Assembly (NCBI RefSeq): GCF_000280905.1
Contig: NZ_ALAP01000048.1
Location: forward strand, 1 to 64,000
Reading direction: 5' to 3'
DNA from: Streptomyces sp. AA1529
Lineage (GTDB): Bacteria > Actinomycetota > Actinomycetes > Streptomycetales > Streptomycetaceae
Length of the DNA stretch: 64,000 nt
Shown here: piece by piece, positions 1-64,000 of the stretch
Position numbering within the stretch: the stretch's first letter is position 1
Layout of the letters: each line of letters starts with the position of its first letter
Made by a program: the position numbers and the translations under genes
The notes under the pieces: model-generated
Database searches by the model: none
The model's input: only the letters and a program-made list of their open reading frames with translations
Told to the model about the DNA's origin: nothing

Positions 1-758
1 CGGTAGGCGATGCCGACGCGGCGGTACTGGGTGCTGGTGGCCTCGGGGGTGATGCCGACGCAGCGCCCGGTGGCGATGGCGGCGAGCCAGTCGTCGATGT
101 CGTGGGTGTACTCGATGGCCGGGCGCGACTCCGCGGGCCACAGTTCGAGGGTGGTGCTGCCGGTGCGCCGGTCCACGACGACGGTGCGCTGCCGCGCCTC
201 GTCGAGGCGGATGCTGCGGCGCCTGGCCCAGGGGTCGTCGGAGGCCATGGCGAGGACGCGGCGCTCGTGCCCGAGGACCGCGTGCGCGTAGCGGTGCCGG
301 TCGACGGCGGTGCGCACCAGGGCGAGGTCGCACGCCCCTTCGGCCAGTCCGCCCGTCGGACTGTTGTGGCGGATCAGCTGCAACTCGATGCCGGGGTGGC
401 GCTCGGCCCAGCGGCGCTGGAACTCCGCTGTGTGCCGGCCCGCGGAGGACCAGGCGTGCCCGAGGCGGAGACGGGTGCGCCCGGCGGTGGCCGCGCGGAC
501 CAGGTTGTCGGCCTCGGCGAGCAGCTGGCGGGCGCGGACCAGGACCTCCACTCCGGCGGTCGTGGTGGAGACGGTGCGGCTCGTGCGGTGCAGCAGCCGG
601 ACGCCGAGGAGCTGTTCCAGGGAGCGCAGGGTGCGGCTGACCGAGGCCTGCGAGACACCCAGTTCGAGGGCGGCGTCGGTGAAGCTCCCGGTGTCGACGA
701 TGGTGACCAGGCAGCGCAGCTGGCGCAGCTCCAGTTCCGGCCCTGACGCGTTCTGCAT
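1..758 (-). CDS. LysR family transcriptional regulator (3' end beyond window)
   Basis: The frame begins at an ATG at 758 and stays open to base 1, so the C-terminus is missing. The first 252 residues are visible. Residues 8-65 form a typical LysR winged helix-turn-helix (ELRQLRCLV, then TDAALELGVSQASVSRTLR and LLHRT), followed by the start of the periplasmic-binding-like effector domain. It is divergent from the EamA exporter at 827, with inverted repeats between them, so by the usual LysR pattern it probably controls that exporter and itself. The effector is unknown. The family call is firm; the regulon is inference. Confidence 0.88.
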   Translation of the reverse strand, partial: MQNASGPELELRQLRCLVTIVDTGSFTDAALELGVSQASVSRTLRSLEQLLGVRLLHRTSRTVSTTTAGVEVLVRARQLLAEADNLVRAATAGRTRLRLGHAWSSAGRHTAEFQRRWAERHPGIELQLIRHNSPTGGLAEGACDLALVRTAVDRHRYAHAVLGHERRVLAMASDDPWARRRSIRLDEARQRTVVVDRRTGSTTLELWPAESRPAIEYTHDIDDWLAAIATGRCVGITPEATSTQYRRVGIAY

Positions 759-804
759 ACGTACAGCGTATCGATGGCCGCTGCGATGCATTTTGCGTAT
801 GCAT
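754..804. promoter_or_regulatory. Candidate LysR operator between lysR-type gene and exporter
   Basis: TGCATACG at 754-761 reappears inverted within GCGTATGCA at 795-803. ATAC at 757-760 pairs with GTAT at 768-771, and ATGCAT occurs at 786-791 and 799-804. These arms sit in the only spacer between the divergent LysR and EamA genes, the usual place for a LysR target. The 754-761 arm overlaps the LysR start codon, which would fit autoregulation. The exact box is not established. Confidence 0.45.
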
Positions 805-826
805 GGCGGCGGACGACAGTGCGGTC

Positions 827-1885
827 ATGGCACGGTCCTCCGCACCCCGCGCGCACCCGACACCCGGCACACCCACACCCGCACCCGCACCACTCACCGA
901 CGCCCCCGCACCCGCACCCGGCGTGCTCGATGCGACCGGCACACCCGACGCAGCCGGCACAGCCGACGTGCCCGGCGTCTCCCACCACGGCCGCGGCCGG
1001 CTGTCCGGACTGGCGCTGATGCTGTGCAGCAGCGTCTCCAACCAGTCCGGTGCGGCCCTCGCCTCGCTCGCCTTCCCGACCCTCGGCCCGGTCGGCGTGG
1101 TGGCGGTACGCCAGTGGGTGGCCGCCGTACTGCTGCTGGCCGCCGGCCGGCCGCGGCTGCGGTCCTTCACCGCCGCGCAGTGGCGGCCGGTGCTCGGCCT
1201 GGCCGTGGTGTTCGCCGCGATGAACCTGTCGCTGTACGCGGCGATCGACCGGATCGGGCTCGGCCTGGCGGTGACGCTGGAGTTCCTCGGCCCGCTGACC
1301 GTGGCGCTGGCCGGCTCGCGGCGGCGGCTGCATCTGGGCTGTGCCGGGGCCGCCGCGGCGGCCGTCGTCGTGCTGGTGCGGCCCGCGCCGAGCACCGACT
1401 ACCTCGGCATCGCGCTCGCGCTACTGGCGGCGGTCTGCTGGGGCTGCTACATCCTGCTCAACCGCACGGTGGGGGAGCGGCTGCCCGGGGCGCAGGGCTC
1501 GGCCGCCGCGGCGCTGGTCTCCGGAGCGCTGTATCTGCCGCTCGGGATCGGTGTGCTGCTGCACCACCGGCCCACGCTCGCCGCCGTGTCCTGCGCCCTG
1601 GCCGCCGGGGTGCTGTCCTCCGCCGTCCCGTTCCTGTCCGACCTGATGGCCCTGCGCCGGGTCCCGGCACACTTCTTCGGGGTCTTCATGAGCGTCAACC
1701 CGGTCTCGGCGGCGCTGATCGGGCTGGTGGCGCTGGGCCAGCAGCTTCCGGCGCTCTCCTGGGCCGCCGTCCTGGTGATCGTGGCCGCCAACACGGTCGC
1801 GGTCAGCACCGAGGCGCATCCCCGCGGCGCGGGTCCGACGGTGGTGGAGAAACGCGGTGGACCGGCGGAGCGGCCCGGCCGATAG
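827..1885 (+). CDS. EamA/RhtA-type drug/metabolite exporter
   Basis: A 352-residue integral membrane protein of the 10-TM EamA (DMT) class, related to threonine/homoserine exporters such as RhtA. After a Pro/Thr/Ala-rich cytoplasmic leader of about 45 residues, hydrophobic helices start at GLALMLCSSVSNQ and continue to the C-terminus. Two EamA halves are visible, the second beginning near LGIALALLAAVCWGCYILL. An in-frame ATG lies further upstream at 803, but it falls inside the candidate operator, so the ATG at 827 is preferred. It is probably regulated by the divergent LysR gene. The substrate cannot be read from the sequence. Confidence 0.85.
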   Translation: MARSSAPRAHPTPGTPTPAPAPLTDAPAPAPGVLDATGTPDAAGTADVPGVSHHGRGRLSGLALMLCSSVSNQSGAALASLAFPTLGPVGVVAVRQWVAAVLLLAAGRPRLRSFTAAQWRPVLGLAVVFAAMNLSLYAAIDRIGLGLAVTLEFLGPLTVALAGSRRRLHLGCAGAAAAAVVVLVRPAPSTDYLGIALALLAAVCWGCYILLNRTVGERLPGAQGSAAAALVSGALYLPLGIGVLLHHRPTLAAVSCALAAGVLSSAVPFLSDLMALRRVPAHFFGVFMSVNPVSAALIGLVALGQQLPALSWAAVLVIVAANTVAVSTEAHPRGAGPTVVEKRGGPAERPGR

Positions 1886-1893
1886 TGCTCCGT

Positions 1894-2277
1894 ATGTCTT
1901 CCCTCGTGCGCCACCTCACCTTCGACTGCCACGACGCCTACCGCCAAGGCCTGTTCTGGGCCGCGGTGCTGGAGGGCACCCTGGCCGACGACGACCATCC
2001 GGGCGACCCCGAGGCGCTGGTGACGGCGCCCGGCGCGGCGCTGCTGTTCGTGACCGTCGAAGAAGCCAAGACGGTCAAGAACCGGGTCCATCTCGATCTC
2101 CAGCCGCAGGACCGCACCCGGGAGGAGGATGTCGAGCGGATCCTGGCGCTGGGCGCCACGCTGGTGGCCGACCACCGCACCGCGGACGGCAGGGGCTGGG
2201 CGACGCTCGCCGACCCCGAGGGCAACGAGTTCTGCGTGGAGCGCAGCGCGGCGGAGAGGGGCCCGGCCGCCGGCTAG
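1894..2277 (+). CDS. VOC (glyoxalase-like) family protein
   Basis: A 127-residue single-domain vicinal oxygen chelate protein. The first strand LVRHLTFDCHDAYRQGLFWAAVL, the RVHLDLQP strand and the closing DPEGNEFCVE motif are characteristic of the glyoxalase_6-like group common in actinomycetes. Candidate metal-ligand positions (His in the first strand, His of VHLDL, Glu of NEFCVE) are present. Substrate unknown. The start is the ATG at 1894, just after the exporter stop at 1885, so the two may be co-transcribed. Confidence 0.75.
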   Translation: MSSLVRHLTFDCHDAYRQGLFWAAVLEGTLADDDHPGDPEALVTAPGAALLFVTVEEAKTVKNRVHLDLQPQDRTREEDVERILALGATLVADHRTADGRGWATLADPEGNEFCVERSAAERGPAAG

Positions 2278-2782
2278 CCCACTGTCCGACGCCCGACGAT
2301 CAGCCGGTGGCTGGTGCCTCAACCGGTAGGCGATGCCTCGCCAGACGGGCGGCGCTCAGCCTGCGAGTGCCGGCGCGGAGCTCGCACCAACGCACGGTGC
2401 CGAGCGGCGCGCCCGCCTTCGTCCGCTTCGCCGGCAAGGCGGAGCGGGAACGCAGGGCCAGACGTGTCCACGGCATGCCGCACGGACCGGGCCATGGTCA
2501 GCCACTCCCCTACGCAGCTCCGCCTCGCGTCGGCAACGAGTACGAACTGCCACCGGCCCACACCATCCCGTGATCACCCCGTTTCGGCGCTCCCCCGACT
2601 CGACATGTCCAGCCCGGGATGCCGTGTGCGCTGCTGCCGGAGAGTGCGGTGCCCATTCCTCCCACTTGTGACCAATAGGCGCAGATCTCATGAAGACACA
2701 CCCCTTGCACACAGCATCACCTTGCTAACTTAGCGTCACATGACATTCAGTTGACATGCTCGACACAACAGGGGGGTTGTCC
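2278..2782. other. 505-bp spacer before the type VII-like island
   Basis: No convincing gene is seen. Short open frames exist on both strands (for example 2319-2561 minus and 2314-2733 plus), but none shows a recognisable motif. The last ~90 bases turn distinctly AT-richer and carry the promoter region of the next gene: TTGCAC at 2705-2710, a GCTAA/TTAGC dyad at 2724-2734 and TTGACA at 2751-2756. Confidence 0.5.
2724..2734. promoter_or_regulatory. Inverted repeat in promoter region of the island
   Basis: GCTAA at 2724-2728 and TTAGC at 2730-2734 form a perfect dyad around one base. It lies about 50 bp upstream of the WXG-type gene start, overlapping a TAACTT hexamer (2726-2731) that could be a -10 element for TTGCAC at 2705. 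The regulator is unknown. Confidence 0.35.
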
Positions 2783-3214
2783 ATGAACTTCGCCGAGGAA
2801 TGGTCCCGACTCAAGACAGACGCGCAAGAGCGCAAACCTCGGGACGACGCCGCCATGCAACTGGCCGGATACAACACAGAGGCCCACGGACGCGGCACCA
2901 AACTCCACATCACCTCGAAGCTCCTGCGAAAGCGAGCCGGTGACGCACAAGAAGTCGCCAAGAGCTTCGGCAAGGCCGACAACATGGCGATAAAAGAAAC
3001 AGGTGAGGTGAAGTCCGGCTTGTCCGGCTTCAAGAGTGCCGGTGCTTTCGCAACGTTCGAGCAACGCTGGGAGGGCCAGGTGCGGCACGTGAAGTGGATG
3101 CTGCGGGACGGACTCGCCGATGCGCTCCGGAAAGCGGCCGTCACCTTCGACACCACGGACCACAAACGGAAGCAGGACATGGACAGGCTGGGAGCCAAAG
3201 CCCACCAGAACTGA
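2783..3214 (+). CDS. Small WXG-motif protein, probable type VII secretion-linked partner
   Basis: A 143-residue, highly charged, helix-rich protein with no signal peptide. Residues 96-98 are W-E-G, a WXG motif, preceded by a long amphipathic helix and followed by another (residues 103-125). This resembles the WXG100/ESX helical-hairpin fold, though the protein is longer than the usual ~100 residues and the motif lies late. The ATG at 2783 is preceded by a GGGGGG ribosome site at 2771-2776, which favours it over the earlier in-frame start at 2756. It is 26 bp from the large effector-like gene and probably in one operon with it. By analogy with WXG/LXG pairs it may be a chaperone or secretion partner; that is inference. 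Confidence 0.55.
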   Translation: MNFAEEWSRLKTDAQERKPRDDAAMQLAGYNTEAHGRGTKLHITSKLLRKRAGDAQEVAKSFGKADNMAIKETGEVKSGLSGFKSAGAFATFEQRWEGQVRHVKWMLRDGLADALRKAAVTFDTTDHKRKQDMDRLGAKAHQN

Positions 3215-3240
3215 CGCTGCTACTTCCGGAGGGGGGAAAC

Positions 3241-5616
3241 GTGGTTTCATACCACTCACTGCTGCACGCCGATCTCAAACCGCTGAAAGAAGCAGTGCAG
3301 AAATGGCACAAGGTTCCGGGCAACTACCGGGAGGTGCGGACCCAGTTCCATCGACAGGTGGCGAAGGGGCTGCAGAACTCCGACATGGAGGGCGAAACAG
3401 CCGACGCGGCGCTGAAATCGCTGGGAAGCGTCACGCGCCAGATCGATGAAGCCATCGGAGAGGCCGAGGACACCTGGGAGTTCCTGGACAGCGCTTACAA
3501 ATCGCTCAACAAGTGGCGCAAGAAACTCAAGAGGCGCGTCGAAGAGGTGGGGGAGGACAAGAACCTCGACATCGACTCCAAGGGCACCGTCCACTACAAG
3601 CCCAAGAACCTCGATGACCTGGAACCGGAAGATATCGGGCCACAGGCCAAGCGGTACAAGGAAATCGTCAAGGCCCACAACGACTACATCGCGAGGGTAT
3701 TGGAGCACGCGACTGCGGCCGACGAGACGCTGCACTGGGCGCTGTCCAACGACCACAACGGCCGGGCCAAGGGCTTCGACAGCGACGGCGTCACCAGCAT
3801 GTCCGACGCCAATCAGCAGCGGAAACAGGCCCGCAAGGACGCTGACGCGCTGACCCACCTGGCCTCCGCATACGAGAACGGTGGAAACCGCCCGAGCGCC
3901 GAGGCCGTGCAGAAGATGGCCGACAAACTCGCCCAGCACGAAGGCGACCCCTACTTCGCCGAGCGCTTCGCGACCCGGCTCAAGGCGAAGGGCACACTGC
4001 GGCTCTGGGAGAGTGTGGCCGGGATCGACAAACCCGGAAAGGAACGTTTCGCAGCGACACGTGACTTCCAGAAGTCCCTCAGTACCACCTTGGCCACGGC
4101 ATCACATGTGGACAGCCCCGCGATGCACCAGTGGAAGAAAGACGTCATCAGGCTCGGTCCCAAGCGTTTCGCCAACACCCACCATGTGATCGCCCCCGGC
4201 GAGTACTACGCGGAGGCCGGCAGTGCCCCCCGCAGCGTCCGCGGCTTCCAGCTCATGAGCAGCCTCATGCGTTCCGGAGAGTGGGACAAGGACTTCCTGC
4301 ACGACTACGGAAAGGGCTTCGACGAGGGGAGCGGGGGCAGCAAGAAGCACGTACCGGGTCTGATCGACTTCGAACGCAGCCAGGGCGGCAGCCCGCAGGA
4401 ACTGTGGCAGGGCAAACCACCGCACGAATACGACTCCTTCCTCAACTACGGCAGGGGCAGCGACGAAGGCATGGACCCCATGGCGGGTTACATGGAGGCA
4501 CTGGGCCACAACCCGGAAGCGGCACAGGACCTCTTCCACAGTGGCAAGCGCAATTTCGACGGCACGCCCGAGCCGAACGCGGACCTCGACTATCTGCTCC
4601 GCAAGCGCGACTGGCCCGCCGGCGGCCCCGGTCTGGGAGACAACGACCGAAGCTACGGCTACGACGAACTCGGCCACGCCCTCGAAGCCGCCGCCCTGAA
4701 CCGGCCCTGGGACTCCCCGGAAGACGGCCTGCACCGTACCGCCGACAGCGCCAACGTGATGAGCCAAGTGATCAAGGAGGTCGCCGACCATCCCGATCTG
4801 GTCTCCGACAAACCCGGCCTCACCAACAGCACGGCGAAGATGGGCGCCGGCTACATCGACGACCTGAACAGAGGCGTGGCCAACTTCGGAGACCGGGAAG
4901 ACGGTCAGGACCTGCGCGACGCCGCCTTCGGCAACCGCGGCCCCGGGCACATGTCAACGGTGCCCAACATGGACGCCATGGCGTTCCTGCGGGAGGTGGG
5001 CAAGCAGCCGGGCGGCTACGAGATCCTCTCCGCCGCCCAGGACCAGTATGTGATCAGTGCGATGAAGGCACACCCGGACCCCGACAGAGAGCTGAACATC
5101 CTCCTGGAGACAGGCGCGAAAAGCCAGGGTGCCCTCGACCACGCGCGCGTCGATGCCATCCAGAGCGAGGCCGACGGAAAGAGTACGGACAAACGTGCCG
5201 ATCTCATTGCGGCAGCCGCCTGGAAGAAATACGCCGTGAGCCAGGGAGTCGGAGCCGTCAAGGGCACCGTCGAACTGCCCCTCGGGGGAGATAACGTGCC
5301 CTCCTACGCCTCCTTCGGCGTCCCACTCCTCAGCGGCGCCGCGAGCGGTGCACTTGAAACGCATTTCAACAACCAAATAGACAAACAGGTCCTGGAACAG
5401 CGGAAGGAGGAAACCAAGAAATACAACGAAGAAGCCATACAGGACAAAGAAGATTTCCTCAGGATCAGCCACCGGAGAGTAGCGGATTGGTTGGTGATCT
5501 ACCGGAAGGCTCACGGAATACCCGAGGATTCCGATTGGAACGATGACAGGATTTTCCGAATGGAAATGCATTACAACGGTGGCGACACACAGGGGGACCA
5601 AGCCGATGGCGACTGA
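3241..5616 (+). CDS. Large type VII effector-like protein, function unknown
   Basis: A 791-residue protein starting at GTG 3241, with GGAGGGGGG at 3227-3235 as ribosome site. The N-terminal ~110 residues are helical and charged (SLLHADLKPLKEAVQKW, later DTWEFLDSAYKSLNKW). They resemble the N-termini of actinobacterial type VII-secreted effector-like proteins. No signal peptide is visible. The middle (about 230-640) is soluble, rich in Asp, Gly and His, with no motif I recognise; it recalls large uncharacterised Streptomyces proteins of the DUF6571 kind, from memory only. A Gly/Ala-rich segment near 700 precedes a charged helical tail ending in GGDTQGDQADGD. The stop overlaps the lipoprotein start by 11 bases. 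The last ~54 residues are duplicated downstream. Confidence 0.55.
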   Translation: MVSYHSLLHADLKPLKEAVQKWHKVPGNYREVRTQFHRQVAKGLQNSDMEGETADAALKSLGSVTRQIDEAIGEAEDTWEFLDSAYKSLNKWRKKLKRRVEEVGEDKNLDIDSKGTVHYKPKNLDDLEPEDIGPQAKRYKEIVKAHNDYIARVLEHATAADETLHWALSNDHNGRAKGFDSDGVTSMSDANQQRKQARKDADALTHLASAYENGGNRPSAEAVQKMADKLAQHEGDPYFAERFATRLKAKGTLRLWESVAGIDKPGKERFAATRDFQKSLSTTLATASHVDSPAMHQWKKDVIRLGPKRFANTHHVIAPGEYYAEAGSAPRSVRGFQLMSSLMRSGEWDKDFLHDYGKGFDEGSGGSKKHVPGLIDFERSQGGSPQELWQGKPPHEYDSFLNYGRGSDEGMDPMAGYMEALGHNPEAAQDLFHSGKRNFDGTPEPNADLDYLLRKRDWPAGGPGLGDNDRSYGYDELGHALEAAALNRPWDSPEDGLHRTADSANVMSQVIKEVADHPDLVSDKPGLTNSTAKMGAGYIDDLNRGVANFGDREDGQDLRDAAFGNRGPGHMSTVPNMDAMAFLREVGKQPGGYEILSAAQDQYVISAMKAHPDPDRELNILLETGAKSQGALDHARVDAIQSEADGKSTDKRADLIAAAAWKKYAVSQGVGAVKGTVELPLGGDNVPSYASFGVPLLSGAASGALETHFNNQIDKQVLEQRKEETKKYNEEAIQDKEDFLRISHRRVADWLVIYRKAHGIPEDSDWNDDRIFRMEMHYNGGDTQGDQADGD

Positions 5617-6217
5617 GCCGACTCGCGCGGCTGCGCTCGGGGCGGCGCTGTTTCTCGTCCTGGGCACCGCAGCCTGCTCTGCGGACTCGGATAAATCCGA
5701 AAACCTTCTGAAAGAAACGCCCCTGGATCAGGCTTGTGGTGGAATCTTCACCCAGCAGATGAAAAAGGAAGCGAAGAACCCGCGAGTCCACGCCGTCAAG
5801 ACCGAAAGTTACCAGGAATCCGCCGCAGACCTTGTGCGGCCGGACGAACACACCCTATTCGCGTCGAAGAAATTGTGCCGCATCACTCCGCTGGAGAAGG
5901 ACAAACAAATCTCGAGCTTGGTGAGCATCTACGCCGAGTGGGAGGCCACAAAGCCACGGAATGGAAAGTCCACGGAATGGCGCTCATCAACCAACGGCGG
6001 GCAGTTTTCCGGCTCGCTCGTCATCCTCTGCCCCAAGCCGGGTGGTCGGGAATTCAAGGAGCACCCCTCGGCCGAGCTCTCTCTTTTCGACGAGCTCCAC
6101 CTCAGCAACAACTCACGCGCCAAGCTGCTGATCGCAGCAGCGAAAAAATTCGTCCCCCACATGCAGTGCACCAACAAGATCACCTACCCCGACCCGGACG
6201 AGGTAGCCCCCCGATAG
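5606..6217 (+). CDS. Lipoprotein, copy 1 (possible partner/immunity protein)
   Basis: A 203-residue lipoprotein. A short hydrophobic signal ends in LGTAAC, giving lipidation at Cys24. The mature part has four Cys (in QACGG, KLCRI, VILCP, MQCTN), compatible with two disulfides outside the membrane. The ATG at 5606 lies inside the 3' end of the large gene, with AGGGGG at 5591-5596 as ribosome site, so translation is probably coupled. A second copy of identical length follows at 6476. Tight coupling to an effector-like gene and duplication together with that gene's tail suggest a partner or immunity role. That is inference; no family is recognised. Confidence 0.65.
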   Translation: MATEPTRAAALGAALFLVLGTAACSADSDKSENLLKETPLDQACGGIFTQQMKKEAKNPRVHAVKTESYQESAADLVRPDEHTLFASKKLCRITPLEKDKQISSLVSIYAEWEATKPRNGKSTEWRSSTNGGQFSGSLVILCPKPGGREFKEHPSAELSLFDELHLSNNSRAKLLIAAAKKFVPHMQCTNKITYPDPDEVAPR

Positions 6218-6264
6218 ACAAGAGCCCGCCTTCGCGCTCGCGGGTCAGCATCGCCGCAAACGGG
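6218..6264 (-). pseudogene. Relic of cydDC 3' end trapped between the duplicated copies
   Basis: Forty-one of 47 bases match 7088-7134, the last codons of the ABC exporter gene on the minus strand. It still reads FAAMLTRE on that strand, then loses similarity at about 6265. It is a non-functional by-product of the tandem duplication and shows the duplication crossed the boundary with cydDC. Confidence 0.75.
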
Positions 6265-6321
6265 TCGTCCGGAGGGCCCGGACCGGCGCGAGGCGCTGTC
6301 GCTGGCTGCCAATCGAAGCGT

Positions 6322-6486
6322 GATTTCCTCACCGTCAGCCAGCAGCGGGTGATGAAATGGCTGGAAATCTATCAAAATACCCTCGGCATTGACAAGGGCA
6401 ACCGCTGGAACGAAGAGAGAGCTGCCCGGATGGAATCGCGATATGGCGACGGCGACACCCAAGGCGATCAAGGCGATGGCGACTAA
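6322..6486 (+). pseudogene. Orphan duplicate of the effector C-terminal tail
   Basis: The frame encodes DFLTVSQQRVMKWLEIY and ends in DGDTQGDQGDGD, homologous to the last 54 residues of the 791-residue protein (29 identical). The stop (TAA, 6484-6486) overlaps the second lipoprotein start by 11 bases exactly as in the first copy. No start codon with a ribosome site precedes it; upstream is the cyd relic and unalignable sequence. It looks like a displaced tail of the kind left in polymorphic toxin loci, though toxicity is not shown. It may persist because it carries the ribosome site for the second lipoprotein. Confidence 0.6.
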
Positions 6487-7087
6487 ACCGACTCGTGCGG
6501 CTGCACTCGGGTGCGCTCTGCTTCTCACCCTCGGGACCGCAGCCTGCTCAGCGGATTCCGACACAGCCGACAACACACTTCCCGAAACACAACTGGGACA
6601 AGCCTGTGGCGGAATCTTCGACAAACAGATGCGCGAGGAAGCGAAGAAAACGCGAGTCCACGCCGGTAAAACTGACAGCTACCGAGAAGCCGCCACATAT
6701 CTCCGGCAACCGGACGCACACAATACGTCCGCGTTGAAGGTGTTGTGCCGCCTCATCCCTCTGGAGAAGGACAAACAAATCTCAAGCCTGTTGAGCCTCT
6801 ACGCCGAGTGGTATTTCGTAAGTCCACGGAATGGAAAATCCACGGAATGGCGCCCGTCAACAAACAACGGGGAGTATTCCGGCTCCCTCGTCGTTCTCTG
6901 CCTCAACCCGGGCGGTAAGAAATACGAGGACGATCACACACTCAAATTCCCTCTCTACGATGATCTCCACCTCAGCAACAACTCACGCGTCAAGCTGCTG
7001 ATCGCAGCAGCGAAAAAATTCGTCCCCCACATGCAGTGCACGAACAAGATCACCTACCCCGACCCGGACGAGGTGGCCCCCCGATAG
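6476..7087 (+). CDS. Lipoprotein, copy 2
   Basis: A 203-residue paralogue of the 5606 lipoprotein with the same signal peptide (LGTAAC lipobox, Cys24) and the same four mature cysteines. The middle of the protein is clearly diverged, while the last 41 residues are nearly identical at DNA level. The start ATG 6476 overlaps the relic tail stop. The 3' end overlaps the 3' end of cydDC by 38 bp, tail to tail. If the pair are immunity-like proteins, the diverged centre would be the specificity part; that is speculation. Confidence 0.65.
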   Translation: MATKPTRAAALGCALLLTLGTAACSADSDTADNTLPETQLGQACGGIFDKQMREEAKKTRVHAGKTDSYREAATYLRQPDAHNTSALKVLCRLIPLEKDKQISSLLSLYAEWYFVSPRNGKSTEWRPSTNNGEYSGSLVVLCLNPGGKKYEDDHTLKFPLYDDLHLSNNSRVKLLIAAAKKFVPHMQCTNKITYPDPDEVAPR

Positions 7088-10000
7088 ACACGAGCTCGAC
7101 CTCGCGTTCGCGGGTCAGCATCGCCGCGAACGGGCCTCCCGCGTAGACCAGTTGCTCATAGGTGCCGCGTTCGACCACGCGGCCGTGGTCCAGCACGACG
7201 ATCTCGTCCACCGCGGCCAGCCCCTGGAGGCGGTGGGTGATCAGGACAGTCGTGCGGCCCTCCGTGGCAGCCAGCAGGTCGGCGGTCAGCGCGTCGGCCG
7301 TGGGCAGGTCCAGGTGCTCGGCGGGCTCGTCCAGCACGAGGACGGGGAAGTCGGCGAGGAGGGCCCGGGCCAGCGCGAGGCGTTGCCGCTGGCCGCCGGA
7401 GAGCTGGGCACCGTACTCGCCGACCAGGGTGTCCAGGCCGCGTGGGAGGGTCGCCACCCAGTCGTCCAGACGGGCGGCGGCGAGTGCCGCGTGCAGTTGG
7501 GGTTCGGTCGCGGACGGCTTGGCCAGCCGCAGGTTCTCCCGCAGCGAGCTGTCGAACAGGTGGGCGTCCTGGGCGCAGAGGCCGATCTGCCGTCGGACGG
7601 TGTCGGTTGCCGCGTCGAGCGCGGCGACGGCCGGGTCCGGGCCGAAGGTGTAGGTGCCCGCCTGTGGGTCCACGAAGCGGAGCAGCGCGTTGGCGAGGGT
7701 CGTCTTGCCGGAGCCCGAAGCGCCGACGACGGCCACCCGGCGGCCCGGTGTCAGTTCCAGATCGAATCCGGCGAGGGCCGGCGGCGCCCCGGTCAGGGTG
7801 TCCGGATAGCGGACGGTCAGTTCGCGGACGCGGAGGGGGAACGGGTCGGCGGGCAGCGGTTCGGGGTGTTCGGGTTCCTGGACCGGCGCGGGCGCGTCCA
7901 GTACCTCGTACACCCGCTCCGCCGAGCGCCGCACCCGCTGCCGGAACTGCACAGCCTGGGGAAGCGGCGTCACCACCTCGAACACGGCGAGCGGGGTGAG
8001 GACGACCGTGGCCAGGAGGAGCCCGTCCAGCCCACCGGCCGTGGTGGCGCGCGCACCCGCCCATGCCGCTGCCGTCACGGTCAGACCGGCGGCCAGGGTG
8101 CTCAGCCCGGATGCCAGCGCGGTGCCGGACGCCGAGCGCGCCGCGATCCCGGTCAGTTCCGTGTCCGCCTCGGTCACCTCGCCGCGGCGGGCCGCGAGCG
8201 CACCGGTGACCGGCAGTTCACCGGACGCGGTACCGGTGAGCAGGTCCAGCGTGCGGACCGCCAACCGGGCCCGCGCGGGGGCCAGTCGGCGCTCCGTACG
8301 CCGGGAGAGGGCCGCTGTGAGCGCGGGTACCGCGATGCCCGCCACCGCCAGGCCCACCGCGAGGGCCGCCCCGGCGGCGGGCAGCAGCCAGGCGGCGAAG
8401 ACGACCGCCGCCACGCTGACCGTTCCGGCGACGGTGGCCGGGAGCAGCCAGCGCAGGAAGTAGTCCTGGAGCGCGTCCACGTCCGAGACCAGGCGGGTGA
8501 GCAGGTCGCCGCGCGCCCGGTTCCGCAGGCCCGCCGGGGCCAGGCGCTCCAGTCGCCGGTAGACGGTGACGCGGAGCTCCGCGAGGACGCGCAGGGCGGC
8601 ATCGTGCGAGACGAGGCGTTCCGCGTAACGGAAGACGGCTCGGCCGATGCCGAATGCCCGGGTCGCGGTGACCGCCACCATGAGATAGAGGATCGGCGGC
8701 TGCTGGGCGGCGCGTGAGATCAGCCAGCCCGAGGTCGCCATCAGCCCTGTCGCCGCGGCCGCCGCGAGGGCGCCCAGGGCGAGGGCGAGGGCGAACTTGC
8801 GGTGCAGGCCGTGGGCCGCTTCGCGGACGCGGGTGAGGGGGTTTCGGATGGGGGCGGCGCCGACCGCCGGTGAGAGGCGGGCGTCGGTGGGGGTCTGCGG
8901 GCTGCCTCGGCCCTCTCCCGCTCTCGGGCCGGGCGCGTGCCCGCTGCCGCCCCGGACCGCGGGCAGCTCCGAGACGGTCGCGGCGGCCCGCAGCGTCGCC
9001 GCGTCGCCGGGCAGCTCGAACACCCGGTCCGCCGCTGCCGACAACGCCGGCCTGTGGGTCACCAGGACCACGGTCTTGCCCTTGGTCAGCCGTCGTACGG
9101 CGGCCAGTACGGCGGCTTCGGTCGCCCCGTCCAGCGCGGCCGTCGGCTCGTCCAGCAGCACCAGCGGGCGGTCGGCGAGAAAGGCGCGGGCGAGGGCGAC
9201 GCGGCGGCGCTGTCCTGCGGAGAGGCCCGTCCCCGACTCCCCCAGCTCCAGTGCCGGGTCGAGATCCGGCGCCCCGGCGTCGGCGAGCGCCCGGGCGACG
9301 GCTGCCGCACCGGCGTCGGGCCGTGCCAGACGGACGTTGTCCGCAACCGACCCGGCGAAGAGGTACGGGTGCTGGGGCACCCAGGCGATCTGCCGGTGCC
9401 AGGCGGCGAGGTTCAGCTCGGCGAGCGGCACGCCGCCCACCAGCACCCGGCCCTCGGTGGGAGGCGTGAAGCCCAGCAGCACCGACAGCAGGGTGGACTT
9501 GCCCCCTCCCGAGGGGCCGGTGAGGGCAACCGTCTCGCCGGGGTGCAGCACCAGGTCCGTCGGTGGCAGCGACCGCCCCGCGCGCCCCTCGTGCCGTACG
9601 GCGACCCCCTCCAGCGTCACGGCGGCACCGGAGACGTCCACGCGGGCCGTGCCGGAGGGCGGCATCGGCCGCTCCAGCACCTCGAAGACCGACTCCGCCG
9701 CCGCCAGTCCTTCGGCGGCTGCGTGGTAGTGGGTACCTACCTGGCGCAGCGGCAGGTAGGCCTCCGGGGCGAGGATCAGCACCATGAGCCCGGTGTGCAG
9801 GTCGAGGTCGCCGTGCACGAGGCGGGTGCCGATGCTGACGGCGACGAGCGCGACGGAGATCGTGGCCAGCAGTTCCAGTGCGAAGGAGGAGAGGAACGCC
9901 AGCCGCAGGGTGCGCAGGGTGGCGCGGCGGTAGTCGGCGGTGATGGTGCGGATGTTGTCGGCCTGGGCCTTGGCGCGGCCGAAGACCTTCAGGGTCGGCA

Positions 10001-10610
10001 GCCCGGCGACGACGTCGAGGAAGTGGCCGGAGAGCCGGGTGAGCAGCTTCCACTGGCGGTTCGTGCGCGACTGTGTGGCCCAGCCGATGAGCGCCATGAA
10101 GAGCGGGATGAGCGGCAGGGTGCCGACGATGAGCGCTGCCGAGATCCAGTCGGCGGTGCCGATGCGGGCCAGTACGGCGGCGGGCACCACGACGGCGAGG
10201 CCGAGTTGCGGCAGGTAGCGGGCGAAGTAGTCGTCGAGCGCGTCGACGCCGCGGGTGGCGAGCGTGGTCAGTTCGCCGGTGCGCTGCGTGGTGAGGTAGC
10301 CGGGCCCGAGCGCGGTGGCCCGCTCCAGCAGCCGCTGCCGCAGCTCGGACTTGACGGCGGCCCCGGACCGGTGCGCGGCCAGTTCGGTCAGCCAGGAGAC
10401 CAGGCCCCGGGCCAGGGAGACGGCGGCGAGCAGGAGCAGCGCGCCCTGTTCGAGGTTTCCGTTCCGGTAGGCGCCGACGACCACGTCCGCGAGCAGCACG
10501 GCCTGGGCGACGACGAGCCCGGCGCCGGCCAGCCCGAGGGCGACCGAGGCGGCGAGGAACAGCCGGGTGGCGCGGGCGTACCGCAGCAGCCGCGGATCGA
10601 CGGGCTTCAT
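7050..10610 (-). CDS. cydCD: Fused thiol-reductant ABC exporter CydD-CydC
   Basis: An 1186-residue protein joining two ABC exporter half-transporters, as in the fused CydCD of Streptomyces. Each half has a six-helix membrane domain and a nucleotide-binding domain. Walker A is GPSGGGKST near residue 368 and GASGSGKTT near 965. Signatures are LSAGQ near 463 and LSGGQ near 1068; Walker B regions are VLLDEPTAALD and LVLDEPAEHLD, the latter typical of CydC. CydDC exports glutathione/cysteine-type reductants needed for cytochrome bd assembly; in actinomycetes the physiological thiol may differ. It is the last gene of cydA-cydB-cydDC, 27 bp after cydB. Its 3' end overlaps the island lipoprotein. Confidence 0.95.
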   Translation of the reverse strand: MKPVDPRLLRYARATRLFLAASVALGLAGAGLVVAQAVLLADVVVGAYRNGNLEQGALLLLAAVSLARGLVSWLTELAAHRSGAAVKSELRQRLLERATALGPGYLTTQRTGELTTLATRGVDALDDYFARYLPQLGLAVVVPAAVLARIGTADWISAALIVGTLPLIPLFMALIGWATQSRTNRQWKLLTRLSGHFLDVVAGLPTLKVFGRAKAQADNIRTITADYRRATLRTLRLAFLSSFALELLATISVALVAVSIGTRLVHGDLDLHTGLMVLILAPEAYLPLRQVGTHYHAAAEGLAAAESVFEVLERPMPPSGTARVDVSGAAVTLEGVAVRHEGRAGRSLPPTDLVLHPGETVALTGPSGGGKSTLLSVLLGFTPPTEGRVLVGGVPLAELNLAAWHRQIAWVPQHPYLFAGSVADNVRLARPDAGAAAVARALADAGAPDLDPALELGESGTGLSAGQRRRVALARAFLADRPLVLLDEPTAALDGATEAAVLAAVRRLTKGKTVVLVTHRPALSAAADRVFELPGDAATLRAAATVSELPAVRGGSGHAPGPRAGEGRGSPQTPTDARLSPAVGAAPIRNPLTRVREAAHGLHRKFALALALGALAAAAATGLMATSGWLISRAAQQPPILYLMVAVTATRAFGIGRAVFRYAERLVSHDAALRVLAELRVTVYRRLERLAPAGLRNRARGDLLTRLVSDVDALQDYFLRWLLPATVAGTVSVAAVVFAAWLLPAAGAALAVGLAVAGIAVPALTAALSRRTERRLAPARARLAVRTLDLLTGTASGELPVTGALAARRGEVTEADTELTGIAARSASGTALASGLSTLAAGLTVTAAAWAGARATTAGGLDGLLLATVVLTPLAVFEVVTPLPQAVQFRQRVRRSAERVYEVLDAPAPVQEPEHPEPLPADPFPLRVRELTVRYPDTLTGAPPALAGFDLELTPGRRVAVVGASGSGKTTLANALLRFVDPQAGTYTFGPDPAVAALDAATDTVRRQIGLCAQDAHLFDSSLRENLRLAKPSATEPQLHAALAAARLDDWVATLPRGLDTLVGEYGAQLSGGQRQRLALARALLADFPVLVLDEPAEHLDLPTADALTADLLAATEGRTTVLITHRLQGLAAVDEIVVLDHGRVVERGTYEQLVYAGGPFAAMLTREREVELVSIGGPPRPGRGR

Positions 10611-10637
10611 CGTCGCTTCTCCTTCCCGTGGTGCGGT

Positions 10638-11645
10638 TCAGTGTCCGCCGGAGGGGGCGAGGTGCTGGGTTCCGATGCGCTTGCGGAACACCCAGTAGGT
10701 CCAGCCCTGGTAGAGCAGGACGACGGGGGTGGCCAGGGCCGCGCACCAGGTCATGATCTTCAGGGTGTACGGGGTGGAGGAGGCGTTGCTGACGGTCAGG
10801 CTCCACTGCTCGTTCAGCGTCGAGGGCATGACGTTCGGGAACAGGGACAGGAAGAGCATCGCCACCGCGGCGACGATCGCCAGCCCGGAGCAGGTGAAGG
10901 CCCAGCCCTCGCGGCCGGCGAGGTTGGTGGCGAGTGCGGCGACCAGTGCGGCGGCGGCCACCAGCAGGGCGGCCAGCGAGGCGGTGTCGCCCCGGTGGGC
11001 CTGGGTCCACAGCAGGAAGCCGAGTGCGAGCACGGCGGCGGTGGCGCCCGCGCCGGTCGCGGTGCGGCGGGCGCGGGTGCGGATGTCGCCGGCGGTCTTG
11101 AGCGCGGTGAAGACGGCCCCGTGGAAGGTGAAGAGGGTGAGGGTGACCAGGCCGCCCAGCAGCGCGTAGGGGTTGAGCAGGTCGGCCAGGTCGCCGACGT
11201 ACTCCATGTCCGCGTCGATCCGCACCCCGCGCACGATGTTGGCGAAGGCCACTCCCCACAGGAACGCGGTGATCAGGGAGGTCCAGAAGATGGCGTGCTC
11301 CCAGTTGCGCTGCCAGCGCTCCTCCTCCCGCTTGGCGCGGTACTCGAAGGCGACGCCGCGCACGATGAGGCAGAGCAGGATGATCAGCAGCGGCAGGTAG
11401 AAGCCGGAGAAGAGGGTGGCGTACCACTCGGGGAACGCGGCGAAGGTGGCGCCGCCCGCGGTGAGCAGCCACACCTCGTTGCCGTCCCAGACGGGCCCGA
11501 TGGTGTTGATCAGTACCCGCCGCTCGGCCCGGTTCCGGGCGAGCAGCTTGGTGAGGATGCCGACTCCGAAGTCGAAGCCCTCCAGGAAGAAGTAGCCGAT
11601 CCACAGGACGGCGATGAGGACGAACCAGACGTCGTGGAGTTCCAT
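10638..11645 (-). CDS. cydB: Cytochrome bd quinol oxidase subunit II
   Basis: A 335-residue membrane protein with the CydB start (HDVWFVLIAVLWIGYFFLEGFDFGVG) and GPVWDGNEVWL motif. Eight to nine hydrophobic helices cover the length. It pairs with CydA to form the high-affinity terminal oxidase in the cytoplasmic membrane. It lies 19 bp after cydA and 27 bp before cydDC in the same operon. Length and sequence are typical. Confidence 0.97.
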   Translation of the reverse strand: MELHDVWFVLIAVLWIGYFFLEGFDFGVGILTKLLARNRAERRVLINTIGPVWDGNEVWLLTAGGATFAAFPEWYATLFSGFYLPLLIILLCLIVRGVAFEYRAKREEERWQRNWEHAIFWTSLITAFLWGVAFANIVRGVRIDADMEYVGDLADLLNPYALLGGLVTLTLFTFHGAVFTALKTAGDIRTRARRTATGAGATAAVLALGFLLWTQAHRGDTASLAALLVAAAALVAALATNLAGREGWAFTCSGLAIVAAVAMLFLSLFPNVMPSTLNEQWSLTVSNASSTPYTLKIMTWCAALATPVVLLYQGWTYWVFRKRIGTQHLAPSGGH

Positions 11646-11664
11646 TGCGCAGCGCCCCTGTCTG

Positions 11665-13206
11665 TCAGTACGAGAAGGCCATGGGCCGGTCGTCGGAGTC
11701 GGAGTCGGCGTCGGCGCCGCCGCTGCCGCCGCCGATCCGGGTGGGCGGGTTGAGGTCGGCCTCGGTCAGCTCGGGCGGCCCGGCCTTGACGTACTTGACC
11801 AGCAGCCGGACCTCGATGACGGCCAGCAGCGCGTACAGCGCGGTGAAGGAGATCAGCGAGATGAGGACCTCGCCCTGGGAGACGCTGGGGGAGACGGCGG
11901 CGGAGGTGGGCAGCACGCCGTAGACGACCCAGGGCTGGCGGCCGGTCTCGGTGAAGATCCAGCCCCAGGCGTTGGCGATCAGCGGGAAGCCGAGGGTGAG
12001 GACGGACAGCCGCCAGTACCAGGTGCCCAACCGGGTGCCCAGTTCGCGGTCCTTGGTCAGGGCGAGCCGCGGCACCTCGTCCTCGCCGGTGCGCAGCCGC
12101 TCGGCCAGCCAGAACCGGCGCCGGGTGAGGTAGAGGCCGGCGGCGCCGAGGGCGAGCGAGGACATCCCGAAGCCGATCATCCAGCGGAAGGACCAGTAGG
12201 CGACGGGGATGTTGGGCCGGTAGTCGTCCAGCCCGGTGCTGTCCTTGAACTTCTCCCTGAGCTGCGCGTTGGTGTCGTTGATCCCGGGGACGGCCTCGTA
12301 GAAGTTGTCGTGTGCGAGGAAGGAGAGGACGCCGGGGATCTCGATGGCGACCTTGTTGTGCCCCTTCTCGACGTCGCCGTAGGAGAAGACGGAGAAGGGT
12401 GCCGGCGCCTGGGTCTCCCACAGCGCCTCGGCGGAGGCCATCTTCATCGGCTGCTGCTCGTACATGATCTTGCCGAGCCGGTCGCCGCTGACGGCGGTCA
12501 GCAGTCCGGCGGCCACCAGGGTGACCAGGCCGAGCCGCAGGGAGCTGCGCATCACGGCGATGTGCCGCTTGCGCAGCAGGTGGTAGGCGGCGATACCGAC
12601 CATGAAGGCCGCGCCGGTGAGGAAGGCCGCGGTCATGGTGTGGAAGAACTGCGCGAGCGCGGTGTTCTGGAACAGGATGCCGAAGAAGTCGGTCATCTCC
12701 GCGCGGCCGTTCTGCTCGTTGATCCGGTAGCCGACCGGGTGCTGCATCCAGGAGTTCGCGGCCAGGATGAAGTACGCGGAGGCGATGGTGCCGAGGGCGA
12801 CCAGCCAGATCGTCGCCAGGTGCAGTTTCTTCGGGAGCTTGTCGCGGCCGAAGATCCACAGTCCGATGAAGGTGGACTCCATGAAGAACGCGATCAGTGC
12901 CTCGAAGGCCAGCGGTGCGCCGAAGATGTCGCCGACGAAGCGGGAGTAGGCGGACCAGTTCATCCCGAACTGGAACTCCTGGACGATGCCGGTGACCACG
13001 CCCATGGCGATGTTGATCAGGAAGAGCTTGCCCCAGAAGCGGGTCGCCTTGAGGTACTTCTCCTTGTTCGTGCGCACCCACGCGGTCTGGAGCACCGCCG
13101 TGAAGGTGGCCAGCGAGATGGTGAGGGGCACGAAGAGGAAGTGGTAGACGGTCGTGATGCCGAACTGCCAGCGCGCCAGTGTCTCCGGCGCCAACGCAAG
13201 GTCCAC
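11665..13206 (-). CDS. cydA: Cytochrome bd quinol oxidase subunit I
   Basis: A 513-residue haem-bearing subunit. The N-terminus ARWQFGITTVYHFLFVPLT carries the conserved early His, and GRQPWVVYG is the CydA signature near residue 420. The Q-loop between helices 6 and 7 is of the short type common in Gram-positives. The start is GTG 13206 with AAGGAG at 13215-13220; the frame is open much further upstream but that region holds the Rex-like operator. First gene of the cyd operon, presumably induced when oxygen is low and NADH high. Confidence 0.95.
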   Translation of the reverse strand: MDLALAPETLARWQFGITTVYHFLFVPLTISLATFTAVLQTAWVRTNKEKYLKATRFWGKLFLINIAMGVVTGIVQEFQFGMNWSAYSRFVGDIFGAPLAFEALIAFFMESTFIGLWIFGRDKLPKKLHLATIWLVALGTIASAYFILAANSWMQHPVGYRINEQNGRAEMTDFFGILFQNTALAQFFHTMTAAFLTGAAFMVGIAAYHLLRKRHIAVMRSSLRLGLVTLVAAGLLTAVSGDRLGKIMYEQQPMKMASAEALWETQAPAPFSVFSYGDVEKGHNKVAIEIPGVLSFLAHDNFYEAVPGINDTNAQLREKFKDSTGLDDYRPNIPVAYWSFRWMIGFGMSSLALGAAGLYLTRRRFWLAERLRTGEDEVPRLALTKDRELGTRLGTWYWRLSVLTLGFPLIANAWGWIFTETGRQPWVVYGVLPTSAAVSPSVSQGEVLISLISFTALYALLAVIEVRLLVKYVKAGPPELTEADLNPPTRIGGGSGGADADSDSDDRPMAFSY

Positions 13207-13240
13207 GTTGCTCTCTCCTTCAGGCACGCGCCTGAGCGCA

Positions 13241-13260
13241 TTCGTGAATGCGTTCACATT
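13241..13260 (-). promoter_or_regulatory. Rex (NADH sensor) operator of the cyd operon
   Basis: GTGAATGCGTTCAC at 13244-13257 matches the Rex operator core (TGTGAA-N4-TTCACA), with one deviation at the left end (C instead of T before GTGAA). It lies 35-54 bp upstream of the cydA start. Rex is known to repress cydABCD in Streptomyces; a site here is therefore expected. Confidence 0.75.
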
Positions 13261-13389
13261 CACAAGGCCAGCGTACGACGGCCCCATTCCGGACATGTCA
13301 CCGGGCCCCCCACTCGCCGTGAAGGCATGCCCAAAACGAGGCCGGGCGGGCCCCGCACCTCGGGAACCCGCCCGGCCACCGCCGCCGGC

Positions 13390-13414
13390 CACCGCTCCGC
13401 ACGGCGGAGCGGTG
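13390..13414. terminator. Hairpin terminator after hisC
   Basis: CACCGCTCCG (13390-13399) pairs perfectly with CGGAGCGGTG (13405-13414) around a 5-nt loop, 13 bp past the hisC stop. A U-run is absent, as usual in Streptomyces. Confidence 0.6.
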
Positions 13415-13426
13415 CCCGGCGACCGG

Positions 13427-14533
13427 CTACACCTCTTTCCGGAAAGCCGCCGCGACCTGCAGGAAGATGGCGTTGGCCGCGGGCTCCCCGAGGGAGACCC
13501 GCACCCCCTCGCCGGGGAACGGGCGCACGGTGACCCCGGCCTCCTCGGCGCGCTCCGCGAACTCGGCGGTCCGCTCCCCCAGCCGCAGCCAGACGAAGTT
13601 CGCCTGCGACTCCGGCACCGTCCAGCCCTGCGCACGCAGCTCGGCCAGCACATGTGTGCGCTCTTTCACAAGCGCCTCCACCCGCTCCAGCAGCGCCTCC
13701 TCGCTGCGCAGCGAGGCGATCGCCGCCTCCTGTGCGAGCTGGCTCACCCCGAACGGCACCGCGGTCTTGCGCAGCGCGGCGGCCACCGGCTCGTGCGCCA
13801 CCGCGAAGCCCACCCGCAGCCCGGCCAGGCCGTAGGCCTTGGAGAACGTCCGCAGCACGCACACGTTCGGCCGGTCGCGGTACAGCTCCAGTCCGTCGAC
13901 CACCCGCTCGTCGCGGACGAACTCGCGGTACGCCTCGTCCAGCACCACCAGCACGTCGCCGGGCACCCGGTCCAGGAAGCGCTCCAGGTCGGCGCGGGGG
14001 ATGGCGGCGCCCGTGGGATTGTTCGGGTTGCAGACGAAGATCAGGCGGGTGCGCTCCGTGATCGCGTCCGCCATCGCGTCCAGGTCGTGCGCCTCCCGCT
14101 CCGCGCCCCCGGTCAGCGGCACCCGGACCGAGGTCGCGCCGGAGATCTGGGTGATGATCGGGTACGCCTCGAAGGAGCGCCAGGCGTAGATCACCTCGTC
14201 GCCGGGGCCGGCCGTCGTCTGGAGGAGCTGCTGGGCCACACCGACCGAACCGGTTCCGGTGGCCAGGTGCGCGGCGGGCACCGCGAACCGCTCGGCCAGC
14301 TCCGCGTACAGCTCCGTGCAGGCCATGTCGGGGTAGCGGTTGACGGAGGCGGCCGCCGCGGAGACCGACTCCAGCACCCCGGGCAGCGGCGGGTAGGGGT
14401 TCTCGTTCGACGACAGCTTGTAGGAGACGGGACCACCGGCGGCGGCCGGGCGCCCCGGCTTGTAGCTGGGGATGCCCTCCAGCGCCTCCCGCAGCCGGGG
14501 GCCTCCCGGGCTCCGCTCGCTCATGTCACTCAC
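13427..14533 (-). CDS. hisC: Histidinol-phosphate aminotransferase (HisC-like)
   Basis: A 368-residue fold-type I PLP aminotransferase. It shows [11 protein letters not shown], the NPNNPTG loop, DEAYREF and the PLP-lysine region [14 protein letters not shown], all typical of HisC. It would transfer the amino group from glutamate to imidazole-acetol phosphate, or to an aromatic keto acid. It is not in a his operon, so it may be a second HisC or an aromatic aminotransferase. Start GTG 14533 with GGAGGAG a few bases upstream; an in-frame ATG at 14584 lacks such a site. Confidence 0.85.
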
Positions 14534-14783
14534 CGCTGCTCCTCCTCCGTCGTCACCCTCGGCTCCGCCGGCGCGCTGCGCCAATACTCCTCACCTTAAG
14601 AGGATTCACCCGCACGGCGTAGCTCCCCAGGTGATCCCGTCCCCGACCGGTTCGCTCGCGGGAAGCTCCGGGACGGCTGGGGGCGCTCGAAGTTGTCGCA
14701 CTCCCCCCTACACGCCTGCGTGCGCCGGAAAACGCGCGCGCTGGTGGCGAGCGCGGTAGCGCGCGTCACTCGTGAAGGTGAGT

Positions 14784-14798
14784 TGAGAGTGGCTCTCA
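14784..14798. promoter_or_regulatory. Perfect 15-bp palindrome in hisC/LacI spacer, Fur-box-like
   Basis: TGAGAG (14784-14789), TGG, CTCTCA (14793-14798). It resembles Fur-family boxes of the TGAGAAT-N-ATTCTCA form, matching 11 of 14 defined positions. It sits 251 bp upstream of the hisC start and 179 bp upstream of the LacI start. Target gene and regulator are not established. Confidence 0.35.
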
Positions 14799-14976
14799 TC
14801 CCCGCCCACGCCCTGGAACAGCGCGCTTTCGGCGGCCGGGCACGCCCCGGAGCCGCCCGTTCCGAGCTGGGGTTTCCCCACTCGCCGGGGAAAGGGGCGG
14901 GCAACAGCGCCCCGCCTCGGCACCGCTCGGCGACCGCCCCACCGGCTGCCCTGTCCGGGCCTAACATCGGCTCGCC

Positions 14977-16152
14977 ATGACAGCAGCAGAGAAGCATCAG
15001 GCGGGCCGGACACCGGCCGCAGCGCCCCTGCCCGGGGCCGGGAGGTGCCCTCCCCCACGCGGCGGGGCCCGGTCGAAGGGACGGGCGGGCATCAGAGATG
15101 TCGCCGCCGCAGCCGGTGTCTCCATCACGACTGTCTCCGACGCCCTCAACGGCAAGGGCCGCCTCCCGGACGCGACGCGCAGCCACGTCCGCGAGGTCGC
15201 AGAGCGGCTGGGCTACCGCCCGTCGGCCGCCGCACGCACGCTGCGCACGGGCAAGTCGGGGCTGATCGGCCTGACGGTGACGACATACGGCGAAGAACCG
15301 TTCACCTTCACGGAGTTCGCCTACTTCGCCGAGATGGCCCGGGCCGCCACCTCGGCCGCGCTGGCCCGCGGCTACGCACTGGTGATCCTGCCCGCACCGG
15401 CCCGGCGCGGGCCCGCGGAGGCGGGTGCCCCGGACGTCTGGTCCAACGTCGCGCTGGACGGGACCGTCGTCGTGGACCCCTCGGCGCAGGACCCGATCGT
15501 CAGCGAGCTGCTCCGCTCCGGACTGCCCGTCGTCTCCGACGGCCGCCCCAGCGACTCCCTCCCGGTGACCACCTGGGTGGACAACGACCACGAGGCGGCC
15601 GTCCGGGACATCCTCGACCACCTCGCCGAATCCGGCGCCCGCCGCATCGGGCTGCTGACCGGCACCAGCACCGACACCTACACCCGGCTGTCGACCACCG
15701 CGTACCTGGACTGGTGCGAGCGGGTCGGCCAGGAACCGGTCTACGAGCGCTACCCCGCGCACGACCCGTGCGCCGGAGCCGTCGCCGCCGACCGGCTGCT
15801 CGCCAGACCGGACCGCCCCGACGCGGTGTACGGACTCTTCGACCCGAACGGCACCGACCTGCTGGCCGCGGCCCGCCGCTACGGACTGCGGGTACCGGAG
15901 GACCTGCTGCTGGTGTGCTGCAGCGAGTCCCCCGCCTACGCCACCACGGCGCCCTCCGTCACCACCCTGTCCCTGAAGCCCCGGCGGATCGGCAACACCG
16001 TCGTCCAGCTGCTGATCGACGCCATCGAGGGCCTCGCTCCGGCCCGCCCCGTCCAACGGGTGATGCCGACCGAGCTGATCGTCCGCGCATCCTCCCGGCG
16101 CGGCAGCGCCCGCACGACGGTCAGCGCCCCCCGTACGCCCGCGGCCGACTGA
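14977..16152 (+). CDS. LacI family transcriptional regulator
   Basis: A 391-residue regulator with a ~35-residue disordered leader. The HTH is IRDVAAAAGVSITTVSDALNGKG, with the hinge region (ERLGYRPSAAARTLRTGKSG), then a periplasmic-binding-like sugar-sensing domain (DGTVVVDPSAQDP, DGRPSD, WVDNDHEAAV). The first HTH helix and the TTVSDALN recognition helix are intact. Divergent from hisC; no sugar genes adjoin, so the target is unclear. Confidence 0.9.
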   Translation: MTAAEKHQAGRTPAAAPLPGAGRCPPPRGGARSKGRAGIRDVAAAAGVSITTVSDALNGKGRLPDATRSHVREVAERLGYRPSAAARTLRTGKSGLIGLTVTTYGEEPFTFTEFAYFAEMARAATSAALARGYALVILPAPARRGPAEAGAPDVWSNVALDGTVVVDPSAQDPIVSELLRSGLPVVSDGRPSDSLPVTTWVDNDHEAAVRDILDHLAESGARRIGLLTGTSTDTYTRLSTTAYLDWCERVGQEPVYERYPAHDPCAGAVAADRLLARPDRPDAVYGLFDPNGTDLLAAARRYGLRVPEDLLLVCCSESPAYATTAPSVTTLSLKPRRIGNTVVQLLIDAIEGLAPARPVQRVMPTELIVRASSRRGSARTTVSAPRTPAAD

Positions 16153-16159
16153 GCACGCT

Positions 16160-16198
16160 CCGGCCGTTCGGACCCCGGCGCGGAAGCCGAACGGCCGG
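16160..16198. terminator. Hairpin terminator after the LacI gene
   Basis: CCGGCCGTTCGG (16160-16171) pairs with CCGAACGGCCGG (16187-16198), a perfect 12-bp stem, starting 8 bp after the stop codon. Confidence 0.65.
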
Positions 16199-16557
16199 GG
16201 TACGGGGCCCGGTACGCCCCGGGACGCGGAGCGTTGTGCGGCCCGGCGGGGCCGCGCGGCGCGGCCGGGCGGGTCTCCGGGGGGATCCGGTGACGGATTT
16301 CGTAGGGTACGACAGCGGAGAATTCAGGAGGAATTCCCCCTCGGCCCGGCCACCTCGTCAAATGCGCGCCCCCAGGTGCGTCACAAGCCGCGACCAGCGT
16401 TCCTATGATTGGGTGCACCCGGCCGAAGCCGGGGGAGGACGACACCGGGACCGGCTCCCGGCCTGGGGCGAAACCCCGGCCGACAGACCAGCGGATGGGG
16501 CCCACGGAAGGGGGAGGTCCTGCGGTGCACGGCGGCGGCGCGATGGTGGAGGGGTCG
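16199..16557. other. Spacer upstream of the metallophosphoesterase
   Basis: About 360 bp without a supported gene. AGGAGGA at 16327-16333 is followed by an ATG at 16361, but the peptide has no recognisable features. The segment probably holds the phosphoesterase promoter. Confidence 0.4.
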
Positions 16558-16903
16558 ATGACTCAGGGGGCCGGTCAGGGACCCGACGTATGGCACGGCG
16601 GGGAGACAACACACGGCGAGGGGACCGCCCAGACGCTGTCCGCGGTCCCCCGGTCCGAGGGGCCCGGGGGACCGCGCGATCCGCGGTCGGCCGGGGCGGC
16701 GGACGCAGCGCGCACGGATCCCCGCGCACCGATGGTCCCGGCTGCGCCGCGCGCGGCGGCAGGCGGCCGGGCGGCGGACGCCGGGGCGGCGGACATGCCG
16801 GCGGCGGGCCGACCGGAGGCGGGCATTCCGGCGCCGTCCGGCGCGGCCCGCGGGCTCCGCGCCGGACGGCGCCGCTCCCGGCGGACGGGTACCGGAGGAA
16901 CCC
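16558..16903 (+). other. Probable out-of-frame N-terminal region of the metallophosphoesterase
   Basis: ATG 16558 has a good ribosome site (GGAGGGG, 16548-16554) and opens a GC3-rich frame beginning MTQGAGQGPDVWHGG, rich in Ala, Pro and Gly. Around 16840 the coding pattern appears to pass into the frame used from 16904 onward. One extra base (or two missing) would explain it. Alternatively the gene truly starts at GTG 16904 and this is leader. Confidence 0.4.
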
Positions 16904-17941
16904 GTGGCGGACGGACCCGCGCCGTCGGCTCCGGCGGTGGCCACGGCTGCCGGGACCGGTGCCGCGGCCACCGGGACGGCGGCGGGCGGCAGGGACGGGA
17001 TGCCCGAGGAGTACACACCGACCGAACGGGATCTGCCCGTGCTGGGGACCGCCGCCGCGGCGGCCGGCGGCCCGGAGCCGACGATGGTGGACGTGCCCGT
17101 TCCGGCGGGCGCGGTCAACGACGGGGACGGCCCGCTCTACGTCGTCGGGGACGTGCACGGCTACCTCGACGAACTGCGCACCGCGCTCCGTCAGTTCGGC
17201 ATCATCGACGCGGACGGCCACTGGATCGCGGGCAACGCCCGGCTGTGGTTCCTGGGCGACTTCACCGACCGCGGCCCGGACGGCATCGGCGTCATCGAGC
17301 TGGTCATGCAGCTCTCCGCGGAGGCCGCGGCCGTCGGCGGCTACTGCAAGGCGCTGATGGGCAACCACGAGCTGCTGCTGCTGGGCGCGAAGCGGTTCGG
17401 GGACACGCCGGTCAACTCCGGCGCCGGCACGGCCTCGTTCCAGGCGGCGTGGCTGCTCAACGGCGGCCAGCGCAGCGACATGGAGCGGCTCGCCGACCAC
17501 CATCTGCAGTGGATGTCCCGGCTGGACGCCATCGCGCTGGCCGACAGCCATCTGCTGGTGCACTCCGACGCGAGCTGCTACCTCGACTACGGCGACACCA
17601 TCGAGGCCGTCAACGACGCGATCACCGAGGCCCTCCAGCGCAACGACGCCGAGGAGACCTGGGAACTGTTCCGCAAGTTCACCAAGCGGTTCGCCTTCCG
17701 CGAGGAGACCGCCGGGCCGGCGGCCGTGCGGGAACTGCTGGACACCTTCGGCGGCACCCGGATCGTGCACGGACACAGCCCGATCCCGTATCTGCTGGGC
17801 GAGGTCGACAGCGAGGACGGCGAGAGCGGGCCGGACGTCACCGGACCGCATGTGTACGCCGACGGGCTGGCCGTCGCCATGGACGGCGGCGTCACCATGG
17901 CCGGCAAGCTGCTCATCGCCCAGCTCCCGCTGGTGCAGTGA
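16904..17941 (+). CDS. Metallophosphoesterase (calcineurin-like)
   Basis: A 345-residue phosphoesterase with the full metal-binding set: GDVHGY near residue 82, GDFTDRG near 116, GNHE near 152, the VHSDAS strand and GHSP near 290. It would hydrolyse a phosphoester with two metal ions in the cytoplasm; the substrate is unknown. The start used is GTG 16904 after GGAGGA; ATG 17000 is another option. A frame with a better ribosome site begins at 16558 and may be the true N-terminus after a frameshift. Confidence 0.8.
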   Translation: MADGPAPSAPAVATAAGTGAAATGTAAGGRDGMPEEYTPTERDLPVLGTAAAAAGGPEPTMVDVPVPAGAVNDGDGPLYVVGDVHGYLDELRTALRQFGIIDADGHWIAGNARLWFLGDFTDRGPDGIGVIELVMQLSAEAAAVGGYCKALMGNHELLLLGAKRFGDTPVNSGAGTASFQAAWLLNGGQRSDMERLADHHLQWMSRLDAIALADSHLLVHSDASCYLDYGDTIEAVNDAITEALQRNDAEETWELFRKFTKRFAFREETAGPAAVRELLDTFGGTRIVHGHSPIPYLLGEVDSEDGESGPDVTGPHVYADGLAVAMDGGVTMAGKLLIAQLPLVQ

Positions 17942-17947
17942 ACCGCA

Positions 17948-17998
17948 CCCCGTCGGTCCGGGCTCCCCGCCGGGGGCGCGGAGGCCGGATCGACGGGG
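17948..17998. terminator. Long hairpin after the metallophosphoesterase
   Basis: CCCCGTCGGTCCGG (17948-17961) pairs with CCGGATCGACGGGG (17985-17998) with one G-U pair. It starts 7 bp after the stop. Confidence 0.65.
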
Positions 17999-18232
17999 CG
18001 CGCGGAGCGCGGTTCCACACCCCCGCTGATTCACGCGCGGATATCCGGGCAGGTTTTTTCCAGAAGTGATCGGCTGGGGGGCGTCGCTGTAGCGGGTCAA
18101 TTCTGGAAAGTGTCTGTCACGCGACGCGGGAACAGCTCTACCATCAGGGCTTGCCGTCCCGAGTTGTCCGCCTGCTGACCTGCCCCGCCCTCGACCGGCC
18201 GCCTGGGCCCTACGGAGCATCGGGGGATGCAC

Positions 18233-19177
18233 ATGAACAGCGCTCCGCACCTGCTGCGCGAGGACCGACCCGAGTTCGAGCGGGTCCTCGACGAGGCACT
18301 GCGAACCGCTCACCGACGCCCCGACCTCGCGGCGATCGGCCAACGGCTGAACGCCGAGCAGTTGCGCACGATGGCGCTCAGCGCCGCCACCGCGATAGCC
18401 GCCTGCGCCGAGGCGGAGTACCAGCAGTTCGTCCGGCTCCGCGAGGAGCTGCGCCGCCCGGAAAACGCCCCGTCCGTCGCGGGCGCCCCCGTCGCGGGCG
18501 GACCCGCGCAGGGCGGCTCCGACGGCGCCGCTGCCGAGGTGCGCGACCCCGGCCAGGGCGCCGGCAGCGTCGGGGAGCGGCTGGTGGGCGCGATGGGCGG
18601 CGAGAGCCTCGCCGAGGCGTCCGGCGCCGGGCTGATGGCGGTCGTCTCCGTCCTCGCCCCCGTGCTGGCGGCCACCGCAGCCGTCATCTTCCTGCTGCTC
18701 GGCTACGCGCTGCGGATGCTCTCCCCGGAGCCTGCCGTGGCCGGGCCGATCCGCAGCGCCGGCTGGGTGTTCGCGGCCTTCGCCGCGGCCGGGATCCTGG
18801 TGGCCATGGCCGGTCTGCTGCTCACGGCGCTGCGCAACGGCGCCAGTTCGATCCGGGCGGCCGGCGGCGGGACCGGCGCCGATCCGGGCGCCGGCCAGCT
18901 GACCGAGGAGGTGGCGCTGGCCCGCTCCGCCTGGCGGGAGGCGCTGCTGGAGCGGGGCATCGTGCCGTTCCTGCGGGAGGCGCTGGCCGATCCGGACGGT
19001 CCGCGGCAGGCTCCGGCCGCCTACGTGCCACAGCAGCCCGGCAGTCCGCTCGGCTACTCGCACCCCGGGTTCTCCAGCCGGCCCTCCTCGGAGTCGGACG
19101 AGAAGTACTCCCGGCCCCGCTTCAGCAGCCCGGACTACTCGAGCCCCGAGTACGGCGGCCCGGAGACCTCGGGCTGA
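18233..19177 (+). CDS. Membrane protein with two TM helices and a disordered tail
   Basis: A 314-residue protein. Residues 1-75 are a soluble helical region (FERVLDEALRTAHRRPDLAAIGQRL), followed by a Gly/Ala linker. Two TM helices lie near 131-160 and 176-202, and the C-terminus is rich in Ser, Pro and Tyr (SSPDYSSPEYGG). No enzymatic motif is visible. The ATG at 18233 is preferred because GGGGG at 18222-18226 sits at proper spacing; the ATG at 18227 would be too close. Confidence 0.7.
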   Translation: MNSAPHLLREDRPEFERVLDEALRTAHRRPDLAAIGQRLNAEQLRTMALSAATAIAACAEAEYQQFVRLREELRRPENAPSVAGAPVAGGPAQGGSDGAAAEVRDPGQGAGSVGERLVGAMGGESLAEASGAGLMAVVSVLAPVLAATAAVIFLLLGYALRMLSPEPAVAGPIRSAGWVFAAFAAAGILVAMAGLLLTALRNGASSIRAAGGGTGADPGAGQLTEEVALARSAWREALLERGIVPFLREALADPDGPRQAPAAYVPQQPGSPLGYSHPGFSSRPSSESDEKYSRPRFSSPDYSSPEYGGPETSG

Positions 19178-19181
19178 GCCG

Positions 19182-19211
19182 GTCCGCCCGCGGCGGTCCG
19201 CGCCGGCGGAC
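19182..19211. terminator. Bidirectional hairpin between convergent genes
   Basis: GTCCGCC (19182-19188) pairs with GGCGGAC (19205-19211) in the 40-bp gap between the membrane-protein gene and the gamma-lyase-type gene. Confidence 0.5.
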
Positions 19212-19217
19212 GGCCGC

Positions 19218-20396
19218 TCAGCCCGCCTGGTCCAGGGCCCGCCGGATGTCCGTCACCAGGTCGACGCTGTCCTCCACACCGACCGACAGCCGCACGAAGC
19301 CCTCCGGTACCGCGTCCCCGCCCCAGCGGCCCCGGCGCTCGGCCGTGGAACGGACCCCGCCGAAACTGGTGGCGTCGTTCACCAGGCGCAGCCGGCCCAG
19401 GAAGCGGTTGGCGAACGCCTGGTCGGACAGGGTGAAGGAGACGACGCAGCCATAGCGGCTCATCTGCCGGGCGGCCAACTGGTGCGAGGGGTCCTGCGGC
19501 AGCCCCGGGTGGCGCACGTCCCGCACCTCGGGCCGGACCGCCAGCGCCTCGGCCACGGCCAGCGCGTTGCCGGCCTGGCGCTGGGTGCGGACGTCGAGGG
19601 TCGCCAGCGACCGGTGCGCCAGCCACGCCTCCATCGGCCCCGGGATCGCGCCGACCGTCTTGCGCCAGCCGCGTACCGCCGCCGCGATGTCCGGGTTGCG
19701 GGTGGCCACATAGCCCAGCAGGACGTCGCCGTGCCCGGTGAGCGCCTTGGTGCCGCTGGCCACCGAGATGTCGGCGCCCAGCAGCAGGGGGCGCTGCCCG
19801 AGGGGGGTGGCGAGGGTGTTGTCCACTGCCACCAGCGCACCGCCCTCGTGCGCGGCCGCGGCCAGCTTGCGGATGTCGCACACGTCCAGCCCCGGGTTGG
19901 AGGGCGTCTCCAGCCACAGCAGATCGGCCCCCTCCAGTTCGGCGAGCTGCCCGTCGCCGCCGGTGGGAGCGGTGCGCACCTGGACACCGAAGTTCTCCAG
20001 CCGCTCGTGCAGCGCGGACAGCAGGTTGTAGCCGTCCGAGGGCAGCACCACCGTCCGGCCCGGGCGGAGCTGCGAGAGCAGCACCGCGGAGATCGCGCCC
20101 ATGCCGGACGAGAAGACGACCACCTCGGCGTCCGGGTCGCCGGGCGCCTCCAGTTCGGCGAGCGCCTGCTCCAGCTGGGTCCAGGTGGGGTTGGCGTCCC
20201 GGCCGTAGGCGTACGGTGCGCCCTCCACCTCGCCGGGCAGGTGGTAGTGGGCGGCGAAGACCGGCCCCGGCAGGGGCGGCTCGTACGGCTCCTCGGCGGG
20301 CAGTCCGGCGCGGACCACCCGGGTGCCGTCGGCGTCGTTCGCCGGGCCGTAGTCGAGATGCGGGCCGGTGAAGGGCGGATCGTCCGAAGCGGTCAT
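19218..20396 (-). CDS. Cystathionine gamma-lyase/synthase family PLP enzyme
   Basis: A 392-residue Cys/Met-metabolism PLP enzyme. It shows YGRDANPTWTQLEQALAELE, the SSGMGAISAVLL phosphate-binding turn, LLWLETPSNPGL, VDNTLATP and the PLP-lysine segment SVASGTKALTGHGDVLLG, then GVRSTAERRGRWG near the C-terminus. It acts on cystathionine or a related thioether in transsulfuration; gamma-lyase versus synthase cannot be separated by eye. Start ATG 20396 with GAGAGG upstream; the frame is open further but low-complexity. Confidence 0.88.
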   Translation of the reverse strand: MTASDDPPFTGPHLDYGPANDADGTRVVRAGLPAEEPYEPPLPGPVFAAHYHLPGEVEGAPYAYGRDANPTWTQLEQALAELEAPGDPDAEVVVFSSGMGAISAVLLSQLRPGRTVVLPSDGYNLLSALHERLENFGVQVRTAPTGGDGQLAELEGADLLWLETPSNPGLDVCDIRKLAAAAHEGGALVAVDNTLATPLGQRPLLLGADISVASGTKALTGHGDVLLGYVATRNPDIAAAVRGWRKTVGAIPGPMEAWLAHRSLATLDVRTQRQAGNALAVAEALAVRPEVRDVRHPGLPQDPSHQLAARQMSRYGCVVSFTLSDQAFANRFLGRLRLVNDATSFGGVRSTAERRGRWGGDAVPEGFVRLSVGVEDSVDLVTDIRRALDQAG

Positions 20397-20487
20397 GGCT
20401 GCCTCTCTGTCGCGCGACACGGCGGGCCGCGGTCGGTTCCCGCCCGGAGCGGTCGGCGGCCGGCGGGCACCGCCCGCACCGGGCGGG

Positions 20488-21519
20488 TCAGCCGAGCGCC
20501 GCGCGGGCCGCCGCGCCGCTCTCAGCACCGTATCCGCCGCCGAAGAGCACGGCATGGACCAGGAGGTGCTGGAGTTGGTGCAGCGGGACCCGGGCCCGGC
20601 GGCCGGGCAGTGGACGGACCTCCTCGTACGCGGCGAGCAGCACCGGCAGTTCGGGGCAGCCGAACAGTTCGAGCATCGCCAGGTCCGTCTCCGGATGGCC
20701 GCCCTGGGCCGCCGGGTCGATCAGCACGGCCCGGCCGTCCGCCGTCCAGTGCACGTTGCCGGACCACAGGTCGCCGTGGATGACAGCGGGCGGCTGCGGA
20801 GGGCCCGCCACCGCTTCGTCGTCGAGCCGGTCGCACACCCGCTCGACGTCCCGCGCTTCCCGCGGGCCGATGCGGCCGCTGTCCACGGCGGCGCGCAGCA
20901 GCGGCAGCAGCCGGTGCTCGGCGTGGAAGCCGGGCCAGGCGGCCGGATCGGCGGTGGGCCGGGGCGGCGAGGTCAGCGGCAGCGGCCCGAGGTAGCAGGG
21001 CTGCCCGGGAGTGCCCCAGGACGGCGCCGCCGTCCCGTGCAGCGCCGCGAGTTCCCGGCCCAGCCGCTCGGCCGCCGCCCGTTCGGGCGCCCTCGGCTCG
21101 ATCCACTGCAGGACGAGCACGTCCCGCTCGGCGGCGTACACCTCCGGCACCGGGACCGTCCCGGTGGCGCGCAGCCGGGCCAGTCCGGCGGCCTCGGCGG
21201 CGAAGAAGTCGGCGGGGGCGGCGTCCAGCGCCTTGGCGAAGACGGTGGTGGCGGAGCCGGCGGAGCCGGCGGCGGCGTCGGGGGTGGCCCGGGAAGCGGC
21301 GCCCGCGGGTTCCCGGGGCGCGCTCCCGTGCCCCCTGTCGCCCGGGGCCGGGCGCTCTGCTCGTGGGGCGAGCACCACCTGGTAGGCGTCGCAGATCGAG
21401 CCGCCGCCGACCGGGACGGCCCGGACGGCCCGGCGGCCCAGCAGCTCGGCCGTACGGGCCACCGGGCGCGGCGGTGGCGGGGCGGCGCTCCCGCCACCCG
21501 CGCCCGCCGCGGCCGTCAA
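20488..21519 (-). CDS. Fructosamine kinase family protein
   Basis: About 343 residues. It has VGGGSICDAYQVVLA at the N-lobe, an FFAAEAAGL helix and the catalytic loop VIHGDLWSGNVHW. LIDPAAQGGHPETDLAML is the DFG-equivalent with metal-binding Asp. These are hallmarks of fructosamine-3-kinase/aminoglycoside-phosphotransferase-like folds, which phosphorylate glycated amines. The best start is TTG 21519, overlapping the ptpA stop as TTGA with GGAGGCGGG upstream; this implies coupling to ptpA. Confidence 0.82.
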   Translation of the reverse strand: MTAAAGAGGGSAAPPPPRPVARTAELLGRRAVRAVPVGGGSICDAYQVVLAPRAERPAPGDRGHGSAPREPAGAASRATPDAAAGSAGSATTVFAKALDAAPADFFAAEAAGLARLRATGTVPVPEVYAAERDVLVLQWIEPRAPERAAAERLGRELAALHGTAAPSWGTPGQPCYLGPLPLTSPPRPTADPAAWPGFHAEHRLLPLLRAAVDSGRIGPREARDVERVCDRLDDEAVAGPPQPPAVIHGDLWSGNVHWTADGRAVLIDPAAQGGHPETDLAMLELFGCPELPVLLAAYEEVRPLPGRRARVPLHQLQHLLVHAVLFGGGYGAESGAAARAALG

Positions 21520-22010
21520 CCCGCCTCCCGGGCCCCGACGGCGGCGGCGACCTCCGACAGCAGTCCGGGGACGGCGGCCTCCACCATCGCCAGGCACCTG
21601 GCGAAGCCGCGCGCGCCTCCGTAGTAGGGGTCGGGCACGCTCAGCCCGTCCGGACCGCTGTCCGGGTCGTAGGAGCGCAGCAGCCGCACCGTGGCGGCCT
21701 CGGCCGGGTTGCGGGCCATCGCCCGCAGCTCCGCGGCGTGCCCCTCGTCGAGGGCGACGACGAGATCGTGCCGGTCGAACCAGTCCGGTTCGAACAGCCG
21801 TGCCGTGTGGCTGAGGGGATACCCGGCGGCCTCCAGCACGTCGCTCGTACGGGGATCGGCGGCGTCACCGAGGTGCCAGCTCCCGGTGCCCGCGCTGCCG
21901 GTCTCGACCAGACCCTCCAGTCCCGCCTCCCGCACCCGGGCGCGGAAGACGGCCTCGGCCATCGGGGAGCGGCAGATGTTGCCGGTGCAGACGAAGCAGA
22001 CGCGGTACAT
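21516..22010 (-). CDS. ptpA: Low-molecular-weight protein tyrosine phosphatase
   Basis: A 164-residue enzyme with the P-loop CTGNICRSP at residues 8-16 (nucleophile Cys8) and the general-acid loop VPDPYYGG near 126. Both catalytic elements are intact. In streptomycetes the homologous PtpA affects secondary metabolism. It lies 4 bp downstream of the holin-like gene and overlaps the kinase-like gene, forming an operon-like run. Confidence 0.93.
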   Translation of the reverse strand: MYRVCFVCTGNICRSPMAEAVFRARVREAGLEGLVETGSAGTGSWHLGDAADPRTSDVLEAAGYPLSHTARLFEPDWFDRHDLVVALDEGHAAELRAMARNPAEAATVRLLRSYDPDSGPDGLSVPDPYYGGARGFARCLAMVEAAVPGLLSEVAAAVGAREAG

Positions 22011-22014
22011 CCCG

Positions 22015-22386
22015 TCAGTCCCGGTCCAGTGCCATGTTCAGCGCCCAGGAGACGACCGAGATGATCAGGCCGCCGAGGAACGCGGTGCCGAACCCGTCCA
22101 CGTGGAAGCTCACGTCGAGCTTGTCCGCGACCCAGGAGGTCAGCATGAGCATCAGGGCGTTGATCACCAGCGTGAAGAGCCCGAGTGTGAGCACCAGCAG
22201 CGGCAGCGAGAGCAGCTTCACGAGCGGCTTGACCACGACGTTGACGACGCCGAAGATCAGGGCGACGACGAGCAGCGTCAGCGCCTTCTCACCTGAGGAA
22301 CCACCGGTCAGCTCGATATCGCTGAGCAGCCAGGTCGCCACGGCCAGAGCCGCCGCGTTGGCCAGCGTCTTGATGAGGAAGTTCAT
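22015..22386 (-). CDS. Phage-holin-family (DUF360-type) membrane protein
   Basis: A 123-residue protein with four TM helices, starting MNFLIKTLANAAALAVATWLL. The middle LTLLVVALIFGVVNVVVKPLVKLLSLPL is the family signature. Despite the name, chromosomal members in actinomycetes are housekeeping membrane proteins of unknown function. The ATG at 22386 is 48 bp from the divergent cupin gene. Confidence 0.85.
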   Translation of the reverse strand: MNFLIKTLANAAALAVATWLLSDIELTGGSSGEKALTLLVVALIFGVVNVVVKPLVKLLSLPLLVLTLGLFTLVINALMLMLTSWVADKLDVSFHVDGFGTAFLGGLIISVVSWALNMALDRD

Positions 22387-22434
22387 ACTCAGATCGTCGC
22401 AGAACAGCCGCCAGGCCAGGGAGAGGGGACAGCG

Positions 22435-22752
22435 GTGAAGGCATTCCGGCTGGAGGAGCTGGAGGCGGAGCGCGCCGTGAACGACGGTGCGTACCTCCGG
22501 TTCCTGCACGAGCGCAACATGTCGGCCGGCCTGTACGCGCTGGACGCGGGTGCCGTCGACCGGCAGCAGCCGCACGCCCAGGACGAGGTGTACTTCGTCG
22601 TCAGCGGCCGCGGCTCGATCACCGTCGGGGACGAGACGACGCAGGTGGCGCGGGGCAGCGTGGTCTATGTACCGGCCGGGGTGACGCACAAGTTCCACCA
22701 CATCTCGGAGGACCTGCGGGTCCTGGTGGTCTTCTCGCCTCCCGAGAGCTGA
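22435..22752 (+). CDS. Small cupin-domain protein
   Basis: A 105-residue single cupin. The PHAQDEVYFVVSGRGSITVG segment gives motif 1 and VPAGVTHKFHHI motif 2, with candidate metal ligands His, Glu and His. Start GTG 22435 follows GGAGAGGGG. Function unknown: storage, isomerase or dioxygenase-like. Confidence 0.82.
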   Translation: MKAFRLEELEAERAVNDGAYLRFLHERNMSAGLYALDAGAVDRQQPHAQDEVYFVVSGRGSITVGDETTQVARGSVVYVPAGVTHKFHHISEDLRVLVVFSPPES

Positions 22753-22803
22753 GCGGCCCCCGCGAGCGGGCCGATCCGGTCCCACCGGGGCCGAGCCGGT
22801 TCT

Positions 22804-22832
22804 TCAGGGTCGACTCAGGGTCGGATTCAGGG
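22804..22832 (+). promoter_or_regulatory. Three direct TCAGGG repeats upstream of DUF5326 gene
   Basis: TCAGGG occurs at 22804, 22815 and 22827, spaced 11 and 12 bp, with the extended unit TCAGGGTCG at the first two. Eleven-bp spacing suggests head-to-tail binding on one DNA face, as OmpR/PhoP or SARP-type regulators do. GACTCAGGGTC also occurs near 27041, upstream of the Nudix gene. Confidence 0.35.
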
Positions 22833-22937
22833 GAGGACAGGGGCCCGCAGCGGCCCATCGGCCCACCGCCCGCTCTAGCATCGAGGGCAGAGGGTGCGAA
22901 GAGCCCTCGCCAACTCTCAGAGACGGAGCAGACAGTC

Positions 22938-23156
22938 ATGGACGCGAAAGGCACCCTTGCCGGCCTGCCGTGGTGGGTCACGTGGATCGTCATACCAGTG
23001 ATCGCGCTGGTCGTCTTCGGCGGCCTGATCGCCAGCCTGGTGGGCTTCCTGATCGGCCTGCTGTTCAAGGTGCTGATCTTCGTCGCCCTGGTCGGCGGTG
23101 TCGTCTACCTCGTCCGCCACTTCAAGGGCGGCGGCTCCTCGGGCAGCGGCTGGTGA
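22938..23156 (+). CDS. DUF5326 family small membrane protein
   Basis: A 72-residue protein with two adjoining TM helices (LPWWVTWIVIPVIALVVFGG and a second Leu/Val-rich one) and a short basic Gly/Ser tail. Length and sequence match the Streptomyces DUF5326 group from memory. Function unknown. Confidence 0.8.
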   Translation: MDAKGTLAGLPWWVTWIVIPVIALVVFGGLIASLVGFLIGLLFKVLIFVALVGGVVYLVRHFKGGGSSGSGW

Positions 23157-23306
23157 ACCCCGCCCGCACCGGGCGCACCCCGCGGTGGGCGATGGGGCCC
23201 GCGGCGTCCCGCGGTGGGCCCACGGCGACGGCCGTGCGGGAGCGGCGGAGCCGCCGGGTGCGGACCCTGACCCCCGTCCGGGGCCGGGTCCGCGGTCGGC
23301 CCCGGC

Positions 23307-24911
23307 TCACTTCGGCTTCCGCCGCCTCCCCCGGCCGCCGGTGACCCCGGCGCCGCGGGCCGGCGCGGGCCGGCCGCCGGACGCGGCGGCGCCGGACACC
23401 GGTTCGCCGGGCGCGCCGGACACCGGGACGCCGGACCCCGGTGCGGGTACGCGCGGCGGCGCGTCCCCGGCGGCACGGCCGGCCGCTTCCGCCGCCTCGG
23501 GCCGCCCGCGGTCCGCCGAGACGACGAGCGCGGCCAGCAGCGTCGTGACCGGCACCGACGCGACGAGTCCGATGGAGCCGACCAGCGTGCGGATGATCTC
23601 CTCGGCGACCACCTCGCTGGTGGCGACCGTCGTCACGTCGCTGCGCGCGATCGAGAACAGCAGCAGCAGCGGCAGCGCCGCCCCCGCGTAGGCCAGCACC
23701 AGGGTGTTGACGACGGACGCGATGTGGTCGCGGCCGATCCGCATGGCGGCCCGGTAGATCCGGCGCCGACTGGCCCCGGGATCGGCGTCCTTGAGTTCCC
23801 AGACGGCCGAGGTCTGGGTGACCGTCACGTCGTCGAGCACGCCGAGCGAACCGATCAGCACCCCCGCCAGCAGCAGCCCGCGGATCTCGATACCGGGGTA
23901 GAGCCCGTGCACCAGACCGGTCTGGTCGTCGGTGTTGCCGGTCAGCCCGGCCCAGCCGATGAACAACGAGCCCAGCACCCCGATCAGCAGCAGCGACACC
24001 AGGGTGCCCAGCACCGCGACCGAGGTGCGGGCCGACAGGCCGTGGCACAGGTACAGCGTGGCCAGCATGATGGCGCTCCCGCCGACCACCGCGACCACCA
24101 GCGGATTGGAACCCTGCAGTATCGCGGGCAGGATGAACAGCGTCAGCACGGCGAAGCTGATGACCAGCCCCACCAGCGCCAGCACTCCGCGCAGCCGCCC
24201 CACGAGCACCACCACGAACGCGAAGAGGCCGGCCAGCAGCACCATCGGCAGATCGCGGTCGGTGTCGACGACGCTGTACTGGAGATCGCGCGGCGCCTTC
24301 TCGGCGTAGGCGACGACGACGCCCTGCCCCACGGAGTAGCTGCGGGTGGCGTCGGGCGGGACGACCTCGGTGAAGGTGTGCCCCTTGTCCTTGCCCTCGG
24401 TGATCTCGACGGTGGCCTTCCGGCACGGCTCGTGCGCCCCGTCCTCACCGCCCTGCTCGCCGCCGCCCTGCCCGGCGGAACCGCCGCCCGAGGAGCCGGA
24501 CGGCTGCCGGACGTTGGCCTTGCCGCAGTCCACCTCGGCCAGTTCCACGACCTTGGCGGTGAAGGTGGGCCGGTCGAAGCCGACCCCCGAATGGTCGTGC
24601 TGGTGCCCCGGGACGCCCCCTGGCCACAGCACCACCAGCCCGGCCAGCACGGCCGCCGCGAACGGCACCAGTACCGCCGCGATGACCTTCCGCAGATGGC
24701 GGGAGACCGGCTCGGCGGGCCCGTGCCCGTGGCCGTGCCCGTGGCTCTGCGCGCGCCCATGGCCGTGTCCGCGGCCCTGGCCGTGGGTGTGCCCGAGGCC
24801 CTGGTCGTGGCCGGGCCCGTGGCCAGGAGCGGGCGCATGGCCGGGCCCGGGGCCGGGCCCGGGGGCACGGCCGGGTTCGGGTGCGGGGACGGCGGGGTCG
24901 GTGTGGGTCAC
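23307..24911 (-). CDS. YibE/F family membrane protein with His-Gly-rich leader
   Basis: A 534-residue protein. Residues 15-70 are a His/Gly/Pro-rich stretch (repeated GHG), a possible metal-binding or flexible leader. A TM helix follows near 80-100, then an extracellular domain, then about eight TM helices of the YibE/F fold (LLAGVLIGSLGVLDDVTVTQTSAV is the family core). The C-terminal ~75 residues are disordered Pro/Gly/Ala. Start GTG 24911, divergent from the thiC riboswitch. Function is unknown for the family. Confidence 0.85.
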   Translation of the reverse strand: MTHTDPAVPAPEPGRAPGPGPGPGHAPAPGHGPGHDQGLGHTHGQGRGHGHGRAQSHGHGHGHGPAEPVSRHLRKVIAAVLVPFAAAVLAGLVVLWPGGVPGHQHDHSGVGFDRPTFTAKVVELAEVDCGKANVRQPSGSSGGGSAGQGGGEQGGEDGAHEPCRKATVEITEGKDKGHTFTEVVPPDATRSYSVGQGVVVAYAEKAPRDLQYSVVDTDRDLPMVLLAGLFAFVVVLVGRLRGVLALVGLVISFAVLTLFILPAILQGSNPLVVAVVGGSAIMLATLYLCHGLSARTSVAVLGTLVSLLLIGVLGSLFIGWAGLTGNTDDQTGLVHGLYPGIEIRGLLLAGVLIGSLGVLDDVTVTQTSAVWELKDADPGASRRRIYRAAMRIGRDHIASVVNTLVLAYAGAALPLLLLFSIARSDVTTVATSEVVAEEIIRTLVGSIGLVASVPVTTLLAALVVSADRGRPEAAEAAGRAAGDAPPRVPAPGSGVPVSGAPGEPVSGAAASGGRPAPARGAGVTGGRGRRRKPK

Positions 24912-24990
24912 CGCCAGATCATCGCAAGAACGGCCGGGCGGGGTGTTCAGTCCGGGCCGTGTGCCGTTAGCGTAGAGGCGCCTTTGCACA

Positions 24991-26925
<1,935 letters not shown>

Positions 26926-26962
26926 GGCCCGTGCACCGGTAGAGCGGGGGCGGGAGCCGCGA

Positions 26963-27001
26963 GGGCGGTTCGTGGCTCCCCCCTCCTGCCACGAACCGCC
27001 C
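26963..27001. terminator. Strong hairpin terminator after thiC
   Basis: GGGCGGTTCGTGG (26963-26975) pairs perfectly with CCACGAACCGCCC (26989-27001), 13 bp, loop of 13 nt, about 40 bp after the thiC stop. Confidence 0.8.
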
Positions 27002-27161
27002 GGCCCGATGCGCGCAGCGGCGCGGACGACAAGAGTAGTTGACTCAGGGTCAGTGTCCAATCACTTATGGATATGGACCTATTGGGCGATGTTCTGATCA
27101 GATACGCACAGTGAGGAAAGCGGAGGGTTTGGCGTGCCGTGATGCGGGCCAAATCTCCTGC

Positions 27162-27665
27162 ATGTTCGTCGAACGCCCTGTGGTCAAGCGGACTGCCCGC
27201 GCCATCCTCCTCGCCACCGGGGAGGGTCCGGCGCCCGCCGTGGAACTGATCCTGATCAAACGCACCAAGCCCGGCCAGGAGCCGTACTGGATCACACCGG
27301 GAGGCGGCGTCGAGCCCGGCGTGGACCGCACCGTCGAGGACGCCCTGCACCGCGAGGTGGCCGAGGAACTGGGCGCGGCGATCACCGATGCGGTGCCCGC
27401 CTTCGTCGACACGGTGAGTGACCCCGCGGAGACACCGGGTGGAGTGAAGGTACAGCACTTCTTCGTGTGCCGGCTCGTCTCGCTCGATCCGCGCCTACGG
27501 CACGGACCGGAAGTGGAGGAGCCGCAAGGAGAGTACGAGATCGTACGGCTCCCCTTCACCCCGGAGGGCCTGGACTCCGTGGAGGTCGTCCCGCCGAGGC
27601 TGCGGGCCTATCTCACCGCGAACATCGAAGGGGTCCAGGCGCTGCTCGCACCCGATCTCCGCTGA
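27162..27665 (+). CDS. Nudix hydrolase
   Basis: A 167-residue enzyme of the Nudix fold with PGGGVEPG and HREVAEELGA. The second half of the Nudix box (REVAEELG) is intact. The spacing between GGGVEPG and REV is one residue longer than the classical GX5EX7REUXEEXGU, and the first box Glu is not at its usual place. It hydrolyses a nucleoside-diphosphate-linked substrate, unknown which. ATG 27162 is taken as start; GTG 27111 is an alternative. The spacer carries GACTCAGGGTC, shared with the DUF5326 promoter. Confidence 0.75.
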   Translation: MFVERPVVKRTARAILLATGEGPAPAVELILIKRTKPGQEPYWITPGGGVEPGVDRTVEDALHREVAEELGAAITDAVPAFVDTVSDPAETPGGVKVQHFFVCRLVSLDPRLRHGPEVEEPQGEYEIVRLPFTPEGLDSVEVVPPRLRAYLTANIEGVQALLAPDLR

Positions 27666-27713
27666 CCTGCCGGAGGCGCCGCCCGGACCCGCCGGTGGCG
27701 CCGCCCGCGTGCG

Positions 27714-29114
27714 CTAGCCGAACCAGCCCTGGAAGGTCGCCGGTTCCCGCGGCTTGCTCGGCTCCGCCTCCTGGCGGCCGCGCCGCTGGGCCTCCGCCAG
27801 CGCCCGCTCGGCCTCCAGTCGCCAGGCGGAGATGTCCCGGGCGTGCTCGGCGGACCCGGCGCTCCCCGAACGCGCCGAGATGGCGGCCGAGACCGCGGAG
27901 GACGCGGCCGGAGCCGCCGCGGCGGCGGGCTGTCGCCGCCGGGGCAGCGGCGGGAGGGCCGCCGCCCGCGCGGCCTCGTCCTCCGGCGCGGCGGCCGGTC
28001 CGGTACCGGGTGCCGGGGACGCCGGAGCGGTTGCTGCCTGCGGGGACGGCGACGCCGAGCCACCGGACGGCGGCATCGGCGGCACGGCGGGTACGGCCGG
28101 GGCGGGCGCCGGGAGTCCCGACGCGGGGATGGCGGCCGACGCGGGCGGGGTGGCCGACACGGCCTGGAGGGCCGACCCAGGCCGGGAGGCCGGCACGGAC
28201 CGGGGAGCCGACGCGGGCGGGGTGGCCGGCACGGGCCGGGGAGCCGACGCAGGCGGGGAGGCCGACACGGGTGAGGCCGGAGAGGCCGGAGAGGCCGGAG
28301 AGGCCGGAGAGGCCGGAGAGGCCGGAGAGGCCGGAGAGGCCGGAGAGGCCGGCGGCGCCGTGGGAGCCGGCCCCGGCGCCGGGGATTCCGCGGAGGCGGT
28401 CGCCTCGCGCCGGGCGTCCCGGGCGTCCCGGGCGGCTCCGAAGAAGTCGCCGCCCTTGCGCTTGTAGTCGTCGGTGCCCCATTCGCGCGCCGCGCGACGC
28501 GGGGCCTTCTGGAGGTGGGGGATGTGCTTGGCGCAGTGTATGTACGCCTCCTCCACCTCGACCCGCACCCACAGCAGGGCCCGCCGGCCGGGTACCGGGT
28601 CCTGCGGCAGGTCCGGTACCGAGGGGCGCAGTTCCGCATCGTCCAGCACCTGGGCGCGGCCGTTGATGTGCAGGCCGATCCGGGCGCGGAGGAAGTCGAC
28701 GAGGAGCAGGCCCACATGCGGGTTCTCCTCGATGTTGCCGAGGCTGGCGTGGACGCCGTTGCCGCGGTACTCGGGAAACACCAGGGTCCGCTCGTCCAGC
28801 ACGCGCAGGAACCCGGGCGGCCCGGCGCGGAAGCTGTTGTCGCACTCGCCGCGGCTGTCGGACGTGGCGAGGAAGAACATCTCCTGCTGCTGGGTGAACT
28901 CCCGCATCCGCTCGTTGAGGTGGTCGAGCACCTGGTCCTGGTAGAACCGCTCGGCGCGCTGCTGCGAACCGATCCGCTGCTGCAGCGCGTGCTCCCCGTC
29001 GCTGCCGGGCAGCCGCGGCGGCGGGCCGGGGTGCTGGTCGGCCCCGGGGCCCGCACTCGCCGCGTGCCCCGCAGAACCGTCGCCGTATCCGTTCGCGTCA
29101 CTCAACGCCGCCAC
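27714..29114 (-). CDS. PPOX/FMN-binding-split-barrel protein with long low-complexity tail
   Basis: A 466-residue protein. The N-terminal half (about 45-230) resembles pyridoxamine-5-phosphate-oxidase-like proteins: ERMREFTQQQEMFFLATSD, SFRAGPPGFLRVLDERTLVF, YRGNGVHASLGNIEENPHVGL, LHINGRAQVL. The rest is Ala/Pro/Ser-rich, with eight perfect copies of a 9-bp unit. It ends in a charged helix (WRLEAERALAEAQRRGRQ). Start GTG 29114 with GGGAC upstream. It probably binds FMN or F420; substrate unknown. Confidence 0.75.
   Translation of the reverse strand: MAALSDANGYGDGSAGHAASAGPGADQHPGPPPRLPGSDGEHALQQRIGSQQRAERFYQDQVLDHLNERMREFTQQQEMFFLATSDSRGECDNSFRAGPPGFLRVLDERTLVFPEYRGNGVHASLGNIEENPHVGLLLVDFLRARIGLHINGRAQVLDDAELRPSVPDLPQDPVPGRRALLWVRVEVEEAYIHCAKHIPHLQKAPRRAAREWGTDDYKRKGGDFFGAARDARDARREATASAESPAPGPAPTAPPASPASPASPASPASPASPASPASPASPVSASPPASAPRPVPATPPASAPRSVPASRPGSALQAVSATPPASAAIPASGLPAPAPAVPAVPPMPPSGGSASPSPQAATAPASPAPGTGPAAAPEDEAARAAALPPLPRRRQPAAAAAPAASSAVSAAISARSGSAGSAEHARDISAWRLEAERALAEAQRRGRQEAEPSKPREPATFQGWFG
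28273..28353 (-). repeat. Nine-bp minisatellite inside the PPOX-like gene
   Basis: Eight perfect tandem copies of GAGGCCGGA (plus strand) from 28273, followed by one copy ending in C. On the coding strand it gives repeated Ser-Pro-Ala in a disordered region. Copy-number change would keep frame. Confidence 0.95.
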
Positions 29115-29224
29115 TCGTCCCTTTCCTCGACCGGCCGACCGGACGGCTGCCCCGCAATCGGCCCCGGACCACCCGCCCCGGGTGACCGGCTCCGGCAGCA
29201 GCCGCGATCCGCACACCCCACCAC

Positions 29225-30655
29225 CTACGCCCCCTGTACGACCAGTTCGTCGAGGGAATCGTGCCGTATTCGGTGCGTCGGGATCCCGAGCCCGCGCAAC
29301 GTCTCGACCCCGGTCCTGATCATTCCGGGCGGCCCGGAGAGGTATCCGTCGTACGCGGGCCAGGGACCGTATCTGCGTACCGCGTCCGGGAGCTCACCCG
29401 CGAGCGCCTCGGCGGCCGAGGCCGCGCCCGCCGCGACGACGGGGCGCACCGACAGCCACCGGTGGCGGTCCTGGAGGCGCAGCATCGTCTCCAGGTCGTA
29501 GAGGTCGTGGTCGGTGCGGGCTCCGTAGAAGACCTCGACCGGGCGCACCCTTCCCCGGCTGACCACGTCCTCGACCAGCGCCTTGATGGGGGCGATACCG
29601 GTACCGCCGCCCAGGCAGAGCAGCCCGCTGTCGGCCTCGTGGTCGACGAGCATCGAGCCCGCGGGCGGGCCGAGCCGCAGCACGTCGCCGGGGCGGGCGC
29701 GCTGCACCAGTGCCGTGGAGACCCACCCGGCGGGCACGGACTTCACGTGGAAGGTCAGCAGGCCGTCGGGGCGGGGCGCGGACGCGAACGAGTAGTGCCG
29801 CCACACCCGGGGCCACCAGGGCGTCTCCAGGCTGGTGTACTGCCCGGCGCGGAACGGGTACGGCTGGTCGGGACGCACCGTGATCACGGCGATCTCGGAG
29901 GTGCGCAGTTCGTGCGAGACGATCTCCGCGTCCCACCAGGCGGGCGCCCGGCGCTCGTCCTCGGCCGCCGCGTCGATCATCGTCTGGGAGATCGCGGTGT
30001 AGGCGCGCACCCAGGCCGCCTCGGTGCGCGGGCCCCAGGTGTCGGGTGCGTAGCGCGCGATGGCGGCCATCAGGCACTCGCCGACGGCCGGGTAGTGGGC
30101 GGGCAGGGTGCCGTACTTGCGGTGGCCCCGGCCCAGGCCGGCGAGGTACTCGCCGAGCAGCTTGCCGTCGTCGAAGAGGCGCACGGCGGTCAGCAGCGCG
30201 CGGAAGAGCCGGTCGCGCTGGCCGTCCATGGCGGCCGGGAACATCTCGCGCAGGTGCGGGTACTGGACGAACAGCAGCGCGTAGAAGTAGGCGGTCGCCG
30301 AGTCGGCGGAACGTTCCAGCTCCGCCATGGACGCCCCGATCAACTCGGAGTCGCCGAGCTGGTCGCCCGCGGGCTCAGCGGGAGGGGCGGGAGCGGCGGG
30401 CGCCGCCCACCCGGCGGTGGCCGCCGGGGCCGCGGCGCCGGGTTCGGGAACCGCCTCCGGCTCGTGCGCGTGTTCGGGTTCCGGTTCGTGTTCCGGTTCC
30501 GGTGCGGCCGTTGCCGCCGCCTGCTGGGACGGTACCGCCTCAGGTCCGCCTGGCGCGGGGCGCTCCGCGGTCGCGGCATCGGACGCCGGGGTGAACCATC
30601 CCCGTCCGCCGCTGCCACCGGCGGACGCACCGTCGCTGCCCGACATGGTGGTCAT
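29225..30655 (-). CDS. Flavohemoprotein-like globin-oxidoreductase fusion
   Basis: A 476-residue protein. Residues 1-115 are an Ala/Pro/Glu/His-rich extension. About 118-245 is a globin domain (TAYFYALLFVQYPHLREMFP, proximal-His region GRGHRKYG). About 255-476 is a ferredoxin-reductase-type module: WRHYSFAS for FAD, GGGTGIAPI for NAD(P)H and SGPPGMIRTGVETL near the end. Such fusions oxidise NO or reduce haem-bound oxygen. A GTGAA-GCC-TTCAC dyad lies at 30796-30808 upstream. Start ATG 30655 with GAGGCGAG; an in-frame start at 30847 is less likely. Confidence 0.85.
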   Translation of the reverse strand: MTTMSGSDGASAGGSGGRGWFTPASDAATAERPAPGGPEAVPSQQAAATAAPEPEHEPEPEHAHEPEAVPEPGAAAPAATAGWAAPAAPAPPAEPAGDQLGDSELIGASMAELERSADSATAYFYALLFVQYPHLREMFPAAMDGQRDRLFRALLTAVRLFDDGKLLGEYLAGLGRGHRKYGTLPAHYPAVGECLMAAIARYAPDTWGPRTEAAWVRAYTAISQTMIDAAAEDERRAPAWWDAEIVSHELRTSEIAVITVRPDQPYPFRAGQYTSLETPWWPRVWRHYSFASAPRPDGLLTFHVKSVPAGWVSTALVQRARPGDVLRLGPPAGSMLVDHEADSGLLCLGGGTGIAPIKALVEDVVSRGRVRPVEVFYGARTDHDLYDLETMLRLQDRHRWLSVRPVVAAGAASAAEALAGELPDAVRRYGPWPAYDGYLSGPPGMIRTGVETLRGLGIPTHRIRHDSLDELVVQGA

Positions 30656-30795
30656 GCTCGCCTCGCCTCGTACCTCTTCCGGACGTTCTGTGCACATCCG
30701 TGTTCCGAAAGTTCCGGTGCACCGCCCCCTGTGCACACCGTGCTCAGGACACTTTGCACTCCTTACCGCACGATGCGGGAGGGACCGACCATACC

Positions 30796-30808
30796 GTGAA
30801 GCCTTCAC
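30796..30808. promoter_or_regulatory. GTGAA/TTCAC dyad upstream of the globin gene
   Basis: GTGAA (30796-30800), GCC, TTCAC (30804-30808). It resembles a Rex operator but with a 3-nt rather than 4-nt spacer. It lies about 140 bp upstream of the globin-reductase start; the regulator is unknown. Confidence 0.3.
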
Positions 30809-30865
30809 GCCACAACCCCCGTTCGCGGTTCCCGCGAATTCCGCCATTCGGAACCCGCGCAGGAA

Positions 30866-31576
30866 TTACCGTGCCGCGGAGACGAGTCCGTGGGCCTCCC
30901 GGAGATCACTTCCGGTGTAGTGGTGGGAGGCGAGCGAGCGGACATGGTGGTCGGCGTTCACCGCCACGGAGACCGGCACGGCGGCGAACAGCTCCGCGTC
31001 GGAGAGGGAGTCCCCGTACGCCACGCAGTCCGCCAACCCGAGCCCGAATTGGGCGCAGAGCTCCTCCGCGATCTTCACCTTCGACGAGGGCGAAAGAATC
31101 CCGGCGGGATCGAGAGGATGCGCCGGATACTTCGTACTTCCGTTCGGAATTGCGCGCGGAACCTCCGGCCACCGCGAACCGTGGGTAACCTCGGCCCCCC
31201 AATCCTGTAGTCTCCGCACAAAGAAATCCGGCGAGAGGGAAATCACGGCGCAGCGCTCGCCCTCCGCCCTGAGCCCGGCCCACACCTCCGGGATGCCCGT
31301 CAGCCACGGTGCGCCCGAGAAGGCCGCGGACACGATCTCGTCGTCGAGCGCCGACCACAGCGCACACGCCCGGAGGGCGAACTGCGGCGGTGTCAGTTTC
31401 CGTTCCGCAAAAGCCCGTTCGAGATCCCGGATCTCGGCGTCGACCCCGAGCTGCCGGGATATCTCCACGGAGGCCGCCGAACCGTACAGCAGCGTTCCGT
31501 CGAGATCGAAGAGATGGAGCCGGGGGCGGCGTTCTCCCGGCGTCGGCCGCGGATTCGGATGCTCAGCCGGATGCAT
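30866..31576 (-). CDS. HAD-superfamily phosphatase (SerB-like)
   Basis: A 236-residue hydrolase with all four HAD motifs: LFDLDGTLL (I, nucleophile and acid Asp), AVISLSPDFF (II), the Lys of SPSSKVKIAEE (III) and VAYGDSLSDAELF (IV). The cap inserts after motif I as in phosphoserine-phosphatase-like members. Substrate unknown. The ATG at 31576 is chosen because it starts just before motif I; the frame upstream is low-complexity. Confidence 0.87.
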   Translation of the reverse strand: MHPAEHPNPRPTPGERRPRLHLFDLDGTLLYGSAASVEISRQLGVDAEIRDLERAFAERKLTPPQFALRACALWSALDDEIVSAAFSGAPWLTGIPEVWAGLRAEGERCAVISLSPDFFVRRLQDWGAEVTHGSRWPEVPRAIPNGSTKYPAHPLDPAGILSPSSKVKIAEELCAQFGLGLADCVAYGDSLSDAELFAAVPVSVAVNADHHVRSLASHHYTGSDLREAHGLVSAAR

Positions 31577-31766
31577 ACCGGCGATCGTACGGGCGCGGAC
31601 GGGCGCGGGCGGGCGGGGTCCCGGGCCGGGGCACGGGCACCGGGCGCGTACGGGCCGCCGCCGGGCGACGGGCAGGCCGCGCGACGCCGCGTACTCGGGG
31701 CCGAGTAGCCCCCGATACTCCCGCTGTCGGACGCCCCGGACGCCGGACGGCGGCACAGTCGACGGC

Positions 31767-32336
31767 ATGCGGCAACTGTCCCGGCGTGCCCGCAGCGGCA
31801 CTCTCGCGCTCCACGTCTGCTCCTCGGCCGGCTGGCTCGGCATGACGCTGTGCCTGCTCGCCCTCGGCCTCACCGCGGCCCTCACCGGGTCGGGGCCGGC
31901 GGCCGAGGCGTCCTACCGCTCGATGAAGGTCTTCGCCGACTGGCTGCTGGCGCCGCTCGCGCTGGTCACCCTGGCCAGCGGCGTGCTGCTGTCGGTGGGC
32001 ACCCGCTGGGGGCTGGCACGGTACTGGTGGGTGTGGATCAAGTTCTGGCTCACGCTGGCCGCCACCCTGGCGAGCGTGCTCCTCTTCCGGACGCGGATCG
32101 ACAGCACGGTCGCCGACGTGGCCGCGGGGCGCCCGGTCCTGCCGTACGAGCTGGTGATCCCGCCGCTCGTCTCGCTGAGCGCCTACACGTTCATGACCGT
32201 CATCTCGGTGCTGAAGCCCTGGGGGCGAACCGCGCGGGGCCGCCGCAGCACCCCGGTGAGCCGCCGCCGGTCACCGGCGTCCGGACGGCGGAGCCGGTCA
32301 GCGCCCTCGGCCTCCGGACGGCGGGCCGTCGGCTGA
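31767..32336 (+). CDS. DUF2269-like membrane protein
   Basis: A 189-residue protein. It has four TM helices, beginning LALHVCSSAGWLGMTLCLLALG, which has the His-(x)-Ser-x-Gly-Trp pattern of DUF2269-like proteins. It ends in a basic Arg/Ser-rich tail of about 45 residues. The 3' end overlaps the convergent MFS gene by 39 bp, and the tail may be partly shaped by that overlap. Function unknown. Confidence 0.7.
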   Translation: MRQLSRRARSGTLALHVCSSAGWLGMTLCLLALGLTAALTGSGPAAEASYRSMKVFADWLLAPLALVTLASGVLLSVGTRWGLARYWWVWIKFWLTLAATLASVLLFRTRIDSTVADVAAGRPVLPYELVIPPLVSLSAYTFMTVISVLKPWGRTARGRRSTPVSRRRSPASGRRSRSAPSASGRRAVG

Positions 32337-33650
32337 CGGCCCGGTCCCGGCGTACGCGGGCGCCGGCTCGGCGGCGCCGTCCGGTGCGGCCGCCCCGGCA
32401 GCCGCCCGGATCCCGGTCCGGGGCGCCGCGGTGGCGCCCCGGGGGCCGCGCCGCTCCAGGAGTGCGGAGGTCACGGCCAGCGCCAGGGCGCCCAGGGCAA
32501 GTCCGGCGCCCGCGATGTTCGGCGACGTCGGGCCGAAACCGGCCCCGAGGACCAGCCCGCCGAGCCAGGTGGCGAGCGCGTTGCCGAGGTTGAAGGCGCC
32601 GATGTTCATGGCCGAGGCGAGGGTGGGCGCGTTCGCCGTCTGGTCGAGCACCCGCTTCTGCAACGGCGGGACGGTGGCGAAGCCGAACGCGCCGATCAGG
32701 GTCAGCGTGACGGCGGCCGCCGCCTTGTCGTGCGCCGTGACGGTGAACGCGGCCAGCGTCCCGGCCAGCGCGACCAGGGCGATGCACAGCATGGGCAGCA
32801 GGGCCCGGTCCGCGAACCGGCCACCGACCAGGTTCCCGGCGACCATGCCGACCCCGAAGAGGACCAGCAGCCAGGTCACGGAGGTGTCGGCGTACCCGGC
32901 GGCCTCCGTCATCATCGGCGCGATGTAGGTGATCGCGGCGAAGACCCCGCCGAAGCCGAGGACGGTCATCCCCATCGCCAGCAGCACCTGGACGTTGCGG
33001 AAGGCGGCCAGCTCGTCACGGATCCGGCCGGTACGGGGCCGTCCGGGGCCGGGCTCGGGGACGGGGCCGTCCGGGGCCGGGCTCGGGACCGGGGCCGGGG
33101 CCGGGATGTCCCGGGGTACCAGGGCGGCGACGCCCGCCAGCCCCAGCACTCCCAGCCCGGCGACGGCGACGAAGGTGAGCCGCCAGCCCGCCTGCTGCCC
33201 CAGCAGGGTGCCCAGCGGTACGCCGACCACGTTCGCGAGGGTCAGCCCGGTGAACATCAGGGAGATGGCCGCGGCCTTGCGGTGCGGGGCCACCAGTCCG
33301 GCCGCGACGATCGAGCCGATGCCGAAGAAGGCACCGTGCGCGAGCGAGGCGATGACCCGGCCCGCGAGCATCACGCCGAAGGCGGGCGCGAGCGCGGAGA
33401 CCAGGTTGCCCAGCACGAACAGCCCCATCAGCAGCATCAGCATCCGCTTGCGGGAGATCCGGGTGCCCAGGACGGCGAGGACCGGGGCGCCCAGCAGGAC
33501 CCCGACCGCGTAGCCGGAGGCCAGATACCCGGCGGTGGGGATGGAGACCCCGAACTCGGCGGCGACCTCGGGCAGCAGCCCCATGATCACGAACTCGGTG
33601 GTCCCGATGCCGAAGGCGCCGATGGCGAGCGCCAGCAGGGCGAGAGGCAT
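32298..33650 (-). CDS. MFS drug exporter, DHA1 (AraJ/YdhP-like)
   Basis: A 450-residue 12-TM transporter. It starts MPLALLALAIGAFGIGTTEFVIMGLLPEVA, the classical DHA1 opening, with GRVIASLAHGAFFGIGS in helix 4/5. A Pro/Gly-rich linker near 190-220 is encoded by a partially repeated GC stretch (33044-33110). It probably exports sugars or drugs by proton antiport. Divergent from the MarR regulator at 33898, which likely represses it. Confidence 0.88.
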   Translation of the reverse strand: MPLALLALAIGAFGIGTTEFVIMGLLPEVAAEFGVSIPTAGYLASGYAVGVLLGAPVLAVLGTRISRKRMLMLLMGLFVLGNLVSALAPAFGVMLAGRVIASLAHGAFFGIGSIVAAGLVAPHRKAAAISLMFTGLTLANVVGVPLGTLLGQQAGWRLTFVAVAGLGVLGLAGVAALVPRDIPAPAPVPSPAPDGPVPEPGPGRPRTGRIRDELAAFRNVQVLLAMGMTVLGFGGVFAAITYIAPMMTEAAGYADTSVTWLLVLFGVGMVAGNLVGGRFADRALLPMLCIALVALAGTLAAFTVTAHDKAAAAVTLTLIGAFGFATVPPLQKRVLDQTANAPTLASAMNIGAFNLGNALATWLGGLVLGAGFGPTSPNIAGAGLALGALALAVTSALLERRGPRGATAAPRTGIRAAAGAAAPDGAAEPAPAYAGTGPSADGPPSGGRGR

Positions 33651-33685
33651 GAGCGGGGAACCTTTCAATGCGCGAGACGATTACA

Positions 33686-33722
33686 AGCGTCGACATTAAT
33701 TGCAGACGCTGGATATATGCAA
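33686..33722. promoter_or_regulatory. Inverted repeats between MFS and MarR genes
   Basis: AGCGTC (33686-33691) pairs with GACGCT (33705-33710), and TTGCA (33700-33704) with TGCAA (33718-33722). They lie in AT-rich sequence just upstream of the MFS gene, as expected for a MarR operator. Confidence 0.45.
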
Positions 33723-33897
33723 ACGCCGACTATTGCGGTGATGCTCTAGCCTGGGAGGCGCGCAGCTCCGCTCCGGCGGCGCGGCGCCGGTCCGCCCCCG
33801 TACTGCGGGGGTCCGGGCGGCCGACCGCAAGCCGGAAGCCGGGAGAGCGGACGGAACGGACAGCCCGACGACGGTCGGCCGGGAGAGGAGCCCCTTC

Positions 33898-34359
33898 ATG
33901 TCACGCCACGCCGATCTGGGCCTCGCACAGGGCTGGTGCGCGCTCTCCGCGCTGCACGGCCGGATCGAGACCCACATCGAACGGGCGCTGCACGCCGCAC
34001 ACGGGCTCAGCGTGCGCGAGTTCTCCCTGCTGGACGTCCTGAGCGAACAGCACGACGGGGACGGCGGCCACTTCCGGATGAACCAGCTCGCCGACACCGT
34101 CGTCCTCAGCCAGAGCGCGACGACCCGCCTGGTCAGCCGGCTGGAAGAACGCGGGCTGCTCCGCCGCTACCTGTGCCCCGACGACCGGCGCGGCATCTAC
34201 ACCGACGTCACCGAAGAGGGCCACGCCCTGCTGGACGCGGCACGTCCCACCCACGACACCGCGCTCAAGGAGGCGCTGGCCGCGGCCGAGGCCCGGCCCG
34301 AACTCGCCCCCCTGGCCGCCGCCGTCCGCGCGCTCGCCCCCGCCCGGCCCGCGGAGTGA
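33898..34359 (+). CDS. MarR family transcriptional regulator
   Basis: A 153-residue winged-helix regulator. Residues 36-115 hold the DNA-binding domain (MNQLADTVVLSQSATTRLVSRLEERGLLRR and the DDRRGIYTDVTEEG wing). Divergent from the MFS exporter with dyads between, so probably its repressor responding to a small ligand. The ATG at 33898 is preceded by GGAGAGGAG. Confidence 0.9.
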   Translation: MSRHADLGLAQGWCALSALHGRIETHIERALHAAHGLSVREFSLLDVLSEQHDGDGGHFRMNQLADTVVLSQSATTRLVSRLEERGLLRRYLCPDDRRGIYTDVTEEGHALLDAARPTHDTALKEALAAAEARPELAPLAAAVRALAPARPAE

Positions 34360-34403
34360 CCGCCTGGGCCCCGCCCGCGGGCCCGAGGCGTACAGTGCGG
34401 AAG

Positions 34404-34904
34404 ATGACCACGACTTCCGGCGGTTCGGGAACCCCCGCCGAGACGCCCGCGGCGGAGCTGACCATCCGGCGGGCGCGGGCCGGGGACATCCCCGCGATCG
34501 TCGCCATGCTCGCCGACGACACCCTCGGCGCCACCCGTGAGACCCCGTCCGATCTCGCCCCGTACCGCGCCGCGTTCGAGCGGGTCGACGCCGACCCGCA
34601 CCAGCACCTCGTCGTCGCCGAGATCGACGGCAGAACCGTCGGCACCCTGCATCTGACGATCATCCCGGGACTGTCCCGCCGCGGTTCCACCCGCTCCCTC
34701 ATCGAGGCCGTACGGGTGCACACCGATCAGCGCGGCAGCGGTCTGGGCACCCGGCTCATCGAGTGGGCAGTCGCCGAGTCCCGGCGTCAGGAGAGCGTGC
34801 TGGTCCAGCTCACCTCCGACGCCACCCGCGTCGAGGCGCACCGCTTCTACGAGCGCCTGGGCTTCCAGGCCTCGCACCTCGGCTTCAAGATGCCGCTCGT
34901 CTGA
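34404..34904 (+). CDS. GNAT N-acetyltransferase
   Basis: A 166-residue GNAT-fold protein. It shows TIRRARAGDIPAIVAMLADD, the acetyl-CoA loop VRVHTDQRGSGLGTRLIEWAV (R/QxxGxG/A) and AHRFYERLGFQAS at the end. Acceptor unknown. It follows the MarR gene by 44 bp and may be co-transcribed. Confidence 0.9.
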   Translation: MTTTSGGSGTPAETPAAELTIRRARAGDIPAIVAMLADDTLGATRETPSDLAPYRAAFERVDADPHQHLVVAEIDGRTVGTLHLTIIPGLSRRGSTRSLIEAVRVHTDQRGSGLGTRLIEWAVAESRRQESVLVQLTSDATRVEAHRFYERLGFQASHLGFKMPLV

Positions 34905-34975
34905 CCGTCCGGACGGGACGCCGCAGCCCCCCACCGCGGCCGGGGCGGGCCGCAGCGGCTCGGGCCGCAACCGGC

Positions 34976-35566
34976 TCAGGCGGCGCCGCGCCGCTCTCGG
35001 CAGGAGGCCATCGAGCCTCTGGCCGCGGGCCCGGGCCCGGCCCAGGGACCCGCTCCGCAGGAGCCCGCACCCGGAGCCGCGCCTCCGCCCGCACCGACCG
35101 TGGGGACCGCCGTCGCGCTCCCCGCAGGGATACCGAGCCGCTGCCACACCCGCCCGCGCAGCAGCGCGTACTCCTCGCCCCTGCGCAGCGAGTGGCGCAT
35201 CGGGCGCGGCACCGAGACGCCCTCCATGACGACCTGACCGGCGCGGAACCGGTCGCGGGTGAGGTCGATCTGGGAGCCGTCCGGCAGCCTGTTCCACCAG
35301 TGGAATCCCTGCCGGCCACCGTGCACCCCGTACACCTCCCCGCACATCAGCTCTCCGCCGAGCAGGTCCTGCACCACCAGCGCCGTCACGTCGCACTGCC
35401 CCCACGCAGGGTTCGCCGGACTCCAGCCCCCGCGCGCCAGATCGTCCGGGGCGCAGGTGTCAGCGCCCCAGGAAGCGCGCAGCGCTCCCTCGATCCGGCC
35501 CAACTCCGAAGCACCCGCGCCCATACCGGAAACCCCGACCGCATCCGCACTCATGTCCGCAAGCAT
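34976..35566 (-). CDS. YunG-like protein
   Basis: A 196-residue protein with a core reading LRASWGADTCAPDDLARGGW, NPAWGQCDVTALVVQDLLGG, FHWWNRLPDGSQIDLTRDRF. From memory this matches the YunG-like family. Conserved Cys and Trp residues suggest a small enzyme, but function is unknown. The last ~60 residues are Gly/Ala/Pro-rich. Start ATG 35566 with a G-rich site upstream; ATG 35554 is also possible. Confidence 0.65.
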   Translation of the reverse strand: MLADMSADAVGVSGMGAGASELGRIEGALRASWGADTCAPDDLARGGWSPANPAWGQCDVTALVVQDLLGGELMCGEVYGVHGGRQGFHWWNRLPDGSQIDLTRDRFRAGQVVMEGVSVPRPMRHSLRRGEEYALLRGRVWQRLGIPAGSATAVPTVGAGGGAAPGAGSCGAGPWAGPGPAARGSMASCRERRGAA

Positions 35567-35641
35567 GCCCCACCCCACTGACAACGACCCCTGCCGACCG
35601 CGTCGGACCGCGCACACCGCGGCCGCTTCCCGGGCCCGGGG

Positions 35642-35926
35642 TCAGCTCGGCCCGAAGCCGCCGTAGGGCCGGAGCGGCACGACGCGGAACTCCGACATCT
35701 CCTTCCGGGCCAGCGGAAGGGTGTCCACGGCCGCCTGCGCCTCCTGTGGCGAGCCGGCCTCCAGCAGGAAGCAGGCCCCCGGCCCGTCCCCGCGCAGCCA
35801 GATCTGCCGCAGTACCCCGTCCGCGTACAACTTCCGGACCGCCGCGGTCTCCTCGGGGAGCACGGCCGCGAACTCCTCCTCGGAATAGCGGTCGCTGTAG
35901 CGGCGGGTCATCACCAGGAACTGCAT
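35642..35926 (-). CDS. YciI / muconolactone-isomerase-like small protein
   Basis: A 94-residue ferredoxin-like-fold protein starting MQFLVMTRRYSDRYSEEEF. It has GDGPGACFLLEAGSPQEAQAAVDTLPL, as in YciI-type or muconolactone delta-isomerase-like dimers. Function unknown. Confidence 0.65.
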   Translation of the reverse strand: MQFLVMTRRYSDRYSEEEFAAVLPEETAAVRKLYADGVLRQIWLRGDGPGACFLLEAGSPQEAQAAVDTLPLARKEMSEFRVVPLRPYGGFGPS

Positions 35927-36037
35927 GCTCCGACCCTACTCCGGGCCGGTCCCCGCAGATCACCGGCCGAGCGTCCGGAGCCGCGTACGCGACGTGGTCC
36001 ACGTGCTCCGGACGTCCGCCGGCCCGGCTGAGCCGGC

Positions 36038-36784
36038 TCAGCCGTCGCCCAGCGTGCGGGCGAGGAGGGGCAGCAGCCGGTCCCAGTGGCGCCGCAACCC
36101 CTCCGGGCTGAAGGCGTCGGTGTCGGACATCGTGTAGCCGTGCAGCGTGCCGGGATAGATCTCCGAGGTGTAGCGGACCCCGGCGGCGTCCAGGGCCTGG
36201 TTCAGCTCACCGAGGGCCTCCGGCGTCAGATCGGTCTCGGCGTGCCCGAGGTGGATCTCGGCGGTGATCCTGGAGAGCAGGCGGTGCAGACTGTCCGGCT
36301 CGTCGGCGCCCACCGGGCCGTGGAACCCGGCGACGGCCGCCACCCGGTCGGGGAAGGCCGAGGCCGTGCGCACCGCCAGGAGACCGCCGATGCAGTAGCC
36401 CGTCACCGCGACGGGTCCGGGGCGGACCTCCGGCTGCGCGGAGAGGAACTCCAGGTAGGACTCGGCGTCGCGCACGATCCGTTCGTCGGTGTGCGCCTCG
36501 ATCAGGGGCATCAGCTTGCCGATGGCCGCGTCCCGGGCCTCGTCCCCGATGTGCTCGGGGAGTTCGACCACCGGTGCCGGACCGCTCCGGTAGAAGAAGT
36601 TGGGGACGAGCACGTAGTACCCGTGCCCGGCCAGTTCCTGCGCGAGTTCGCGCAGCACGGGCCGGTTGCCGAAGGCGTCCCCGTACATCAGCACCCCCGG
36701 GTGCTGTCCGGCACTGTCGGGAAGGGCGGCGAAAGCGTCGGCCCGGCCGTCCGCGGTGGGAATCGACAGCGTCTTGATGGGCAT
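36038..36784 (-). CDS. Dienelactone hydrolase family protein
   Basis: A 248-residue alpha/beta hydrolase with the nucleophile elbow GYCIGG (Cys) near residue 130, an acidic residue in AETDLTPE and His in TLHGYTM. All three members of a Cys-Asp-His triad are present. Substrate unknown. The start is ATG 36784. Confidence 0.85.
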   Translation of the reverse strand: MPIKTLSIPTADGRADAFAALPDSAGQHPGVLMYGDAFGNRPVLRELAQELAGHGYYVLVPNFFYRSGPAPVVELPEHIGDEARDAAIGKLMPLIEAHTDERIVRDAESYLEFLSAQPEVRPGPVAVTGYCIGGLLAVRTASAFPDRVAAVAGFHGPVGADEPDSLHRLLSRITAEIHLGHAETDLTPEALGELNQALDAAGVRYTSEIYPGTLHGYTMSDTDAFSPEGLRRHWDRLLPLLARTLGDG

Positions 36785-36888
36785 GGATCCTCCTGTCCGT
36801 TCGATCCCTCGAGCCTATGATCGTCACGGCCGGAACGGGGCCCTTCTCCGCCGCCGGGTCCAGGAGGGCTGCTCGCTCCCGGCCCGCT

Positions 36889-37650
36889 TCACCCGGGAGC
36901 CTCCCGCCGCTCCCCCCGGTCCGTCCCGCCGGCCTCCGCGAGCAGCCTGCTCACCCGGCGCATGACGTCCACCTGCGCGGGGTTGTAGAGGTCCACGAGG
37001 GCCCTGTCGATCGTCTCCCCGACGAACTCCTTGCCGCGCGCGGCATCGGCGGGCAGCGTGGTCAGCCCCGGATGCTCCCGGTACAGCGCCCGCAGCGAAG
37101 GCACCAGGCGCTCGGACAGGTCGGCGCGGGTCCGCTCGTCGGCGTCGCCGGGCAGCTTCTCGAACTCCTCGCCGATCGGACCGATGGTGGGGTTCTGCAG
37201 GAAGTCGGCGTAGGACTCCATGCCCTTGGGGCCGAGCAGGGTGCCCATGACGGTGACGAACGAGCGGTCCGCCTCGGGCATCGGGGTGTCGGCGGTCGCG
37301 GCGAACTCGGGCGGCAGATCGGTCGGCGCCGACCTGTCCAGAATGAGGGCGAGTTCCGCCCTGGCCCGCTGCAGCCGTTCGATGGTGGCCGCCAGTTCGG
37401 CGTCGAGGGTGCGCAACGCGTCCTCCGGATGGTCGTCGGTGGCGCCCATCTCGGCGATCCGGGACAGCGAGAACCCGAGATCCACCAGGCGCTTGATCCG
37501 CAGCAGCCGGACGAGATGGGCCACGCCGTACTGCTTGTAGCCGTTGGCGCGGCGCTCCGGTTCCTCGAGCAGGCCGACCTCGTGGTAGTGCCGCACCGCG
37601 CGCAGGCTGGTGCCCGCGAGTTCTGCTATCTCCCGCGTGCTCCACGCCAC
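36889..37650 (-). CDS. MerR family transcriptional regulator
   Basis: A 253-residue regulator. The N-terminal HTH is STREIAELAGTSLRAVRHYHEVGLLEEPERRANGYKQY. A coiled dimerisation helix (DAELAATIERLQRARAEL) and a ~130-residue helical effector-like C-terminal domain follow. Start GTG 37650 with GGAGC. Its promoter has a 19-bp spacer filled by a perfect dyad, typical of MerR control. A near-identical element lies before the divergent DUF3159 gene. Confidence 0.87.
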   Translation of the reverse strand: MAWSTREIAELAGTSLRAVRHYHEVGLLEEPERRANGYKQYGVAHLVRLLRIKRLVDLGFSLSRIAEMGATDDHPEDALRTLDAELAATIERLQRARAELALILDRSAPTDLPPEFAATADTPMPEADRSFVTVMGTLLGPKGMESYADFLQNPTIGPIGEEFEKLPGDADERTRADLSERLVPSLRALYREHPGLTTLPADAARGKEFVGETIDRALVDLYNPAQVDVMRRVSRLLAEAGGTDRGERREAPG

Positions 37651-37713
37651 GATGCTCCCGCTCCGTTCCGCCGCTGGACGTCGGCGCGGCGGCGCCGACG
37701 GACCCAAGTCCAA

Positions 37714-37734
37714 ACCATGCCGTCGCGGCATGGT
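37714..37734 (-). promoter_or_regulatory. MerR-type dyad promoter of the merR gene
   Basis: ACCATGCC (37714-37721) and GGCATGGT (37727-37734) form a perfect dyad around five bases. On the minus strand it lies between TTGACC (-35) and TGGACT (-10) with a 19-bp spacer, as in MerR-controlled promoters. About 60 bp upstream of the GTG start. Confidence 0.65.
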
Positions 37735-37917
37735 CAAGTGCGCCCGCGCGACGAGACATCCCCGAAGCCCCCGACCGGTGGCCCGAGCGCCACCATCCCG
37801 GCGGGAAAGGCCGCCCGGCGGTGCACCCGCGGCGGGCACCGGCCCGGGAACCCGCCGGAGCACCGGCTGTTCGGAAGCCGCCCGCGGGAACGTGATCCAC
37901 CCCACACCAGCCGCGGC

Positions 37918-37948
37918 TTGAGTATGCCGTAACGGCACGGTCTTTCCT
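37918..37948 (+). promoter_or_regulatory. Matching MerR-type promoter before the DUF3159 gene
   Basis: TTGAGT (37918-37923), a 19-bp spacer containing ATGCCGTAACGGCACGGT, then TTTCCT (37943-37948). Fifteen of 18 spacer bases match the merR-side element read on its own coding strand. Start codon 49 bp downstream. Confidence 0.6.
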
Positions 37949-37996
37949 GTTCCCCCCGTTCGCCAACCGCTCACGACGGAATCCAGGAGGGCACCG

Positions 37997-38788
37997 ATGA
38001 CCACGACCGATCAGCGCACGCTCACCACCTCCACCGGAGCCACCCCCGCAGCCACCCCGGCAGCCGCGCCGGGAGCCATGCCCGAAGCCGCGCCCGGTCT
38101 CGCCCCGGCAGGAGCCCCGGCAGGAGCCCCGGCCGATGAACGCGGGCCCGACCCGGCCCCGGAAGCCCCGGCCGCCGAGCCCGCTCCGGCCTCGTCGCAG
38201 CAGAAGCTGCTGGACCAACTCGGCGGCACCCGGGGGATGGTCTGCACAGCCATCCCGGTAGCGGCGTTCGTCGCGGCCAACGCGGCCGTCACGCTGCCGA
38301 TCGCGATCGGCGTCGCCCTCACCCTGGCGGCTGCGATCACCGTGTGGCGCACGGTGCAGGGCGAGCGCTTCGCCACGGCGGTCGGCGGTCTCGTCGGCGT
38401 GGCCACCGCCGGCGGCGTCGCGGCCTGGACGGGCTCGGCGGGCGACTTCTTCCTGATCGGCATCTGGGCGAGCTTCGCCGGGGCACTGGTCCTGCTCGGC
38501 TCCCTGCTCGCACGCCGCCCGCTGACCGGCGTGCTGTGGAACGTGTCGCACGGCAACACACACCCGTGGCGCGGCGACCGGCCCAGCCTGCTCGCGCACG
38601 ACATCGCCACCGGCACGCTCACCGTCCTGCTCGCGGCCAGGTTCGCCGTACAGCAGTGGCTCTACCTGACCGACGCCACCGGCTGGCTGGCCGTCGCCAA
38701 GATCGGCATGGGCACCCCGCTGCTGGCACCGGCGCTGCTGGTCGTCTTCTGGTCGTTCCGCCGCTCGACGAAGCGGCTGGTCCGCTGA
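37997..38788 (+). CDS. DUF3159 family membrane protein
   Basis: A 263-residue protein. Residues 1-70 are Ala/Pro-rich; from LLDQLGGTRGMVCTAIPVAAFVAAN onward it has six hydrophobic helices. GERFATAVGGLVGV matches DUF3159 from memory. Function unknown. Predicted target of the divergent MerR regulator. ATG 37997 follows GGAGGG. Confidence 0.75.
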   Translation: MTTTDQRTLTTSTGATPAATPAAAPGAMPEAAPGLAPAGAPAGAPADERGPDPAPEAPAAEPAPASSQQKLLDQLGGTRGMVCTAIPVAAFVAANAAVTLPIAIGVALTLAAAITVWRTVQGERFATAVGGLVGVATAGGVAAWTGSAGDFFLIGIWASFAGALVLLGSLLARRPLTGVLWNVSHGNTHPWRGDRPSLLAHDIATGTLTVLLAARFAVQQWLYLTDATGWLAVAKIGMGTPLLAPALLVVFWSFRRSTKRLVR

Positions 38789-38941
38789 CCGGGCCCGCCG
38801 CACCCCGGCGGCCCGCACCCTGCGCCCCCGACCGCGGCTCCGGCCCAGGCCCAGGCCCTCGGCTCCGGCTCCGGCTCCGAGGGCCCATGCCCCTGCGGCG
38901 CGGCGACCCGTTCGTGGAACGCCTCTCGGGCTGTTCGCCGG

Positions 38942-40183
38942 TCATTCGGTCCGAGCGGCCTGTTGCCGTTCCTCCCGTGGGTGTCCGGTGACGGATCCAG
39001 CGGCGGGAGAGTGCTCGGCGGCACGTGGGAACCTCCTGTCGACGGCCCACACGGCCAGCGCACAGACCGCGAATCCGGCCCCGAGGAGGCTGGCGGCCGC
39101 CCAGCCCCGGGCGGTGAAGGCGGCGGTGGTCGTGGCCGCACCGAGGGCGGAGCCGAGCGAGTAGAAGACCATGTAGCTGCCGATGGCACTGCTCGTGCGG
39201 TCGGGGTAGGCGGCGGTGAGCTGGTGCTGGTTGCTCACGTGCACGGCCTGGACGGCGAAGTCGAGCAGCACGATTCCGAGGACGAGGAGCGGGAGTGACC
39301 GCGGCAACTGCGCGATCGCTGCCCAGGAGAGGGCGAGCAGGACGAGCGCCGAGCCGGTGACCGGGACCGCCCGTCCCGCGTCCGCCCAGCGTCCCGCGCG
39401 GGCGGCGGCGAGCGCACCGGCGAGTCCGACGAGGCCGAACAGTCCGATCCGGCTCTCGCCCAGGCGCCACGGTGCGCCCGCGAGCGGCAGGGACAGTCCG
39501 CTCCACAGCGCTCCGAACGAGGCGAACAGGAAGAACGCGACGAGTCCGCGCGTCAGCAGGAGGCGCTGCCCGAACAATCCGCCGAACGCGGCGATGACCC
39601 GCCGGTATCTCTCCGGCCCCGGGGACCGGTCGGAGCGCTCCTCCGGCGGCAGCGCACCGAGTACGAGGGCGGCGAGCCCGAGGGAGAGCGCCGCGAGTCC
39701 GGCGTAGACGCTGCGCCATCCCCAGATGTCGGCGAGTGTTCCGGTGACGACCCGCGCGCCCAGGATGCCGACCACGACGCCGGAGGTGACGACGCCGATG
39801 CTCCGCCCGCGCTCGGCGGGCCGCGCGACCGACGCGGCGTAGGCCACCGCGGTCTGCACCACGACCGCGAACAGCCCGGCAACGGCCAGCCCGGTGAACG
39901 CCGTCCATGCGGTGTGCGCCGAAGCGGTCAGGGCCATGCCCACGGCCCCGGCCGCCAGGTGTGCGGCGATGAGCCGCCGTCTGTCGATCACGTCGCCGAG
40001 CGGCACCAGCAGCACCAGCCCCGCCAGATAGCCGAACTGGCCGGTCGCGACGATCCATCCGGTGAGTCCGGCCGGCACACCGATTTCGCGTCCCATCGGG
40101 CCCAGGACCGGCTGGGCGGCATAGATGTCCGCCACCGCGGCACCGCAGACCGTCGCGAGCAGCAACCGGCGCCACACGTCCAT
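38942..40183 (-). CDS. MFS transporter
   Basis: A 413-residue 12-TM transporter. The opening DVWRRLLLATVCGAAVADIY, then GQFGYLAGLVLLVPLGDVIDRRRL is the A-motif region. A linker near 195 joins the halves. Likely an exporter of a toxic compound. Start ATG 40183 with GAGGAG. Divergent from the HxlR regulator, with a shared operator overlapping its ribosome site region. Confidence 0.87.
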   Translation of the reverse strand: MDVWRRLLLATVCGAAVADIYAAQPVLGPMGREIGVPAGLTGWIVATGQFGYLAGLVLLVPLGDVIDRRRLIAAHLAAGAVGMALTASAHTAWTAFTGLAVAGLFAVVVQTAVAYAASVARPAERGRSIGVVTSGVVVGILGARVVTGTLADIWGWRSVYAGLAALSLGLAALVLGALPPEERSDRSPGPERYRRVIAAFGGLFGQRLLLTRGLVAFFLFASFGALWSGLSLPLAGAPWRLGESRIGLFGLVGLAGALAAARAGRWADAGRAVPVTGSALVLLALSWAAIAQLPRSLPLLVLGIVLLDFAVQAVHVSNQHQLTAAYPDRTSSAIGSYMVFYSLGSALGAATTTAAFTARGWAAASLLGAGFAVCALAVWAVDRRFPRAAEHSPAAGSVTGHPREERQQAARTE

Positions 40184-40194
40184 CGCACTCCTCA

Positions 40195-40257
40195 AATCAG
40201 TAGCAGATTGCAACTGTTTTTACGTTAGGGCATGCTGGTTTCAATCCGCAACTGATT
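40195..40257. promoter_or_regulatory. HxlR operator arms in the MFS/HxlR spacer
   Basis: AATCAGTAGCAGATTG (40195-40210) and CAATCCGCAACTGATT (40242-40257) are inverted copies matching 14 of 16 bases. GCAACTG also repeats directly at 40210-40216 and 40248-40254. The left arm lies near the MFS start and the right arm near the HxlR ribosome site. Confidence 0.6.
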
Positions 40258-40267
40258 GGGAGGCGTC

Positions 40268-40726
40268 ATGCCGCGCAGCACCGAGCGCGCCCCTGACCCG
40301 GACTGGACCGACGCCGAATGCCCCGTCGCCCGTACGCTGGACCTGGTCGGCGACAGATGGAGCCTGCTCGTCATCCGCGACGCCATGGACGGGGCACGCT
40401 CGTTCACCGAGTTCCAGCGACGCACCGGTATCGCGCGCAACATCCTCACCGACCGCCTCCGCAAGCTCACCGCTCACGGGTTCCTGACCCAGCGCACCGC
40501 TCCCTCGGGGCGCCGCCGGGAGTACGTGCTCACCGACGCCGGCCGCGACCTCTTCCCGGTCATCCTCACGCTGCGGCAGTGGGGAGAACGCCACGCCTTC
40601 GCACCCGGCGAGGCCCACTCCACCCTCGTCGACGAGCACGGCACGCCGGTCCCGCACCTCGCACCGGCCGGCGCCGACGGCACGCCCCTGGGAGCCGGCA
40701 CCACCCAGGTGCGGAAGGTCCGGTAG
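40268..40726 (+). CDS. HxlR family transcriptional regulator
   Basis: A 152-residue winged-helix protein. It has CPVARTLDLVGDRWSLLVIRDAM, the HxlR signature including the single conserved Cys, then RTGIARNILTDRLRKLTAHG and the RREYVLTDAGRDLFPV wing. Probably a redox- or ligand-sensitive repressor of the divergent MFS. ATG 40268 follows GGGAGG. Confidence 0.9.
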   Translation: MPRSTERAPDPDWTDAECPVARTLDLVGDRWSLLVIRDAMDGARSFTEFQRRTGIARNILTDRLRKLTAHGFLTQRTAPSGRRREYVLTDAGRDLFPVILTLRQWGERHAFAPGEAHSTLVDEHGTPVPHLAPAGADGTPLGAGTTQVRKVR

Positions 40727-40912
40727 CAGCCCGCCCCTCAGCGGGCTGCGGCCCGGCACCGCGGCGGACGAGAGCGGGCGCCGGTCCCGCGCCCCGGCCC
40801 GCGGCCTTCCGCACGCCCGGCCACACGTGCCGCCCGCGCGTGCCGCCCGCGCGCTTCCGCCGACAGTGAAGACCGGCCCGGTCGGCTCCGGCGGTCAGTA
40901 CCGTCCGTACTC

Positions 40913-41641
40913 ATGACGACGATCAGCACCCGCGAGGTCGAGTACCCGGCCGACGGCCTCACGATGATCGGGCACCTCGCCCTCCCGGCCGGTACCGGCC
41001 GCCGCCCCGGCGTCCTGGTCGGTCCCGAGGGACCGGGGCTGAACGACTTCCAGCGCCGCCGGGCCGACGCCCTCGCCGAACTCGGTTACGTGGCCCTGGT
41101 CTTCGACCTGCACGGCGGCGGACGCTGGTTCACCGACCCCGAGGAGATGCTGGCCCGTACGACACCGCTCCTCGCCGACCCCGACCGGCTGCGGGACATC
41201 GGCCATGCGGCGCTCGACGTGCTGCGCGCCGAGCCGCGGACCGACCCCGGCCGGATCGCCGCCGTCGGCTACGGCACCGGAGGCGCGATCGCGCTGGAAC
41301 TCGGGCGCGACGGTGTCGACCTGCGGGCGATCGGAACGGTCAACGCGCTGACCACGGGCCGACCGGGCGAAGCCGCACACATCCGCTGCCCCGTGTGGGC
41401 CGGGGTCGGCTCCGAGGACCCGATCATGCCCGCCGAGCAGCGGGACGCCTTCGCGGCCGAGATGCAGGCAGCAGGCGTCGACTGGCGCCTGATGGTCTAC
41501 GGCGGCGCCCTGCACGCGTTCCACCACCCGTCCGTCGACCAGACCACCGTCCCCGGCGTCGCACACCACCCCCGGCACGCACGGCGAGCCTGGCGCGACA
41601 TCGTCGACCTGCTCGCCGAGTGCGTACCGGTGACGGAATGA
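40913..41641 (+). CDS. Dienelactone-hydrolase-like protein lacking the nucleophile
   Basis: A 242-residue alpha/beta hydrolase of the dienelactone hydrolase family (FDLHGGGRWFTD; VGSEDPIMPAEQR with the acid; GALHAFHHPSVD with the His). The nucleophile elbow reads GYGTGG near residue 124, with Gly where Cys or Ser is expected. It may be non-catalytic, binding-only, or use another mechanism. ATG 40913 is chosen for its fit to the first strand. Confidence 0.78.
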   Translation: MTTISTREVEYPADGLTMIGHLALPAGTGRRPGVLVGPEGPGLNDFQRRRADALAELGYVALVFDLHGGGRWFTDPEEMLARTTPLLADPDRLRDIGHAALDVLRAEPRTDPGRIAAVGYGTGGAIALELGRDGVDLRAIGTVNALTTGRPGEAAHIRCPVWAGVGSEDPIMPAEQRDAFAAEMQAAGVDWRLMVYGGALHAFHHPSVDQTTVPGVAHHPRHARRAWRDIVDLLAECVPVTE

Positions 41642-41715
41642 GCCGGCCGCTCGGGGCCGTACGCGCTCCGGGCGGCCGCGGCCCCGAGGGCGGATGCGTG
41701 CCCCCCGGACAGCCC

Positions 41716-42150
41716 TCAGTCGAGGCAGAACTCGTTGCCCTCGACGTCCTGCATCACGAGGCAGGACTCGTTCTCCTCGTCGGCGAGCAGCAGACGCACA
41801 CGCTGCGCGCCGAGTGCGACCAGCCTCGCGCACTCGGCCTCCAGCGCGGCGACACGCTCCTCGCCGACCAGCCCGGTACCGGCCCGCACATCGAGGTGCA
41901 GGCGGTTCTTGGCGACCTTTCCCTCGGGAACCCGCTGGAAGAACAGCCGCGGGCCCGTGCCCGAGGGATCACTGCAGGCGAACGCGGCGTCCCGGCGCTC
42001 CGGCGGCAGCGAACGGTTGTACTCGTCCCACGTGCCGAACCCCTCCGGCGGCGGCGGTACGACGTACCCCAGCACCTCGCACCAGAAGCGGGCGACGCGC
42101 TCGGGCGACGCGCAGTCGAAGGTGACCTGGAACTCCTTGATCGACGCCAT
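41716..42150 (-). CDS. VOC (glyoxalase-like) family protein
   Basis: A 144-residue single-domain VOC protein. It has QVTFDCASPERVARFWCEVLGY, KVAKNRLHLDVRAG and the ending MQDVEGNEFCLD, the same subgroup as the protein at 1894. Function unknown. Confidence 0.8.
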   Translation of the reverse strand: MASIKEFQVTFDCASPERVARFWCEVLGYVVPPPPEGFGTWDEYNRSLPPERRDAAFACSDPSGTGPRLFFQRVPEGKVAKNRLHLDVRAGTGLVGEERVAALEAECARLVALGAQRVRLLLADEENESCLVMQDVEGNEFCLD

Positions 42151-42384
42151 CGGCCCACCCTAGCGGCACACACTGCTCCTCGGCCCGGGGAGACTCCCGG
42201 GATACCCCCGCCGGAATCTCGCCCAGTGCTCCGCCACATCACCACTGAACCCCGCAGTCATGAGAGCACTCTGTCGGCCGCCGGTCCTGCTGCACAGCCT
42301 CCCGCACGGCCGATCGCTGCGGGCGGAACGCCACCGGCCGCGTAGCGGTCGGCCGCCCCGCGCGCCGCTGCGCCGCCGCTCTCC

Positions 42385-43653
42385 TCAGCGGAGGGGGACA
42401 CCACTGTCCGCCCTCCGACGAGGCTGCCCGGCGGACCGCGGCGCCGGGGGCAGGAGCCGGCCGGCGAGCAGGACGGCGCAGGCCGCCGTGGTCAGCAGCC
42501 CGCCGACGAGGAAGGCGGCGCGCACGTCGGCCGACGACAGGACCAGTCCGCCCAGTGCGGCGCCCGCGGCGATACCGGCGTTGTAGAGGCCCGAGTTGGC
42601 CGCGAGTGCGAGATCCGTGCGGCCCGGTGCGCAGTGCAGCATCGCGTGCTGCGTGGCCATGAACACCGGGCCGAGTGCGCCGCCCGTCAGCGCCAGGAAC
42701 GCCACTGCGGCCACCGGGTCACTGCCGACCGCGTACAGCCCGAGCATGCCCACCGCCTGGATGCCCACGGCCGTGGTCAGCGCAGCCCGCGGAAAGCGGT
42801 CCAGCAGCAGCCCGGTGATGCTCACCCCGGCCAGACACGCCGCGCCGAATGCCAGGAAGAGGATGCTGACCGCGCCCGGCGGGTAGCCGCTCACCTCGCG
42901 CAGGAACGCCGCGAGGTAGGTGTATCCGGCGAACGCTCCGGTGGCGGACAGCGTGCCGGCCAGCAGCACGGTCCCGAACCGGCGGGCGTCGGGGCCGGTC
43001 CCGTACGCGGCGGGCTCCCGGTCCGGGCGCGCGGTCGGCAGCAGCGCGGCGACGGGCAGCAGGGCGACACAGCCCAGTGCCGCCAGCACGGTGACGGGCG
43101 CCGGCCAGCCGTGCCGCCACCCCAGCCAGGTCCCGGCGGGCACACCGAACGCCAGGGCGAGCGACCCCGCGACGGAGATCGCGCCGACCACCCGCCCGCG
43201 GGCGGCCGGTGCGAACAGGCCCACCGCGACCGGGCCCGCCACGGCCCAGAACAGCGCCTGGGCGAGCGCGGTCAGCAGCCGCGCCAGCAGCAGCACCCCG
43301 TAGGAGGCGGCCAGCGCGGCGACGGTGCTGGACACGACCAGCGCGGCCAGCAGCCCGGTGAGCACATGGCGCCGGGGTACGGCCCGCGTGGCGTGGGCGA
43401 GCGGCACCGAGGCCACGGCCACCGTGAGGCCGTAGCCGGTGACCAGGAGGCCGACCGTCGGCACCGGCACCCGGAGGCGGTCGGAGAGGAGCTCCAGGAG
43501 CCCGATCGGCAGGCTCTCCGCGGTGTTGAAGCTGAAGGCGGCCAACATCAGCGCCGCCAGGACCGCCACCCGGTGCCACGGCGGCGCCGCTACCGGGGCA
43601 GTGCCCGCCTCCGCTGCGGTCTCCCGTCCCGCCTGCCGCACGGCCTCGCCCAT
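42385..43653 (-). CDS. MFS transporter, DHA1-like
   Basis: A 422-residue 12-TM protein. It opens HRVAVLAALMLAAFSFNTAESLPIGLLELLS, a DHA1-type start, with GYGLTVAVASVPLAHATRAVPRRHVL as A-motif region. Likely drug or metabolite efflux. No regulator adjoins. The first ~25 residues are a soluble leader. Confidence 0.85.
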   Translation of the reverse strand: MGEAVRQAGRETAAEAGTAPVAAPPWHRVAVLAALMLAAFSFNTAESLPIGLLELLSDRLRVPVPTVGLLVTGYGLTVAVASVPLAHATRAVPRRHVLTGLLAALVVSSTVAALAASYGVLLLARLLTALAQALFWAVAGPVAVGLFAPAARGRVVGAISVAGSLALAFGVPAGTWLGWRHGWPAPVTVLAALGCVALLPVAALLPTARPDREPAAYGTGPDARRFGTVLLAGTLSATGAFAGYTYLAAFLREVSGYPPGAVSILFLAFGAACLAGVSITGLLLDRFPRAALTTAVGIQAVGMLGLYAVGSDPVAAVAFLALTGGALGPVFMATQHAMLHCAPGRTDLALAANSGLYNAGIAAGAALGGLVLSSADVRAAFLVGGLLTTAACAVLLAGRLLPPAPRSAGQPRRRADSGVPLR

Positions 43654-43958
43654 GGCCGTACCTCACCGGGCCGCCCGCCCCGCCGCAACCGGATTCCGCG
43701 GCCGTGCGGGCCCGTTCTCCATGGTGCTGCGATATGGAAGCCCCGAACCCGCCCTCGCCGCCCGGATCTGCACATGGTGATGTGCTGTGCGCTGTGCACT
43801 GTTACCTGTATGCGGTGCTGAGCTGCGCTGTCCCTGGGGAGTCGAACCCCTGCGTTGCCCTTCACGCGCCAGGAGTGAGCTGGAAGACCGCCAGCCCTCG
43901 GTGTGTGCACGCCTCCGAAGCAGCTACCTACTCCATATCGCCCAGCCCGCTGGACTGC
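43654..43958. other. Spacer with tRNA T-arm-like remnant
   Basis: About 305 bp with no supported gene. It carries a T-arm-like segment at 43834-43852 on the minus strand, but no complete cloverleaf can be drawn around it. Confidence 0.5.
43834..43852 (-). other. tRNA T-arm-like sequence
   Basis: The minus strand reads CAGGGGTTCGACTCCCCAG, with the invariant GGTTCGA loop of tRNA T-arms and a GGGG/CCCC stem. No matching acceptor or anticodon arm of normal form was found upstream. It may be a tRNA fragment left by an integration event, or chance. Confidence 0.4.
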
Positions 43959-44429
43959 TCAGTCCAACAGGTCGACCTCCCAGTTCGTACGCTGGATCCG
44001 CACATCGACCTCGCGGATCTCTCGGGCGAGCGCATCTGCCTGTCCGCGCAGTTCCGCGACCGGAAGCGCGGAAAGCATCATCAGCTCGGACCGAAGCTGC
44101 CGACCGTATCCCCGCTCGCCCTTACCCGCTGCCGCGTCCGCCGCCGCAGTGACCACAGAGTGACGCAACCGCAGGACATCCCGGCGCGCGAGGGCATCGG
44201 TGAGCGTCCCATCCGGTTCCAACTCCACGGCGGCATTGGTCCGATTGATCCGCCGGATCAACGTTTCCAGAGCATCCAGCACCGCACCGGCCTCAGCCAA
44301 GAGCTGGGCCGCGTCCTCGGCGGGAGTCTCCCCTTCCTGGTGTCGCGCGCTGCTGACGACGCGCGCTCGCAGCTGTTCCACACGCCGCGTCGCCTCCGCA
44401 CGTTCTGCCAGTGCCTCAGCAAGCTTCAT
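43959..44429 (-). CDS. DIP1984 family protein
   Basis: A 156-residue all-helical protein. MKLAEALAERAEATRRVEQLRARV, DALETLIRRINRTNA and REIREVDVRIQRTNWEVDLL are the recognised core of the DIP1984 family. Long coiled-coil helices are obvious. Function unknown; members are scattered across mobile or variable regions. Start ATG 44429 with GGAGGTGGGG. Confidence 0.82.
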   Translation of the reverse strand: MKLAEALAERAEATRRVEQLRARVVSSARHQEGETPAEDAAQLLAEAGAVLDALETLIRRINRTNAAVELEPDGTLTDALARRDVLRLRHSVVTAAADAAAGKGERGYGRQLRSELMMLSALPVAELRGQADALAREIREVDVRIQRTNWEVDLLD

Positions 44430-44645
44430 TGTCCCCACCTCCCCCTCCATGTGCTCGCACGAGTATACGAATGCGGATCAGCTCATGCGCACCTGGATTC
44501 TGCTCGGGACGGCCATCGAGGACCCCGGATCCGTTCGCCGGTGCTGACGGTCAGCACTTGCCGGCACCTCCGCTGCGGCGGCATCCCGGGACGGTGCGTG
44601 AGCCGCTGCACGAGCGTCGCGAACAGGCAGTGTGGGACCGAGCGG

Positions 44646-44963
44646 TCAGCCGAGCCGGGATGCGATCCGGCGACGGGCAGCCCCCCAGACTTCCTCGAAC
44701 TCCTCGAAGGTGAGTTGCTCGGGATCGTGGCCTTCCCATTCCGGGACGGGCACCTCGGCGGTGATCCCGAACCTGCTGTCGTACTCCTCGATGCGGCCCG
44801 CTTCATGGGCCTGCTGCCATTCGGCGAGGGAGGCGGCTGCGATCGGGGCCGGTTCAGGCCCTTGGAGTTCGACCTGCCGGATCACCCAGCCTTCGGCATC
44901 GACCTCGAAGTAGAACCAGATGTCTTCCTCGCCCCAGTAGCAGCGCATCCATGCGGTCACCAC
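44646..44963 (-). CDS. Hypothetical protein
   Basis: A 105-residue acidic protein reading WMRCYWGEEDIWFYFEVDAEGWVIRQVEL, then LTFEEFEEVWGAARRRIASR. No family is recognised. Codon pattern is consistent with coding. The start may be GTG 44963 or 44960, or ATG 44948; ribosome sites are weak at all three. It follows dnaB downstream on the same strand after about 80 bp, in reading order after it. Confidence 0.6.
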   Translation of the reverse strand: MVTAWMRCYWGEEDIWFYFEVDAEGWVIRQVELQGPEPAPIAAASLAEWQQAHEAGRIEEYDSRFGITAEVPVPEWEGHDPEQLTFEEFEEVWGAARRRIASRLG

Positions 44964-45045
44964 GCCATCATGCCGGGCCGGATACGTCCGCTGTGCGATC
45001 GGACATGAGCCTGTGCCGCGGAATCTGAGGCCCTACAGCAAGACG

Positions 45046-47724
45046 TCAGGTCTGGGCCATGTCGACGAAGCGGGAGTAGTGGCCCTGGAAGGCGACCGTG
45101 ATGGTGGCGGTGGGGCCGTTGCGGTGCTTGGCGACGATCAGGTCGGCCTCGCCCGCGCGCGGGGACTCCTTCTCGTAGGCGTCCTCGCGGTGCAGCAGGA
45201 TCACCATGTCCGCGTCCTGCTCGATGGAGCCGGACTCACGCAGGTCGGAGACCATCGGCTTCTTGTCGGTGCGCTGTTCGGGTCCGCGGTTGAGCTGGGA
45301 GAGGGCGATGACCGGGACTTCCAGCTCCTTGGCGAGCAGCTTGAGGTTACGGGACATCTCCGAGACCTCCTGCTGGCGGCTCTCGGGGCGGCGGGAGCCG
45401 CCCGTCTGCATCAGCTGGAGGTAGTCGATGACGATCAGTTGGAGGTCGTTGCGCTGCTTGAGGCGGCGGCACTTGGCGCGGATCTCCATCATCGACAGGT
45501 TGGGCGAGTCGTCGATGTACAGGGGCGCGTCGGTGACCTGGGGCATCTGACGGGCCAGCCGCGTCCAGTCCTCGTCCGTCATCGAACCCGAGCGCATGTG
45601 GTGCAGTGCGACCCGGGCCTCGGCGGACAGCAGGCGCATCGCGATCTCGTTGCGGCCCATCTCCAGGGAGAAGATCACGCTGGGCATGGTGTGCTTGATG
45701 GAGCAGGCGCGGGCGAAGTCCAGCGCGAGCGTGGAGTTGTGGGTGGGAACCATCGCCCGGCCGGCCAGATAGAGGCTGTCGGGGTTGTCCACCTGTACAC
45801 AGCGCACCGGGACGCTGGGGACCGGTCGCACCTCGGTGATGAACCGGGCCTCCGCACGAGGAGCGTGTGCGGGCCTCCGCTCCTTGTGGAGCAGCCGCTT
45901 CCGCTCCAGCCGGAAGACCTCGTCGGGGGTGGTGAAGGTGACCTCGTGGAGCACCGGGTCCGCCGGGGGTTCCTCGCTGGGGCCGTGGTCCCGGCTGAGG
46001 CCGTGCTCCTCGTCCCCGTCCCGCAGCCGGCGGGTGGTCCAGGAGCAGCGGTAGCCGAGGCCGAGCAGCAGTTCGCGGAAGTCCTCGGCGAACTGCCGAC
46101 GGGTGACGGCGAAGCTGACGGCGCCCGCCTCGCCGACCGTGCCGTGGGTGTCCAGCAGTCCGGCCAGGAGTGCCCGGCGCTGGGGCTCGGAGGCCCGCAG
46201 GTAGCTCCGCGGGATGCGCTTGCTCTCCGTCATCCCCATCGTGCGCAGAACCGTCCGGACGCTCCCGGACGGCACCGGAGCGCCGGGCAGGTGGAGTGCG
46301 TGGCTCGCCGAGTGGCCCACGGGGGAGGTGGCGTATCCGTCGGCTCCGATGTGCAGCAGCACCTCGGGTTCGTCGGTGGTGACCCGGAGCGTGTCGGCTG
46401 TCCCGTCGCCGTCGGAGGCCACGTCACCGTCGGGGGAGCCGCCGAGCCAGGCGCCCAGCGTGTACGGCGCGAGCGGCAGTCGGCGCTCGGGCAGGTCCAG
46501 CGGGGCCGAGTTCCGCACCGAGTGAGCGGGGCGGCGGCCGGATGCGGAGTGCAGGGTCTCGGCGAGCTGCCGGGTGGTGCGCACCGCGGGGAGGTCCTGC
46601 GGGGGCCGGTCGTCGCCGCTGCGGGCTGCTTCCCGCGCGGCCCGGCGGGAGGCGGGGGTGTCCGTGAGCCACTGGTGCTCGGCGTCGGCGACGAGCGCGG
46701 TGCCGTCGTCGAACCGGACCTCGTAGCAGGGGCGGTCCGTCATGACCTCGGTGGCGGCGGTGACGCGGGTGGCGCGGCCGTGCGCGTCCAGCAGCCGCTC
46801 CCCGACCTTCACCTCGCCCATCGTCGTCCACCCGGAGGGGGTGGGGAGGGGGGTGTCCAGCGCGAGGGCCTTGCCCATGGCAGGGCGGGCGGCGATGACG
46901 ATCATCTGGCCGGGATGCAGGCCGTTGGTGAGCGAGTCGAGATCGGTGAAGCCGGTGGGGACGCCGGTCATCTGGCCGCTGCGGGAGCCGATGGCCTCGA
47001 TCTCGTCGAGGGCGCCTTCCATGATGTCGCCGAGCGGGAGGTAGTCCTCGGAGGTGCGCTGCTCGGTGACGGCGTAGATCTCGGCCTGGGCGCCGTTGAC
47101 GATGTCGTCCACGTCGCCGTCCGCCGCATAGCCCATCTGGGTGATGCGGGTGCCTGCCTCGACCAGGCGGCGCAGGATGGCGCGCTCGTGGACGATCTCC
47201 GCGTAGTACTCGGCGTTCGCCGCGGTGGGGACGGCCTGGACCAGCGCCTGGACGTAGCCGGGGCCGCCGACGCGGGCGATCTCCCCGCGCCGGGTGAGTT
47301 CGGCGGTGACGGTGATGGGGTCGGCGGGCTCGCCCTTGGCGTAGAGGTCGAGGATCGCCTGGTAGACCGTCTCGTGCGCGGGGCGGTAGAAGTCGACGCC
47401 CTTGAGGACCTCGACCACGTCGGCGATGGCGTCCTTGGACAGCAGCATGCCGCCGAGGACCGACTTCTCCGCCTCCAGGTCCTGCGGGGGCACCCGCTCG
47501 AACCCGCCTGCCGGCCCCTCGGCTCCGCGTTCGTGCTGCTCGGGCAGGCCGGAGCGCTCCGCGCCGGGGCCGGAGCGGAAGCCGCCGCCCGGTCCGCCGT
47601 TGCTCCCGCCGCCGCTGCCGTTGCGCCGGCGGCCCTGCGGCGGCTGCGCCGTCAGGGCGAAGCCCTCCTCGGTGGCGAGGTCCGCGGCCCAGGGGTCCTC
47701 CACATGCTCGGGCTGCTGGGTCAC
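45046..47724 (-). CDS. dnaB: Replicative DNA helicase DnaB with intein
   Basis: An 892-residue precursor. Exteins total 514 residues. Residues 1-70 are a low-complexity leader, followed by the N-terminal domain (PPQDLEAEKSVLGGMLLSKDAI) and the RecA-like helicase domain. Walker A RPAMGK is split: the intein (residues 286-663) sits between Lys285 and Ser664. After the intein come STLALDFARAC, the Walker B region LIVIDYLQLMQ, and the GPEQRTDKKPMVSDLRESGSIEQDAD motif. The precursor cannot bind ATP until splicing restores GKST. Start GTG 47724 with GGAGGAGG. Confidence 0.95.
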   Translation of the reverse strand: MTQQPEHVEDPWAADLATEEGFALTAQPPQGRRRNGSGGGSNGGPGGGFRSGPGAERSGLPEQHERGAEGPAGGFERVPPQDLEAEKSVLGGMLLSKDAIADVVEVLKGVDFYRPAHETVYQAILDLYAKGEPADPITVTAELTRRGEIARVGGPGYVQALVQAVPTAANAEYYAEIVHERAILRRLVEAGTRITQMGYAADGDVDDIVNGAQAEIYAVTEQRTSEDYLPLGDIMEGALDEIEAIGSRSGQMTGVPTGFTDLDSLTNGLHPGQMIVIAARPAMGKALALDTPLPTPSGWTTMGEVKVGERLLDAHGRATRVTAATEVMTDRPCYEVRFDDGTALVADAEHQWLTDTPASRRAAREAARSGDDRPPQDLPAVRTTRQLAETLHSASGRRPAHSVRNSAPLDLPERRLPLAPYTLGAWLGGSPDGDVASDGDGTADTLRVTTDEPEVLLHIGADGYATSPVGHSASHALHLPGAPVPSGSVRTVLRTMGMTESKRIPRSYLRASEPQRRALLAGLLDTHGTVGEAGAVSFAVTRRQFAEDFRELLLGLGYRCSWTTRRLRDGDEEHGLSRDHGPSEEPPADPVLHEVTFTTPDEVFRLERKRLLHKERRPAHAPRAEARFITEVRPVPSVPVRCVQVDNPDSLYLAGRAMVPTHNSTLALDFARACSIKHTMPSVIFSLEMGRNEIAMRLLSAEARVALHHMRSGSMTDEDWTRLARQMPQVTDAPLYIDDSPNLSMMEIRAKCRRLKQRNDLQLIVIDYLQLMQTGGSRRPESRQQEVSEMSRNLKLLAKELEVPVIALSQLNRGPEQRTDKKPMVSDLRESGSIEQDADMVILLHREDAYEKESPRAGEADLIVAKHRNGPTATITVAFQGHYSRFVDMAQT
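45736..46869 (-). other. Class 3 intein with LAGLIDADG endonuclease, inside dnaB
   Basis: A 378-residue intein starting with Ala (ALALDTPLPTPSGW) rather than Cys/Ser and ending PTHN, followed by Ser(+1). Class 3 residues are all present: Trp67 (AEHQW), Cys357 (VRCVQV) and Thr376 next to His377-Asn378. An endonuclease domain lies between, with motifs LGAWLGG (138-144) and LLAGLLDTHG (234-243). Both catalytic Asp positions appear changed (Gly144 and His242), so homing activity is probably lost while splicing should work. Confidence 0.88.
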
Positions 47725-47918
47725 CCCGCTCCGCCTCCTCCCACAGGTCCCGTCGTAGGGCACAGTCTTACGGCACAGCACTGACAAACGCTGGCAATCG
47801 GGCCGCCCGACCCGGGTCACGGCGCGTCGCTGCGACGGTGAAGACAGGGGGAAACGCTGAAACGGGCTGCACGGGCGCTGGTACACCGTAGGCGGCCCGC
47901 ACGGTTCAGCCAATCACC

Positions 47919-48182
47919 TTATCCACAGGGTGGTGTGGACAGTCGGGGCCAACCTGTGGAGAAGCCGCCGAAAGCTGTGCACGAGTCGGGGGACAGTGCT
48001 GTGGATTACTTCCGAACCTCACCACAACAGCTACCCTGACCTGCACTTTCACCGTCCACGCCCTGTGCGGCGAAAAAACTTTCCGTCGGCACCCCCGGGA
48101 GGATCACCGAGGGTGTTCGCGCCTGTCGCGTACACCGTAAAGTAAGTGCCACAAGCCCGTTGTGCTCATTACCTGTGGATGT
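47919..48182. promoter_or_regulatory. Cluster of DnaA-box-like 9-mers upstream of dnaB
   Basis: TTATCCACA at 47919-47927 is a perfect DnaA box. On the opposite strand are CTGTCCACA (47934-47942), TTCTCCACA (47955-47963) and TAATCCACA (48000-48008), each one base off the TTGTCCACA or TTATCCACA consensus; ACATCCACA (48174-48182) is weaker. The cluster lies in the 470-bp divergent spacer between dnaB and the MATE gene. Confidence 0.55.
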
Positions 48183-48195
48183 TTGGATCGAACCT

Positions 48196-49539
48196 ATGCG
48201 CCCCGCTTCCCCGACCACGCGCGCCACCGTGCGACGCCACGACCGCGAGATCGTCGCGCTCGCCCTCCCCGCCTTCGGCGCACTCGTCGCGGAGCCCCTC
48301 TTCGTCATGGCCGACAGCGCCATCGTCGGCCACCTCGGCACCCCCCAGCTCGCCGGGCTCGGCGTCGCCGCGGCACTGCTGCAGACCGGCGTGAACATCT
48401 TCGTCTTCCTGGCCTACGCCACCACCGCCGCCGTCGCCCGCCGACTGGGCGCCGACGATCTGCCCGCCGCACTCCGCCAGGGCCTCGACGGCATCTGGCT
48501 CGCGCTCCTGCTGGGCGGACTCGTGGTGGCAGTGGTGCTGCCGACGGCCCCCTGGCTCATCGACGCGTTCGGCGCCTCCCCGACCGCGGCACCGCCCGGC
48601 ACCACCTATCTGCGCATCAGCGCGCTCGGCATCCCGGCCATGCTCGTCGTCCTCGCCGCGACCGGCGTGCTGCGCGGCCTCCAGGACACCAGGACCCCGC
48701 TGTACGTGGCCGTCGGCGGGTTCAGCGCCAACGCGGCGCTCAACGCGCTGCTCGTCTACGGCGCCGGGCTCGGCATCGCCGGTTCCGCCTGGGGCACGGT
48801 GCTCGCGCAGTGGGGGATGGCCGCCGTCTATCTGACCGTGGTGGTACGCGCCGCCCTGCGGCACCGCGCCTCGCTGCGTCCCGACCTCGCCGGGATCCGG
48901 GCCAGCGGGCGGGCCGGGGCCCCGCTGCTGATCCGGACGCTCTCGCTGCGTGCCGTTCTGCTGATCGCCACGGTGGTGGCGGCGCGCATGGGCGACGCGG
49001 ACATCGCGGCCCACCAGATCACCCTCACCCTCTGGTCGCTGCTCGCCTTCGCGCTGGACGCCATCGCCATCGCCGGCCAGGCCATCATCGGGCGCTGTCT
49101 CGGCGCCTCCGACGTCGAGGGGGCCACGGCGGCCTGCCGGCGGATGGTGCTGTGGGGCGTGGTCTCCGGGGTGGTGCTGGGGGCGCTGGTCGCGCTGGTG
49201 CGGCCGCTGTTCATGCCGCTCTTCACGACGGACCAGGCCGTGATCGACCAGCTCACGCCGGTACTGCTGGTGGTGGCCGTCACCCAGCCGATCGCGGGCG
49301 TGGTCTTCGTGCTCGACGGAGTGCTCATGGGCGCCGGGGACGGTCCCTATCTGGCGGGCGCCATGCTGGTCACCCTGGCGGTCTTCGCGCCGGTCGCGCT
49401 GGCGGTACCGGCGCTCGGCGGCGGGCTCACCTCGCTGTGGTGGACGGTCGCCGGGCTGATGATGGCCACCCGGCTGGTCACCCTGGCCCTGCGGGCCCGC
49501 TCGGGGCGCTGGGCCGTCACCGGCGCGGTACGCGCCTGA
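48196..49539 (+). CDS. MATE family efflux transporter
   Basis: A 447-residue 12-TM protein. It opens REIVALALPAFGALVAEPLFVMADSAIVGHLGT, the MATE/DinF start, with LRGLQDTRTPLYVAV in the middle and the mirrored second half RAVLLIATVVAARMGDADIAAHQITLT. It would export cationic drugs by ion antiport. The ATG at 48196 is taken; no strong ribosome site is seen and earlier TTG/GTG starts are in frame. Confidence 0.87.
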   Translation: MRPASPTTRATVRRHDREIVALALPAFGALVAEPLFVMADSAIVGHLGTPQLAGLGVAAALLQTGVNIFVFLAYATTAAVARRLGADDLPAALRQGLDGIWLALLLGGLVVAVVLPTAPWLIDAFGASPTAAPPGTTYLRISALGIPAMLVVLAATGVLRGLQDTRTPLYVAVGGFSANAALNALLVYGAGLGIAGSAWGTVLAQWGMAAVYLTVVVRAALRHRASLRPDLAGIRASGRAGAPLLIRTLSLRAVLLIATVVAARMGDADIAAHQITLTLWSLLAFALDAIAIAGQAIIGRCLGASDVEGATAACRRMVLWGVVSGVVLGALVALVRPLFMPLFTTDQAVIDQLTPVLLVVAVTQPIAGVVFVLDGVLMGAGDGPYLAGAMLVTLAVFAPVALAVPALGGGLTSLWWTVAGLMMATRLVTLALRARSGRWAVTGAVRA

Positions 49540-49623
49540 CGGAGGTCCGGCGCGTGCCCGGGCGGAGCGCACCGGCCGGGCGCCGCGCGCCCCCGTACCG
49601 GGCAGCCAGGACGGCCCCGATAC

Positions 49624-49673
49624 GACACGCAGCAGGGCGCACCCCCGAAAGGGGGTGCGCCCTGCTGCGTGTC
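49624..49673. terminator. Very long bidirectional hairpin between MATE gene and rplI
   Basis: A perfect 23-bp stem, 49624-49646 with 49651-49673, around a GAAA tetraloop. It lies in the gap of the convergent genes and should terminate both directions. Confidence 0.92.
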
Positions 49674-49719
49674 TCAGCCGGCTCGGGCCGACCGCAGCCG
49701 ACCGCGGCCGCGCGCGGCG

Positions 49720-50166
49720 TCAGGCCGCTGCGACCTCGACGCCGACCGTGGCGGTCACGTCGGCGTGCAGCCGCACCGCGACCTGGTGGGCGCCCAGCGA
49801 CTTGATGGGCGAGCCCACCTCGATGCGGCGCTTGTCCACGTCGGGGCCACCGGACGCCTTGATGGCGTCGGCGATGTCCGCCTGGGTGACGGAGCCGAAC
49901 AGCCGGCCCTGCTCCCCGGCGCGCACCGTGAGGCCGACGCGCAGGCCCTCGAGCTGGGCCTTGATCTCGTCGGCCTGCTCGATCGTCGCGATCTCGCGGA
50001 TCTTGCGGGCGCGGCGGATCTGCTCGACGTCCTTCTCGCCGCCCTTGGTCCAGCGGATCGCGAAACCGCGCGGGACCAGGTAGTTGCGGGCGTAGCCGTC
50101 CTTCACCTCGACGACGTCGCCTGCGGCACCGAGGCCGGAGACCTCGTTGGTCAGGATGATCTTCAT
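49720..50166 (-). CDS. rplI: 50S ribosomal protein L9
   Basis: A 148-residue L9. The N-domain [34 protein letters not shown] has the signature [15 protein letters not shown]. The connecting helix and C-domain ([16 protein letters not shown]) are intact. Last gene of rpsF-ssb-rpsR-rplI, 18 bp after rpsR. Confidence 0.98.
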
Positions 50167-50184
50167 GGTGTGGTCACCCTTCCC

Positions 50185-50421
50185 TTATCGCGCGGTCGAG
50201 GTGTAGGGCAGCAGCGCCATCTCACGGCTGTTCTTCACGGCCGTGGCGACGTCGCGCTGGTGCTGGGTGCAGTTGCCGGTGACCCGGCGGGCACGGATCT
50301 TGCCGCGGTCGGAGATGAACTTCCGCAGCAGGTTCGTGTCCTTGTAGTCGACGTAGGAGATCTTCTCCTTGCAGAACACGCAAACCTTCTTCTTCGGCTT
50401 GCGAGCAGGCGGCTTCGCCAT
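50185..50421 (-). CDS. rpsR: 30S ribosomal protein S18
   Basis: A 78-residue S18. It has CVFCKEK and GNCTQHQR, giving the CXXC...CXXH set of the zinc-binding (C+) paralogue, so it should be the form used when zinc is ample. Twenty-three bp after ssb in the same operon. Confidence 0.97.
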
Positions 50422-50444
50422 GTCTCTACTCCTATGAGTTTCGC

Positions 50445-51029
50445 TCAGAAGGGTGGCTCGTCCGAGTAGCCGCCACCGTTGCCGCCGCCGGGGGCACCGC
50501 CCCAGTTGCCGCCGCCGCCCTGGCCGCCGCCGGCCGGGCCGGTGGCCCACGGGTCGTTCGCGGGAGCGCCGCCCTGGCCGCCCTGGCCACCGGGGCCGCC
50601 GCCCCAGTTGCCGCCGCCGCCCTGGCCGCCGCCACCGCCGAAGCCGCCGCCCTGGCCGCCGCGGCCGGTGGTCTTGGTGACCTTGGCCGTGGCGTTGCGG
50701 AGGCTGGCGCCGACCTCGTCGACGTCCAGCTCGTAGACCGTGCGCTTGATCCCCTCACGGTCCTCGTACGAGCGCTGCTTGAGGCGGCCCTGCACGATGA
50801 CGCGGGTGCCCTTGGTGAGGGACTCGGCGACGTTCTCCGCCGCCTGCCGCCAGACCGAGCAGGTCAGGAACAGGCTCTCGCCGTCCTTCCACTCGTTGGT
50901 CTGCCGGTCGAAGGTGCGGGGGGTGGACGCGACACGGAACTTCGCGACCGCCGCACCGGAGGGGGTGAAGCGCAGCTCGGGGTCGTCGACGAGATTGCCG
51001 ACGACCGTGATGACGGTCTCGCCTGCCAT
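50445..51029 (-). CDS. ssb: Single-stranded DNA-binding protein
   Basis: A 194-residue SSB. The OB fold covers residues 4-112 ([50 protein letters not shown]). A long Gly/Gln-rich linker and the acidic protein-binding tip SDEPPF follow. The tip type and the operon identify it as the main SSB. Confidence 0.97.
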
Positions 51030-51118
51030 GGGTGAACCTCTCGGCGTGCTGCTGGCTGCTGTGGTGCCTGGTGGTGCTCGGTGGAGCTGTGGTGCTCGGT
51101 GCTACTCGGGAGTCGGCC

Positions 51119-51409
51119 TCAGTGGGTCGACGGGCGCAGGACCTTGGTCCGCAGGACGGACTCGTTCAGGTTCATCTGCCGGTCGAGCTCCTTGACCACA
51201 GCGGGCTCGGCCTGCATGTCGATGACCGAGTAGATGCCCTCGGGCTTCTTGTTGATCTCGTAGGAGAGACGACGACGGCCCCAGGTGTCGACCTTCTCGA
51301 CCTTGCCGTTGCCCTCGCGGACGACGGAAAGGAAGCTCTCGATCAGGGGGGAGACAGCGCGCTCCTCCAGATCGGGGTCGAGGATGACCATCACCTCGTA
51401 GTGACGCAT
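51119..51409 (-). CDS. rpsF: 30S ribosomal protein S6
   Basis: A 96-residue S6. It begins [19 protein letters not shown] and holds [20 protein letters not shown], both typical. First gene of the rpsF-ssb-rpsR-rplI operon; AGAGGAGG upstream serves as ribosome site. The ~280-nt leader upstream has a hairpin at 51439-51455 that could be an S6:S18 autoregulatory structure. Confidence 0.98.
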
Positions 51410-51438
51410 GTGGAACCCACCTCCTCTGGACTCAGCGG

Positions 51439-51455
51439 CCACGGTCGTTCCGTGG
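51439..51455 (-). promoter_or_regulatory. Hairpin in rpsF leader, possible S6:S18 site
   Basis: CCACGG (51439-51444) pairs with CCGTGG (51450-51455) around a 5-nt loop, 30 bp upstream of the start, with GGCCGC next to it. In other bacteria an S6:S18 complex binds the rpsF leader; the structural match here is only loose. Confidence 0.3.
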
Positions 51456-51687
51456 CAGGAGGGTCGTGATGCGTATCCGCACCCGCGGGAGTCGATTCCG
51501 CCTCGCGGGGTGCAGACGGGCCAGCCTACCCGGCCACGGCCTTCCGGTTGAAATCCAGGGGTAACCCGGAGCAATCTGGACACCTCAGATGTGAGCGGCG
51601 TTACAGTCCGCGCCGCGCTTCCCCCGGGAGCCGCGTCCCCGCCCGGAGCCGCGTCACACTGTCCACAGCTGCGTCGGGAGGTGCCAC

Positions 51688-51990
51688 ATGGCACAGGCAG
51701 TGCGCTGGAACCATCCTTTCTCCTATCTGAACTCCGACGGCAAGCGGCATCCCGTGGAGAACTCCTTCGCGAGCGTGACGCTGCTGCTGGGCCTGGTGGC
51801 CGTGATCACCGCATGGTGGCCGGGGCTGCACATGATCGGCTCGTGGGCGGGGCTGATCGGGATCCTGACCGGGGCCTGGGGCCAGTTCATCTCCGCGACG
51901 ACAGGTGAGCGGTTCGTGACGATCATCGGGCTCGGCGCCGCGGCGGTCGGGTTCTACCTGGGCGTGGCGCACGGCGGACTGGTGCCGTAG
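51688..51990 (+). CDS. Small membrane protein
   Basis: A 100-residue protein. A soluble N-terminus ([26 protein letters not shown]) precedes three hydrophobic segments. No family recognised; it resembles conserved Streptomyces proteins lying next to rpsF and femX. ATG 51688 with GGGAGG. Confidence 0.7.
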
Positions 51991-52170
51991 CCGGTTCCAC
52001 CGGCGCCGTGGGCGGGCGCACCGCGCGGGAGCCCGGAGGGCGGCCCGCGCGGGAGCCGGCGGGGCGGCGGGAAACCGCCTCTCCGGCCCGGCCCTGGGCC
52101 GAACAGGGCGTTGCGGGGCACAGTAGGCTTCCCGGCGAGCATCGTCAGTTCGCCGGAGGAGCGTCCCGCC

Positions 52171-53301
52171 ATGAGCCTGACCCTGAGGACCGTCAGCCGA
52201 GAGCAGCATCTGGCGTATATCCAGAGCCTGCCGTCGGCCAGCCACTGTCAGGTGCCCGCCTGGGCGGACGTCAAGAACGAGTGGCGCTCGGAGAGCCTGG
52301 GCTGGTTCGACGAGCGTACGGGCGAGATGGTGGGGGCCGGTCTGGTGCTCTACCGGCAGCTTCCGAAGGTCAAGCGCTACCTCGCGTATCTGCCCGAGGG
52401 TCCGGTGATCAACTGGTACGCGCCCAACCTGGACGAGTGGCTGCGCCCGATGCTCGACCACCTCAAGCAGCACGGCGCCTTCTCCGTGAAGATGGGCCCG
52501 CCCGTGGTGATCCGGCGCTGGGACGCGGCGGCCATCAAGAAGGGCATCCAGGACCAGGACGTCAAGCGGCTGCGGGACATCGAGGCCACGCACATCGAGC
52601 CGCGTGCCTTCGAGGTGGCGGACAAGCTGCGCAGGATGGGCTGGCAGCAGGGTGAGGACGGCGGCGCGGGCTTCGGCGACGTGCAGCCGCGCTACGTCTT
52701 CCAGGTCCCGCTGGAGGGGCGCTCGCTGGAGGACGTGCACAAGAGTTTCAACCAGCTCTGGCGCCGCAACATCAAGAAGGCCGACAAGGCCGGGGTGCAG
52801 GTGGTCCAGGGCGACATGGCCAACCCGTACGACCTGGACGAGTGGCAGCGGCTGTACGAGATCACCGCCGAGCGCGACCGGTTCCGGCCCCGGCCCAAGG
52901 CGTACTTCCAGCGGATGTGGAACGTGCTGAACGCCGAGGACCCGCAGCGGATGCGGCTGTACTTCGCCGAGCACGAGGGCGAGCGCATCTCGGCCGCCAC
53001 CATGCTGGTCGTGGGCGGTCACGTCTGGTATTCCTACGGCGCCTCCGCCAACCACAAGCGCGAGGTGCGGCCCTCCAACGCGATGCAGTGGCGCATGCTC
53101 CAGGACGCCTACGCGCTGGGTGCGAGCGTGTACGACCTGCGCGGCATCAGCGACTCGCTGGACGAGAACGACCACCTGTTCGGCCTGATCCAGTTCAAGG
53201 TCGGTACCGGTGGGCAGGCGGCCGAGTACCTCGGCGAGTGGGACTTCCCGCTCAACAAGCTGCTGCACAAGGCACTCGACATGTACATGTCGCGCCGCTG
53301 A
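52171..53301 (+). CDS. femX: FemX-like aminoacyltransferase (peptidoglycan interpeptide bridge)
   Basis: A 376-residue Fem protein with two GNAT-like halves. It has HCQVPAWADVKNEWRSESLGWF, LAYLPEGPVINW, SFNQLWRRNIKKADKAGV and YDLRGISDSLDENDHLFGLIQFKVG. It would add the first Gly from glycyl-tRNA to lipid II, and is essential in S. coelicolor by memory of FemX. Start ATG 52171 with GGAGGAG slightly far upstream. Confidence 0.92.
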   Translation: MSLTLRTVSREQHLAYIQSLPSASHCQVPAWADVKNEWRSESLGWFDERTGEMVGAGLVLYRQLPKVKRYLAYLPEGPVINWYAPNLDEWLRPMLDHLKQHGAFSVKMGPPVVIRRWDAAAIKKGIQDQDVKRLRDIEATHIEPRAFEVADKLRRMGWQQGEDGGAGFGDVQPRYVFQVPLEGRSLEDVHKSFNQLWRRNIKKADKAGVQVVQGDMANPYDLDEWQRLYEITAERDRFRPRPKAYFQRMWNVLNAEDPQRMRLYFAEHEGERISAATMLVVGGHVWYSYGASANHKREVRPSNAMQWRMLQDAYALGASVYDLRGISDSLDENDHLFGLIQFKVGTGGQAAEYLGEWDFPLNKLLHKALDMYMSRR

Positions 53302-53383
53302 CGCGCTCCCCGCGCCCGTCCCCGCTGTCCGCCCGCCCGCACGACCTCACAGACGACCCCACCAGAAAGGTTCCGTACCGGCC

Positions 53384-54415
53384 ATGGCGCTCTCCCTCTA
53401 CGTCGACAACGATCGCTGGCGGGCGCACCAGCAGACCGTGATCCAGCAGTTCCCGGGCATCGTGCCGGTCTGCAAGGGCAACGGCTACGGCTTCGGCCAC
53501 GAGCGCCTGGCCGACGAGGCCACCGCGTTCGGCGCCGACATCCTGGCCGTCGGCACCACCTACGAGGCGGCCCGTACGAAGGACCTGTTCGGCGGCGATC
53601 TGCTGGTGCTCACCCCGTTCCGCAAGGACGAGGAACCGGTGCCGCTGCCCGACCGCGCCATCCGCTCGGTCTCCTCGGTGGAGGGCGTGGGCCTCATGCG
53701 CGGGGCCCGGGTCGTCATCGAGGTGATGAGCAGCATGAAGCGGCACGGCGTCACCGAGCAGGACCTGCCGCGGCTGCACGCCGCCATCGACGAGGTCCGT
53801 CTGGAGGGCTTCGCCATCCATCTGCCGCTGGACCGGGCCGACGGCTCGGACGCGGTGGAGGAGGTCATCGGCTGGATGGACCGGCTGCGCGCCGCGCGGC
53901 TGCCGCTGGACACCATGTTCGTCAGCCACCTGCTGCCGGAGGAGTTCGCCGTCCTCCAGCAGCAGTTCCCGCAGACCCGCTTCCGCGCCCGGATCGGCAC
54001 CCGGCTGTGGCTGGGCGACCACGCCGCCACCGAGTACCGGGGCGCGATCCTGGACGTCAGCCGGGTGGCCAAGGGAGAGCGGTTCGGCTACCGGCAGGCC
54101 AAGGCGTCCGGCGACGGCTGGCTCGTCGTCGTCGCGGGCGGCACCTCGCACGGGGTGGGCCTGGAGTCCCCCAAGGCGCTGCACGGCATCACACCGCGCG
54201 CCAAGGGCGTCGCCCGCGCGGGGCTGGCGACGGTCAACCGGAACCTCTCCCCGTTCGTCTGGGCCGGCAAGCAGCGCTGGTTCGCCGAGCCGCCGCACAT
54301 GCAGGTCTCCATCCTCTTCGTCCCCGCCGACGCGCCGGAGCCGCATGTGGGCGAGGAGCTCGTCGCGATCCTCCGCCACACCACCACCGCGGTGGACCGG
54401 ACGGTGGACCGCTGA
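53384..54415 (+). CDS. Alanine-racemase-like PLP protein
   Basis: A 343-residue protein. The PLP-lysine motif is CKGNGYGFGHERLADEA (Lys31), then AVGTTYEAARTKDLFGGDLLVLTP and FRARIGTRLWLGDH at the barrel end. The second catalytic Tyr loop of alanine racemase (GYADG type) is not evident; the corresponding region reads ERFGYRQAKASGDGW. It may be a different racemase or decarboxylase. It lies 82 bp downstream of femX and may share its transcript. Confidence 0.72.
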   Translation: MALSLYVDNDRWRAHQQTVIQQFPGIVPVCKGNGYGFGHERLADEATAFGADILAVGTTYEAARTKDLFGGDLLVLTPFRKDEEPVPLPDRAIRSVSSVEGVGLMRGARVVIEVMSSMKRHGVTEQDLPRLHAAIDEVRLEGFAIHLPLDRADGSDAVEEVIGWMDRLRAARLPLDTMFVSHLLPEEFAVLQQQFPQTRFRARIGTRLWLGDHAATEYRGAILDVSRVAKGERFGYRQAKASGDGWLVVVAGGTSHGVGLESPKALHGITPRAKGVARAGLATVNRNLSPFVWAGKQRWFAEPPHMQVSILFVPADAPEPHVGEELVAILRHTTTAVDRTVDR

Positions 54416-54490
54416 CGGCAGCCCGCTGAACGGCGGCCCGGACCCTTCCACCCCGGCCGCAGGGAGCGATTTCAGCAGTTGCGGCGCACG

Positions 54491-54530
54491 CGCGGAGGGG
54501 CCCGGGGACGTTTCCCCGGGCCCCTCCGCG
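54491..54530. terminator. Perfect bidirectional hairpin terminator
   Basis: An 18-bp perfect stem, CGCGGAGGGGCCCGGGGA (54491-54508) with its complement at 54513-54530, around a CGTT loop. It lies between the convergent racemase-like and ino1 genes. Confidence 0.9.
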
Positions 54531-54554
54531 CAGTGTGCCGTCAGCGGCCGGCGG

Positions 54555-55637
54555 TCAGCGCTCCGCCTTGCCGTCGATGAAGTCCTGCACGTTCTGCCGG
54601 GCCACGTCGTCGAAGTACTGCACGGGCGGCGACTTCATGAAGTACGAGGACGCCGAGAGGATCGGGCCGCCGATACCGCGGTCCTTGGCGATCTTCGCGG
54701 CGCGCAGCGCATCGATGATCACACCGGCGGAGTTGGGCGAGTCCCACACCTCGAGCTTGTACTCCAGGTTCAGCGGCACGTCGCCGAAGGCACGGCCCTC
54801 CAGCCGGACGTAGGCCCACTTGCGGTCGTCCAGCCAGGCGACGAAGTCCGAGGGGCCGATGTGCACGTTGTCGGCGCCCAGGTCGCGGTCGGGGATCTGG
54901 GAGGTGACGGCCTGCGTCTTGGAGATCTTCTTGGACTCCAGCCGCTCCCGCTCCAGCATGTTCTTGAAGTCCATGTTGCCGCCGACGTTCAGCTGCATCG
55001 TGCGGTCCAGGACGACCCCGCGGTCCTCGAACAGCTTCGCCATCACCCGGTGCGTGATGGTGGCGCCGACCTGCGACTTGATGTCGTCACCGACGATCGG
55101 CACGCCCGCGGCGGTGAACTTGTCCGCCCACTCCTTGGTGCCGGCGATGAAGACGGGGAGCGCGTTGACGAAGGCCACCCCGGCGTCCAGGGCGCACTGC
55201 GCGTAGAACTCCACGGCCGACTGCGAGCCGACGGGCAGGTAGCAGACCAGCACGTCCGCCTGCGCGTCCTTCAGCGCCCGGACGACGTCGACGGGGGCGG
55301 CGTCGGACTCCTCGATGGTCTCGCGGTAGTACTTGCCCAGACCGTCGTGGGTGTGGCCGCGCTGCACGGAGACGCCGGTGGGCGGCACGTCGCAGATCTT
55401 GATGGTGTTGTTCTCGCTGGCGCCGATGGCGTCGGCCAGGTCGAGGCCCACCTTCTTGCCGTCGACGTCCAAGGCGGCGACGAACTCGATGTCGCGCACG
55501 TGGTAGTCGCCGAACTGGACGTGCATCAGACCCGGCACCTTGCCGTCCGGGTCGGCGTCCTTGTAGTACTCGACGCCCTGGACCAGCGATGCGGCGCAGT
55601 TGCCCACGCCGGCGATGGCTACGCGAACCGAACCCAT
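54555..55637 (-). CDS. ino1: Inositol-3-phosphate synthase
   Basis: A 360-residue enzyme. [25 protein letters not shown] gives the NAD-binding turn; [16 protein letters not shown] and [26 protein letters not shown] are the catalytic-region signatures. It converts glucose-6-phosphate to inositol-3-phosphate for phosphatidylinositol and mycothiol. It is 50 bp downstream of padR on the same strand and probably co-transcribed. Confidence 0.96.
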
Positions 55638-55687
55638 TCCGGTTGCTCCCTGTGTGTTCTCGCTGAGGCTCGCAACGGAGCGCGGCC

Positions 55688-56326
55688 TCATCTGTCGGTG
55701 TTGTCGGACGGACCCGGTGCTGGACGGTCCGGACGGGTCTCCCGTGCCGGGCGCCCCGCACGCTCGCTCTCGATGAGTTCGCTGAGCCAGCGGACTTCGC
55801 GCTCCACGGATTCCATGCCGTGGCGCTGCAGTTCGAGCGTGTAGTCGTCGAGGCGCTCGCGGGTACGGGCGAGGGAGGCGCGCATTTTGGCGAGCCTCTC
55901 CTCCAGTCGGCTGCGGCGTCCCTCCAGCACGCGCATGCGGACGTCGCGCGAGGTCTGGCCGAAGAACGCGAAGCGGACGCCGAAGTGCTCGTCCTCCCAG
56001 GTGTCGGGACCCGTCTGGGAGAGCAGCTCCTCGAAGTGCTCCTTGCCGTCGGCCGTCAGCCGGTACACGATCTTCGCCCGGCGCCCGGCCAGCGGGGCCG
56101 TCTGGGCCCGCGCGGACTGCTGCTCCTCCGGCTGCTCGCTCGGCTCCTCCACCAGCCAGCCGCGCTGCACCAGCGCTTTGAGGCAGGGGTAGAGCGAGCC
56201 GTAGCTGAAGGCGCGGAAGACGCCGAGCGAGGTGTTGAGCCGCTTGCGCAGCTCGTACCCGTGCATCGGGGACTCGCGCAGCAGACCGAGTACGGCGAAC
56301 TCGAGTACGCCGGAGCGCCTGCTCAC
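55688..56326 (-). CDS. PadR family transcriptional regulator
   Basis: A 212-residue protein. The winged HTH ([51 protein letters not shown]) is typical, followed by a long C-terminal dimerisation helix ([23 protein letters not shown]). Start GTG 56326 with GGAGGT. The operator at 56377-56397 lies 50-70 bp upstream, so it is probably autoregulated and may control the co-directional ino1. Confidence 0.93.
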
Positions 56327-56376
56327 CGTCCGCCCACCTCCGTCCACAACCGCTTATCCCGTGCTTATCTCGCTCT

Positions 56377-56397
56377 GATGTATCGACTCGATACATC
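56377..56397 (-). promoter_or_regulatory. Perfect palindromic PadR operator
   Basis: GATGTATCGA (56377-56386) and TCGATACATC (56388-56397) are perfect inverted copies around one base. It has the ATGT...ACAT ends of PadR boxes. Confidence 0.85.
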
Positions 56398-56695
56398 TCG
56401 ACGATAGAACGCGGCGCCGGAAGCGACAAGAGGGGGGTCGGTGAAGGCCCTCACATCGCCGATTCACCGGAGTACCTTTGCGTCCTTTGTGGCGAATACC
56501 GGCTAAGGATGGTTTTGGAGCTGCGTAGTCTGTCCGCGTGCAGACCACCGGGAACCGTGCGACGCGAGTGCGCGTCCTCGTCTCCGGTGAAGTGCGTCCG
56601 GGTCCGGTTCTCCCGTCCCGGCGCACCCGGGGGGACCAGAAGCAAACTGCCACCTTCAGGCGCACGGGCCGCCTGCCCGAGGAGTAGCTGTTCCA
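56398..56695. other. Spacer between PadR operator and PBP gene
   Basis: About 300 bp. No gene is supported; a plus-strand frame from 56509 is open only by composition. It should hold the PBP promoter; no clear -10/-35 pair was recognised. Confidence 0.4.
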
Positions 56696-59395
56696 ATGAG
56701 CGGAAACCGTCGAAAGCCGCCGCAGGGGCGCGGCCGTCGCGCGGCGCAGCCGCCACCGTCCTCCGGCCGCCGGTCGGCCTCCCGCGGTGGCGAGCAGCAG
56801 CCGCCCTCCGGTCCGGGGCCCGAGGCACAGGGCCACCGGTCGGCACCCGGCGGCTCCGGCCACGGCGGCCGCGCGGAGGCCAGGAGGGCCGCCCAGGGCG
56901 GCGGACGGCGGCGGGCCGCGTCGGCGGCCGCGAACGCCCAGGGCGGGCGGCGCGGAGCCGGTCGCGGCCGCGAGACGCCGGAGCGCAAGCGCTTCATCGA
57001 CTACCCGCGGGCCGGGAAGCACGGCGTGCGGCGCTGGCTGCCGTCCTGGAAACTGGTGTCCGCCACCGGCTTCGGCTTCGTCGGGCTGCTGATCGTCGCC
57101 TTCGCGATCGGCCTGTGGATGGTGGAGGTCCCCGACCAGGCCAAGGCGGACGCGCGCTCGCAGACGAACGTCTACTACTGGGAGAACGGCGACCGGCTCG
57201 CGGTGGCGGGCGCCGAAGGCGAGAAGAACCGGCAGAACGTCTCACTGAGCCAGATGCCCAAGTCGCTCCAGCACGCGGTCGTCGCCTCGGAGAACGCCTC
57301 GTTCTGGGACGACTCCGGCGTCGACCCGATGGGTATCGCACGCGCAGGCTTCAACATGGCGACCGGCGGTGAGACCCAGGGCGGTTCGACGATCACCCAG
57401 CAGTTCGTCAAGAACAACTACCTCACCCAGGACCAGACCATCAAGCGCAAGGTCACGGAGCTGTTCATCTCCATCAAGGCCGGCGCCACGATGAAGAAAT
57501 CGGAGATCCTGGAGGGATACCTCAACACCGCCTACTTCGGCCGCGGCGCCTTCGGCGTCCAGGCGGCCTCGCAGGCGTACTTCGGCAAGGACGTCGAAAA
57601 GATCGATGCCTCCGAGGGCGCGTATCTGACGACGCTGCTGAACGGCTCCGCGCTCTACGACCCCTACGAGGGCGACCGGAAGGCCAACGAGGCACGTTCG
57701 CTCAAGAAGTGGACGTCCGTCCTCAACCGCGAGGTCGAGGTCCACAAGATGTCCCGCGCCAAGGCGGACGAGTACATCGACAAGGGTCTGCCGGACATCA
57801 AGCCGCCGAAGAAGGCGATGGACAAGCGGGGGCAGAAGGGCTACCTGATCGACCTGGCCAACCGCTATCTGGTCAACAACGACGTCCTCACCCGGGAGCA
57901 GCTCAACCGCGGCGGCTACCAGATCACCACGACCTTCGACAAGCAGAAGACGTTCGCCCTCCGGGACTCGGTCAACAAGATCTACAAGGAGAACATCGAC
58001 CCGAAGAAGCGCCCGGATCTGGACACCCACGTCCAGTTCGGCGGCGCCTCGGTCTCTCCCAGCGACGGCAGAATCGTGGCCCTGTACGGCGGCAAGGACT
58101 ACGTCAAGCACTTCACCAACAACGCGGACGAGACCGGTGTGCCCGTCGGCTCCACCTTCAAGCCGTTCGTGCTGAGTGCCGCCATGCGCGACGGGGTGCG
58201 CGACCGCAGCGGAGACGAGCAGCAGTCCGCCGACCAGCGCACTCTCGCCAACCCGGACAAGAGCTTCTACAGCGGCAAGAACAAGATGCTCGTCCGCAAC
58301 TACAACGGCGAGATCTGGAAGAACAAGGAAGGGGAGTCCTGGCGGCAGACCAACGACGGCAACCAGGACTACGGCGAAAAGTCGGAGGACTACCGGATCA
58401 ATCTGCGCGAGGCCATGGTGCACTCGGTGAACACCCCCTACGTGCAGCTCGGCATGGACGTGGGCATCCCGACGGTGCGCAAGAACGCCGAGGACGCCGG
58501 ACTGCTGCCCTCCAGCCTCAACAAGTCGAACAGCCCCTCCTTCTCGCTGGGCATCTCCACCCCCAGCGCGATCCGGATGGCCGGCGCCTACGGCACGTTC
58601 GCCGCAGAGGGCAAGCAGCGCGACCTGTACTCGGTGACCAAGGTCGTCGGCCAGGACGGCAAGCGCCTGACCCTGCCCGAACACAAGGTCAAGCAGTCCT
58701 TCAGCCCGCAGGTGGCCAACAACGTCACCGACGTGCTGACGGACGTCGTCGAGCGGGGCACCGGCACCGTCGCCAAGGGCATCGGCCGCCCGGCGGCCGG
58801 CAAGACGGGTACGACGGACGGCAACAAGTCGGCCTGGTTCGCCGGGTACACCCCGCAGCTGTCGACCGCGGTCGGCATGTGGCGGATGAACGACGACGCC
58901 TCCGCCAAGAACCGCAAGTTCCTGGAGATGTTCGGCACCGGTGGCCAGGAGAAGATCCACGGCGCCTCGTTCCCGGCGCAGATCTGGACCTCCTACATGA
59001 AGGCCGCCCTCAAGGGCACCAGCGTCAAGCAGTTCCCCAAGGCACAGCCCATCGGGGACAAGGTCTACGGGCCCGGCGAGAGCCCCGAGCCGACGCCGAC
59101 CGAGACCACGGCGCCGCCGAGCCCGTCGGAGACGCCGAGCGAGACGCCGTCCGAGGAGCCCTCGGAGTCCGAGTCGAACGACCCCTCACCGTCCGAGACG
59201 AGCTGCCCGCCGCTCGACCCGCGGTGCCAGGAGAACGGCGGCAACGACAACGGCGGAAACGGCAACGGCGGGAACGGCAACGGCGGGAACGGCGGAACCT
59301 CCGGCCCCGGCGGCGACGGGGGTGGTACCGGCGATCCCGGCGGCACCGACAGCGGCCAGATCTTCGGCGGCCCGGTCGGCTCCCGGAAGGAGTGA
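56696..59395 (+). CDS. Class A penicillin-binding protein
   Basis: An 899-residue bifunctional peptidoglycan synthase. A basic Gly/Arg/Pro cytoplasmic region covers 1-115, and one TM helix lies near 120-142. The GT51 glycosyltransferase (about 165-340) shows SENASFWDDSGVDP with catalytic Glu, GGSTITQQFVKNN and YFGRGAFGVQAASQAYFG. The transpeptidase (about 430-760) has SXXK as STFK, SXN as SVN, and KTGTT. The tail is a Pro/Ser/Thr/Glu-rich linker followed by repeated NGGNG. In GT51 the residue after Glu is Asn where Asp is common. Confidence 0.95.
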   Translation: MSGNRRKPPQGRGRRAAQPPPSSGRRSASRGGEQQPPSGPGPEAQGHRSAPGGSGHGGRAEARRAAQGGGRRRAASAAANAQGGRRGAGRGRETPERKRFIDYPRAGKHGVRRWLPSWKLVSATGFGFVGLLIVAFAIGLWMVEVPDQAKADARSQTNVYYWENGDRLAVAGAEGEKNRQNVSLSQMPKSLQHAVVASENASFWDDSGVDPMGIARAGFNMATGGETQGGSTITQQFVKNNYLTQDQTIKRKVTELFISIKAGATMKKSEILEGYLNTAYFGRGAFGVQAASQAYFGKDVEKIDASEGAYLTTLLNGSALYDPYEGDRKANEARSLKKWTSVLNREVEVHKMSRAKADEYIDKGLPDIKPPKKAMDKRGQKGYLIDLANRYLVNNDVLTREQLNRGGYQITTTFDKQKTFALRDSVNKIYKENIDPKKRPDLDTHVQFGGASVSPSDGRIVALYGGKDYVKHFTNNADETGVPVGSTFKPFVLSAAMRDGVRDRSGDEQQSADQRTLANPDKSFYSGKNKMLVRNYNGEIWKNKEGESWRQTNDGNQDYGEKSEDYRINLREAMVHSVNTPYVQLGMDVGIPTVRKNAEDAGLLPSSLNKSNSPSFSLGISTPSAIRMAGAYGTFAAEGKQRDLYSVTKVVGQDGKRLTLPEHKVKQSFSPQVANNVTDVLTDVVERGTGTVAKGIGRPAAGKTGTTDGNKSAWFAGYTPQLSTAVGMWRMNDDASAKNRKFLEMFGTGGQEKIHGASFPAQIWTSYMKAALKGTSVKQFPKAQPIGDKVYGPGESPEPTPTETTAPPSPSETPSETPSEEPSESESNDPSPSETSCPPLDPRCQENGGNDNGGNGNGGNGNGGNGGTSGPGGDGGGTGDPGGTDSGQIFGGPVGSRKE

Positions 59396-59432
59396 GCGCC
59401 CGCCCAGGGCGCTGACGCACCGCTCCGCGGAC

Positions 59433-59479
59433 GGCCCCCGGCCCGACTCCTGGAACCACGGGAGTCCGAGCCGGGGGCC
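59433..59479. terminator. Hairpin after the PBP gene
   Basis: GGCCCCCGGC (59433-59442) pairs with GCCGGGGGCC (59470-59479), extended inward by GACTCC with GGAGTC. Confidence 0.75.
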
Positions 59480-59512
59480 GTTCCGGTATCCGGGGTGCGG
59501 CAGGATGACCCC

Positions 59513-61036
59513 ATGACGAGCGCCCCCACCGCACGGAACCCCGCTCCGCGATCCGGCCGACCCTCCGCCGCGCCGCCCGTCGTACGCCCCACGGACCACG
59601 ACGAGGTGGCGACCGCCGCGAGCGAAGTGGCCGGCGGTCCCGCCGGGCGGCGCGCCCTGAGCGGGACCGGCTGGTGGACACCGATCCGCACCGTGGTGGC
59701 CCTCGCCCTGGCCATGTACACGCTCGGCATGCTGCAGAAGGTCCCGTGCCTGGACGGGGGCTGGTTCTCCGGGCAGACCGCGCAGTACGTGCACGCCTGC
59801 TACTCCGACATCCCGCACCTCTACCACGGCCGGGGCTTCGCGGACGGCTTCCTGCCCTACCTCGACCGCATCCCGGACCGGGTCTCCGGCGGCATGGACT
59901 ATCTGGAGTACCCCGTGCTCACCGGGGTCTTCATGTACATCGCGGCCAAGCTCACGGTGGGCGGGGACTCGCTCCAGCAGGACGAGCAGATCTACTGGGT
60001 GGTCAACGCCGGGATGCTGCTGGTCTGCGCCGCGGTGCTGATCGTCTGCGTGGTCCGCACCCACCGCAACCGCCCCTGGGACGGCATGCTCGTCGCACTC
60101 GCCCCCGCGCTGGCGCTGACCGCGACCATCAACTGGGATCTGCTGGCGGTGTCGATGACAGCCGCCGGAATGCTGCTGTGGTCCCGCTCGCACCCCTTGG
60201 CGGCAGGCGTGCTGATCGGCCTGGCGACGGCAGCGAAGCTCTACCCCGCGCTGCTGCTCGGTCCGCTGCTGCTGCTGTGCTGGCGGGCCGGACGCTGGGG
60301 CGCCTTCGGTCGGGCGGCGGGTGGCGCGGCCGCCTCGTGGGCGGTGGTGAACGTGCCGGTGATGCTGCTCTCCTGGGAAGGCTGGTCGAAGTTCTACCGC
60401 TTCAGCCAGGAGCGTCCGGTGGACTTCGGCTCGCTGTGGCTGATCCTCCAGCAGCGGACCGGGCGCACGCTCGACGACGCCAACCTCTACGCCACCCTCC
60501 TGATGGCCCTGGGATGCGCGGGTATCGCCGCCCTCGCACTGTGCGCGCCCCGCCGCCCCCGGTTCGCCCAACTCGCCTTCCTGGTAGTCGCGTTGTTCGT
60601 GCTCACCAACAAGGTCTACTCACCGCAGTACGTGCTGTGGCTGATCCCCCTGGCCGCCCTCGCCCGCCCCAAGTGGCGGGACTTCCTCATCTGGCAGAGC
60701 TGCGAGGCGCTCTACTTCCTGGGGATCTGGATGTACCTCGCCTACAACGGCTCCGACAAGCACCAGGGCCTGCCCGAGGACGGCTACCAACTCGTCATCG
60801 CCGCACATCTGCTCGGCACCGCCTATCTGTGCACGATGGTGGTCCGCGACGCACTGCGCCCCGAGCACGACCCGGTCCGCCGGGACGACGGATCCGACGA
60901 CCCGGGCGGCGGGGTCCTGGACCGGGCACCCGATGCGTTCTCCCTGACCTCGCTCACCCGCTCACCGGTGCTCCAGCGCTCCGGGGTACCCATGGCCCGG
61001 GCAGCGGTGCACTGGGGCACGACGCTGCGGGAGTGA
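59513..61036 (+). CDS. GT87-type (GT-C fold) membrane glycosyltransferase
   Basis: A 507-residue multi-spanning protein with about ten TM helices. It contains MDYLEYPVLTGVFMY and the TINWDLLAVSMTAAGMLLW and GLATAAKLYPALLLGPLL segments typical of DUF2029/GT87 polyprenol-phosphate-mannose-dependent transferases. The acceptor is unknown. ATG 59513 with AGGA upstream. Confidence 0.82.
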   Translation: MTSAPTARNPAPRSGRPSAAPPVVRPTDHDEVATAASEVAGGPAGRRALSGTGWWTPIRTVVALALAMYTLGMLQKVPCLDGGWFSGQTAQYVHACYSDIPHLYHGRGFADGFLPYLDRIPDRVSGGMDYLEYPVLTGVFMYIAAKLTVGGDSLQQDEQIYWVVNAGMLLVCAAVLIVCVVRTHRNRPWDGMLVALAPALALTATINWDLLAVSMTAAGMLLWSRSHPLAAGVLIGLATAAKLYPALLLGPLLLLCWRAGRWGAFGRAAGGAAASWAVVNVPVMLLSWEGWSKFYRFSQERPVDFGSLWLILQQRTGRTLDDANLYATLLMALGCAGIAALALCAPRRPRFAQLAFLVVALFVLTNKVYSPQYVLWLIPLAALARPKWRDFLIWQSCEALYFLGIWMYLAYNGSDKHQGLPEDGYQLVIAAHLLGTAYLCTMVVRDALRPEHDPVRRDDGSDDPGGGVLDRAPDAFSLTSLTRSPVLQRSGVPMARAAVHWGTTLRE

Positions 61037-61120
61037 GCAGGCCGGTCCTTGGGGCCCGGTACGGGCCGCGGCAGGGACGGAGCGGAGTCAGGCGGGGCGG
61101 GCAGCGGGGTCGGTGGCGTC

Positions 61121-61134
61121 GTTTCACGTGAAAC
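61121..61134. promoter_or_regulatory. parS site (ParB binding)
   Basis: GTTTCACGTGAAAC, an exact match to the Streptomyces parS consensus, in the spacer before the MFS gene. parS sites cluster around oriC. Confidence 0.95.
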
Positions 61135-61170
61135 CGACGTGGTCGGTCCGGACTGTGTGAGGCTGTCCCC

Positions 61171-62502
61171 ATGTCCGTCGCCCGCGATCTCCGCACCCTG
61201 CTCCGTTTTCCGGACTTCCGGAAGCTGCTGACGGTACGGCTGCTCTCCCAGTCGGCCGACGGCATCTACCAGATCGCGCTGGCGGCCTATGTCGTCTTCT
61301 CCCCCGAGAAAGAGACCTCCCCTGCCGCCATCGCCTCCGCACTGGCGGTGCTGCTGCTGCCGTACTCCTTGCTCGGACCGTTCGCCGGAGTGCTGCTGGA
61401 TCGCTGGCAGCGCAGACAGGTGCTCTTCTTCGGCAACCTGCTGCGCACCGCATTGGCGGCCGTCACAGCGGCGCTGGTGTTCGGTGCCGTTCCCGAGTGG
61501 CTTGTCTTTCTGTCCGCGCTCACCGTCACGGCCGTCAATCGGTTCGTGCTCGCCGGGCTGTCCGCCGCCCTGCCGCGCGTGGTGGACGGCGAGCGCCTGG
61601 TGGTGGCCAACTCCCTCTCGCCGACCGCGGGGACGCTCGCCGCGACGTTGGGCGGCGGCGTCGCCTTCGTGGTGCGCTTCCTCGCCCCCGGCGCCGGACG
61701 GGACGCGGATGCCCTGGTCCTGCTGACGGCCGCCGCGGTCTATCTGCTGGCCGGCCTCGCCTCGCTGCGGATGGGCAGAGAACTGCTCGGTCCCGATCCC
61801 GCCGAGGTGCAGCCCCGCATCCTCGCTGCCGTCGCCAGCACCGCACGGGGACTGCTCGCGGGACTGGTCCACCTCGGCGGGCGCCCCGCCGCCGTGTACG
61901 CGCTGACAGCCTCGGCGGTGATGCGCTTCTGCTACGGCGCGCTGACGGTCACGGTGCTGATGCTGGCCCGGTACGCATGGAACGGAAGCGGCGACACCGA
62001 CGGTGGGCTCCCGCTGCTGGGAGTCGCGCTCGGTCTCTCCGGGCTGGGGTTCTTCATCGCCGCCGTCATCACACCCTCGGCGGTGCCCCGGTTCGGCATC
62101 TTCGGCTGGATGGCGCTGTGCGCGGGTGCCGGGGCCGTGCTGGAGCCGGCCCTGGGGCTGTCCTTCCGTCCCGTGCCGATACTGCTGGCCGCGTTCGTGC
62201 TGGGGCTGGTGACCCAGGCCGGGAAGATCGCCACGGACACCGCTGTCCAGACCTCCGTGGACGACAGCTTCCGCGGCCGGGTCTTCTCCCTCTACGACAT
62301 GCTCTACAACGTGTCCTACGTCGGCGCGGCCGGAGTCGCCGCGGCAATGCTCCCGCCGGACGGCCGGTCCGCGGTCATCGTCGTCGGAGTGGCCGTGCTG
62401 TACGCGCTCCTCGCCGCCGCGCTCTTCCGCGTTTCACGTGAAACAACGCTGCGCGGCGGGACGGACCGGGTCAGCCCTCCTGCTGGCCCCACCACTTCCT
62501 GA
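61171..62502 (+). CDS. MFS transporter
   Basis: A 443-residue 12-TM protein of the enterobactin-exporter-like kind: DFRKLLTVRLLSQSADGIYQIALAAYVVF, FAGVLLDRWQRRQVLFFGNLLRT (A motif) and DTAVQTSVDDSFRGRVFSLYD. Substrate unknown. Its 3' end encodes the second parS as RVSRET and overlaps the convergent cca gene by 32 bp. Confidence 0.85.
   Translation: MSVARDLRTLLRFPDFRKLLTVRLLSQSADGIYQIALAAYVVFSPEKETSPAAIASALAVLLLPYSLLGPFAGVLLDRWQRRQVLFFGNLLRTALAAVTAALVFGAVPEWLVFLSALTVTAVNRFVLAGLSAALPRVVDGERLVVANSLSPTAGTLAATLGGGVAFVVRFLAPGAGRDADALVLLTAAAVYLLAGLASLRMGRELLGPDPAEVQPRILAAVASTARGLLAGLVHLGGRPAAVYALTASAVMRFCYGALTVTVLMLARYAWNGSGDTDGGLPLLGVALGLSGLGFFIAAVITPSAVPRFGIFGWMALCAGAGAVLEPALGLSFRPVPILLAAFVLGLVTQAGKIATDTAVQTSVDDSFRGRVFSLYDMLYNVSYVGAAGVAAAMLPPDGRSAVIVVGVAVLYALLAAALFRVSRETTLRGGTDRVSPPAGPTTS
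62431..62444. promoter_or_regulatory. parS site inside the MFS coding region
   Basis: GTTTCACGTGAAAC, exact consensus, 1310 bp from the first site. It lies within the last codons of the MFS gene. Confidence 0.95.
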
Positions 62503-63967
62503 GCTCCGCGACAGCGGCGTCGTACCCCAGCGGCCCGTGCTCCAGCCGCAGCTCCAGCAGATGCTTGTACGCCCGCCCCACCACAGGCCCCGGGGGCACG
62601 TCCAGCTCCCGCATGATCTCGTTGCCGTCGAGATCGGGCCGGATGGCATCCAGCTCCTCCTGCTCCTGGAGCCGGGCGATGCGCTCCTCCAGGCCGTCGT
62701 AGGCGCGGGAGAGCGCCTGCGCCTTCCGCTTGTTGCGGGTGGTGCAGTCGGAGCGGGTCAGCTTGTGCAGCCGGCTCAGCAGCGGCCCGGCGTCCCGCAC
62801 ATAGCGACGCACCGCGGAGTCCGTCCACTCGCCCGTGCCGTACCCGTGGAAGCGCAGATGGAGCTCGACCAGCCGCGAGACCTCCTTGATCATCTCGCTC
62901 GGGTACTTGAGCGCGGCCATCCGCTTCTTCGTCATCTTGGCGCCCACCACCTCGTGGTGGTGGAAGGAGACCCGTCCGTCCTTCTCGAACCGCCGCGTCC
63001 TCGGCTTGCCGATGTCATGCAGCAGCGCCGCCAGCCGCAGCGTCAGATCGGGGCCGTCCTCCTCCAGGTCGATCGCCTGGGCCAGCACCGTCAGCGAGTG
63101 CTCGTAGACGTCCTTGTGCCGGTGGTGCTCATCGCGCTCCAATCGCAGCGCGGGGAGCTCCGGCAGCACCCGGTCGGCCAGCCCGGTCTCCACCAGCAGC
63201 CGCAGCCCCTTGCACGGCTGCGGGGAAAGCAGCAGCTTGTTCAGCTCGTCCCGGACCCGCTCCGCCGAGACGATCCCGATCCGGTCGGCCATCTCCTTCA
63301 TGGCGGCCACGACCTCCGGAGCGATCTCGAAATCGAGCTGCGCGGCGAACCGGGCGGCACGCATCATCCGCAGCGGATCGTCCGAGAAGGACGCCTCAGG
63401 AGTGCCCGGTGTGCGCAGTCGGCGGGTGGCCAGATCCTCCAGCCCGCCATACGGGTCGACGAACTGTTTCTCCGGCAGCGCGACCGCCATCGCGTTCACC
63501 GTGAAGTCACGCCGGACCAGGTCCTCCTCGATGGTCTCGCCATAGGAGACCTCGGGCTTGCGGGAGGTGCGGTCGTAGACCTCCGACCGATACGTCGTCA
63601 CTTCCAGGACAAAGTCGGATTTCTTGATCCCAACGGTGCCGAAGGCGATGCCCACGTCCCACACCGCGTCCGCCCACGGCCGCACGAGGGCGAGCACGTC
63701 CTCGGGCCGGGCGTCCGTGGTGAAGTCGAGATCGTTACCAAGCCGCCCCAGCAGTGCGTCCCGTACCGAGCCGCCGACCAGAGCGAGCCGGAACCCCGCC
63801 TCCTGGAAGCGGCGCGCTAGCTCGTCCGCCACCGGCGAGACCCGCAGCAGTTCACTCACGGCGCGCCGCTGCACCGCACTGAGCTGCTCGGCCGCCGGAC
63901 GGTCCGCTGCGGACATCGCGGGCACGACGGTGGGCTGATCCTGGCTGTCACTCTTGGCGTTCGGCAC
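62471..63967 (-). CDS. cca: CCA tRNA nucleotidyltransferase
   Basis: A 498-residue nucleotidyltransferase. The catalytic head is LALVGGSVRDALLGRLGNDLDFTTDARPED (GGSVRD and DLD metal ligands), followed by EEDLVRRDFTVNAMAVAL and DPLRMMRAARFAAQLDF. An HD domain (RLAALLHDIGKPRTRRF) follows. The head and CCA-type body fit the CCA-adding enzyme rather than a polyA polymerase. Start GTG 63967. Confidence 0.95.
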   Translation of the reverse strand: MPNAKSDSQDQPTVVPAMSAADRPAAEQLSAVQRRAVSELLRVSPVADELARRFQEAGFRLALVGGSVRDALLGRLGNDLDFTTDARPEDVLALVRPWADAVWDVGIAFGTVGIKKSDFVLEVTTYRSEVYDRTSRKPEVSYGETIEEDLVRRDFTVNAMAVALPEKQFVDPYGGLEDLATRRLRTPGTPEASFSDDPLRMMRAARFAAQLDFEIAPEVVAAMKEMADRIGIVSAERVRDELNKLLLSPQPCKGLRLLVETGLADRVLPELPALRLERDEHHRHKDVYEHSLTVLAQAIDLEEDGPDLTLRLAALLHDIGKPRTRRFEKDGRVSFHHHEVVGAKMTKKRMAALKYPSEMIKEVSRLVELHLRFHGYGTGEWTDSAVRRYVRDAGPLLSRLHKLTRSDCTTRNKRKAQALSRAYDGLEERIARLQEQEELDAIRPDLDGNEIMRELDVPPGPVVGRAYKHLLELRLEHGPLGYDAAVAELRKWWGQQEG

Positions 63968-64000
63968 AACAGCACAGGTTACGTTGCCGCCCCGCGCGCA

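Follow-up and report, generated by a model that had tools for sequence, protein, structure and literature searches.

Two matched sites in the window (the whole stretch of 64 kb analysed here) are very probably the operator-promoters of the MerR protein encoded at 36889-37650, which would regulate its own gene and, driven by a ligand, the divergently transcribed gene of a DUF3159 membrane protein. The identity, conservation and spacing of the sites, the pairing of operator and MerR type, and the classes of target genes come from the comparison of sequences among relatives. MerR proteins bind palindromes within 19-20-bp spacers, which put the -35 and -10 elements out of phase, and they activate transcription by kinking and undertwisting the DNA (PMC9909328).

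The following steps are proposed for the locus: (i) a MerR dimer would bind the dyad in the 19-bp spacer of both divergent promoters; (ii) without a signal, the dimer would keep these over-long promoters in a poorly used form; (iii) on binding of a small molecule by its C-terminal helical domain, MerR would twist the DNA so that RNA polymerase can start; and (iv) the promoters thus switched on would be those of the merR gene itself (autoregulation) and of the DUF3159 membrane protein. The inferred elements of this scheme are DNA binding by MerR, its repressing and activating action, the ligand, and a transport or protective role of the DUF3159 protein.

The divergent locus and its two sites

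The features of the locus are the following:

36038-36784, minus strand: dienelactone-hydrolase-family gene, 104 bp downstream of merR (PF01738, E 8.3e-36)
36889-37650, minus strand: MerR-family regulator gene (merR), 253 aa, GTG start at 37650 (Pfam MerR_1, E 9.9e-16)
37651-37664, minus strand: purine-rich ribosome-site region of merR, GGAGCGGGAGCATC (from the sequence)
37707-37737, minus strand: predicted merR promoter (pattern match, layout, orthologous loci)
37707-37712, minus strand: predicted -10 of merR, TGGACT
37713-37731, minus strand: 19-bp spacer of the merR promoter, ATGCCGCGACGGCATGGTT
37714-37734, minus strand: perfect dyad of the merR promoter, ACCATGCCG-CGA-CGGCATGGT
37732-37737, minus strand: predicted -35 of merR, TTGACC
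37918-37948, plus strand: predicted DUF3159 promoter (pattern match, layout, orthologous loci)
37918-37923, plus strand: predicted -35 of DUF3159, TTGAGT
37924-37942, plus strand: 19-bp spacer of the DUF3159 promoter, ATGCCGTAACGGCACGGTC, containing TGCCG-TAA-CGGCA
37943-37948, plus strand: predicted -10 of DUF3159, TTTCCT
37985-37990, plus strand: AGGAGG ribosome-binding site of the DUF3159 gene (from the sequence)
37997-38788, plus strand: DUF3159 gene, 263 aa, predicted membrane protein (PF11361, E 6.4e-54)

A sequence-only reading had described a divergent MerR / DUF3159 locus, and both identities hold by Pfam. The DUF3159 protein scores 183.1 bits against PF11361, whose gathering cut-off is 34.2, and is thus a member of the family. 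It has hydrophobic segments and a helical model (mean pLDDT 75.6); because a fold search with this model found nothing in the PDB at E <=0.001, structure was not used to assign a function. The dienelactone-hydrolase-family gene at 36038-36784 and merR possibly share one transcript. Among the loci compared, the gene cluster of this hydrolase (c40) lies behind merR in the nearest relative (L004) only. Near the locus, in order of coordinates, there are also a muconolactone-isomerase-like gene (35642-35926), an HxlR-type regulator (40256-40726) and a second dienelactone-hydrolase-family gene (40913-41641).

When the pattern TTGANNATGCCGNNACGGCANGGT was searched in the window with at most 3 mismatches, two matches were obtained, both exact, at 37714-37737 (minus strand) and 37918-37941 (plus strand); the same search in 100 shuffles gave a mean of 0.01 per window. 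Read on the coding strand, both sites consist of a TTGA -35, a 19-bp spacer with ATGCCG..ACGGCA.GGT and a following hexamer, exactly as the sequence-only reading had it in coordinates and counts; the identity of 15 of the first 18 spacer bases that it reported is confirmed by this layout. The dyad is perfect on the MerR side (9+3+9), and on the DUF3159 side in the inner TGCCG-N3-CGGCA only. A scan for the sigma-70 consensus, which permits spacers of 16-18 bp only, found no promoter.

Conservation, operator pairing and promoter register

With the MerR protein as query, 80 of 82 relatives' loci (in named genomes) were kept, spanning Streptomyces, Pseudonocardia, Saccharopolyspora, Actinomycetospora, Mycolicibacterium, Nocardia and others; among named relatives, the protein of Streptomyces himastatinicus is the nearest (80 % identity). 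Genes in the relatives were called with a simple script and, in consequence, their starts and part of the target assignments are approximate. To train a weight matrix, 45 distinct exact sites were taken from these loci, those of the window and of its near twin being excluded. On this matrix the two sites of the window score 36.1 and 38.1 bits, and simulated sequence yields about 1.5 sites per megabase at 14 bits or more. At a threshold of 18 bits there are 124 sites in total (3 inside called genes); an own site stands before merR in 50 of the 80 orthologous loci and is absent from 30, a count that is partly circular because the matrix was trained on the same loci, which does not apply to the pattern counts in the own genome and the same genus.

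In the same genus, a MerR relative (E<=1e-30) is present in 11 of 101 genomes (15 matches, G000 itself included). The exact TTGANNRTGCCGNNNCGGCAYRGT occurs 9 times in 5 of the 101 genomes, all five among those 11, and all nine sites lie within about 2.3 kb of the MerR gene; the reversed control gave 0 in all 101. The remaining six genomes with a MerR relative have no exact site. For five genomes drawn at random from the 101, the probability that every one belongs to the 11 is about 6 in a million, as calculated from the two counts.

The operator also varies together with the regulator. In the half-sites of some relatives GGGGC replaces CGGC. Where the operators are of the CGGC type, all 42 counted rows have Arg at residue 16 of the recognition helix (numbering begins at the Ala that follows the start codon); among the 17 rows labelled GGGGC, 14 have Lys. 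Of the three Arg rows labelled GGGGC, two (L035 and L092) have half-sites of mixed type and the third (L062) took its label from a second site. The 20 rows with no recognised site have Arg (19) or Asn (1). These counts cover 79 of 99 cluster rows, those with too short a called start being left out, and include the duplicate genes L007/L016 and L013/L017. Common descent may explain part of the pairing, because the Lys/GGGGC rows resemble one group of relatives, duplicates included. At five loci (L007, L013, L060, L067, L072) two MerR paralogs lie side by side: one comes with operators of the GGGGC type and with a TAP-like hydrolase gene that has a site of its own, and the second has no recognised site.

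Both predicted promoters have a 19-bp spacer with an internal dyad, as in the MerR family (19-20 bp), and this is conserved across relatives. Furthermore, the hexamer that follows the -35 at 19 bp has T as its first and last base in 47 and 48, respectively, of 49 own sites, and in 36 and 38 of 38 target sites. This conserved T-N4-T lies outside the inverted repeat. The start codons give a second view of the register. Of the 51 rows in which the start codon can be placed beside a conserved WST motif (L003, the window itself, among them), 17 have the start codon 37-38 bp from the -35, and none has it at 39-56 bp. Among these 17 short-distance rows, 2 carry a 4-base ribosome-site motif (GGAG, GAGG or AGGA, located 4-16 bp ahead of the start), compared with 33 of the 33 longer ones; a 5-base motif is present in 0 of 17 vs 25 of 33. 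For this count 50 rows were used, L077 being left out as its site reads in the reverse direction. In three further rows of the leaderless type (L063, L084 and L095), a GGAG ends at most 3 bp from the start, a distance too short for a ribosome site. The 17 short-distance merR orthologs (L031, L042, L063 and 14 other loci) thus look leaderless, with an mRNA that would begin at the start codon. If so, the conserved T residues would occupy positions of about -12 and -7, which fits a -10 element, and the same register in the window predicts transcription starts at about 37700 for merR (minus strand; leader of about 50 nt) and about 37955 for DUF3159 (plus strand; leader of about 42 nt).

This register bears on the idea that the sites are plain repressor operators, i.e., that the protein only blocks the polymerase until a ligand releases it, the true -10 being elsewhere. 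TGGACT and TTTCCT are indeed poor -10 hexamers in which position 2 is not the usual A (as in all but 1 of 49 own sites and in all 38 target sites), and the overlap of the dyad with the -35 would suit a repressor as well. Nevertheless, T-N4-T is kept at exactly 19 bp and outside the dyad, the leaderless-type spacing of the start codons agrees with a -10 at 19 bp, and the protein has the MerR fold, whose members typically act upon promoters with 19-20-bp spacers (PMC9909328). Simple repression is, for these reasons, unlikely. The reading of the two sites as MerR-type promoters on the merR and DUF3159 genes, already put forward from the sequence, is supported by the cross-species conservation of site and 19-bp spacing, by the start-codon spacing and by the covariation of operator and recognition helix.

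Predicted target genes and rarity of the site

The sites that do not stand before merR itself (n=74) were assigned to the following targets, with class names taken from Pfam scans of cluster representatives:

S9/S15 peptidase genes: 13 sites in 13 loci
DUF3159: 11 sites in 11 loci
Amidase: 7 sites in 7 loci
TAP-like hydrolase: 7 sites in 6 loci
MerR family itself: 5 sites in 5 loci
DPPIV-type peptidase: 4 sites in 4 loci
GPP34: 3 sites in 3 loci
Single further gene clusters: 13 sites, one each
No called target: 11 sites

Nine of the 13 single-site clusters were scanned with Pfam. They are two alpha/beta hydrolases (for one of them, the site falls within a called gene), a beta-lactamase-family gene, DUF418, YbaB-like, AAA ATPase, short-chain dehydrogenase, MFS transporter and a trypsin/GDSL protein. 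When the clusters of DUF3159, S9/S15, DPPIV, amidase and TAP-like genes are taken together, 42 of 70 genes have a site upstream vs 16 of 445 other neighbours, in a comparison whose classes were picked after the sites had been seen. The partner gene of relatives is often one for a hydrolase instead of DUF3159. Since the operator of relatives precedes DUF3159, peptidase, amidase, other hydrolase and, once, beta-lactamase-family genes, an amide, ester or peptide signal is suggested, and the module may sense and remove a compound of one of these types.

Two side observations concern the position of the site. In mycobacterial L041, L047, L048 and L069, merR and a peptidase or DUF3159 gene have only one site between them, which reads toward the latter gene, 37 bp from its called start. 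In Pseudonocardia, L081 (at ~4790) and L094 (at ~4792) carry a MerR-type site near the merR end; the former stands ahead of a beta-lactamase-family gene, and the latter inside a called gene of the same cluster.

There are 23 DUF3159 genes near MerR orthologs. In eleven, a site that scores 18 bits or more lies on the sense strand, no farther than about 450 bp upstream; one has a weaker site (16.1 bits, L064) and 11 have none. Regarding these 11, five lie behind an S9 peptidase gene with a site, one behind a GPP34 gene, four behind merR (two of them with an own site) and one (L065) behind none of these; seven are therefore behind a peptidase or merR gene that has a site. The 12 genes that lack a clear own-strand upstream site would fit a regulation of merR alone, in which the dyad on the DUF3159 side is a relic or a looping partner. 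Against it, the other 11 of the 23 have a clear site, the -35, the 19-bp spacing and T-N4-T are kept at target sites, and the site accompanies DUF3159 genes away from merR (L054, at -1784; L095, at -1600), which makes it very improbable that merR is the only gene controlled.

In the own 7.28-Mb genome, the full site at up to 3 mismatches occurs in these 2 places only, and the reversed-pattern control gave 0. The genome search for the dyad, named beforehand as a check, thus returned exactly these two sites. No enrichment is seen for the bare core TGCCGNNNCGGCANGG (11 rows, of which these two sites supply 3, vs 38 for the reversed control), which indicates that the site is made by the -35 and the flanks. 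The other two DUF3159 genes of the genome (L105, L106) have no site in their 3.5-kb stretches (best 1.7 and 3.0 bits) and no MerR relative at E 1e-3 in the same stretches; control would, in consequence, belong to the DUF3159 copy at the merR locus and not to DUF3159 genes generally.

That the inverted repeats are mere terminators or chance palindromes of GC-rich DNA is next to inconceivable and was rejected, for while a terminator scan flags 37926-37941 as terminator-like (1 vs 0.1 in shuffles) and the bare core lacks enrichment, the stem has 5 pairs only, the sequence is conserved beyond pairing and tied to MerR loci, and the full site has two copies in the genome against a control of 0 and a chance expectation of 0.01 per window.

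The regulator and its probable helical sensor domain

The MerR protein is above the cut-off for PF13411 and PF00376, i.e., it has the N-terminal winged helix-turn-helix of the MerR family; a MerR domain is matched (E up to 1) in 66 of 66 relatives. In its AlphaFold2 model (mean pLDDT 90.4), residues 1-108 align to solved MerR-type structures (best Z 13.2, rmsd 2.0, 105 residues aligned). In the predicted monomer, the DNA-binding domain is followed by a long helix (74-105) that matches the dimerisation helix of the MerR family, and the C-terminal part (about 145 residues) is modelled as all-helical. This C-terminal part has no Pfam family match, and a sequence search against solved chains returned nothing for it up to E 10. 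The fold lists for the whole model are filled by the DNA-binding part and contain no solved structure for the C-terminal part (~107-252).

Three known groups can be compared with the protein: (i) TipA-L of Streptomyces, a thiopeptide-responsive MerR protein, shares the MerR fold, and no solved chain gives a better sequence match than its DNA-binding part (2vz4, E 8.2e-16); (ii) the metal regulators CueR, CadR and MerR share the N-terminal fold and the over-long spacer layout; and (iii) the multidrug regulators of the BmrR/Mta type align in the DNA-binding part (Z 12.7-12.8 for MtaN and about 11 for BmrR) and, like the window protein, have a large C-terminal part, but the alignment with BmrR is limited to model residues 1-108 of the window protein.

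Membership of the first two groups was rejected. TipAS (PF07739) is absent, at E up to 1, from the 5 Pfam families listed for the window protein, and it is not among the 25 of 34 Pfam families shown for the 66 relatives; a profile comparison of the window protein with TipAS gave a probability of 0.2, the TipAS-to-TipAS control giving 99.8. The window protein falls below the curated equivalog cut-offs of all 12 NCBIfam models listed (MerR, 46.3 of 150.85 bits; CueR, 39.7 of 147.4), which argues against a metal-sensing equivalog. Metal-sensing MerR regulators are short proteins, whereas the window protein has a C-terminal part of about 145 residues. The regulator is best read as a local, probably ligand-responsive MerR protein that is not of the TipA type and whose helical sensor domain lies outside assigned families.

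In the open-access literature searched, no paper was recognised as describing the regulator, the operator or the sensor domain, and none names DUF3159 together with MerR; DUF3159 itself is named in two papers. The MerR switch is a local regulator of a known kind. A wider reading is conceivable, although somewhat less likely than its contrary: a MerR subfamily of actinobacteria that has yet to be described, equipped with a helical sensor domain and an operator code of its own (Arg/CGGC, Lys/GGGGC), might run inducible modules of DUF3159 and amide-, ester- or peptide-cleaving hydrolases, by which a natural product would be sensed and destroyed or processed, with DUF3159 as the membrane component.

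For DUF3159, a family of unknown function, a regulator, an operator and a promoter start can now be put to the test. The pairing of operator variants with MerR types opens a way to study DNA selection by MerR proteins. The repeated occurrence of hydrolases among the targets gives a hint of a ligand class, and a reporter on either promoter would permit a ligand screen.
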